Made by a program: the position numbers and the translations under genes. This document shows positions 1-32,210 of a stretch of DNA of 32,210 nucleotides, one piece after another. Under the pieces are notes generated by a model. The model was not told the DNA's origin. It made no database searches and worked only from the letters and a program-made list of their open reading frames with translations. Location of the stretch: assembly GCF_000239795.1 (NCBI RefSeq), contig NZ_CAFJ01000747.1, positions 1-32,210 on the forward strand, in the 5' to 3' direction. The number at the start of each line of letters is the position of its first letter. The first letter of the stretch is position 1. This stretch comes from Bradyrhizobium sp. STM 3809. Lineage in GTDB: Bacteria; Pseudomonadota; Alphaproteobacteria; Rhizobiales; Xanthobacteraceae.

Positions 1-16
1 GCGCCCCGGAATGACG
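1..16. repeat. Fragment of family A palindromic repeat
   Basis: The first 16 bases carry the end of the family A element (GCCCCGGAATGACG followed by AGCGAGAGAG). The same terminus ends the complete copies at 1462-1611 and 28764-28918, also followed by a purine-rich GAGAGA stretch. The rest of this copy lies outside the window. Confidence 0.7.
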
Positions 17-39
17 AGCGAGAGAGCGTGCTGATCCAT

Positions 40-65
40 GGTGGGCACGCTGCGCTTTGCCCACC
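40..65. repeat. Short hairpin repeat (GGTGGGCA/TGCCCACC)
   Basis: GGTGGGCA at 40-47 is the exact reverse complement of TGCCCACC at 58-65, with a 10-base loop. It lies just beyond the stop of the minus-strand Hpt gene. No T-tract follows in the minus direction, so it is a weak terminator candidate at best. The motif followed by CTACG resembles a common Bradyrhizobium intergenic repeat (from memory). Confidence 0.6.
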
Positions 66-80
66 CTACGGCATCATTTT

Positions 81-665
81 CTACGGCTGATCGCTCGGCA
101 CGAGGCTCGGGGCCAGGATCGCTTCGAGATGCTCGGGACGATTGCGATTGACCTGGATCAGATAGTCATCCGCGACGCGGTGCAGGCGGCGGCTGAGCTC
201 GGCGGCGACGGTCGGGCTGTGATACTTGGTGTGGTCGTGCACGATCGCCTGGATGGCATTGACGTGATGCTCGAACAGCTCGGTCGGGACCTTGTCCAGA
301 TCCGGGGCGTGCTCGATGATCCGGCACAGGCTGTCGGCGACCTCGGCGGCTGCGGGATAGCCGAACGTCGCGGCATCGCCCTTGATGTCATGGGCGGCGC
401 GGAACATCTCCTCGCAGGCGTCGTCGTCGAAGCGGGTCTTGAGCACGTTGGCATAGCCCTTCGACAGCCGTTCCGCCTCGGTGTCCATCCACGACTTGAA
501 CTCGCCGGACAGTCCCGCGAGCGCAGCCTCGGCCCGCGCGACCGGATCGTCGAGATCCTTCTCGTCGGCCCGGCGCAGCACCTTCTTCAGCGGATTGGGC
601 TGGGTGATCACGTGGTGCGAGGCGTAGCTCTTGACCTGGATCGCGGGAGCCTTGTCTTTCGCCAT
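81..665 (-). CDS. Hpt domain phosphotransfer protein
   Basis: A 194-residue cytoplasmic protein with a histidine phosphotransfer domain at about residues 45-130. The phospho-accepting site is His92 in AHDIKGDAATFG, the Hpt signature H-x-x-K-G. No kinase or ATPase domain is present, so it should relay phosphate between other two-component proteins rather than make it. The start at 665 is chosen because GAGGAT lies about six bases upstream; the open frame extends 23 codons further to 734 without a better site. The next gene upstream on the same strand (785-1330) is a stand-alone receiver protein, a natural partner. Family assignment is firm; pairing with that receiver is inference. Confidence 0.88.
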   Translation of the reverse strand: MAKDKAPAIQVKSYASHHVITQPNPLKKVLRRADEKDLDDPVARAEAALAGLSGEFKSWMDTEAERLSKGYANVLKTRFDDDACEEMFRAAHDIKGDAATFGYPAAAEVADSLCRIIEHAPDLDKVPTELFEHHVNAIQAIVHDHTKYHSPTVAAELSRRLHRVADDYLIQVNRNRPEHLEAILAPSLVPSDQP

Positions 666-784
666 CTCGATATCCTCAAGGTGATGCCGACCAACGCGAT
701 CTGACCGACGATTGATAGCCGACAGCGTGGCCATGCTGTGCAGCGATTCCCGGACGGCGTTAACAGAGACTCACTGCCGCGCCC

Positions 785-1330
785 TCAAACTGCGGAGCGC
801 GCTTTATCCAGAAGTGACGGCTGCTGGAAGATCTCGGCCTCGCCGCCGACCCGGCGCTCGGGGCCGATATAGGCGGTGTTGGTGTTGCGGCGCCGGTCCG
901 GACCGAAATAGGTCTTGGTCTTGATGAAGGGCCGGGGATTGGCGACGACGTTGAGGATGCGCTGGTAGAGGCCCTTCGCCGAGATCGGCTTGGCGAGAAA
1001 CTCGGTGACGCCGGCGTCGCGCGCCACCGTCACGCGGCGCTTCTCCGAATGGCCCGTCAGCATGATGATCGGCGCGTAGGGGTTGCCCTTGGCTTCCGGC
1101 TGGCGGATCATCTGCGCGAGCTCGAGCCCGTCGAAGATCGGCATCGCCCAGTCGGTGATGACGATGTCGGGCGAGAAATGGGTGTACATTTCGAGCGCGG
1201 TCGCGCCGTCCTCGGCCTCGTTGACCTCGCGCGCGCCGAACGAGTGCAACAGCGTGCGCAGGATGCGGCGCATATGCGGGTTGTCGTCGCAGACGAGAAA
1301 GCGCAGCTTGTTGAAGTCGATGCGATACAT
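785..1330 (-). CDS. CheY-like single-domain response regulator
   Basis: A 181-residue receiver protein. Acidic pocket Asp15/Asp16, phospho-acceptor Asp60 (DIVITDWAMP), Thr92 (MLTGHS) and Lys114 (FLAKPIS) are all present, so it should be phosphorylatable. There is no DNA-binding output domain. The tail has two copies of a Gly-Pro-(Asp/Glu)-Arg-Arg motif (FGPDRRR, IGPERR), which may be a binding segment. I prefer the ATG at 1330, whose product starts MYRIDFNKLR; a TTG at 1369 would add 13 residues, and neither has a strong ribosome site. The gene precedes the Hpt gene on the same strand with a 119-base gap. Role in a phosphorelay is inferred. Confidence 0.9.
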   Translation of the reverse strand: MYRIDFNKLRFLVCDDNPHMRRILRTLLHSFGAREVNEAEDGATALEMYTHFSPDIVITDWAMPIFDGLELAQMIRQPEAKGNPYAPIIMLTGHSEKRRVTVARDAGVTEFLAKPISAKGLYQRILNVVANPRPFIKTKTYFGPDRRRNTNTAYIGPERRVGGEAEIFQQPSLLDKARSAV

Positions 1331-1375
1331 TTTGGGCGGCCCGAAGGGATCACCGATGAAGGTGGTCAACGCGCA

Positions 1376-1383
1376 TTAACCAT
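1376..1383. promoter_or_regulatory. Possible CtrA half-site
   Basis: TTAACCAT matches the known CtrA half-site. It lies 46 bases upstream of the response regulator start, with another GTTAAC about 15 bases further upstream at 1395-1400. The spacing does not fit the full TTAA-N7-TTAA site, so this is only a candidate. Confidence 0.3.
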
Positions 1384-1461
1384 ACGGACCGCCGGGTTAA
1401 CAAAGCGTTGCGGCAAGCGGTGTTTCGCGCGTGGTGGCGGATGACGCGCTTCTCTCTCAGC

Positions 1462-1611
1462 CGTCATTCCGGGGCGCGCGGAACGCGCGAGCCCGGAATC
1501 CATACCCACGAAGCGCAGTGTGAGGCTCGCTCGTGGTGGGAGTTCGCCAAAGGAGTCACGGCTGTGGTTATGGATTCCGGGCTCGTCGCTGCGCGCCGCC
1601 CCGGAATGACG
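1462..1611. repeat. Family A paired-hairpin repeat, copy 1
   Basis: A 150-base inverted repeat bounded by CGTCATTCCGGGG and CCCCGGAATGACG. Each half also folds alone (ATTCCGGG with CCCGGAAT), so the element can form either one long stem or two small hairpins. It fills most of the roughly 320-base gap between the response regulator start and the nadK stop. The inner part carries GGAATCCATACCC and GGTTATGGATTCC. No gene is seen in the gap. Confidence 0.85.
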
Positions 1612-1650
1612 AGCGGAGAGAGCAGGGCCTACCCGCCGGCCGAGACTGCC

Positions 1651-2430
1651 TCAGTAGCCGAACTGCTCGGAGAGGATCCGCTCTTCCAGGCTGTGGCCGG
1701 CGTCGAACAGCATCCGCATCGAGATGGTCTTGTCGGAGAGCACCTCGACGCGCTGGACGTTGCGGACCTCGTCGTGGTCGGCGACGGCCGCGACCGGGCG
1801 CTTGTCGCCTTCGAGCACCTCGATGATGACATAGGCGGTGTTCGGGAGCAGGGCGCCGCGCCAGCGCCGCGGGCGGAACGCGCTGATCGGCGTCAATGCC
1901 AAGAGCGCTGCATTGATCGGCAGGATCGGGCCCTGCACCGAGAGATTATAGGCGGTCGATCCCGCCGGCGTCGCCACCAGTACGCCGTCGGCGATCAGCT
2001 CCGGCATGCGCTCGCGCTCGTCGATCAGGATGCGCAGCCGCGCGGTCTGCGCGGTCTGGCGGAACAGATAGACCTCGTTGATCGCGTGATGGATGTGGAC
2101 CACGCCGTTGGCGTCGGTCGCCCGCATCAACAGCGGATGGATCACCGACTCCTGCGCCGCCTCCAGCCGGCCATGCAGGTCGATGGTCGAGAACTCGTTC
2201 ATCAGGAAGCCGACGGTGCCGCGATGCATGCCGTAGATCGGCTTGCCCGAGCGCATGTGGTCGTGCAGCGTCTGCAGCATCAGGCCGTCGCCGCCGAGCG
2301 CGACGACGACGTCGGCGAGATCCGGATCGGAGTTGCCATAGAGCGCGGAGAGCTGCGTCAGCGCGGCCTGCGCCTCCGCACTCGGACTCGCGACGAAGGC
2401 GATCCGCTCGTATCGCTTGGACGTGGTCAT
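1651..2430 (-). CDS. nadK: NAD kinase
   Basis: A 259-residue NAD kinase, which phosphorylates NAD+ to NADP+ with ATP in the cytoplasm. The diagnostic GGDG motif is at residues 46-49 ([12 protein letters not shown]), followed by [10 protein letters not shown], the INEV motif ([11 protein letters not shown]), and the nucleotide-binding stretch [17 protein letters not shown], where the family usually has TPTGSTAY. Length is typical of the compact alphaproteobacterial enzyme. The start at 2430 (product [10 protein letters not shown]) is the natural N-terminus; the frame runs open to 2679, but that extension lies in a family B repeat. The ribosome site is weak. It is flanked by repeats on both sides, so it is probably transcribed alone. 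Confidence 0.95.
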
Positions 2431-2604
2431 GAGTGGCAGGGCTCGCTGGGGTCGATCGACCGGGTTGAAGGCGCCGTGTCGTCTAGCCGACCTTGGCCGT
2501 GCTTGTCCATCGCCGCCGGTATGAGGGGGCATTGCGGCCCGGATGAGGGCCGATATGGCCCGGAACTGGGCGGAGGAGCGGGCGGCGCGGCAGAGAGTGT
2601 CCCT

Positions 2605-2689
2605 CGTAGCCCGGGTGAGCAAAGCGACATCCGGGTTCTCATGATCGCCTGAAACGACCCCGCATGTCGCTACGCTCATGCGGGCTACG
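2605..2689. repeat. Family B paired-hairpin repeat, copy 1
   Basis: CGTAGCCCGGGTGAGC begins an inverted repeat that closes with GCTCATGCGGGCTACG at 2674-2689. The left half contains its own hairpin (CCCGG...CCGGG), as in the copies near 7343, 8917 and 10908. It lies between the nadK start and the adenylate cyclase stop, in a 275-base gap that otherwise holds no gene. Confidence 0.85.
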
Positions 2690-2705
2690 GAGCGTCATTG
2701 TCGCG

Positions 2706-4859
2706 TCATTTTTCCTGCAGGCTACGGACGGGGTCCCAGGCCGTTGGACCACCCTGCACGGCAGCGGCGACGCGCGCGGCGAACAGGGCGCTGGGCGGGT
2801 CGCTCGCGGCGACCGACGCGAAGCAGGCCGCGGCCTGCGGCAACTCGCCGGCGCGCCAATGCGCCAGGCCGGTGGCATAGGCGTCGAGCACGGCGTCGTC
2901 CTCGGGCTCCGTCGCCACGGCTTCCTCGTACAGCTCGTAGATCTTCAGCGACTGCTCACGGCCCTTGACGCGGATGGTGTCGAGCTCGCGCCAGGCGAAG
3001 TCGTTCCCGGCCAGCGTCACCGTGCTCTCCGAGGCGATGATCGTGGTGCCGTAGAACTTGTTGGCGCCTTCGAGGCGCGAGGCCACGTTCACCGCATCGC
3101 TCATGACGGAGTAGTTGAAGCGGCGCTGCGAGCCGAAATTGCCGACCAGCGCGGCGCCGCTGTTGATGCCGATGCGCTGCGCCACCTTGATGCCCTGGAA
3201 CGCGGTCGACGTGCGGTTCAGCTCGGCGAGCCTGGCCTTGCAGTCGAGTGCCGCATGCGCGGCGCTCTTGGCGTGGTCGGGATCGTCGAGCGGGGCGCCG
3301 AACACCGCAACGACGGAGTCGCCGATATATTTGTCGACATAGCCGTCGTGGCGCTCGATCACATCGGTCATCGCCGAGAGATATTCGTTGGTGAGCGCCA
3401 TCAATTGCTCCGGCGTCATCTGCTCGGCGATGCGCGAGAAGCCTTCGATGTCGGAGAAGAACACGGTGACCTCGCGGGTCTCGCCGCCGAGCTGCGGCAG
3501 CCGGCGCGACGCCAGCATGCGGTCGATCTCGCGCGGGGCGAGGTAATAGGCAAAACTCTTCTGCAGCAGCCGGCGGTCCTTGTCGGTCACCATGAAGCGA
3601 TAGCCGGTGGTCGCCGCGAGCGCGAGCACGCCGGCGGCCAGCGGCTCGGTCAACGGCAGCGCCTCGGTCTGGTCGAACAGCAGGGTGGCCAGCGCGGTGT
3701 AGAGCAGCGCCAGGACCGCCAGGATCGCGGCGGCCGAGGCGGGCCGCAGCAGCCGCGCCAGCAGCGCAGCAAGCAAAGCGAGCACGGACGCGATGACGAA
3801 GGTGGCCGGCCGGCTCATCTCGCGCGCGGCCTCCTGCCGCAGCAGATTGTTGACCGCCGTCGCGTGGATGTAGACGCCGGCGATGGTGCTGCGGGCGAAG
3901 CTCTCCGTCACCTTGCGCGCTTCCAATGCGCAGCGCGGCCGCCGCGCACCCTCGGCGCGGGTGGCGAAGCGCTTGGAGGTGAGCCGGCGGTCCTCGATGC
4001 CGACGGTGCCGATCAGCACGACCTTGCCGGCGAACTCGCGGCGGAAATAGTCCTTGTCGCCCTTGATCGCGCAGGCGCGCAGATCGGCGAAGGAGTAGGT
4101 CGGGATGTCCTGGGCGCCGCCGGCGAAGTTGAGGGTCATGGTGCCGGGCACGCTGCTCGGTATCCTGTAGTCACCGAGCGTGACGCCATCGGCCGTGATC
4201 ACGGGCGCGACGCCGGCGGCGCGCGCGGCGAGCTCGAGCGCCATGCTCGGCACCGCCTTGCCGTCCGCGCTCAAGGTCAGCGGATGACGGCGGACGACGT
4301 CGTCGCTGTCGGTATAGGTGTTGAGCGGACGCAGGTTCTGCTGCTGGCGCACGGCGATGCGCTGACCGGGCGCGGGCAGGATCGGCGGCTCGCCGAAGAT
4401 CTCGCCCAGCACGACCTTGCCGCCGGCGGCGCCCGCCGCCAGCGCGCGCAGGAAATCGCGGTCGAAGCCGCGGGTCTTGTCGCCGAGCGTGGTATCACCG
4501 AGGGGAATTTCCGATTGCTCGATCGAAGTCTGGAACACCATGTCGAAGCCGACCACCTTGGCGCCGCCGTCGAGCACGGAGGTCAGCACCCGTCCGATCT
4601 CGCCGGTCCAGGTCAGCAGCGGCGCGCCCTTGAATGGCGGCGCCTGGTAGCTCTCCTCGTCGATCGCGATGACGACAGCCGGGCTGGTCGCGGCGTCGTG
4701 CTGATTACCGAATGCCTCGAAGCGCAGCCAGGTCAGCGCATCCAGCGACAGGCCGCGGCCGCGCTCGAAGGCGGGCGAGACGAACAGTCCCGCGCAGGCC
4801 AGCGCAATGGCCATGACGGCTAGCGCATCGCGCGTCCGGCGTCCGATCGCCACCGACAC
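2706..4859 (-). CDS. CHASE2-domain class III adenylate cyclase
   Basis: A 717-residue membrane cyclase. One membrane segment lies at about 11-29, an extracytoplasmic CHASE2 sensor at 35-345, a cluster of hydrophobic segments at 352-420, and the catalytic domain at 460-645. All expected catalytic residues are visible: metal-binding Asp470 (FFSDIEGFS) and Asp514 (YIGDSVVAVFG), adenine-selecting Lys510 and Asp588 (SDAVN), and transition-state Asn591 and Arg595 (NVASRLEG). The Lys/Asp pair predicts ATP rather than GTP as substrate, giving cAMP. A short helical tail follows (650-717). The gene starts 12 bases after the stop of a FecR-like gene, so the two are almost surely co-transcribed. The signal sensed by CHASE2 cannot be read from sequence. 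Confidence 0.93.
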   Translation of the reverse strand: MSVAIGRRTRDALAVMAIALACAGLFVSPAFERGRGLSLDALTWLRFEAFGNQHDAATSPAVVIAIDEESYQAPPFKGAPLLTWTGEIGRVLTSVLDGGAKVVGFDMVFQTSIEQSEIPLGDTTLGDKTRGFDRDFLRALAAGAAGGKVVLGEIFGEPPILPAPGQRIAVRQQQNLRPLNTYTDSDDVVRRHPLTLSADGKAVPSMALELAARAAGVAPVITADGVTLGDYRIPSSVPGTMTLNFAGGAQDIPTYSFADLRACAIKGDKDYFRREFAGKVVLIGTVGIEDRRLTSKRFATRAEGARRPRCALEARKVTESFARSTIAGVYIHATAVNNLLRQEAAREMSRPATFVIASVLALLAALLARLLRPASAAAILAVLALLYTALATLLFDQTEALPLTEPLAAGVLALAATTGYRFMVTDKDRRLLQKSFAYYLAPREIDRMLASRRLPQLGGETREVTVFFSDIEGFSRIAEQMTPEQLMALTNEYLSAMTDVIERHDGYVDKYIGDSVVAVFGAPLDDPDHAKSAAHAALDCKARLAELNRTSTAFQGIKVAQRIGINSGAALVGNFGSQRRFNYSVMSDAVNVASRLEGANKFYGTTIIASESTVTLAGNDFAWRELDTIRVKGREQSLKIYELYEEAVATEPEDDAVLDAYATGLAHWRAGELPQAAACFASVAASDPPSALFAARVAAAVQGGPTAWDPVRSLQEK

Positions 4860-4871
4860 CAGCTTTCGTCG

Positions 4872-5534
4872 TCAGTTCAGCCGGATCAAGCGCCCGATGG
4901 CAGGTCCGGGTCCGGCCTTGGCCTGCGCGTCGACCTTGAACACCAGGCGGGAGGTCCCGAAGCTCGCGACATAGATGCCGCCGGGCGTCAGCGGATGGCT
5001 GGTACCGGCGAAGTCGTAGAAGCGGCCCTTGTATTGCCGGCCCGTCAGTTCGACCTCCTGGCGCTCGCCCGGCTGGTCGAGCCTCTCCACGATCAGCTTG
5101 CCGCGTCCCTTGGCTTCGACGATCGGTGAGGCGCCGTAGATGACGGCCTCGGCCACCGGGGCGCTGTCCGGCCCAAGGCCGCGCACGATGGTCGCCGCCA
5201 CCTCGCTGGTCTCGCGGGAGGTCGCCTGCGCGTGACTGGCGTCGCAATTGACGATGTCGCTCTTCAGCGTGGCGCCATTGGCCGTACTCTCGGCGGGGCC
5301 GACCGTGACGCTGCCGGCACCGCTCACCGTCTCGCGGCGGCAGGATTTCAGATAGCTCATGACGACCGCGCCATCGGGACCGAGCTTGATCACCTGGCCC
5401 GGCGCGACATAGTCCATCAACTCGGCGCCCGCGACCTCGCCCTGGACGTCCTCGACCAGGGCTGCCGGCGGCCCGGCCCAAGCGGGAGCCGCGAGCCCGA
5501 TCAGGGCTGCGACGATGAACGTCGGCAATTTCAT
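4872..5534 (-). CDS. Secreted FecR-like domain protein
   Basis: A 220-residue exported protein. The signal peptide covers roughly residues 1-20, ending PAWA. The following segment (AALVEDVQGEV, then APGQVIKLGPDG, then VVMSYLKSC) matches the start of FecR-type domains, which are usually periplasmic and bind partners in signal transduction. The start at 5534 has GGAG nine bases upstream; a 44-codon longer frame to 5666 would hide the signal peptide. It lies 12 bases upstream of the CHASE2 cyclase. FecR-like proteins next to CHASE2 cyclases are a recurring arrangement, so it may modulate the cyclase's outer sensor. That role is inference. Confidence 0.75.
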   Translation of the reverse strand: MKLPTFIVAALIGLAAPAWAGPPAALVEDVQGEVAGAELMDYVAPGQVIKLGPDGAVVMSYLKSCRRETVSGAGSVTVGPAESTANGATLKSDIVNCDASHAQATSRETSEVAATIVRGLGPDSAPVAEAVIYGASPIVEAKGRGKLIVERLDQPGERQEVELTGRQYKGRFYDFAGTSHPLTPGGIYVASFGTSRLVFKVDAQAKAGPGPAIGRLIRLN

Positions 5535-5767
5535 GCTGAACTCCGTGATCGCAACCGGCGGCGCGCCCCTGATCCCCGTGAGTGTGACGTCGGAGGGGAG
5601 CGAGAGGTTCGAGCGCATAGCACAGCCGAGCGGGCCGGGCACTTGGTCTGGTGTGACCCAGATCACGGAAGCGTTGGTTGAGCTTGGTTCTCAGCCACGC
5701 TTCATGCGATGCAGAGGTGGCGGGTTGCCGGCGGGATGTCCAAGGCGACTTTCAAGGGAGTGAGTCG

Positions 5768-7339
5768 ATGCCAGGTTTGACGTCGTCCGTGTTCCGGCGG
5801 GGCCTGCTGGCCGCGGCATTCACCGTCCTGATCGCCGGGCCTGCGCTGCGTGCCCAGGACGCGCCTCCGGCTGCGCAGGAGAGCACAGCCGCCTCCGCCC
5901 CTCGTCCCGGGTCGGGCGGAACGCGCGCCGTCAGTCCGCCAGCCTCCCCGTCGGCCGCCGATCAGCACAAGCTGCCGCCCGATTCCACCACCACGCAGAC
6001 GCTCGAACTCCCTGGGCGGACGCTGACCTTCGCGGCCACGGCCGGCTCGATCCGCCTGTTCGACGACAAGGGCGAGCCGCAGGCGGACATCGCCTACACC
6101 TCCTACCAGCTCAATGGCACCGAGCGCGGCAGCCGTCCGGTCACCTTCTTCTTCAACGGCGGCCCGGGTGCCTCCTCGGCCTATCTGCAGCTCGGCAATG
6201 CCGGGCCGTGGCGGATCGGAATCGATGCGGCGACCGTGACGCCGTCGTCGAAGCCGGAGCTGATGCCCAATGCCGAGACCTGGCTCGACTTCACCGATCT
6301 CGTCTTCGTCGATCCCGTCGGCACCGGCTACAGCCGCTTCGTCGCGACTGGCGATGAGGTCCGCAAGCGCTTCTTCTCGGTCGACGGCGACGTCCGCTCG
6401 CTGTCCCTGGTGGTGCGCCGCTGGCTGGAGAAGCACGACCGGCTGGCCTCGCCGAAATTCATCACCGCGGAAAGCTATGGCGGCATCCGCGGGCCGAAGA
6501 TCGTGCGCAACCTGCAGCAGGACCAGGGCGTCGGCGTCAACGGCCTGATCCTGCTGTCACCGCTGTTGGACTTCCGCGATTATTCCGGCTCGAGCCTGCT
6601 GCAATATGCGGCGAGCCTGCCGAGCTATGCCGCGGTCGCGAGGCAGATGAAGGGCCCGGTGACGCGGGCCGATCTCGCCGATGTCGAGCGCTATGCCAGC
6701 GGCGACTTCCTGCTCGATCTCGTCAAGGGCGAGGCCGATCCCGAGGCGACCAACCGGCTCGCCGACCGGGTCGCGGCGCTGACCGGGATCGACCAGGCCG
6801 TCAGCCGCAGGCTCGCCGGCCGCTTCGACGTCTCGGAGTTTCGCCGCGAGTTCGACCGCAAGAACGGCCGTGTCACCGGCCGCTACGACGCCTCGGTGCT
6901 CGGCATCGATCCGTTTCCCGATTCCAGCCGCTCGCGCAGCGCCGATCCCTCCGGCGACGTGCTGACCGCGCCGCTGACCGGAGCCGCGGTCGAGTTGACG
7001 ACGCGCAAGCTCAACTGGCGCCCCGACGGCTCCTATGAGCTCCTGAGCGGTGCGGTGAACCAGTTCTGGGATTTCGGCCGCGGCATCAGCCCGCCGGAAT
7101 CGACCGGCGATATCCGGCAGATCCTCGCGCTCGATCCGAAGCTCAAGCTGCTGATCGGCCACGGCCTGTTCGATCTCGCGACGCCGTATTACGGCTCGAA
7201 GATCGTGCTCGACCAGCTGCCGGCCTTCGCCCAGGCGCCGCGCGTCAAGCTCGTGGTCTATCCGGGCGGACACATGTTCTATTCGCGCGACGACGTCCGA
7301 AAGGCGTTCCGCGGCGAGGCCGAGGCGCTGATGAAATAA
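5768..7339 (+). CDS. Secreted S10 family serine carboxypeptidase-like protein
   Basis: A 523-residue alpha/beta-hydrolase of peptidase family S10. A signal peptide covers about 1-29 (RRGLLAAAFTV...ALRAQ), followed by a Pro/Ala/Ser-rich linker to about residue 75. Family motifs appear in order: FFFNGGPGASS (oxyanion region, 127-137), DPVGTGYSR (182-190), nucleophile Ser236 in ESYGG, Asp469 in HGLFDLATP, and His502 in GGHMFY, giving a complete triad. It should remove C-terminal amino acids from peptides in the periplasm. The start at 5768 has AAGGGAG seven bases upstream; the frame extends to 5678 without a better site. It is divergent from the FecR/cyclase pair across 233 bases and ends at a family B repeat. 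Confidence 0.92.
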   Translation: MPGLTSSVFRRGLLAAAFTVLIAGPALRAQDAPPAAQESTAASAPRPGSGGTRAVSPPASPSAADQHKLPPDSTTTQTLELPGRTLTFAATAGSIRLFDDKGEPQADIAYTSYQLNGTERGSRPVTFFFNGGPGASSAYLQLGNAGPWRIGIDAATVTPSSKPELMPNAETWLDFTDLVFVDPVGTGYSRFVATGDEVRKRFFSVDGDVRSLSLVVRRWLEKHDRLASPKFITAESYGGIRGPKIVRNLQQDQGVGVNGLILLSPLLDFRDYSGSSLLQYAASLPSYAAVARQMKGPVTRADLADVERYASGDFLLDLVKGEADPEATNRLADRVAALTGIDQAVSRRLAGRFDVSEFRREFDRKNGRVTGRYDASVLGIDPFPDSSRSRSADPSGDVLTAPLTGAAVELTTRKLNWRPDGSYELLSGAVNQFWDFGRGISPPESTGDIRQILALDPKLKLLIGHGLFDLATPYYGSKIVLDQLPAFAQAPRVKLVVYPGGHMFYSRDDVRKAFRGEAEALMK

Positions 7340-7342
7340 GTT

Positions 7343-7438
7343 GTAGCCCGGATGAGCGCAGCGACATCCGGGTTCATACGCGCGGTCTCGGAGAACCCGG
7401 GTGTCGCTGCGCTCACCCGGGCTTTATGCTGGGGCTAC
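7343..7438. repeat. Family B paired-hairpin repeat, copy 2
   Basis: GTAGCCCGGATGAGCGCAGC opens the element, and the right half reads GGTGTCGCTGCGCTCACCC. Each half is a hairpin alone and the two halves also pair with each other. It sits between two convergent genes. A second GGGGCTACG just beyond the right arm supplies the TAG stop codon of the minus-strand hydrolase. Confidence 0.85.
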
Positions 7439-8823
7439 GCGTCCTTCCTCCGGCGGCCCTTCGGGTATTTCCGCTCCATCTCCGCCCGGACCACGCGCTC
7501 CGGGCGCAGCCGGGCACCCGCGAGCCAGATCTCGCTGACGCCGGATTTGGCGCGGATACGCCGGACAGGCTCGCCATGGCTCGCATAGCCGGCGGCCTGC
7601 ACGATCCGGCCGGTGTCACGTCCGGTCACCTCGATGCGGGGCGCATCCATGAACGGATTGATGAAGCCCGGATTGGCCACCATGACCTGCGCACTGACCG
7701 GGACGAGATCGAAGGTGCCCCACAGCGTCCACCAGCGGCCGGTCCAGTCGCGGGTCTTGCGTGTCGGCGCACCATGGGTGGCGAAGGCCTGCAGGATGAA
7801 CTTCACGCCGTTCGCCCAGGCCGGCGCCCAGCCGTCGATGGCGTTGGTGAGCACGGTGATCGCGATCTCGCGCGCAGGGATCACCGAGGTGCGCGAGATG
7901 TAGCCCTGGAAGCCGCCGCCGTGGCCGAACCAGTCGAAGCCGGCGGTGGTGCCGCTCATCAGGGCGAGCCCGTAATAGGCTTCCTCGATGTCCTGCGGCA
8001 CGCGCCATTGCCGCCGGATCATCTCGCGGCGGCTCGCCACCGAGAGCAGGCTCTTCTTCGCGTTCGGCGCCAGCTGGGCGAAGAAGCGGGCGGTGTCCGC
8101 CGCGGTCGCGACGATGCCGGCGGCGGCCATGATGGCGTGGGTCGGATTGTCGCCGGGAATCACGACGCGGCGGCCGACCGGAACGATGCGCGAATGGCCA
8201 CGCGCGAACGGCGCGTTTCTCGCGAGCAGCGTCATGTCCGGCGCGCTCTCGCGCAAGCCGGCGAGGGCCATGATCTCCCGCTGCAGCCAGGTCGGGTAGG
8301 GCTCTCCCGTGATCGCCTCGATGACCAGGCCGAGCAGGCCGTAGCCGTGGTTGGAATATTTGAAGCGGCTGTTGGGGTCGATCACCGGCGCCAGCTTCAG
8401 CTCGACGAGCAGCTCGTCCCTGGTGAGATAGGAGCGGCCGTCGGTGAACTGGCTGGAATCCTTGCCGTCGCGGATCAGGCCTGCGGTGTGCGACAGCAGC
8501 TGGCTCAGCGTCGCGGCGGCGATGTCGGGGTGCAGGTCATCGACGTACTGGCCGACCGCATCGTCGAGCTTCAGCCGCTTCTGCTCGCGCAGGCGCCGGA
8601 TGCCGGCGGCGGTGAACGCCTTGGTGTGCGAGGCGATGCGAAAGCGGTGCCGCGGCGTCAGCTTCTCGCCGCTGTCGAGATTGGCGTGGCCATAGGCCGC
8701 TTCCAGGACGATCTCGCCGCGATGGGCGATCGCGACGATGCAGCCGGGCTGTCCGGAGAGCTCGACCTGGAACGCCAGCCAATCCTTGATGTAACCAATC
8801 GCTGCGCCAAGCCAGGGCTCCAC
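7435..8823 (-). CDS. Class C beta-lactamase-like serine hydrolase
   Basis: A 462-residue member of the beta-lactamase/transpeptidase-like serine hydrolases (AmpC/EstB type). Catalytic motifs are Ser65-His-Thr-Lys68 (IASHTKAFT), Tyr156-Ser-Asn158 (KYSNHGYG) and His301-Gly-Gly-Gly304. There is no obvious signal peptide, so it is probably a cytoplasmic esterase or peptidase rather than a resistance enzyme. The start is GTG at 8823, supported by GGGAGG seven bases upstream. The C-terminal 100 residues form an extra domain seen in some esterase-like members. Its TAG stop falls in the end of a family B repeat, so the last residues (GRRRKDA) may have been set by repeat insertion. The substrate is unknown. 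Confidence 0.88.
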   Translation of the reverse strand: MEPWLGAAIGYIKDWLAFQVELSGQPGCIVAIAHRGEIVLEAAYGHANLDSGEKLTPRHRFRIASHTKAFTAAGIRRLREQKRLKLDDAVGQYVDDLHPDIAAATLSQLLSHTAGLIRDGKDSSQFTDGRSYLTRDELLVELKLAPVIDPNSRFKYSNHGYGLLGLVIEAITGEPYPTWLQREIMALAGLRESAPDMTLLARNAPFARGHSRIVPVGRRVVIPGDNPTHAIMAAAGIVATAADTARFFAQLAPNAKKSLLSVASRREMIRRQWRVPQDIEEAYYGLALMSGTTAGFDWFGHGGGFQGYISRTSVIPAREIAITVLTNAIDGWAPAWANGVKFILQAFATHGAPTRKTRDWTGRWWTLWGTFDLVPVSAQVMVANPGFINPFMDAPRIEVTGRDTGRIVQAAGYASHGEPVRRIRAKSGVSEIWLAGARLRPERVVRAEMERKYPKGRRRKDA

Positions 8824-8916
8824 GACGACGCCTCCCGTTGATGGCGCGAACCGTCATGCGCCGATGCGCCATCATGACCGGAGCACCAGCACGGGACAAG
8901 GCGGGGGCTGAGCTGT

Positions 8917-9001
8917 CGTAGCCCGGATGAGCGCAGCGATAGCCGGGCTCACTCGCGCGGTTTCGGAGAACCCGGGTGCCGCTGCACTCGCCGGGGCTAC
9001 G
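8917..9001. repeat. Family B paired-hairpin repeat, copy 3
   Basis: Begins CGTAGCCCGGATGAGCGCAG and ends CGCCGGGGCTACG. It has the same internal TTTCGGAGAACCCGGGTG segment as copy 2, with a few substitutions that weaken pairing (CACTCGCC for CGCTCACC). It lies upstream of the hydrolase and downstream of the TPR gene, both on the minus strand. Confidence 0.85.
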
Positions 9002-9010
9002 ACTATGACA

Positions 9011-9043
9011 ACGAAAATGGCGCAACCCTTTCGGGTTGCGCCA
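9011..9043 (-). terminator. Rho-independent terminator of the TPR gene
   Basis: TGGCGCAACCC (9018-9028) and GGGTTGCGCCA (9033-9043) form a perfect 11-bp stem with a 4-base loop. In the minus direction it is followed by TTTTCGT. It lies about 30 bases past the TPR gene stop. Confidence 0.88.
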
Positions 9044-9075
9044 CTGTCGAGATCGGATCAGGTCCGATCGCGTCC

Positions 9076-9612
9076 TCAGTAGACGAGGCCGGTGCCCGGC
9101 TGCTTCTCCAGCGCGTCGGCCAGCGAGCGATACTCGGGGCTGTTGGTGCCGGCGAGCTGCGCCACCTTGTCGAGGTGGTACTTGGCCTGCTCGCGGTTGC
9201 CCTGCTCGAGCTGCCACAGGCCGTAGTACTGCCAGGTGCGCACGTGGTTCGGATCATCCGCCAGGGCCTGCTCGTAATACTGCTTGGAGGCCTGGTAGTT
9301 GCCGAGCTTGCGGTAGGAGTAGCCGATCAGGTTGGCGACGTCGGCGACGTCCTCACGGTTGAGCGCCTTGAGCTGCTGAATCGCGGTGGCGTAGTCGCCG
9401 CGATCATAGATCGAGGTGTAGGCGGTGCGGTAGGCCGCAAGGAACTTCGGATCTTCGATGCTCGAGCTCTTGTCCTTCTTCTTCTTGTCCGGCGGCGGTG
9501 CGGACGGCGTCTCGCTGCCCGCGGCGTAAGCCTTCGACAGAAGCAGCGGCCCGGAGGCCACGGCCATCGCGCACAGTGCCAGCGTGGCAATCCTGATCGC
9601 AGACTTTTTCAT
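9076..9612 (-). CDS. Secreted tetratricopeptide-repeat protein
   Basis: A 178-residue exported protein. The signal peptide is about residues 1-31 (ends KAYAA), followed by a Lys-rich linker (DKKKKDKSSS) and TPR-type helical repeats at roughly 57-90, 91-124 (NLIGYSYRKLGNYQASKQYY) and 125-158 (YGLWQLEQGNREQAKYHL). TPR repeats mediate protein binding; a periplasmic scaffold or envelope-assembly role is possible, but no partner is evident. The start at 9612 has GGGAG seven bases upstream; the longer frame to 9756 has no such site and would bury the signal peptide. It has its own terminator and probably its own promoter. Confidence 0.85.
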   Translation of the reverse strand: MKKSAIRIATLALCAMAVASGPLLLSKAYAAGSETPSAPPPDKKKKDKSSSIEDPKFLAAYRTAYTSIYDRGDYATAIQQLKALNREDVADVANLIGYSYRKLGNYQASKQYYEQALADDPNHVRTWQYYGLWQLEQGNREQAKYHLDKVAQLAGTNSPEYRSLADALEKQPGTGLVY

Positions 9613-9728
9613 TCGTATCTCCCGAGTTGTCGATCCAACAGGTGGTGACTGCATGCGGAGAGAACTTCCGCAGCTGCGAAATATTCCCGGTCCTTTGCGC
9701 GGATTTTGCGCCGCGATCGGTGCATTAT

Positions 9729-9757
9729 ACTGGCCGGATGATGACAGGCCAGTCATC
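9729..9757. other. Nested small palindromes in intergenic gap
   Basis: In the 294-base gap between two divergent genes, ACTGGCC (9729-9735) pairs with GGCCAGT (9747-9753), and GATGAC (9740-9745) pairs with GTCATC (9752-9757). The two stems exclude each other. A TTATAC lies directly upstream. It could be an operator or promoter element. Nothing else is recognised in the gap. Confidence 0.3.
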
Positions 9758-9906
9758 TCGATGACTATCCCTTCATGTGCATGAACTGAAACATTCGCTT
9801 TACTTCAGGGTCGGTTCAGTGCCGGTTTCCTATGGTCGGCTCCATGATCACGAGCCCATCCGCCACTGGATGGTGTCTCCAGATCTTCAACATCACGGAG
9901 ACGACC

Positions 9907-10299
9907 ATGCTGAAGTCCATGTCCGTTGCGCTGCTCGCCGCCTCGATCCTTGCCGCGCCCGCGTTCGCCGCTGGTCCTGCAAAAACCGATACGTCCGCGA
10001 AGTCGACGCAGATCACCGGCACCACCACGGGCACCGCCAAGGGCGACCTGAACAAGACCGACGCGAGCAAGACCGATGCAGGCAAGACCGGCGGCGCTCA
10101 GGTCGGCGACAAGAGCAACGAGATGAAGCCGACCGTCGGCAAGGCGAACACCAAGCCGCGCGCCTCGCTGCATCGCCACTCGCATCGGCATACCGCGCAC
10201 CTGCGCCATCACGACAAGGTGAAGGTTCAGCACGCCTCGGTGAGCGGCCACAAGAAGCTCAGCCTCAAGCGCGTCACGCCGGCCATCCGCCGCGGCTGA
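9907..10299 (+). CDS. Small secreted His-rich protein (BRANT-like)
   Basis: A 130-residue exported protein with a clear signal peptide (MLKSMSVALLAASILAAPAF, cleaved near AFA-AG). The mature part is Thr/Lys-rich, then His-rich (HRHSHRHTAHLRHHD, about residues 90-105), and ends KRVTPAIRRG. The layout, signal peptide and basic C-terminus resemble the small Bradyrhizobium proteins annotated as 'His-rich protein BRANT'; that link is from memory and tentative. The His cluster suggests metal or nucleic-acid binding, not shown. The start at 9907 has GGAG six bases upstream; the frame extends to 9832 without a site. Confidence 0.8.
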   Translation: MLKSMSVALLAASILAAPAFAAGPAKTDTSAKSTQITGTTTGTAKGDLNKTDASKTDAGKTGGAQVGDKSNEMKPTVGKANTKPRASLHRHSHRHTAHLRHHDKVKVQHASVSGHKKLSLKRVTPAIRRG

Positions 10300-10331
10300 T
10301 CGGCCGGGTCGGCCGTCGCAATTGAAAGTTG

Positions 10332-10363
10332 GCCGCCGGGACGCCTCGGGCGTTCCCGGCGGC
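10332..10363 (+). terminator. Candidate terminator after His-rich gene
   Basis: GCCGCCGGGACGC and GCGTTCCCGGCGGC form a strong GC-rich hairpin with a one-base bulge, 33 bases past the stop. The T content after it is low (ACATCGTTT), so termination is likely but not certain. Confidence 0.5.
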
Positions 10364-10461
10364 ACATCGTTTGGCGGCCATGTGAGCGGGGCGGATTTCC
10401 CAGAGGATCCGCTTTGGGCTAGAAACTGCCGGCGGACATATCTTTCAGAGTTGGGCTGGGG

Positions 10462-10902
10462 ATGGGGAGATCACGTTGGTGGCCGGCGGTGACGCTGGCG
10501 CTGTTGCTGGCCGGCTGCGCCAGCGGCGGGCCGGCCGCGTTCGTCAGCGAGGACAACCGCGCGATCTCCTACACCGGCGATCGGGGCGAGGCGAACCAGC
10601 CGTTCCCGGCGAACTACCGCAGCGAGATCCTGGCCTATCTCAGGACCTACCTGAACAATCCGGTGGGAGTGCGCGACGGCGTCATGGCCGAGCCGGTGCA
10701 GCGGACCGTCGGCGGCCGTCTGCGCTACGTCGCCTGCCTGCGCTTCGCCGCGCGCGAATCCGATGGCAGCTACCGTCCCGCCAGAGAGCGCGCGGCGATC
10801 TATGTCGACGGCCGGTTCGACCGCATGATCGAGGATGCCGCCGAGCTCTGCGCCGCCTCGACCTACGCGCCTTTCCCGGAACTCGCCGCCCTGACGCGGT
10901 GA
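10462..10902 (+). CDS. Hypothetical lipoprotein
   Basis: A 146-residue protein with a lipoprotein signal: basic start (MGRSRWW), hydrophobic stretch, and lipobox LLAGC with Cys19 as the lipidation site. The mature part is soluble, with two further Cys residues (VACLRF and AELCAAS) that could form a disulphide. The segment NYRSEILAYLRTYLNNP followed by VRDGVMAEP and RYVACLRFAAR recurs in small Bradyrhizobium lipoproteins as I recall, but no function is known to me. A G-rich stretch (GGGCTGGGG) precedes the ATG. It probably has its own promoter and is followed by a family B repeat. Confidence 0.82.
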   Translation: MGRSRWWPAVTLALLLAGCASGGPAAFVSEDNRAISYTGDRGEANQPFPANYRSEILAYLRTYLNNPVGVRDGVMAEPVQRTVGGRLRYVACLRFAARESDGSYRPARERAAIYVDGRFDRMIEDAAELCAASTYAPFPELAALTR

Positions 10903-10907
10903 TCAAC

Positions 10908-10986
10908 TTGCCCGGATGAGCGAAGCGACATCCGGGTTCTCCCGTGCGGTTCGTGTGACCCCGGATATCGCTTCGCTGATCCGGGC
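10908..10986. repeat. Family B paired-hairpin repeat, copy 4
   Basis: TTGCCCGGATGAGCGAAGCG opens and CGCTTCGCTGATCCGGGC closes the element, with the inner CATCCGGGTTCTC and CCCCGGATATC. It lies six bases after the lipoprotein stop. The left arm CCCGGATG pairs with CATCCGGG, and the halves also pair with each other. No gene is recognised in the remaining gap up to the barrel gene at 11280. Confidence 0.85.
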
Positions 10987-11279
10987 GACGGGACAGTCAC
11001 GGTGATTCCGCACCCCTGCCACGACGTCGCAGGCGGTTGCGGAGGCCAGGTCCTGATCACAAATCGGAGAGAGGCGGAACGCTTCGCCGCCGTACTGCGA
11101 CCAAATGTCGGGCACGGCGCGCGGCTTCACGAAATGTTCGGGAAGTCTATGGAACAAAAGGCCTTTGTTGCTCGCTGGTGACACGGCTCAGGCAATCACA
11201 GCTGCGTCACCGCCACCGGGCAACCCAAATGCGGCCACGATGTTCGATAGATGTCGCAAATGAAGAACAGGGACGTCCC

Positions 11280-11993
11280 ATGAAACGCGTTTTCCTCAGT
11301 GCAGTGGCTCTGACCGCTCTGGCTGTCCCGGCGTTCGCCGCCGACATGCCCGCCCGCACTTACACCAAGGCGCCCCCGATGACGCCGCCCCAGGCCATCT
11401 ATGATTGGACGGGGTTTTACATCGGCGGCCATCTGGGCGGAGCGTTTGCCGGTGGCAACAGCCTCGAGGGCAACAACGGCCGCTTCCTGGGCGGTGTGCA
11501 GGGCGGCTTCGACTACCAGTTCGCGCCGAATTGGGTGCTGGGTATCGAGGCCCAGTACAGCTGGATGGATCGCAACACGACCAATTTCGGCTTCCCCGGC
11601 GCAACGGTGGTCTCCGCGACGGGCGCCAACCAGCTCGGCTCGGTCACCGGTCGCCTCGGCTACACCTGGGGACCGGCGCTGCTCTACGCCAAGGGCGGTT
11701 ACGCCTGGCGGGACGGCAATGGCCTCGGCGTGAACGTCGCCGGCGTACCGGCCGGCTTCACCACCAGCGGCAACACCAAGGACGGCTACACCGTGGGGGC
11801 CGGCCTCGAATACATGTTCGCGCCGAACTGGTCCGCCAAAGCCGAGTATCAGTATTACAATTTCGGCAACACCACTTTCACGGGTGGTCCGGCTCCGGTC
11901 GTGGGCAGCCGGTTCAACAATGACGACCACACCGTCAAGGTGGGCGTGAACTATCGGTTCGGCTGGGGCGGCCCGGTCGCCAGCAAGTATTAG
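11280..11993 (+). CDS. Outer-membrane beta-barrel protein (Omp25/31 type)
   Basis: A 237-residue outer-membrane protein. The signal peptide is residues 1-20 or so (cleavage near AFA-AD), followed by a short linker and the typical start of the barrel, DWTGFYIGGHLGGAF. Alternating aromatic/polar strands continue to the end (GGFDYQFAPNWVLGIEAQYS, LGYTWGPALLYAKGGYAW, AKAEYQYYNFG, VKVGVNYRFGW), consistent with a small 8-strand barrel of the rhizobial Omp25/Omp31/RopB family. Alphaproteobacteria carry many paralogues, so no symbol is given. The start at 11280 is chosen for AGGGAC just upstream and the signal peptide; the frame runs on to 11037. A strong terminator follows. Confidence 0.92.
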   Translation: MKRVFLSAVALTALAVPAFAADMPARTYTKAPPMTPPQAIYDWTGFYIGGHLGGAFAGGNSLEGNNGRFLGGVQGGFDYQFAPNWVLGIEAQYSWMDRNTTNFGFPGATVVSATGANQLGSVTGRLGYTWGPALLYAKGGYAWRDGNGLGVNVAGVPAGFTTSGNTKDGYTVGAGLEYMFAPNWSAKAEYQYYNFGNTTFTGGPAPVVGSRFNNDDHTVKVGVNYRFGWGGPVASKY

Positions 11994-12036
11994 GGCAGCC
12001 GGCGGGCCGGCCGCCTCAGGGATGACGCTGTGCTGC

Positions 12037-12063
12037 ACGCCCGCGCCCAGGCGCGGGCGTTTT
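12037..12063 (+). terminator. Rho-independent terminator of barrel gene
   Basis: ACGCCCGCGC (12037-12046) and GCGCGGGCGT (12051-12060) form a 10-bp stem with loop CCAG, followed by TTT. It lies about 45 bases past the stop. Confidence 0.9.
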
Positions 12064-12192
12064 GCTGTGTCGAGTCAGTGGCCGGCGACAGTTTCGAACG
12101 GCGCTCGCAGTGCAAAAAAATTTTTCAAACCTTCGTGAAACTTTAGCCACGAGTTGTTATTATGAGTTCGCCGGTTTGATGGATCATCCCAC

Positions 12193-12432
12193 ATGCGTAT
12201 CTTGTTGTCCGTGCTGTTGCTCTCGGCGGCCGCTTTGCCGTGCTCCGCCCAAACCGTCCTGAAGTCCGAACCGTTGATGCTGGCCCCTTACGAGGTCGCG
12301 TTGGTGCAAACCGCATCGTGCCCGTCGGGGAAGGTGCTGAAGGTGACCGGCGCGATCCGCGGCGTCAGCCGCAAGCGCGCCTGCATCGCCCTTCCAGCCG
12401 AAACCGCCTCGCTGGCGACGGCAACGCCGTAG
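12193..12432 (+). CDS. Small secreted hypothetical protein
   Basis: A 79-residue exported protein with signal peptide MRILLSVLLLSAAALPCSAQ. The mature part is about 59 residues (LKSEPLMLAPYEVALVQ, then CPSGKVLKVTGAIRG, then RKRACIALP) with two Cys that may pair. It resembles a small Bradyrhizobium family of unknown function that I recall as DUF6719; unconfirmed. The 70 bases upstream are unusually AT-rich for this DNA (A7T5 run, then TTGTTATTATGAG), which may contain the promoter. The ribosome site is weak. Confidence 0.72.
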   Translation: MRILLSVLLLSAAALPCSAQTVLKSEPLMLAPYEVALVQTASCPSGKVLKVTGAIRGVSRKRACIALPAETASLATATP

Positions 12433-12456
12433 CTCCGGACGTCATGACAACGCTAC

Positions 12457-12480
12457 AGCGGGCAGCTCCGGCTGCCCGCT
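12457..12480 (+). terminator. Perfect hairpin after small secreted gene
   Basis: AGCGGGCAGC and GCTGCCCGCT form a 10-bp perfect stem with loop TCCG, 24 bases past the stop. There is no T-tract on either side, so it may stabilise the transcript end or end transcription weakly. Confidence 0.45.
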
Positions 12481-12605
12481 GCGACGTCCCGCCAATCTCA
12501 TTGCGACAATTCAGCTTTTGGCAAAACCGTGGGGGCAACGCGCCGCCACCGGAGCGCCGTCCTATCCAAGACTGTCAGACGGGGAGGGTGCGTCCTCGCC
12601 GCTCG

Positions 12606-13052
12606 TCAGGATGCAAACGGGATATTGAACTCCTGCTCGGCCTCGGCGCGGTTCTGCCAGGGGTCTTCCTCCGGCTCGGCGGCGCAGGGACGGATCTCAT
12701 AGTCGTTGTCGAGCTGCAGATGCCCAGCAGCGCGGCGCGCGTTCATCATCACATCCACCACCAGCCCGCTCTGTCGCGCCAGACGCCACACGTCGGCCTC
12801 GGTAGGATAGGCCTTGCTCAACTTGGCCTCATTGCAGAACAGGGCATAGGGCATTCCAAGCAGCTCCAGAGCAGCGAAGGATGAACCGAGGATGAACAGG
12901 GGTTGTAGCCAGACCCCGGCGAGTTCGCGGCCGGAAAGCGGCGTTTTCGGTTCGGGCGAGTCGTAAACGAGTCCTGAATTTTTGGAAAAAGAATCCGTGG
13001 GACTCCGGAGGTAGAATCGCCAGATGGTTAAGTCATGGGAACCGATCTCCAC
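12606..13052 (-). CDS. Hypothetical protein
   Basis: A 148-residue open frame with no family I recognise. The centre is hydrophobic (LFILGSSFAALELLGMPYAL, about 52-71), then a mixed helical part (EADVWRLARQSGLVVDVMMN) and an acidic tail (DYEIRPCAAEPEEDPWQNRA). The second half has the high-GC third positions of a real gene; the first 40 codons are less GC-rich (KNSGLVYDSP). The GTG at 13052 has no clear ribosome site, so the start is uncertain. Its 5' end overlaps a 35-codon plus-strand mini-ORF by 18 bases. It is probably real, but the N-terminus should be treated with caution. Confidence 0.6.
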   Translation of the reverse strand: MEIGSHDLTIWRFYLRSPTDSFSKNSGLVYDSPEPKTPLSGRELAGVWLQPLFILGSSFAALELLGMPYALFCNEAKLSKAYPTEADVWRLARQSGLVVDVMMNARRAAGHLQLDNDYEIRPCAAEPEEDPWQNRAEAEQEFNIPFAS

Positions 13053-13142
13053 ATTTTTTGCGGGCGGATCCAGCTGACACTCGCTTTGGGGTTGCTGCTC
13101 GCCTTCGTTGCCAATGTGGCGCTGTTGTGCGCCTGGCTGTGA
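13035..13142 (+). CDS. 35-residue single-pass membrane mini-ORF
   Basis: An ATG at 13035 opens a 35-codon frame ending TGA at 13140-13142. The product starts MGTDLHIFCGRIQ and continues with a strongly hydrophobic helix (about residues 14-35: LTLALGLLLAFVANVALLCA). This is typical of tiny bacterial membrane proteins. There is no strong ribosome site. It overlaps the first 18 bases of the opposite-strand gene at 12606-13052. The hydrophobic run may be chance, so this is only a candidate. Confidence 0.35.
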   Translation: MGTDLHIFCGRIQLTLALGLLLAFVANVALLCAWL

Positions 13143-13185
13143 GCCGGCGTGCCGTTTTCATCGACTGATGGAGCAGGGGTCGCAC

Positions 13186-13701
13186 TCAATCTTCGGGGAG
13201 CACCGTGCCCCGGGCAGAGGCTTTCAGGCGGGCCAGCGTCTCGCTGAGATATTGCTGACGCTCGCGGTTGAAGCGTTCCTGGTGCGCGCGGAAGCGTGCG
13301 ACCCTGGCGCGAATCTCCGCCTGCATGTCGCGCTGCAGATCGAGTTGCGAGGCGATACTGGTGAAGCGCTTGGGCAGGGCTGATCCCGCCTGCGTTAGGG
13401 GCGCCTCTGACGTGGCAAACGGCTGGGCTGCCGGCGGCGTATCGGCCGAAAGCGCAGTCCCATCATCCGCAACGCGCTCACTCTCCCGGATGGCGGCGAT
13501 CGGCTCGATCGCGGAAACGGGCGCCGTCAGGCTCGGACCCGCGGCTCCCCGCATCGCGGTCGCTGGCTGCGGCGCGACGGGAGTAACGACCGTCACGGGA
13601 GGGAACTCGAACTGAGCGAAATCGGCCGGCTTGCCGGTGACCGATTGCACGAAGGCCATGGTCTGCGCGATCAGCGCGTCCCGCTCTTCCTTCCACGTCA
13701 T
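13186..13701 (-). CDS. Hypothetical protein with C-terminal coiled helix
   Basis: A 171-residue protein. It begins MTWKEERDALIAQTMAFVQ, an N-terminus I recall from Bradyrhizobium and Rhodopseudomonas hypotheticals. A low-complexity Ala/Pro/Val middle follows (about 35-115), then a charged Arg/Gln-rich helix (about 125-165: RDMQAEIRARVARFRAHQER) likely to form a coiled coil. There is no signal peptide. The start at 13701 is chosen from the conserved N-terminus and the G-rich GGGGGGCGG upstream; the frame extends to 14040 in lower-quality sequence. Function unknown. Confidence 0.7.
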   Translation of the reverse strand: MTWKEERDALIAQTMAFVQSVTGKPADFAQFEFPPVTVVTPVAPQPATAMRGAAGPSLTAPVSAIEPIAAIRESERVADDGTALSADTPPAAQPFATSEAPLTQAGSALPKRFTSIASQLDLQRDMQAEIRARVARFRAHQERFNRERQQYLSETLARLKASARGTVLPED

Positions 13702-14060
13702 GACCACCGCCCCCCGAGAGTCGCAATTGCAACAAATGCCCACTCTGAAATCAAGTTGGAACACCAGTGACTTCTGGGGATAAGCGCGAGTCCTGGTTGA
13801 GATGTGGCAACATTGTTGCCACAGTCTGAGCCTGTTTCGTCCCGCCCTTCGCGAAGCCGGCGGCATCAATCCGCAGTGGCGCAGATGGTTCCTATTGCCC
13901 GACGGTGCAGCCGGGCGACCTCGTTGCGGCAACGGGCCGGATCCGGAGTGCGCCAGAACGCCGGCCGCAGCCGCCGAGAAGCCGGGAGTGACCGGGACAA
14001 AGGCGAATTGAGACAAGTCGAGAACGCGGGGCACCGTCACGCACCCGGCATCATGGCGGC

Positions 14061-14135
14061 TGGTGCCGGCTGAGGGGATTGAACCCCCGACCTTCGGTTT
14101 ACAAAACCGCTGCTCTACCGCTGAGCTAAGCCGGC
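14061..14135 (-). tRNA. tRNA-Thr(TGT)
   Basis: The minus strand reads a complete tRNA with encoded CCA: acceptor GCCGGCT pairs with AGCCGGC, D-arm GCTCAGCGGTAGAGC, anticodon loop TTTGTAA with anticodon TGT, and T-arm GGGGGTTCAATCCCC. Anticodon TGT reads ACA (Thr). The outermost anticodon-stem pair is a G-A mismatch. Confidence 0.95.
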
Positions 14136-14263
14136 GAATGCGCCTTCGGGTGGCGGCGGAGATGGTCGCCTCCGGTCACGGGCGACGGGCTCCGAAACGC
14201 GGTGTTCCTATCAGAGTTGATGGGCCGAGGCTACTGTTCACGATGACCGGGGGACGCGACGGC

Positions 14264-14289
14264 AAAAAGGGCGGCCGTGAGGCCGCCCT
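14264..14289 (-). terminator. Rho-independent terminator of 14316-14780
   Basis: AGGGCGGCC (14268-14276) and GGCCGCCCT (14281-14289) form a 9-bp stem. In the minus direction the stem is followed by TTTTGCC. It lies 26 bases past the stop of the secreted protein gene. Confidence 0.85.
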
Positions 14290-14315
14290 GCGCCAAGCCG
14301 GACCAGCGATCCGGA

Positions 14316-14780
14316 TTATTGGCAGATGTGCATCAGCCCATCGCTGCCCTTGAACATGGTGCCGGGGCGGCAGACGAGGCCGTTGCGGGTCGCGTAGCTG
14401 TTCCAGTCGCCGTAATAGCCGAGCGCGCCGCGGTCATAGGTCGGCTGGCTGTAGCGGTACGGGCCGGGATCGTAGGCATAGGCATCGGCCGTGCGGAACG
14501 GCGCGGTCGCGATGGCGCCGGCGGTCCCGATCGCCGCGCCGGCGACGCCCGCGGCGGCGCCGACCGCGCCGGCCGCGACGTCGGCCGGCCAGAAGCCGGT
14601 GCGGCTGCGATTCCAATCATTGTTCCAGCCATTGTTGCTCCAGCCGCCATCGGCGCGCTGCTGCATCATCGCGGCATCGTGGCGGGCCATGTGGTGACGG
14701 TGGTGCATGTCGCGCGCCATCGCCGGGCCGGCGAGCGCGGTCGCGAGAACAGCAGCCCCGAGAATTGCAGATCTGATCAT
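14316..14780 (-). CDS. Small secreted Gly/Ala-rich protein
   Basis: A 154-residue exported protein. The signal peptide ends near residue 22 (AGPAMARD). A His/Met-rich segment (MHHRHHMARHDAAMMQQ) follows, then an Asn/Trp-rich stretch (WSNNGWNNDWN), a long Gly/Ala helix at about 67-96 (GAVGAAAGVAGAAIGTAGAI) that could insert in a membrane, and a Tyr-rich tail ending CRPGTMFKGSDGLMHICQ with two Cys. The start at 14780 has GGAG a few bases upstream; a 13-codon longer frame has no site. It resembles envelope proteins common in Bradyrhizobium; no function known to me. It has its own terminator. Confidence 0.8.
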   Translation of the reverse strand: MIRSAILGAAVLATALAGPAMARDMHHRHHMARHDAAMMQQRADGGWSNNGWNNDWNRSRTGFWPADVAAGAVGAAAGVAGAAIGTAGAIATAPFRTADAYAYDPGPYRYSQPTYDRGALGYYGDWNSYATRNGLVCRPGTMFKGSDGLMHICQ

Positions 14781-15027
14781 GGGTTGACTCCGTCGTTGCG
14801 CCCCGAAGCTTAAGTGCATCCGGCCGTCGCTGTTCCGCGGCCGGGCCGATGTTTTTCGACGCCTGCGGAAGATGATCAGCTGTTAACCGTCGCGCTTGAA
14901 TGGGCTGACCGCCTTAACCCGGACGAATGGCCTCATGCGTTAGGCTTACCGGCAGATTGAGCCGCGCGCTTAACCCATCCGGGCGCGCGTTGCGGTATTG
15001 ATAGGACGGCAACCGGGGCGTGAATTC

Positions 15028-15492
15028 ATGCGTTGTGCAACAGCTCTCGCGATTCTGGTCGGGACGGCATCCGCCGCGCTCGCCAGCGAAGGCTTCGAGA
15101 TCGTCATCCCGCAGCGCCCGGGCGTGCCCGTCATCATCAACGGCATCGACGCCTCCTTCGCCATCGTCGAAGGCCAGACCAGCCTCGGCAAGGGCAACTA
15201 CATGCAGCCCACCATCTATGGCGGCCGTCCGGTCGAGCCCGAGCCCAATGTCGGTCACTACTATCCGACCCTGGGCGCGACGCCCGGCTACGGCCGCATG
15301 GAGATCGAGCCGCCGGCCAACCGCAAGCTGCCGAAGCCGGCCGAAAGCTATTCCCGCTCGTGGGGCGCCCAGTCGCAGATGCAGCCGCCGCAGCCGCCGG
15401 TGCCGATGTATCCGCCGAACGTGATCCTCGCGCCACGGGAGGGCGGAATGCCGCGCGACGATGCCAATCCGCCGCCGGATGATCGCCGGTAG
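15028..15492 (+). CDS. Secreted Pro-rich hypothetical protein
   Basis: A 154-residue exported protein with signal peptide MRCATALAILVGTASAALAS. The mature part starts EGFEIVIPQRPGVPVIINGI, runs through a region rich in Gly, Pro and Tyr (NYMQPTIYGGRPVEPEPNVG), and ends in a Pro-rich tail (QPPQPPVPMYPPN) with acidic DD pairs. No known domain is recognised. The start at 15028 is chosen for the signal peptide; the frame extends to 14998. The next gene begins 56 bases downstream on the same strand, so the two may share a transcript. Confidence 0.78.
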   Translation: MRCATALAILVGTASAALASEGFEIVIPQRPGVPVIINGIDASFAIVEGQTSLGKGNYMQPTIYGGRPVEPEPNVGHYYPTLGATPGYGRMEIEPPANRKLPKPAESYSRSWGAQSQMQPPQPPVPMYPPNVILAPREGGMPRDDANPPPDDRR

Positions 15493-15547
15493 CGGCCACC
15501 CATCGACAACGACATCAAACAAAAAAGCAGATCATCAGGAGAGAGTT

Positions 15548-16027
15548 ATGCGTGGACTGATTTCAGGAGTTGTTGCCATCGTCGGCCTGGCCGCTGCGGG
15601 CAGTGCGCCGGCCGCCGCTTGCGGAGCGACCGCCTGTGCGCCGTGCGGCTATGCGAGCCCGTGCGCGCCGAGCGTCGCCTATCAGCCGACCTACAGCTAC
15701 CAGACGGCCTACACCTATCATCCCGGCTACACCTACGGCTACGCGGGATGCGGCAGCTGCGGCGCCACCTATGAGCGGCTGCCTGAGCCGACCCGGCAGT
15801 ACTACTACGTCAACCAGGGCCCGACCTACAGCGGTCCTGGGGCGTTCGCGCCGTATCCCGCCTATGAGGAGCAGGCGATCCCGGTCTATCGCTATCACCA
15901 CCGCCACCACGCCTATGAGGCGACGCGCGTCGTCCCGGAAGTGGTCTACGCCCAGCCGCACCGCGCCTACCGCTGGGGCGCCTCGCCCTATTATCACGGC
16001 CAGCGCGTGCTGCGCCGCTACTACTGA
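15548..16027 (+). CDS. Secreted Tyr/His-rich hypothetical protein
   Basis: A 159-residue exported protein. The signal peptide ends about residue 23 (GSAPAAA). The mature chain is unusually rich in Tyr with six Cys in its first half (CGATACAPCGYASPC, later GCGSCGATYERLP), then HHRHHAYEATR and a basic end (RVLRRYY). AGGAGAG lies just upstream of the ATG, a strong site. The Cys cluster could bind metal or form disulphides; nothing more can be said. It is followed by a strong terminator shared with the convergent rlmB side. Confidence 0.82.
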   Translation: MRGLISGVVAIVGLAAAGSAPAAACGATACAPCGYASPCAPSVAYQPTYSYQTAYTYHPGYTYGYAGCGSCGATYERLPEPTRQYYYVNQGPTYSGPGAFAPYPAYEEQAIPVYRYHHRHHAYEATRVVPEVVYAQPHRAYRWGASPYYHGQRVLRRYY

Positions 16028-16048
16028 TGGCTCTCTGAGCCGATCCGC

Positions 16049-16084
16049 AAACGCCCGCTCGCAGTCTGCGCGCGGGCGTTTTGT
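16049..16084 (+). terminator. Rho-independent terminator
   Basis: AAACGCCCGC (16049-16058) pairs with GCGGGCGTTT (16072-16081), followed by TGTTTTG. The 13-base loop holds a smaller stem (CGCA/TGCG). It lies between convergent genes and carries A-rich sequence on its left side, so it may work in both directions. Confidence 0.88.
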
Positions 16085-16123
16085 TTTGGGGCCGTCGCGG
16101 TCCGCGTGCGCCTGGACGTCGCC

Positions 16124-16954
16124 TCAGCCGCCCATCAGCCCCAGCCGGCTCGCCCCCACATAGAGCGCGAGCACGGCGGCGTTGGAGACGTTGAGGCTCT
16201 TGATGGCGCCGGGCATGTCGAGCCGCGCCACCACGCTGCAGGTCTCGCGCGTCAGCTGACGCAGGCCCTTGCCCTCGGCGCCGAGCACCAGCGCCAGCGG
16301 CTGGCGCAGCGCGACCGCGGCGATGTCGGTGTCGCCGGCGCTGTCGAGCCCCACGGTCTGGAAGCCGCGCTCGTTGAGGCGGGCGAGGGCGCGGGCGAGG
16401 TTCTGCACCGTGATGATCGGCACCAGCTCGAGCGCGCCCGAGGCCGACTTGGCGAGCACGCCGGTGGCTTCCGGGCTGTGACGCGCCGTGGTGACGATCG
16501 CCTTGACGTCGAACGCCGCGGCCGAGCGCAGGATGGCGCCGACATTGTGCGGGTCGGTGATCTGGTCGAGCACCAGGATCATGCCCTCGGGGTCGAGCGT
16601 GTCGATGTCCGGCGAGGGCAGGGGATCGGCCTCGGCGAGCAGCCCCTGATGCACCGCATCCGGACCGAGTCGCTGGTCGATCTCGCTCGGGCGCACGATC
16701 TCGGGCGTCACCCGCGTCTCGATGTGCTCGTCGGCGAGGCGGCGCGCGGCGTTCTCGGTCAAGTATAGCTTGCGAATCCGCCGCCTGGGATTGCCGAGCG
16801 CCAGGGTCACCGTGTGCCAGCCATAGAGGATGACGGGACCCTCCGCGCCCCCGTCGCGCTCCCGCCAGGCCTGCGGCCGGTCGAAACCGCGCGGTTTACC
16901 GGGGAATTTGCCGCCTTGGCGGCGAAACGGGGGCTTTCGGTCGCGTTCGCTCAT
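16124..16954 (-). CDS. rlmB: 23S rRNA (guanosine-2'-O-)-methyltransferase RlmB
   Basis: A 276-residue SpoU/TrmH-family methyltransferase, which 2'-O-methylates a guanosine in 23S rRNA (G2251 in E. coli) with S-adenosylmethionine. A basic N-terminal tail (1-35) precedes the substrate-binding domain (42-115: LYGWHTVTLALGNP). The three SPOUT motifs are present: DQITDPHNVGAILRSA with Asn137 and Arg143, LGAEGKGLR (224-232), and LDMPGAIKSLNVSNAA with the knot residues 253-257. The start at 16954 gives MSERDRKPPF; the frame runs to 16999. It is divergent from tRNA-Tyr. Assignment to rlmB rather than a paralogue rests on the N-terminal domain and length. Confidence 0.93.
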   Translation of the reverse strand: MSERDRKPPFRRQGGKFPGKPRGFDRPQAWRERDGGAEGPVILYGWHTVTLALGNPRRRIRKLYLTENAARRLADEHIETRVTPEIVRPSEIDQRLGPDAVHQGLLAEADPLPSPDIDTLDPEGMILVLDQITDPHNVGAILRSAAAFDVKAIVTTARHSPEATGVLAKSASGALELVPIITVQNLARALARLNERGFQTVGLDSAGDTDIAAVALRQPLALVLGAEGKGLRQLTRETCSVVARLDMPGAIKSLNVSNAAVLALYVGASRLGLMGG

Positions 16955-17171
16955 GCCCCGAGCTTCTGTCACGGCCGGCGGATTCTGGCAATTTCGCACC
17001 GCCGGGAGGGGAAAATTCGTCGCCGCTTGGTTGACTTTACGGTCCCGGTTCGATCATAAGGGCCCCGGCCGCGCGCAGCCCTCTCCGGGCCCCGCGGCCT
17101 TACCGTCTTCATGGCGCTGATGGTCGCGCAACCGCTGTTTCCAGCGGCCGGCCTGCAACGGCCATCGATGC

Positions 17172-17257
17172 GGGGGAGTGTCCCGAGTGGCAAAGGGAGC
17201 TGACTGTAAATCAGCCGCCTCATGGCTTCGCAGGTTCGAGTCCTGCCTCCCCCACCA
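17172..17257 (+). tRNA. tRNA-Tyr(GTA)
   Basis: A class II tRNA of 86 bases with encoded CCA. Acceptor GGGGGAG pairs with CTCCCCC. The anticodon arm reads CTGACTGTAAATCAG with anticodon GTA. A long variable arm (CCGCCTCATGGCTTCG) and T-arm (CAGGTTCGAGTCCTG) complete it. Confidence 0.96.
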
Positions 17258-17495
17258 TCCTTGAAACCGCGTCGACGACATCGTCTCCAGAATTCTTGTG
17301 ATCTGCCTTGCGCTCTCAGGCGCCAGCCTTCGCCGAACGGGCGCCGGATTCCGGCCGGCTTTCTGGTTGCGGCCGCCACGCCGCTGCCGGATCGGCGTCA
17401 TCGGATGGGTCTGATGCGGCCATGACTGTTTCCCGCTGTTGCCATTGGTGTCTGCGCATCTCGTTCGCCTCGAAGGCCAAGCGGGGTGGACGCCA

Positions 17496-19394
17496 TTGGA
17501 ACGCAGTCATCGTGCTGACATCGACGCCCTCCGGGCGATCGCCGTCACCATCGTCATCCTGTTCCATCTGAGGATCCCGGGCTTCGAGGCGGGCTTCGCC
17601 GGCGTCGACGTCTTCTTCGTGATCTCCGGCTATTTGATCACCGGGCAGATCCTGCGCGACGTCGCCGCCGGGCGCTTCTCGTTCGCGGAATTCTACCTGC
17701 GGCGCGCACGGCGCATCCTGCCGGCGCTGGTCACGACGATCGCGCTGACCTTTGCGGTCGGCTGGCTGTTCCTGTCGCCCGAGGCGCTGCGGCAACTCGC
17801 CAAGGAGGCGACGCACGGACTGCTCTCGATCTCGAACATCCAGTACTGGCGCGAGGCCAGCGCCTATTTCGCGCCGACGGCGGATCAGCTGCCGCTGCTG
17901 CATTTGTGGTCGCTGTCGCTCGAGGTGCAGTTCTATGCGCTGGCGCCGCTGCTGCTGGTGTGGGCCGCCGCAGGCCGGCACGTGTTCCGCCTCATCGCCG
18001 CGCTCGGGCTGGTGTCGCTCGCCGCGGCGATGCTCTGGCTGCCGCATGATGCCGACGCCGTGTTCTTCCTGACGCCGTTCCGGGTGTTCGAGTTCGCGCT
18101 TGGCGCCCTGGCGATTCCGCTCGAAGCCCGACTCGCAGCCTTGCCGCGGACGCGGTCGATCGCGGCCGCCTGCGGCGATGTCGTCCTGCTCGGCAGCCTT
18201 CTGATCATCGGCCGCTATCAGGCCTCTGCGGGCGTGGCGGCGCTGCTGCCCTGCGCCGCCGCCGCGATCATCATTGCCGCCAATGCGCCGACGTCGCTGG
18301 TGATGGCGCGGCCGGTGCGCGCCGTCGGTCTCGTGTCCTATTCGCTCTATCTCGTCCATTGGCCGGTGATCTTCTTCGCCCGTTTCATTTTCGGCGAGGC
18401 CGCGCAGACGGCAGCCGGATCGCTGTCCCAGCTTGCGCTCATCGCGGTGCTGGCCGCCGTCATGTTCGCCGTGGTCGAGCAGCCGCTGCGGCGGCTGCCC
18501 TGGCCCCGGGCGGCGCAGCTGGCCAGTTTTGCGACCGTTGTCGTGGTCGGAGCCGGCCTGACCCACGTGACGTTCCGCGCCAACGGCGTCGTCTCGCGGC
18601 TGCCCGACGCGCAGCTCGCGCTGTTCCAGCTGCAGGGCTTCGGCCTGAACAAATGCGGCCGGGCCGTCGGCCGCCTCTGCGCCTTCGGCGATCTCGCGGG
18701 CACGCGGGGCGTGGAGCTGCTCGGCGATTCCTACGTCCAGCAATATGTCGCGGCGCTCGACGAGTCCCTGAAGGCGCGCGGCATGATCGGGCATGTCTCG
18801 ACCATGAGCGGCTGTCCCACGCTTGCCGGCCTGATGGCGGAAGGACCGCGCGCGCAGGTGTGCGCGGAGCTGCGCGACAGCGAGCTGCCGCGCATCCGTC
18901 AGTCGCAAGCCGACTTCGTCGTGATCGGGCAGGCCTGGCAGCATTACCTTGATCTCGGCGAGGGGCCGCAGGCATGGGCGCGCAATGCCGAGGTGGCGCA
19001 GCATCTGGCCGACACGATCCGCCTGCTCGACCGGCCGGGCCGTCATTTCCTGGTGATCGGCGGTCAGGTGCGGCCCGTGAACTGCGCCTTCGATCCCCTG
19101 CGCATGCTACCGGGCCCGCGCTGGCACGCCCCCGCCAAGCCCTGCGATCCCGTGCCGAAGAGCGAGGCAGTCGCCGCCAACGCCACCATCGATGCGGTGC
19201 TGGGCGAGGCGATCAGGCCGTTGGCCAAGGTGACCTTGCTGCGCCCCTCGGAGGTGTATTGCGACCAGGATTGTCCGGTGGTCCAGGACGGCGTCTGGCT
19301 GTTCCAGGACGCCGGCCATTTCACCGTGGCCGGCGCGCAGCGCATGGGCGCGCGTGCCGCGCCGATCTTCGCGACGTTCCTGGCCGACGATTAG
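17496..19394 (+). CDS. OafA-type membrane acyltransferase with SGNH domain
   Basis: A 632-residue fusion of an acyltransferase-3 domain (about ten membrane segments, residues 10-365) and a C-terminal SGNH hydrolase-like domain (about 400-632). The start region HRADIDALRAIAV and GVDVFFVISGYLIT are family hallmarks; the conserved His24 (LFH) and basic RRARRILPA follow. In the SGNH part, Ser412 sits in LLGDSYVQQ and the Asp605/His608 pair in DAGHFT. Such proteins transfer acetyl or other acyl groups to surface sugars. No ATG is available: TTG at 17496 fits the usual N-terminus and has GGGGTGG upstream, while TTG at 17439 would add 19 residues. It faces a second family member tail to tail. Confidence 0.88.
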   Translation: MERSHRADIDALRAIAVTIVILFHLRIPGFEAGFAGVDVFFVISGYLITGQILRDVAAGRFSFAEFYLRRARRILPALVTTIALTFAVGWLFLSPEALRQLAKEATHGLLSISNIQYWREASAYFAPTADQLPLLHLWSLSLEVQFYALAPLLLVWAAAGRHVFRLIAALGLVSLAAAMLWLPHDADAVFFLTPFRVFEFALGALAIPLEARLAALPRTRSIAAACGDVVLLGSLLIIGRYQASAGVAALLPCAAAAIIIAANAPTSLVMARPVRAVGLVSYSLYLVHWPVIFFARFIFGEAAQTAAGSLSQLALIAVLAAVMFAVVEQPLRRLPWPRAAQLASFATVVVVGAGLTHVTFRANGVVSRLPDAQLALFQLQGFGLNKCGRAVGRLCAFGDLAGTRGVELLGDSYVQQYVAALDESLKARGMIGHVSTMSGCPTLAGLMAEGPRAQVCAELRDSELPRIRQSQADFVVIGQAWQHYLDLGEGPQAWARNAEVAQHLADTIRLLDRPGRHFLVIGGQVRPVNCAFDPLRMLPGPRWHAPAKPCDPVPKSEAVAANATIDAVLGEAIRPLAKVTLLRPSEVYCDQDCPVVQDGVWLFQDAGHFTVAGAQRMGARAAPIFATFLADD

Positions 19395-19410
19395 CCGGAC
19401 AGCGCTGCGC

Positions 19411-21294
19411 TCATTCGCTCCTGCGGGCGAGCGTGGCGGCCAGGATCGGCGACGCCGCGACGATCCCGTTGGCTGCGAGCGCCGAGCCCGGCGCGGTGAA
19501 ATGGCCTTCGTCCCAGGCGAGGGGCTCGCCGGCAGACGTCTGCAGAACGCAATCCCCGCCCGGGCAGAGCAGGGCGAGCAGCGAGACATAGTCCGTCTGC
19601 GGCAGGTCCGCGATCAGAGCTCTCAGTTGCCCGTCGACCTCGCCGAACAGGCTCAGCATGTGGCCGCTGGTCGAGACGCCGAACCGGCGGGCCGCGACCA
19701 GCAGATGCGGCACGGGGCGATCGAATTGCGGACTGGGACCGACCACGACGACCTTGCTGCCGGCGGCCGTGATCGCCGCGATCGTGGCTCGCAGGCTCGC
19801 GCGCCCGGCCGGCGTCAAAGCAGTGCGCGTCCAGTTGCCGGAGAGGATCACGATGTCCGGCCCGACATCACGCACGACGCGGGGCAGTTGCCGATTGAAG
19901 GCGACGCAGCCGGCCGACTGGCCCGGCTCGTCATAGGGAACGCATTGCGCCATCGTGGCGCGCAGCAGCGTCACCTGCGGCAGCGCGCGCTTCAGGCCGA
20001 ATGTCAGATGCGCCGCATGGCTGTCGCCCCACACCAGGACATTCGGGCGCGTGCCTTTCGCGAGACAGTCGGCGTGCAACGCCTGCAGCTCCTGACCCGG
20101 ATTGAGGAAGCACGAGCCTTCCTCGTAGAGCAGCTTGTGATCGTAGCGGATGAAGTCCGCAACGATCTGCTCCAGTGGCGAAAGGCGCGCCGGGAAGCCG
20201 TCCCACGCGATCAGGACCAGGCTGGCCGCCAGGGCGGTCGTGCCGGTCGCGGCGAGCGCGCGCGCCGTGACCGGCCACTCGGCGCGGCGCGCCGGCTGCT
20301 CGATCAGGTAGTAGCTCGCCAGCGCCAGCGTCGTGCAGGCACCGAGCAGCGCGAGCTTGTCCGTAGCCGAGCTTGGCGGGCCCCAGATCGCGCTGGCCAA
20401 TGAGACCACCGGCCAGTGCCACAGATAGAGCGAGTAGGACCACAGCCCGACCGCGACCAGCGGCCGGGTCAGGATCAGCACGGTCCTGCTCGGTGCGGGC
20501 TGCGCCCAGATCACCAGGCACGTGCCGAGGCAGGGCAGCAGCGCGGCGACGCCGGGATAGGGTGTGCGCGGCGAGAACACGTTGACGGCGGCGCCGAGTG
20601 CGATCCATCCGAGCGCAGCCGCGCCGATCCGCAGCCGCTGGCTGCCCAGCACGGGGATCGCCTCGACCGCCAGCAGCGCGCCCAGGGCCAGCTGCCAGGC
20701 GCGCGCCGGCAGCAGGTAGAATGCCGCCGCCGGCTGCAGCCTGGTCTGCACCACGCACAGTGCAAACGAGATCGCGCAGATTGCAACGAGGCTCACCAGC
20801 ATCTGCCAGCGCCGCATCGCGAAGATGGCCAGCGCCAGGGCCGGAAACACCAGATAATACTGCTCCTCGACGCCGAGCGACCAGGTGTGAAGCAGCGGCT
20901 TGGTGATCGCCGCAGCGTCGAAATAGCCCTGCTGCGTCCAGAACAGGATGTTCGAGGAGAAGGTGAGCACGGCCAGCGCCTGCTGCGCCGCCGACACCGT
21001 GTCCTGCGGGAGCAGGATCACGCTGGCGCCGAGCAGGGTGGCGCACAGCATCGCGAAGGCCGCCGGCAGGATCCGGCGCGCGCGGCGGCGATAGAACGCC
21101 GCGAGAGAGAACGTGCCGGCGCGGGCTTCGTCGCGAATGATCCGGGTGATCAGGAAGCCGGAGATGACGAAGAACACGTCGACGCCGACATAGCCGCTGC
21201 GGAACGGCGAGATGTCGTAGTGGAACGCGATCACCGACATGACCGCGAAGGCGCGCAGGCAGTCGATGTCGGGACGATAATCGGTTGAACTCAA
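19411..21294 (-). CDS. OafA-type membrane acyltransferase with SGNH domain
   Basis: A 627-residue paralogue of the facing gene. The acyltransferase-3 part begins DYRPDIDCLRAFAVM and GVDVFFVISGFLIT, followed by RRRARRILPAAF and WSLGVEEQYYLVFP. The SGNH part has Ser425 in VWGDSHAAH, a complete block I, ILSGNW as a GxxN-like block, and WDEGHFT with the Asp-x-x-His pair near the end. It probably O-acylates exopolysaccharide, lipopolysaccharide or peptidoglycan sugars. No ATG exists: TTG at 21294 gives the usual short N-terminus (SSTDYRPDID); GTG at 21369 would add 25 residues. Only 16 bases separate its stop from that of its convergent neighbour, with no terminator between. Confidence 0.88.
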   Translation of the reverse strand: MSSTDYRPDIDCLRAFAVMSVIAFHYDISPFRSGYVGVDVFFVISGFLITRIIRDEARAGTFSLAAFYRRRARRILPAAFAMLCATLLGASVILLPQDTVSAAQQALAVLTFSSNILFWTQQGYFDAAAITKPLLHTWSLGVEEQYYLVFPALALAIFAMRRWQMLVSLVAICAISFALCVVQTRLQPAAAFYLLPARAWQLALGALLAVEAIPVLGSQRLRIGAAALGWIALGAAVNVFSPRTPYPGVAALLPCLGTCLVIWAQPAPSRTVLILTRPLVAVGLWSYSLYLWHWPVVSLASAIWGPPSSATDKLALLGACTTLALASYYLIEQPARRAEWPVTARALAATGTTALAASLVLIAWDGFPARLSPLEQIVADFIRYDHKLLYEEGSCFLNPGQELQALHADCLAKGTRPNVLVWGDSHAAHLTFGLKRALPQVTLLRATMAQCVPYDEPGQSAGCVAFNRQLPRVVRDVGPDIVILSGNWTRTALTPAGRASLRATIAAITAAGSKVVVVGPSPQFDRPVPHLLVAARRFGVSTSGHMLSLFGEVDGQLRALIADLPQTDYVSLLALLCPGGDCVLQTSAGEPLAWDEGHFTAPGSALAANGIVAASPILAATLARRSE

Positions 21295-21531
21295 GATGAC
21301 TGTCCGAAACGCGTGCAGGCGGCTGTCGTCACCTGCAAGGGCGGTCAGCGCGCGCCGCGACCCTGACACGCCACGATTGCAACCGCAATGCAGGACGCCG
21401 CGAACAATCGTGCAGGCAAGTCACAATGCCACTGAATCGACATTGCTTGGCAGCCCGTGCGGTGCGGCTTCACAGACTTGCCTCAATGCCGTGTTGGCGT
21501 CGCCGGAGTTTGTGCGTCGAGCGAGCGTGTC

Positions 21532-22485
21532 ATGCGTACATTGGGGCGGACGGCCGGCCGAGCCGGTTTGTTGTGCGGTGTTGTTCTATTTCAGGTTGCG
21601 CTCATGGCGCCGCTTGCGCTGGGAGCCGAGGCAGGGGGTGCCGCTGCGGCGGCAGCGCCCGCAAGGGATGTGACGAAGGACAGCGGACCGTTCGGCGGCT
21701 GCGAGCCGATCGGTCTGACCGCGTCGGGCGAACTGGTGTTTCCGCTCGAATGCAAGAAGCTGATCAAGAAGCCGACGGATGGCCCGGTCGCGGCTGACGA
21801 CAAAGCGGCAGCCGAAGACAGGACGGCCTCGACCGATGCAAAGCCGTCGGCGGGCGCCTCAGCCACCGCCGATGCGCCGGCCGCTCCCGAGGCCAAGCCC
21901 GCGAGCCAGGCGGCTGCTCCGGTGCCGGCCGCCGGGCCGAAGCCCGTCGCGGCCGCAGACAAGCCGGAGGCCCACGGCGCCGCTGCCGCAGATCCCGCCG
22001 CGCCTGCCAGCGCTGCGGCGATCAAGCCCGCCTTGTCCAAACCGGGCCTGACAAAGCCGGGCGTCACCAAGCCCGCTTTGTCGAAGGCGGCTTCGAAGGC
22101 CGGATCGGCGGGGCTGCCGTCCGGCGCCACCACGATCGGCGCCGTGTCGGCCAGATCCGCCGCCGCGAACGTGGCGGGCAAGCCTGCATCCGCCAAGGTC
22201 CTCACGGCCAAGACGGCGGTCGTCACCGTCAAGGAGCCGGCCTTGAAGGGAGGCCAGGCCGAGGCGCCACAGGCCGCGAACAAGCCGTCGACGATGTCGG
22301 CGATCAAGCGGATGATCGTGATGGCCAAGCCCGCCAACACCGGGGCGCCCGCCGCGGCGCGGCCGCAGGCCGAGGACCGGCCGCTGCGCACCGCCAGCAT
22401 GCCGGCCTGCATGCAATTCCGCAGCTACAATGCCGCCACCCGCAGCTATCGCGGTTTCGACGGCCACATCTACGCCTGCCGCTGA
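21532..22485 (+). CDS. Secreted Ala/Pro/Lys-rich protein with BA14K-like tail
   Basis: A 317-residue exported protein. The signal segment is about 1-32 (RAGLLCGVVLFQVALMAPLA). A short N-terminal Cys pair follows (GGCEPIGLTA...FPLECKKL), then about 200 residues of Ala/Pro/Lys low complexity, including KPALSKPGLTKPGVTKPALS, a five-residue-period array. The last 26 residues (CMQFRSYNAATRSYRGFDGH, then IYAC) match the pattern of the BA14K-like C-terminus, Cys-x2-4-R-S-(F/Y)-(D/N)...G-(Y/F)-D-G...C. It looks like a wall-spanning or envelope-attached protein with a small folded end. The start at 21532 is preferred for the signal peptide. Exact function unknown. Confidence 0.75.
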   Translation: MRTLGRTAGRAGLLCGVVLFQVALMAPLALGAEAGGAAAAAAPARDVTKDSGPFGGCEPIGLTASGELVFPLECKKLIKKPTDGPVAADDKAAAEDRTASTDAKPSAGASATADAPAAPEAKPASQAAAPVPAAGPKPVAAADKPEAHGAAAADPAAPASAAAIKPALSKPGLTKPGVTKPALSKAASKAGSAGLPSGATTIGAVSARSAAANVAGKPASAKVLTAKTAVVTVKEPALKGGQAEAPQAANKPSTMSAIKRMIVMAKPANTGAPAAARPQAEDRPLRTASMPACMQFRSYNAATRSYRGFDGHIYACR

Positions 22486-22528
22486 CGCCCGCGACCCCCC
22501 GCGGGAGCAAGGCCGCAGCGAAACCAGC

Positions 22529-22552
22529 GTGACGGCGCCGGCGCGCCGTCAC
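22529..22552 (+). terminator. GC-rich hairpin, weak terminator candidate
   Basis: GTGACGGCG and CGCCGTCAC form a 9-bp stem with a 6-base loop, 43 bases after the preceding stop. No T-tract follows. Confidence 0.4.
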
Positions 22553-22629
22553 AGCAGAGGGCGGGCCACGGCGCTCAAGACCTGCTATAGAGCGCGCGAT
22601 CCCTGACCCGCTTGCGTGCTTCCGATCCG

Positions 22630-23232
22630 ATGACCGAGCCCCAGTCCGACCTGTTCGAGATGCGCCGCCTCGAGTCGCTTTCCAACACCATCTTCGGTGT
22701 AGCGATGACGCTTCTCGCCTATGACTTGCCAAAACCGAACTTTGCCCAGATGCCGGGTTGGGGTGATCTCGTGCACACCTATTCGGGCCGGCTCGCCGGG
22801 CTGGTGCTCAGCTTCATCATCGCCGGCGTGTTCTGGATCAGCCATCACCGCCGGCTGGCCCGGCAGCCCTATGGCAGCCGCTTCGTGGTGATCCTCAACC
22901 TGTTTTTCCTGCTGTCGATCGTGCTGCTACCGGTCACCAATGGGCTCTACAGCAGCTATCGGCTGTCGAGCGCGGTGGCGGTGCTCTACGGCCTGCATCT
23001 GACCATCATCGCCGCATTGAACGCCGCACTCTGGTGGCTCGGCCTTCCGGCAGGGCGTCATGCCGAGATCGCCGGCGCCGTCTTCCCCGTCATCGTGTTC
23101 GTGCCGGGAATCGCGCTGGCTGCATACGCGCCGGAGTATGTCCAATATTTCTGGATGCTCGGCTTCGGCGGGTTCCTGGCGCGCCGCTTCGTGGCCGCCA
23201 AGCCCGAGAAGGCCATGGACGTTGGCGGATGA
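22630..23232 (+). CDS. TMEM175-family (DUF1211) membrane protein
   Basis: A 200-residue integral membrane protein with six predicted helices (about 18-32, 56-75, 85-106, 112-138, 145-168, 170-187). The first helix carries RRLESLSNTIFGVAMTLLAY, which aligns with the TMEM175 signature R-x3-F-S-D-A-I-x-A-I-x2-T-L-L. Here the usual Phe-Ser-Asp is Leu-Ser-Asn. Bacterial members of this family form tetrameric potassium channels; whether this variant conducts is unknown. The ATG at 22630 is preferred to the TTG at 22612. It stands alone, and its stop abuts the terminator of the opposite-strand rreB-like gene. Confidence 0.82.
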   Translation: MTEPQSDLFEMRRLESLSNTIFGVAMTLLAYDLPKPNFAQMPGWGDLVHTYSGRLAGLVLSFIIAGVFWISHHRRLARQPYGSRFVVILNLFFLLSIVLLPVTNGLYSSYRLSSAVAVLYGLHLTIIAALNAALWWLGLPAGRHAEIAGAVFPVIVFVPGIALAAYAPEYVQYFWMLGFGGFLARRFVAAKPEKAMDVGG

Positions 23233-23238
23233 AGCCGG

Positions 23239-23272
23239 AAAAAAACGCGGCGGGCCATCCGACCCGCCGCGT
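23239..23272 (-). terminator. Rho-independent terminator of rreB-like transcript
   Basis: CCCGCCGCGT (23263-23272) pairs with ACGCGGCGGG (23245-23254) over 10 bp with an 8-base loop. In the minus direction the stem is followed by a T7 tract. The only candidate gene reading into it is the 14-codon ORF at 23386-23430. Confidence 0.9.
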
Positions 23273-23385
23273 CCTGGATCTTGAACTCGCTGGTCCAGGG
23301 CCGAGACCGCCCCGTTGCCGAGCCGCGATGGGCACGATCCGCTGACGAATCACGCGCTCATCGAACCTTGCTCACGAAGAGCCGC

Positions 23386-23430
23386 TCAGCGGGCGATCCC
23401 AGCGAGGTGACAGCGCTTGGTGAAAGACAC
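23386..23430 (-). CDS. rreB: 14-residue rreB-like peptide gene
   Basis: GTG at 23430 opens a 14-codon frame ending TGA at 23386, with product MSFTKRCHLAGIAR. Directly upstream is a Shine-Dalgarno sequence complementary to the 16S rRNA 3' end over 17 bases, counting the first base of the GTG. The peptide length, GTG start and 17-nt SD all agree with rreB (ribosome-regulated expression in Bradyrhizobiaceae), described in 2017 in B. japonicum as a small mRNA whose expression is limited by binding of 30S subunits (from memory). A -10-like TATATT lies upstream and a strong terminator downstream. The transcript predicted here is about 220 bases, longer than the 165 I recall for USDA 110, so the ends may differ. 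Confidence 0.85.
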   Translation of the reverse strand: MSFTKRCHLAGIAR

Positions 23431-23446
23431 TGGATCACCTCCTTTC
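23430..23446 (-). promoter_or_regulatory. Extended 17-nt Shine-Dalgarno sequence
   Basis: On the plus strand this reads CTGGATCACCTCCTTTC, identical to the 3' end of alphaproteobacterial 16S rRNA. The minus-strand mRNA is therefore complementary to the anti-SD over 17 bases, against the usual 4-7. Such pairing should trap 30S subunits and slow escape from the GTG start. Confidence 0.92.
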
Positions 23447-23464
23447 GTTGTTGACGATGAAAGC

Positions 23465-23470
23465 AATATA
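23465..23470 (-). promoter_or_regulatory. Putative -10 box of rreB-like gene
   Basis: Minus-strand TATATT in a GC-rich setting lies 18 bases upstream of the extended SD. It would place the transcript start near 23457. No clear -35 box is seen at 16-18 bases, so this is a tentative call. Confidence 0.4.
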
Positions 23471-23707
23471 GGACGCTCCGAGCCGCGTGGGTAGGGGGGC
23501 CAATTACGGAACCCCGGGGGGCTCCGACGCAGTGCACGCGATCGGCGGCAGGTCCATCGCACAGCGCCGTCAGGCCCGGGACGGGGCCCGGCCATGACGG
23601 TACAGAGCGACGGCCCTCCAGCCGGCGGAAAGCCTCCGGCGAGGCCCCGGACAGGTGGCTGAGGGAGGTTGAGACCGGCCACGGACCATGTTAGGGAACG
23701 CCCAGAT

Positions 23708-23781
23708 GCGGGTGTAGCTCAATGGTAGAGCAGCAGCCTTCCAAGCTGAATACGAGGGTTCGATTCCCTTCACCCGCTCCA
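23708..23781 (+). tRNA. tRNA-Gly(TCC)
   Basis: Acceptor GCGGGTG pairs with CACCCGC and CCA is encoded. The D-arm is GCTCAATGGTAGAGC, the anticodon loop CTTCCAA gives anticodon TCC (reads GGA), and the T-arm is AGGGTTCGATTCCCT. Confidence 0.96.
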
Positions 23782-23823
23782 GACCGTGTTGCGCGCTGCT
23801 CGAGCAGCCGGCTCACGCCCCGA

Positions 23824-24150
23824 TCAATCGCAATGGATCTGTTGCCCGATTCGCCGGCATGACCTGCCGTCGCTGAAGTACGTCGTGTTGCCGATCGTCT
23901 GTGACGACGTGCCGTCGCTGAAATAGGTCTGGTTGCCGATCCGTTGCGAGCTTGTGCCGTCGCTGTTGTATATGGAACGCCCGACCTGCTGCGACGATGA
24001 GCCGTCGCTCCAATAGGTGGTGTCGCCGAGGCGCTGTCCGGACAGGCCGTTGTCGCAATGGACCTGGTTGCCGATCAACTGGCACGTCTCGGCCCGAGCT
24101 GCGGTCATCGCCGCCAGGCCGAGCGCGATCGCGAGACTCATGCGCATCAT
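23824..24150 (-). CDS. Secreted protein of 15-residue tandem repeats
   Basis: A 108-residue exported protein. The signal peptide ends about residue 20 (MTAARAE). The mature part is four 15-residue repeats plus a cap: QRLGDTTYWSDGSSS, QQVGRSIYNSDGTSS, QRIGNQTYFSDGTSS, QTIGNTTYFSDGRSC, then RRIGQQIHCD. A related degenerate unit (CQLIGNQVHCDNGLSG) precedes them. Each unit has the form (R/V/I)-G-x2-x-Y-x-S-D-G, which suggests a small beta-rich stack closed by Cys residues at both ends. GAGG lies seven bases before the ATG at 24150. Repeat proteins with this motif occur in other bacteria; no function is known to me. It is flanked by tRNA-Gly and the LysR gene. Confidence 0.85.
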   Translation of the reverse strand: MMRMSLAIALGLAAMTAARAETCQLIGNQVHCDNGLSGQRLGDTTYWSDGSSSQQVGRSIYNSDGTSSQRIGNQTYFSDGTSSQTIGNTTYFSDGRSCRRIGQQIHCD

Positions 24151-24239
24151 CTTGCATCCTCGTGTGTTGCAGCATTGAATCGCAACCTGGGCGGGCGCGC
24201 AACCTAAAGCGATCCTTGTCGTCCCAGTTTCAAGCGCGG

Positions 24240-25181
24240 CTACGACCTCGTCCTTCGTCTCGCCTCCGCCGCCCGGAACGCCCGCATCTGGCCGCTGAGG
24301 AAGCGCAGCAGGTGGCTGGCGGCCTGCGGCAGCTCGCGGCCGCGGCGGGTGATGACGCAGGCTTCGCTCGCGGCGAGCAGGCGATTGTCGATCGGCACGG
24401 CTTCGAGCGAGCCGTCGGCGAGGTCGGCGGCAATCGAGAACGCCGGCAGCAGCGTCAGGCCGAGGCCGCTCTTGACGAAATGGCGGAGCACGTTGATCGA
24501 GCTGGTGGTGAGCTTCGGCTGAAGCGCGATGTGCTCGGCGGCCTCGGCCATCGCCACGATCTGCCGTGTGCCGTAACTGCGATGCATCAGCCCCAGCGGA
24601 TGGTCGGCGAGCTCGCGCAGGCGCACCGGGCGGCCGGGCCGTGCCAGCGCGTGGTCCGGCGGCACGATCGCGCACAGCGGCTGTCGGCTCGCGGTGGCGA
24701 CGCGGATGCGCGGATCGGCTGACGGGTTGAACACGAGGCCGATGTGGTAGCGGTCCTCGGCGACGGCGTTGACGACCTCGTTGGTGCCGGCGAGGTCGAA
24801 CGCCATGGTCAGGTCCGGATGACGCTGCCAGAACCGGCCGAGCGGACCGGACATGAGGTCGCTGACGAAACCTTCGCCGAGCACGATGTCGACATGGCCG
24901 CGCTTTAGTCCCTGCAACTCACGCAGTTTGGCGACGGTGTCGGCCTGGTCGGCCTGCCACTGCCGGAAGCGCTCGACGAGCAAAGCGCCGGCTGCGGTGG
25001 CGCGGACGCCGCGGCTCAGCCGCTCGACCAGCGTCAGGCCGAGCTCTTTCTCCAGCAGCGCGATCTGGCGGCTGATCACCGAAGCGTTGATGTCGAGCGC
25101 ATCGGCTGCGGCGCGTACCGATCCGAGGCGGACGGTCTCGTGGAGATAATGCAGCCGGTGATGGTCGAGCAGGGCGGTCAC
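24240..25181 (-). CDS. LysR family transcriptional regulator
   Basis: A 313-residue LysR-type regulator. The winged helix-turn-helix is at about residues 8-65 (LHETVRLGSVRAAADALDI, VISRQIALLEKELGLTLVER), followed by the linker helix and the effector-binding domain (95-300, starting HVDIVLGEGFVSDL). The start is a GTG at 25181, with no ATG available. It is divergent from the dehydrogenase/amidohydrolase genes with 109 bases between starts, the classical layout for a LysR regulator of the neighbouring operon. A palindrome in this gap is the probable operator. The inducer is unknown; the operon's substrate or a breakdown product is the natural guess. Confidence 0.93.
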   Translation of the reverse strand: MTALLDHHRLHYLHETVRLGSVRAAADALDINASVISRQIALLEKELGLTLVERLSRGVRATAAGALLVERFRQWQADQADTVAKLRELQGLKRGHVDIVLGEGFVSDLMSGPLGRFWQRHPDLTMAFDLAGTNEVVNAVAEDRYHIGLVFNPSADPRIRVATASRQPLCAIVPPDHALARPGRPVRLRELADHPLGLMHRSYGTRQIVAMAEAAEHIALQPKLTTSSINVLRHFVKSGLGLTLLPAFSIAADLADGSLEAVPIDNRLLAASEACVITRRGRELPQAASHLLRFLSGQMRAFRAAEARRRTRS

Positions 25182-25197
25182 GGGCGATCCGAACAGC

Positions 25198-25214
25198 GTT
25201 GACTTGGAGTCAAC
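25198..25214. promoter_or_regulatory. Candidate LysR operator
   Basis: GTTGACT-TGG-AGTCAAC is a perfect 7-bp inverted repeat and contains the T-N11-A LysR core. It lies 17 bases upstream of the LysR start and 77 bases before the dehydrogenase start. GTTGAC could also act as a -35 box. Confidence 0.6.
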
Positions 25215-25290
25215 ACTAACGCCGCGGGCTGCTCATGTCTGCCGCAAAACGCGGCGGCTAGGCTTCCTTGGCAATGGCGCAGGAGGCCTC

Positions 25291-26172
25291 GTGACCACGA
25301 TCGGCATCATCGGACTTGGCAACATGGGGCGGGGCATGGCCGTGACGCTTAAGGGCGCGGGCTTCGCCGTCACCGGATACGACGCATCCGAAGCCACGCG
25401 GACCGCGCTCGCCGAAGAGGGCATAGTGATCGTGGACGGCATCGGCGCAGTCGTCGCCTCAGCCGATATCGTGATCCTGTCGCTACCGACCGCCGAGATT
25501 GTCGAGCGCGTGGTGGCGAGCGAGGGCGGCATCCTCGCGCATGCGAAAGCCGGTGTCGTCATCATCGACACCTCGACCTCTCACCCCGGGACCTCGCGCC
25601 GGCTCGCCGGCCTGCTGAAGGCGAACGGCATGGGCTTCGTCGATGCGCCGGTCAGCGGTGGGCCGAAGGGTGCCGCGACCGGCACCATGACGATGGTGAT
25701 CGGCGCCGCCGACGAGGATCTCGCGCGCGTGCTGCCGGTGCTGGAGAAGATGAGCGCCAAGCGCGTGCATGTCGGCGGCGTCGGCGCCGGCAACGTCGCC
25801 AAGATCGTCAACAATCTCCTCTGCGCCGCGCATCTGCTCACTGCTGCCGAGGCGCTGCGCATTGCCGGTGCCGCCGGCGTTAATGCCGAGCGGTTGCTCG
25901 AGGGCCTCAATGCCGGCTCCGGCCGCTCCGGCGTCACCCAGGTCAACGTGCCCAACTGGATCCTCAACGGCGCCTTCGATTCCGGCTTCACCATGCAGCT
26001 GATGCGCAAGGACGTCAGGCTGGCGGCGCAGTTCATCGGCGAGCTCGGCCTTGCCTTGCCGATGGCGGCGGACACCGCGCGCATCTGGGCGGACAGCGCC
26101 GGCAGCATCGCCGATCCCGAGGATTTCAACCGCATCGTCGAGCTTCAGCTCGGCCCGATCACCAAGCCGTGA
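25291..26172 (+). CDS. 3-hydroxyisobutyrate dehydrogenase family reductase
   Basis: A 293-residue beta-hydroxyacid dehydrogenase that interconverts a 3-hydroxy acid and a semialdehyde or keto acid with NAD(P). The Rossmann motif GLGNMGRGM is at residues 8-16, the substrate-binding signature DAPVSGGPKGAATGT at 118-132, and the catalytic Lys171 in GAGNVAKIVNN, with KDVRLA further on. Substrates of the family include 3-hydroxyisobutyrate, tartronate and 3-hydroxypropionate; this one cannot be specified. The GTG at 25291 has a full AGGAGG four bases upstream, which decides the start over the open frame from 25204. It is first in the run of catabolic genes; the aldehyde dehydrogenase begins 12 bases after it. 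Confidence 0.92.
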   Translation: MTTIGIIGLGNMGRGMAVTLKGAGFAVTGYDASEATRTALAEEGIVIVDGIGAVVASADIVILSLPTAEIVERVVASEGGILAHAKAGVVIIDTSTSHPGTSRRLAGLLKANGMGFVDAPVSGGPKGAATGTMTMVIGAADEDLARVLPVLEKMSAKRVHVGGVGAGNVAKIVNNLLCAAHLLTAAEALRIAGAAGVNAERLLEGLNAGSGRSGVTQVNVPNWILNGAFDSGFTMQLMRKDVRLAAQFIGELGLALPMAADTARIWADSAGSIADPEDFNRIVELQLGPITKP

Positions 26173-26183
26173 GGGCGCAAGCC

Positions 26184-27713
26184 ATGACCCACTTCATCGA
26201 TCCCCGCCTGCGCGACGCGGCGCTGCCGTTCTGGCCTGAATTCGAGACCATCGGCTCGCATGTCGGCGGTGAGCTCGTCATCGGCACCGGCGCGACGGTC
26301 TCGGTCAACGATCCCGCCACCGGGCAGTTGCTGTTCAGCTATTCCGACGCCGGCGCTGACGTCGCCGTGAAGGCCGCGGCGGCGGCCACGGCGGGGCAGG
26401 CGGAATGGGCACGCATCACCGCCGCGGGCCGTGGCCGCGTCATGCAGGCGGTGGCACGCGCGATCCTCGCAGCGGCCGAACCGCTGGCGCAGCTGGAAGC
26501 GCTGTCCGCCGGCAAGCCGATCCGCGACACAAGAGGCGAGGTCGCCAAGGTCGCGGAGATGTTCGAGTACTATGCGGGCTGGGCCGACAAATTCCACGGC
26601 GAGGTCATTCCCGTGCCGTCGAGCCATCTCAACTACACGAGGCGCGAGCCGATGGGCGTCGTGCTGCAGATCACGCCGTGGAATGCGCCCGTGTTCACCG
26701 CCGGCTGGCAGATCGCGCCGGCGATCAGCATGGGCAATGCCGTGCTGCTGAAGCCGTCCGAATTGACTCCGTTGACATCGCTGGCGCTCGCGGTCGTCGC
26801 CGAACGTGCGGGCCTGCCGAAGGGCGTCGTCAACGTGCTCGCGGGCTTCGGCCACACGACGGGGCAGGCGGGGCTCGCGCAGCCCGCGGTGAAGAAGGTC
26901 GTCTTCGTCGGCTCGGTGCCGACGGGGCGGCTGATCGGCGAGGCGGCGGCGCGGCGGCTGGTGCCGTCGGTGCTCGAGCTCGGCGGCAAGTCGGCCAACA
27001 TCGTGTTCGCCGATGCCGATCTCGAACGCGCCGCGATCGGCGCGCAGGCGGCGATCTTCGGCGGCGCCGGGCAGAGCTGCGTCGCCGGCTCGCGGCTGCT
27101 GGTGCAGAGCGCGGTGTACGACCGCTTCGTCGATCTCGTGGCGCAAGGGGCAGTGAAGATCAGATGCGGCGATCCGCTGTCGGCGGAGACCGAGATCGGG
27201 CCGATCAACAATGCCAGGCAATATGACCACGTGCTGTCGCTGATCCGCGAAGGCGCGGCGGAGGGCGCGGAGATCGTGGCCGGCAGCCACGGTGAGAGCG
27301 GGGGCGGCGGCTACTACGTGAAGCCCACGGTGCTCAAGAACGTCACCAACGCGATGGGCATCGCGCGCAAGGAGGTGTTCGGACCGGTCGTCGCCGCGAT
27401 CCGCTTCGAGACCGAGGAGGAGGCGATCGCGATCGCCAATGACAGCGAGTTCGGTCTTGCCGGCGCGGTGTGGACGAGGGACGTCGCGCGCGCGCATCGC
27501 GTCGCCGCGCAGGTTAAGGCCGGCACGTTCTGGATCAACGCCTACAAGACCATCAACGTCGCCTCGCCGTTCGGCGGCTACAACAACAGCGGCCACGGCC
27601 GCTCCTCCGGTGTCGAGGCGCTGTACGAATACACGCAGGTGAAGAGCGTCTGGGTCGAGACCGCGGCCGAGCCAGCGATCGCGTTCGGCTACGCACCCGG
27701 CTTGCGCGATTGA
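26184..27713 (+). CDS. NAD(P)-dependent aldehyde dehydrogenase
   Basis: A 509-residue member of the aldehyde dehydrogenase superfamily, oxidising an aldehyde to its acid. PWNAPV (165-170) marks the cofactor site, FVGSVPTGR the nucleotide fold, Glu265 in VLELGGKSANIV the general base, and Cys299 in GGAGQSCVAGSRL the nucleophile. The end GHGRSSGVEALYEYTQVKSV is typical. It does not carry a CoA-dependent methylmalonate-semialdehyde signature that I can see, and is closer to betaine/hydroxymuconic-type enzymes. The ATG at 26184 has GAGGGC upstream; the alternative GTG at 26169 overlaps the previous stop. It is almost certainly co-transcribed with the reductase. Confidence 0.95.
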   Translation: MTHFIDPRLRDAALPFWPEFETIGSHVGGELVIGTGATVSVNDPATGQLLFSYSDAGADVAVKAAAAATAGQAEWARITAAGRGRVMQAVARAILAAAEPLAQLEALSAGKPIRDTRGEVAKVAEMFEYYAGWADKFHGEVIPVPSSHLNYTRREPMGVVLQITPWNAPVFTAGWQIAPAISMGNAVLLKPSELTPLTSLALAVVAERAGLPKGVVNVLAGFGHTTGQAGLAQPAVKKVVFVGSVPTGRLIGEAAARRLVPSVLELGGKSANIVFADADLERAAIGAQAAIFGGAGQSCVAGSRLLVQSAVYDRFVDLVAQGAVKIRCGDPLSAETEIGPINNARQYDHVLSLIREGAAEGAEIVAGSHGESGGGGYYVKPTVLKNVTNAMGIARKEVFGPVVAAIRFETEEEAIAIANDSEFGLAGAVWTRDVARAHRVAAQVKAGTFWINAYKTINVASPFGGYNNSGHGRSSGVEALYEYTQVKSVWVETAAEPAIAFGYAPGLRD

Positions 27714-27786
27714 GCCCGCATGGCATGATGAGTGCAGGAGCAGCGCACCCGGTGACCCCAATAGTTCCGGAATAAGGAACAGATTC

Positions 27787-28743
27787 ATGCCGCGCTTCGT
27801 CAACGTTGCCATCGGCCAGCTTGGACCCATCGCCAAGAGCGAGCAGCGTCCAGCCGTCGTTGCAAGGCTGATGGCGTTGATGCGCCAGGCGCACGCCAAT
27901 GGCTGCGATCTCATCGTCTATCCCGAGCTCGCGCTGACGACCTTCTTCCCGCGCTGGTACATGGAAGATCAGGCCGAGATCGACACATATTTCGAGCGCG
28001 AGATGCCCGGGCCGGAGACGCAGGCGCTGTTCGCGCTTGCGAAGGAGCTGCGCATCGGCTTCTGCCTTGGCTATGCCGAGTTGACGGTCGAAGATGGCGT
28101 CGTCCACCGCTACAACACGGCCATTCTCGTCGATAGAGCGGGCGCCATCGTCTCCAAATACCGCAAGGTGCATCTGCCGGGGCATGCCGAGTACGAGCCG
28201 TGGCGCAAGTTCCAGCATCTGGAAAAACGCTATTTCGAGCCGGGCCGGAATTTCGGCGTGGTGGACGCCTTCGGCGGTGTCATCGGCATGGCGATCTGCA
28301 ACGACCGCCGCTGGCCCGAGACCTATCGCGTGATGGGCCTTGATGGCGTCGAGATGGTGCTGATCGGCTACAACACGCCGGTGCACAATCCGCCCGCGCC
28401 GGAGCACGACGATCTCTCGCTGTTCCACAACCGCCTCGTAATGCAGTCCGGTGCCTATCAGAACGGCACCTGGGTGATCGGCGTGGCGAAAGGCGGCATC
28501 GAGGAGGGCGTCGACCACATCGCCGGCAGCTGCATCATCGCACCCTCCGGCGAGATCGTCGCGGCCTGCGCCACCAAGGGCGACGAGATCGCGCTGGCCC
28601 GCTGCGATCTCGACCTGTGCAAGTCCTACAAGCAGACGATCTTCAATTTCGACGTCCATCGCCAGCCCGGGGCCTACGGCATGATCGTCGAACGCAAGGG
28701 CGAAAGGCTGATGGCCGATGGTTCGCTGGTGAAGACGCAATGA
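27787..28743 (+). CDS. N-carbamoyl-D-amino acid amidohydrolase
   Basis: A 318-residue nitrilase-superfamily enzyme very close to the Agrobacterium D-carbamoylase. The triad is Glu47 (VYPELALTTFFPRWY), Lys127 (KYRKVHLPGH) and Cys171 (AICNDRRWPE), at nearly the same positions as in that enzyme (47, 127, 172). Further shared blocks are EMPGPE, FQHLEKRYFEPG, GYNTPVHNPP and QNGTWVIG. It hydrolyses N-carbamoyl-D-amino acids to the D-amino acid, CO2 and ammonia, usually after a hydantoinase. No hydantoinase is in the window; one may lie beyond the transporter. AAGGAAC precedes the ATG. The gap to the previous gene is 73 bases. Confidence 0.92.
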   Translation: MPRFVNVAIGQLGPIAKSEQRPAVVARLMALMRQAHANGCDLIVYPELALTTFFPRWYMEDQAEIDTYFEREMPGPETQALFALAKELRIGFCLGYAELTVEDGVVHRYNTAILVDRAGAIVSKYRKVHLPGHAEYEPWRKFQHLEKRYFEPGRNFGVVDAFGGVIGMAICNDRRWPETYRVMGLDGVEMVLIGYNTPVHNPPAPEHDDLSLFHNRLVMQSGAYQNGTWVIGVAKGGIEEGVDHIAGSCIIAPSGEIVAACATKGDEIALARCDLDLCKSYKQTIFNFDVHRQPGAYGMIVERKGERLMADGSLVKTQ

Positions 28744-28763
28744 TCGGCCCTCATCTCTCCCCA

Positions 28764-28918
28764 CGTCATTCCGGGGCATCGCGCAGCGATGAGCCCGGAA
28801 TCCATAACCACAGGCGGACGTGTGAGGCATGCGAGTGGTGACGTCCCGCCCCTCCAACGCGCGCCTGTGGTTATGGATTCCGGGCTCGCGCCGCTGCGCG
28901 GCACGCCCCGGAATGACG
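28764..28918. repeat. Family A paired-hairpin repeat, copy 2
   Basis: A 155-base inverted repeat opening CGTCATTCCGGGGC and closing GCCCCGGAATGACG. The inner arms are GAATCCATAACCACAGG and CCTGTGGTTATGGATTC. It lies within the 302-base gap between the amidohydrolase and the binding-protein gene, so it may attenuate or separate their transcription. The remainder of the gap (28919-29045) holds no gene that I recognise. Confidence 0.88.
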
Positions 28919-29045
28919 AGAGGAGAGAGACAGCCTTGCGCCACGTGCCTCATTTGCGTTCAAATGAATGCACTCCATGCGCATGGCATGCGCCTTGCTT
29001 ACAATTTCGGCAATTGAACTCAAGCAGCTTGCATCAGGAGCAACC

Positions 29046-30647
29046 ATGGATCGCAGAACGGTATTGAAGGGATTGGCGGGCGCGGGTGGTCTGGCGCTGA
29101 CGGGATTTGCGGCGCCGGCGATCGCGCAAGGCGCCTCCGCGCGTACCTTGCGCTTTGTGCCGCAGGCCAATCTCGCCAATTTCGATCCGATCTGGGGCAC
29201 GCAATATGTCGTGCGCAACGCGGCCGCGATGGTGTGGGACACGCTCTACGGCATCGACGACAAGTTCGTGCCGCAGCGCCAGATGGTGGAGTCCGAAGAG
29301 GTCTCGTCCGACGGCCTGACCTGGACCTTCAAGCTGCGTCCCGGCCTAAAATTCCACGACGGCGAGCCGGTGCTGGCCAAGGACGTCGTCGCCAGCCTGA
29401 CGCGCTGGTCCGCGCGGGACCCGATGGGCCTGATGCTGAAGGCGATCCAGAACGAGCTCACCGCGGTCGACGACAAGACCTTCAAATGGGTGCTGAAGCA
29501 GCCCTATCCGAAGATGCTGTTCGCGCTCGGCAAGGGCAACGCACCCTGCGCCTTCGTGATGCCCGAGCGCATCGCGCAGACCGATCCGTTCAAGCAGATG
29601 TCCGAATATGTCGGCTCCGGCCCGTTCAAATTCGCCAAGGGCGAATGGGTGCCGGGCGCGAAAGCCGTGTTCGAGAAGTTCGCCGACTACGTGCCGCGCG
29701 ACGAGAAGCCGGTGTGGCTCGCCGGCGGCAAGAAGGTGCTGGTCGACCGCGTCGAATGGGTGATCATGCCCGATCCCGCGACGGCCGCGGCCGCGCTGCA
29801 GAACGGCGAGGTCGACTGGTGGGAGAATCCGATCACCGATCTCGTGCCGGTGCTGAAGGGCAACAAGAACATCGGCGTCGACATCGGCGATCCCCTCGGA
29901 AATGTCGGCTCGTTCCGCATGAACCATTTGCATGCGCCGTTCAACAACGTGAAGGCGCGCCAGGCCATCCTGATGGCGCTGAGCCAGGAAGACTACATGC
30001 GCGCGCTGGTCGGCGACGAGAACGCGCTGTGGAAGCCGCTGCCGGGCTTCTTCACGCCGGACACGCCGCTCTACACCGAGGCCGGCGGCGAGATCCTCAA
30101 GGGCAAGCGCGACTTCGCCGGAGCGAAGAAGCTCTTGGAGGAGGCGGGCTACAAGGGCGAGCCGATCACCTGCGTGGTCGCGCAGGACCAGCCGATCACC
30201 AAGGCGTTCGGCGACGTCACCGCAGATCTCCTGAAGAAGCTCGGCATGACCGTCGACTTCGTCGCCACCGACTGGGGCACGGTCGGCGCCCGGCGCGCGC
30301 AGAAGACGCCGCCGAGCCAAGGCGGCTGGCACATGTTCCACACCTGGCACGCGGGGGCCGACTGCATCAATCCGGCCGCCTACACCGCGCTGCGCGCCAA
30401 TGGCGACAAGGCCTGGTTCGGCTGGCCGACCAGCGAGAAGGTCGAGACCGAGATCACCAACTGGTTCAACGCGAAGTCGCTGGACGAGGAGAAGACGGTT
30501 GCGGCGCGCATCAACAAGGCGGCGCTGGAGGACGTGGTGTTCGCGCCGACCGGCTTCTTCCTCGGCTACACCGCGTGGCGCAAAAACGTCTCCGGCGTGA
30601 CCAAGGGACCGATCCCGCTGTTCTGGGGCGTGTCGAAGACGGCGTGA
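29046..30647 (+). CDS. ABC transporter peptide/substrate-binding protein
   Basis: A 533-residue periplasmic binding protein of the DppA/OppA family (SBP_bac_5). The N-terminus MDRRTVLKGLAGAGGLALTG is a twin-arginine signal (RR-x-x-L-K) cleaved near AIAQG. The mature chain has family blocks near the start (FDPIWGTQY, MVWDTLYG), WTFKLRPGLKFHDGEPV (about 98-114), YVGSGPFKF and GFFTPDTPLY. This family carries di- and oligopeptides but also opines, nickel and glutathione. Given the neighbour, N-carbamoyl or other amino-acid derivatives are a reasonable guess. AGGAGC precedes the ATG at 29046. Two permease genes follow closely. Confidence 0.94.
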   Translation: MDRRTVLKGLAGAGGLALTGFAAPAIAQGASARTLRFVPQANLANFDPIWGTQYVVRNAAAMVWDTLYGIDDKFVPQRQMVESEEVSSDGLTWTFKLRPGLKFHDGEPVLAKDVVASLTRWSARDPMGLMLKAIQNELTAVDDKTFKWVLKQPYPKMLFALGKGNAPCAFVMPERIAQTDPFKQMSEYVGSGPFKFAKGEWVPGAKAVFEKFADYVPRDEKPVWLAGGKKVLVDRVEWVIMPDPATAAAALQNGEVDWWENPITDLVPVLKGNKNIGVDIGDPLGNVGSFRMNHLHAPFNNVKARQAILMALSQEDYMRALVGDENALWKPLPGFFTPDTPLYTEAGGEILKGKRDFAGAKKLLEEAGYKGEPITCVVAQDQPITKAFGDVTADLLKKLGMTVDFVATDWGTVGARRAQKTPPSQGGWHMFHTWHAGADCINPAAYTALRANGDKAWFGWPTSEKVETEITNWFNAKSLDEEKTVAARINKAALEDVVFAPTGFFLGYTAWRKNVSGVTKGPIPLFWGVSKTA

Positions 30648-30661
30648 GGCACTGACAACTC

Positions 30662-31603
30662 ATGCTGAGCTATGCGCTCCGACGCGTGCTGTCGACCCTG
30701 CCCGTGATGGCGATCGTCGCGCTGTTCGTCTTCAGCCTGCTGTACATCGCGCCGGGCGATCCGGCCGTCGTCATCGCCGGCGACCAGGCGAGCCCGGCGG
30801 ACGTCGAGCGCATCAGAGCCAATCTCGGACTGGACCAGCCCTTCCTGGTCCAGTTCGGCAGCTGGGTGTGGCGCCTCCTGCACTTCGACCTGGGCACCTC
30901 GATCTTCACCAATCTCCCGGTGGCCGCGATGATCGCCCAGCGCATCGAGCCGACCCTGTCGCTGATGATGGTGACGTTGGTCCTCACCATCCTCATCGCG
31001 GTGCCGCTCGGCGTGATCGCGGCGTGGAAGGCGGGCACCTGGATCGATCGCGTGATCATGGCCTTCGCCGTGTTCGGCTTCTCGGTGCCGGTGTTCGTGG
31101 TCGGCTACATTCTCGCCTACGTGTTCGCGCTGAAGTTCGACCTCTTGCCGGTGCAGGGCTACACGCCGCTCGCGCAAGGGTTCTGGCCGTGGCTGCAGAA
31201 CCTGATCCTGCCTGCGGTGGCGCTCGGCTGCGTCTACATCGCGCTGATCGCGCGCATCACCCGCGCCGCGATGCTCGAGGTGCTGCAGCAGGACTACATC
31301 CGCACCGCACGCGCCAAGGGCCTGGGGCAGGGCGGCATCCTGTTCATCCATGCGCTGAAGAACGCCGCGGTGCCGATCGTCACCGTGGTCGGCATCGGCA
31401 TCGCGCTTTTGATCGGCGGCGCCGTGGTCACCGAAAGCGTGTTCGCGATTCCTGGCCTCGGCCGTCTCACCATCGACGCCATCCTGCGCCGTGACTATCC
31501 GGTGATCCAGGGCATCGTGCTGCTGTTCAGCTTCGTCTACGTGCTCGTCAATCTCCTGATCGACATCACCTACACCCTGGTCGACCCGAGGATCCGCTAT
31601 TGA
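30662..31603 (+). CDS. ABC transporter permease (DppB type)
   Basis: A 313-residue inner-membrane permease with six helices. It opens MLSYALRRVLSTLPVMAIVA, with the usual GDPAVVIAG and IRANLGLDQPFLVQF regions between helices 1 and 2. The cytoplasmic EAA loop reads YIRTARAKGLGQGGILFIHA. The end VYVLVNLLIDITYTLVDPRI is characteristic of DppB/OppB. It forms the channel with the downstream DppC-type permease. The ATG lies 14 bases after the binding-protein stop, so the two are one operon. Its stop overlaps the start of the next gene. Confidence 0.95.
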   Translation: MLSYALRRVLSTLPVMAIVALFVFSLLYIAPGDPAVVIAGDQASPADVERIRANLGLDQPFLVQFGSWVWRLLHFDLGTSIFTNLPVAAMIAQRIEPTLSLMMVTLVLTILIAVPLGVIAAWKAGTWIDRVIMAFAVFGFSVPVFVVGYILAYVFALKFDLLPVQGYTPLAQGFWPWLQNLILPAVALGCVYIALIARITRAAMLEVLQQDYIRTARAKGLGQGGILFIHALKNAAVPIVTVVGIGIALLIGGAVVTESVFAIPGLGRLTIDAILRRDYPVIQGIVLLFSFVYVLVNLLIDITYTLVDPRIRY

Positions 31604-32210
31604 CCGCCACGACCACCACCTCGCCGCCGCCGGGCCTCGTCGTCGCGCCCGTCCTGCCGGACCTGATGGCCGCGCCGAAGATCCGGCGCGGGATCATCGG
31701 CTTCCTCCGCAACCATCCGACGGTGGCGATCGGCGGCGCGCTGCTGCTCGTGCTCGTCATCATCGGCGTGTTCGCGCCGTTCCTCGGCACCGTCGATCCC
31801 ACCGCGATCGCGCCGGCCAAGCGCACGCGGCTGCCGTCGGCCGACTTCTGGTTCGGCACCGATGCGCTCGGCCGCGACATCTATTCGCGCGTGCTCTACG
31901 GCACCCGGGTCTCGCTGACGGTCGGCCTCTCGGTGGCGCTCGCGGCCTCGCTGATCGGGCTTTCGATCGGCCTCGTCGCCGGTTTCCTGCGCTGGGCCGA
32001 CGGCGTGCTGATGCGCTGCATGGACGGGCTGATGTCGATCCCGCCGATCCTGTTGGCGGTCGCGCTGATGGCGCTGACGCGCGGCAGCGTCGGCAACGTC
32101 ATCCTCGCCATCACTATCGCCGAAATCCCGCGCGTCGCGCGCCTGATCCGCGGCGTGGTGCTGTCCTTGCGCGAGCAGCCCTATGTCGACGGCGCCGTCG
32201 CCTCGGGCAC
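31600..32210 (+). CDS. ABC transporter permease (DppC type), partial
   Basis: An open frame of 203 codons runs to the window edge without a stop. The likely start is TTG at 31600, overlapping the previous TGA (TTGA), which suggests translational coupling; ATG at 31666 is the alternative. A cytoplasmic N-terminus (to about residue 38) leads into helix 1 (VAIGGALLLVLVIIGVFAPF). The DppC signature FGTDALGRDIYSRVLYGTRV follows, with further helices and the start of the EAA loop (REQPYVDGAVASGT). It partners the DppB-type permease. The ATPase genes are expected downstream, outside the window. Confidence 0.93.
   Translation, partial: MTATTTTSPPPGLVVAPVLPDLMAAPKIRRGIIGFLRNHPTVAIGGALLLVLVIIGVFAPFLGTVDPTAIAPAKRTRLPSADFWFGTDALGRDIYSRVLYGTRVSLTVGLSVALAASLIGLSIGLVAGFLRWADGVLMRCMDGLMSIPPILLAVALMALTRGSVGNVILAITIAEIPRVARLIRGVVLSLREQPYVDGAVASG

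Follow-up and report, generated by a model that had tools for sequence, protein, structure and literature searches.

The closest described relatives of the locus analysed here are two bacterial mini-mRNAs. The rreB mRNA of Bradyrhizobiaceae, described in 2017, is said to be a stand-alone transcript of 165 nt in which a 17-nt Shine-Dalgarno (SD) sequence leads into a GTG start codon and a frame of 14 codons, and rreR of the Rhodobacter/Roseobacter lineage reportedly carries an 18-residue frame. The rreB RNA was also reported to sediment with 30S subunits, to be translated weakly, and to be stabilised when its start codon was changed to a stop codon.

A locus of this published kind, an rreB ortholog forming a free-standing unit of about 220 nt, was found on the minus strand of the window, the whole 32,210-nt stretch of DNA from Bradyrhizobium sp. 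STM 3809. Its extended SD sequence, GAAAGGAGGTGATCCAG (23446-23430), is complementary to the 3' end of 16S rRNA over 17 nt; the antisense match that the first-pass annotation had claimed proved exact to the base. The last G of this match is also the first G of a GTG start codon (23430-23428), from which the 14-codon frame noted earlier runs to a TGA stop codon at 23388-23386; the complete frame (23386-23430) encodes the peptide VSFTKRCHLAGIAR, with V read as fMet. Even with three mismatches allowed, the 17-mer had a single match in the window, and 6 of 100 shuffled sequences gave a match under the same conditions. Elsewhere in the 7.3-Mb genome an exact copy occurred only once, as the antisense of the 16S rRNA gene (contig C609), where it continued as ...CAGCC; a reversed-pattern control gave no matches.

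The SD sequence is preceded by the leader ATCGTCAACAAC (23447-23458), which ends in CAACAAC; CAAC recurs 5' of the SD sequence in the related types considered below. The TATATT noted previously is present further upstream, at 23470-23465, as a -10-like box. Of 87 distinct regions upstream of rreB, 85 had a -10-like box at the same distance from the SD sequence; 71 of these boxes read TATATT, and most ended 18-19 nt 5' of the SD sequence. By inference, the transcript was taken to start about 7 nt past the box and to extend for 220 nt (23239-23458, minus strand). It ends in an intrinsic terminator (23239-23271), as the earlier annotation had proposed, with a stem at 23271-23246 that folded with 12 pairs, followed by a T7 run at 23245-23239. 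A simple consensus scan flagged neither the promoter nor the terminator at the rreB locus; the terminator hairpin was recovered by folding. Between the SD sequence and the terminator lie two predicted hairpins, H1 (23404-23441) and H2 (23299-23403), and a 3' element, CCAGCGAG (23286-23293), which is complementary to two other stretches, CGCTG in an H1 arm and CTCGCTGG within the frame. The last six bases of this element were invariant in all 82 distinct rreB sequences. The next gene, a TMEM175-family channel homologue (22612-23232, plus strand), converges on the rreB terminator from the other strand, and a tRNA gene (23708-23778, plus strand) lies on the strand opposite rreB. The window has two further tRNA genes, at 14064-14135 (minus) and 17172-17254 (plus), and a short tandem repeat (23865-23965; period 45, 2.2 copies) inside overlapping frames of both strands, of which the minus-strand frame at 23827-24675 had no Pfam match.

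The name rreB, suggested by the first-pass annotation, was upheld: the SD sequence, start codon, peptide length and genus-wide conservation all agree with what is reported for rreB. In common with that description the locus has the 17-nt SD sequence, GTG, 14 codons, a stand-alone transcript and the same genus-level group; its predicted transcript differs in measuring 220 nt rather than 165 nt. The 14-codon frame was present in all 69 loci from other genomes of the genus, a set comprising one match per genome chosen on SD sequence and GTG, with weaker matches and 16S copies excluded, and conservation extended to Rhodopseudomonas (L121). A lack of this frame in relatives, which the first-pass annotation had named as grounds for refutation, was therefore not observed. 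The frame differs from the 18-residue frame of the Rhodobacter type in having 14 residues. Within the genus, 141 of 146 genomes matched a 19-mer at up to two mismatches, a search that also caught 16S copies. A 21-mer at up to two mismatches was matched in 70 of 119 genomes of the family, where rreB and third-type loci (see below) sat in different genera among the 30 loci fetched, and the 19-mer at up to one mismatch in 49 of 385 genomes of the class. At phylum level, exact GAAAGGAGGTGATCCNNTGTC occurred in 42 of 299 genomes; by a tally made by eye, all 42 were among the 86 genomes of the window's class and none among the 213 outside it. One locus labelled Acidobacteriaceae (L098), from outside the class, has a 104-codon frame and looks like an ordinary gene.

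It had also been proposed that the transcript exceeds the published 165 nt and that its 3' part may hold extra, possibly regulatory, sequence. The greater length was borne out, with 220 nt from inferred start to terminator end, whereas six of the nine rreB transcripts that were folded measured 162-168 nt; the extra sequence is not a separate 3' part and instead extends H2, which in the window includes the end of the frame, the stop codon and the extra apical sequence of the clade. These additional nucleotides, about 49, were placed in the apical part of H2 and are common to L026 and, in shorter form, L047 (L124 and L243 duplicate these two loci, respectively). The span from the SD sequence to CCAGCGAG was 161 nt in the window, 159 nt in L026, which has nearly the same extra sequence, and 140 nt in L047, compared to 107-114 nt in 76 of 82 distinct rreB sequences; L286 and L287 carry other extra sequences, with spans of 132 and 138 nt. 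Since the length difference is confined to one hairpin, 220 nt was not taken as excluding membership of rreB.

The pattern of conservation was then resolved by position. In the class-wide comparison, bases 1-15 of the 16S match hardly change and base 16 is variable. Base 17 can be G, A or T, which yields GTG, ATG or TTG, so that its conservation goes no further than its place at the head of a start codon. Among 30 one-mismatch matches in the class, base 17 was changed in 14 (11 A, 3 T and no C), base 16 in 11 and bases 1-15 in five; in none was the T or G that completes the start codon altered. The phylum search pattern placed no constraint on bases 16 and 17, and the start codon was ATG or GTG at all 42 sites. 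Stop codons were likewise retained in differing forms: TAG in 29, TAA in 29 and TGA in 11 of the 69 genus loci, to which no filter on frame length or peptide was applied, and TAA in 37, TAG in 35 and TGA in 15 of 87 distinct loci chosen by length. Three loci outside the typing filter (L267, L269 and L306) had frames two to three codons longer, and in L306, on a viral contig, the stop codon was lost and the frame was two codons longer.

The encoded peptide behaved differently. The pN/pS ratio of rreB was 1.45 over codons 3-14. It was 4.5 in codons 5-14, where there was one synonymous variant (in 1 of 87 sequences) compared to several non-synonymous ones, and 0.75, from few pairs, in codons 3-4, whose residues change freely. 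These ratios derive from mutually non-independent sequence pairs, and rreB was typed as a 14-residue frame with KRCHLA, which fixes residues 5-10 and the stop position by choice; because of that filter, pN/pS can have been lowered and not raised. The ratio was 0.94 in the rreR type and 0.82 in the third type, both likewise chosen by peptide patterns. In the third type, the distance from the start codon to a CTGG motif was in frame in 77 of the 80 loci (of 103) that had the motif, over five lengths; the other 23 loci were dropped. Judged from these sequence comparisons, initiation, frame and termination are conserved and the peptide is not. Since start, stop and frame are kept and yet pN/pS is 1.45, the rreB peptide looks like a by-product, and an mRNA that acts through 30S subunits would fit the pattern better than a peptide function.

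In the predicted fold, H1 pairs the SD sequence from its sixth base, the start codon and codon 2 with codons 5-9 (23441-23425 with 23417-23404), and in the computed ensemble of the window RNA the SD sequence and start codon were almost fully paired. Most of GAAAG, which faces the 16S terminus, lies outside H1 in the manner of a toehold; in the window RNA, weak pairing of two of these five bases to the leader is possible. Standard H1 pairs occurred in 1147 of 1148 cells over 82 distinct rreB sequences. Changes of the SD sequence within H1 (A12G in five sequences and C15T in six) kept their pairs through G-U. Of the 14 pairs, however, 11 never vary, so that covariation hardly tests H1 and the invariance could be explained by another constraint. 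The pairing would, on this model, account for the frozen KRCHL codons. In H2, the second and third bases of the rreB stop codon covaried with their partners, both sides having changed in 5 and 21 cells, and the covariation score of the three helices was reached by none of 500 shuffles.

Folding at growing lengths suggested a full H1 hairpin once about 55 nt have been made, which suggests that early time is left for 30S binding. The computed duplex of the SD sequence with a bare 16S tail, the ribosome being ignored, was -32.4 kcal/mol, compared to -14.6 to -18.6 kcal/mol for H1 alone in ten sequences; blocking of the SD sequence cost the window RNA a computed 15.9 kcal/mol. With the SD sequence blocked, the CCAGCGAG element paired with the freed CGCTG in nine of ten folds, one of them with only four pairs. 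Pairing of CTCGCTGG with CCAGCGAG was considered as the main rreB fold and rejected; seven of its eight pairs never vary, 4 of 86 sequences break the remaining one, and in those same nine folds the element chose the other partner, CGCTG.

Two further ideas about the SD sequence were discarded. A universal internal anti-SD copy was tested by comparing duplex energies with those of dinucleotide shuffles; p≤0.5 was reached by every one of the 44 rreB and 35 rreR loci, p≤0.05 by only 4 and 14 of them, respectively, and the third type gave no support (p≤0.5 in 56 of 82 loci; mean z -0.41). Compensation between the SD sequence and 16S rRNA was probed in 12 genomes, nine of which carried the variant SD sequences GGTGGTCC or GATTC. 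The 16S end was found in five of the 12, all GGTGGTCC genomes, and read the ordinary GGATCACC in each, which points to a tolerated G-U pair.

A scan of genome contigs for GAAAGGAGGTGATCCAGTGTC gave at least 120 loci, which split mainly into three sorts by peptide. Loci with 14 residues and KRCHLA, from Bradyrhizobium and Rhodopseudomonas, and loci with 18 residues (VSRVILERGVGT and similar), mostly from Rhodobacterales, are those we take to be rreB and rreR. The third type has mostly 20-26 residues, often of the form VSHC...TW..., and occurs in many Rhizobiales, Acetobacteraceae and Caulobacterales. CAAC stood before the SD sequence in 94 of 96 rreB, 23 of 36 rreR-type and 96 of 104 third-type loci, compared to 5% for random 17-mers. 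Among the 48 of 49 class matches with sequence, CAAC preceded the SD sequence in 33 and TC followed the start in 41, a position outside the search pattern; a few of the class matches (L159 and L170, for example) may be ordinary genes. One locus of Microvirga pudoricolor (L068) has an upstream neighbour like that of other Microvirga third-type loci together with a 14-residue frame and rreB-like DNA, and this single locus may be an intermediate linking the two types. Other forms were also seen. Six loci (L029, L097, L182, L260, L319 and L329) constitute a further type whose frames often start xSSE or xSSD and have EQP near the end, and five (L323-L325, L327 and L328) another, with an ATG start and 18 residues beginning MSHGS. 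In L156, L170, L264 and L265 the same extended SD sequence precedes frames of 55-57 codons that resemble secreted small proteins; these are perhaps ordinary genes with strong SD sequences.

An Rfam scan of 17 loci of mixed type placed nine, all of the third type, above the threshold of CC2171 (RF01867), which Rfam files as an sRNA. The window scored 35.6 bits against a threshold of 75 (E = 3.6e-6 for a 321-base stretch) and therefore is not a CC2171 member under the Rfam rule; the locus was nevertheless the best and sole RF01867 match at E≤0.01 in its own genome (E = 1.9e-5). The CC2171 stem CATTGTC/GACAATG just 3' of the start codon was absent from the window sequence, and the RF01867 alignment leaves this stem open. 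Matches at E≤0.01 were found in 25 of 115 genomes of the class, five of them above the cut-off, and in 2 of 14 control genomes (Caulobacter vibrioides and Deinobacterium chartae); one genome (G157) had two. A search of the literature, largely without subscription journals, returned no text tying rreB or rreR to CC2171 and none on the function of rreB or rreR, so that an earlier statement is possible; PMC5082802 does not contain the name rreB.

The types differ in how the SD sequence is hidden. In the rreR type, a local hairpin is predicted to hide the start codon and an element downstream of the frame to hide the SD sequence. The paired cells amounted to 96.4 and 94.7%, compared to 43-57% for both together when the partners were slid; shuffle controls were not exceeded for this pairing, because the SD sequence is fixed. 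The predicted fold of the third type left the SD sequence partly open in three sequences, and its post-start stem paired 6.42 of 7 positions with its own partner compared to 5.98 with swapped partners (highest 6.07) in 101 loci, 66 of which share the same 5' arm. SD hiding is thus a prediction for two of the types and not for all.

Genes adjacent to these loci were compared. Of 55 rreB loci with sufficient flanking sequence, 45 had a tRNA-Gly gene within -900 to +700. The rreR type had one upstream gene family in 36 of 36 loci and, in 30 of 36, a downstream GGQ-bearing RF-1-domain protein of ArfB size (Pfam for L032). Neighbours of the third type were varied; they included RF3 at Microvirga loci and RNase R at Bosea loci (Pfam for L053 and L009). 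A translation-rescue neighbourhood was real in single lineages and absent across lineages, and gene neighbours are not counted as evidence. A phage origin, raised by five viral-contig matches to the 21-mer with rreB- or third-type frames (L305-L309), was also set aside.

The explanation that we favour, tentatively and at somewhat less than even confidence, is that the locus encodes a 30S-dependent mini-mRNA gated by H1 and kept for 30S occupancy or for a ribosome-dependent fate of the RNA, not for its peptide. The SD sequence and start codon would be folded into H1 with codons 5-9, leaving GAAAG outside, an arrangement that is predicted and backed by conservation. The 16S tail of a 30S subunit would pair with GAAAG before displacing H1, and the freed H1 arm would be caught by the downstream CCAGCGAG element. 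The subunit would be held, initiate weakly, make 14 residues and leave. If the 3' tail of 30S opens the hairpin in this way, the RNA would sense or occupy free 30S subunits. The traits reported for rreB, namely sedimentation with 30S, weak translation and stabilisation by a change of start to stop codon, fit such a mechanism. Against it, a pure decoy needs no kept frame unless translation itself matters, and the rreR and third types differ in SD hiding.

An unlikely alternative is that the locus functions through its 14-residue peptide, for which the long SD sequence would only set weak expression. The retention of start, stop and length in 69 of 69 genus loci and the in-frame CTGG distance in the third type (77 of 80 loci, five lengths) would be expected of a coding gene, but the pN/pS ratios (1.45, 0.94 and 0.82) run counter to it, residues vary at codons 3-4, and the peptides differ among types. 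About as improbable is a non-coding RNA with an incidental frame that would act by pairing, either with the 16S tail or with other targets; constraint does lie at the RNA level and Rfam treats the third type as an sRNA, yet start, stops and frame are constrained beyond what pairing alone explains. Those conserved start and stop codons also argue against a role in rRNA maturation or quality control as an antisense RNA to the 16S 3' end, which we regard as less probable again. The nearly fixed 15 nt complementary to the 3' tail, up to helix 45, would suit that role, but the match ends at the mature 16S end and does not run on into the precursor sequence, which was seen in L002. The order of a short frame, hairpins and a terminator is reminiscent of a leader or attenuator of a downstream gene; this reading is strongly disfavoured, since the next gene in the window, the TMEM175 homologue, is convergent on the other strand and the downstream genes differ among lineages.

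The main interest of this mini-mRNA would be its selection pattern, in which start, stop and frame are conserved in an mRNA whose peptide drifts; such a pattern points to translation as a signal rather than as a route to making protein. The locus itself is of a published kind; the selection pattern and the possible link to CC2171 were absent from the literature covered. The hidden SD sequence, the toehold and the absence of peptide selection were added by the present analysis, and the original rreB description may already include them. A broader proposal, which we consider possible but doubtful, is that rreB, rreR and CC2171 make up a single RNA family of Alphaproteobacteria. Its members would be natural switches of a toehold-like kind, triggered by the 3' tail of 16S rRNA and selected for ribosome initiation and termination, not for peptide, and would sense or buffer free 30S subunits, loosely as 6S RNA does for RNA polymerase. 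If joined, these three small curiosities would become a single family that deals with the availability of ribosomes.

Extended SD pairing at small frames is also found in Staphylococcus aureus, although the motifs described in PMC13009471 are a genome-wide initiation feature of a Firmicute and belong to a different RNA. With rreR the window shares the SD module, the start codon and the terminator, the SD sequence and start being predicted to be hidden in both; rreR differs in having 18 residues, an SD sequence masked from downstream of the frame and a start codon masked by a local hairpin. With CC2171 (RF01867) it shares the CAAC leader, the same SD sequence, xTGTC and, in the loci examined, a short frame, whereas the CC2171 frame has mostly 20-26 codons and a long stem follows its start codon. 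Synthetic toehold switches and SD-hiding RNA thermometers likewise combine a hidden SD sequence and start codon with free bases beside a hairpin; the trigger proposed here is instead the ribosome's own 16S tail, and the comparison is one of how the RNAs work, not of membership. Finally, 6S RNA resembles the window RNA in being a small RNA that imitates the ideal ligand of a central machine, which is RNA polymerase for 6S RNA and would be the 30S subunit here, a functional analogy only.
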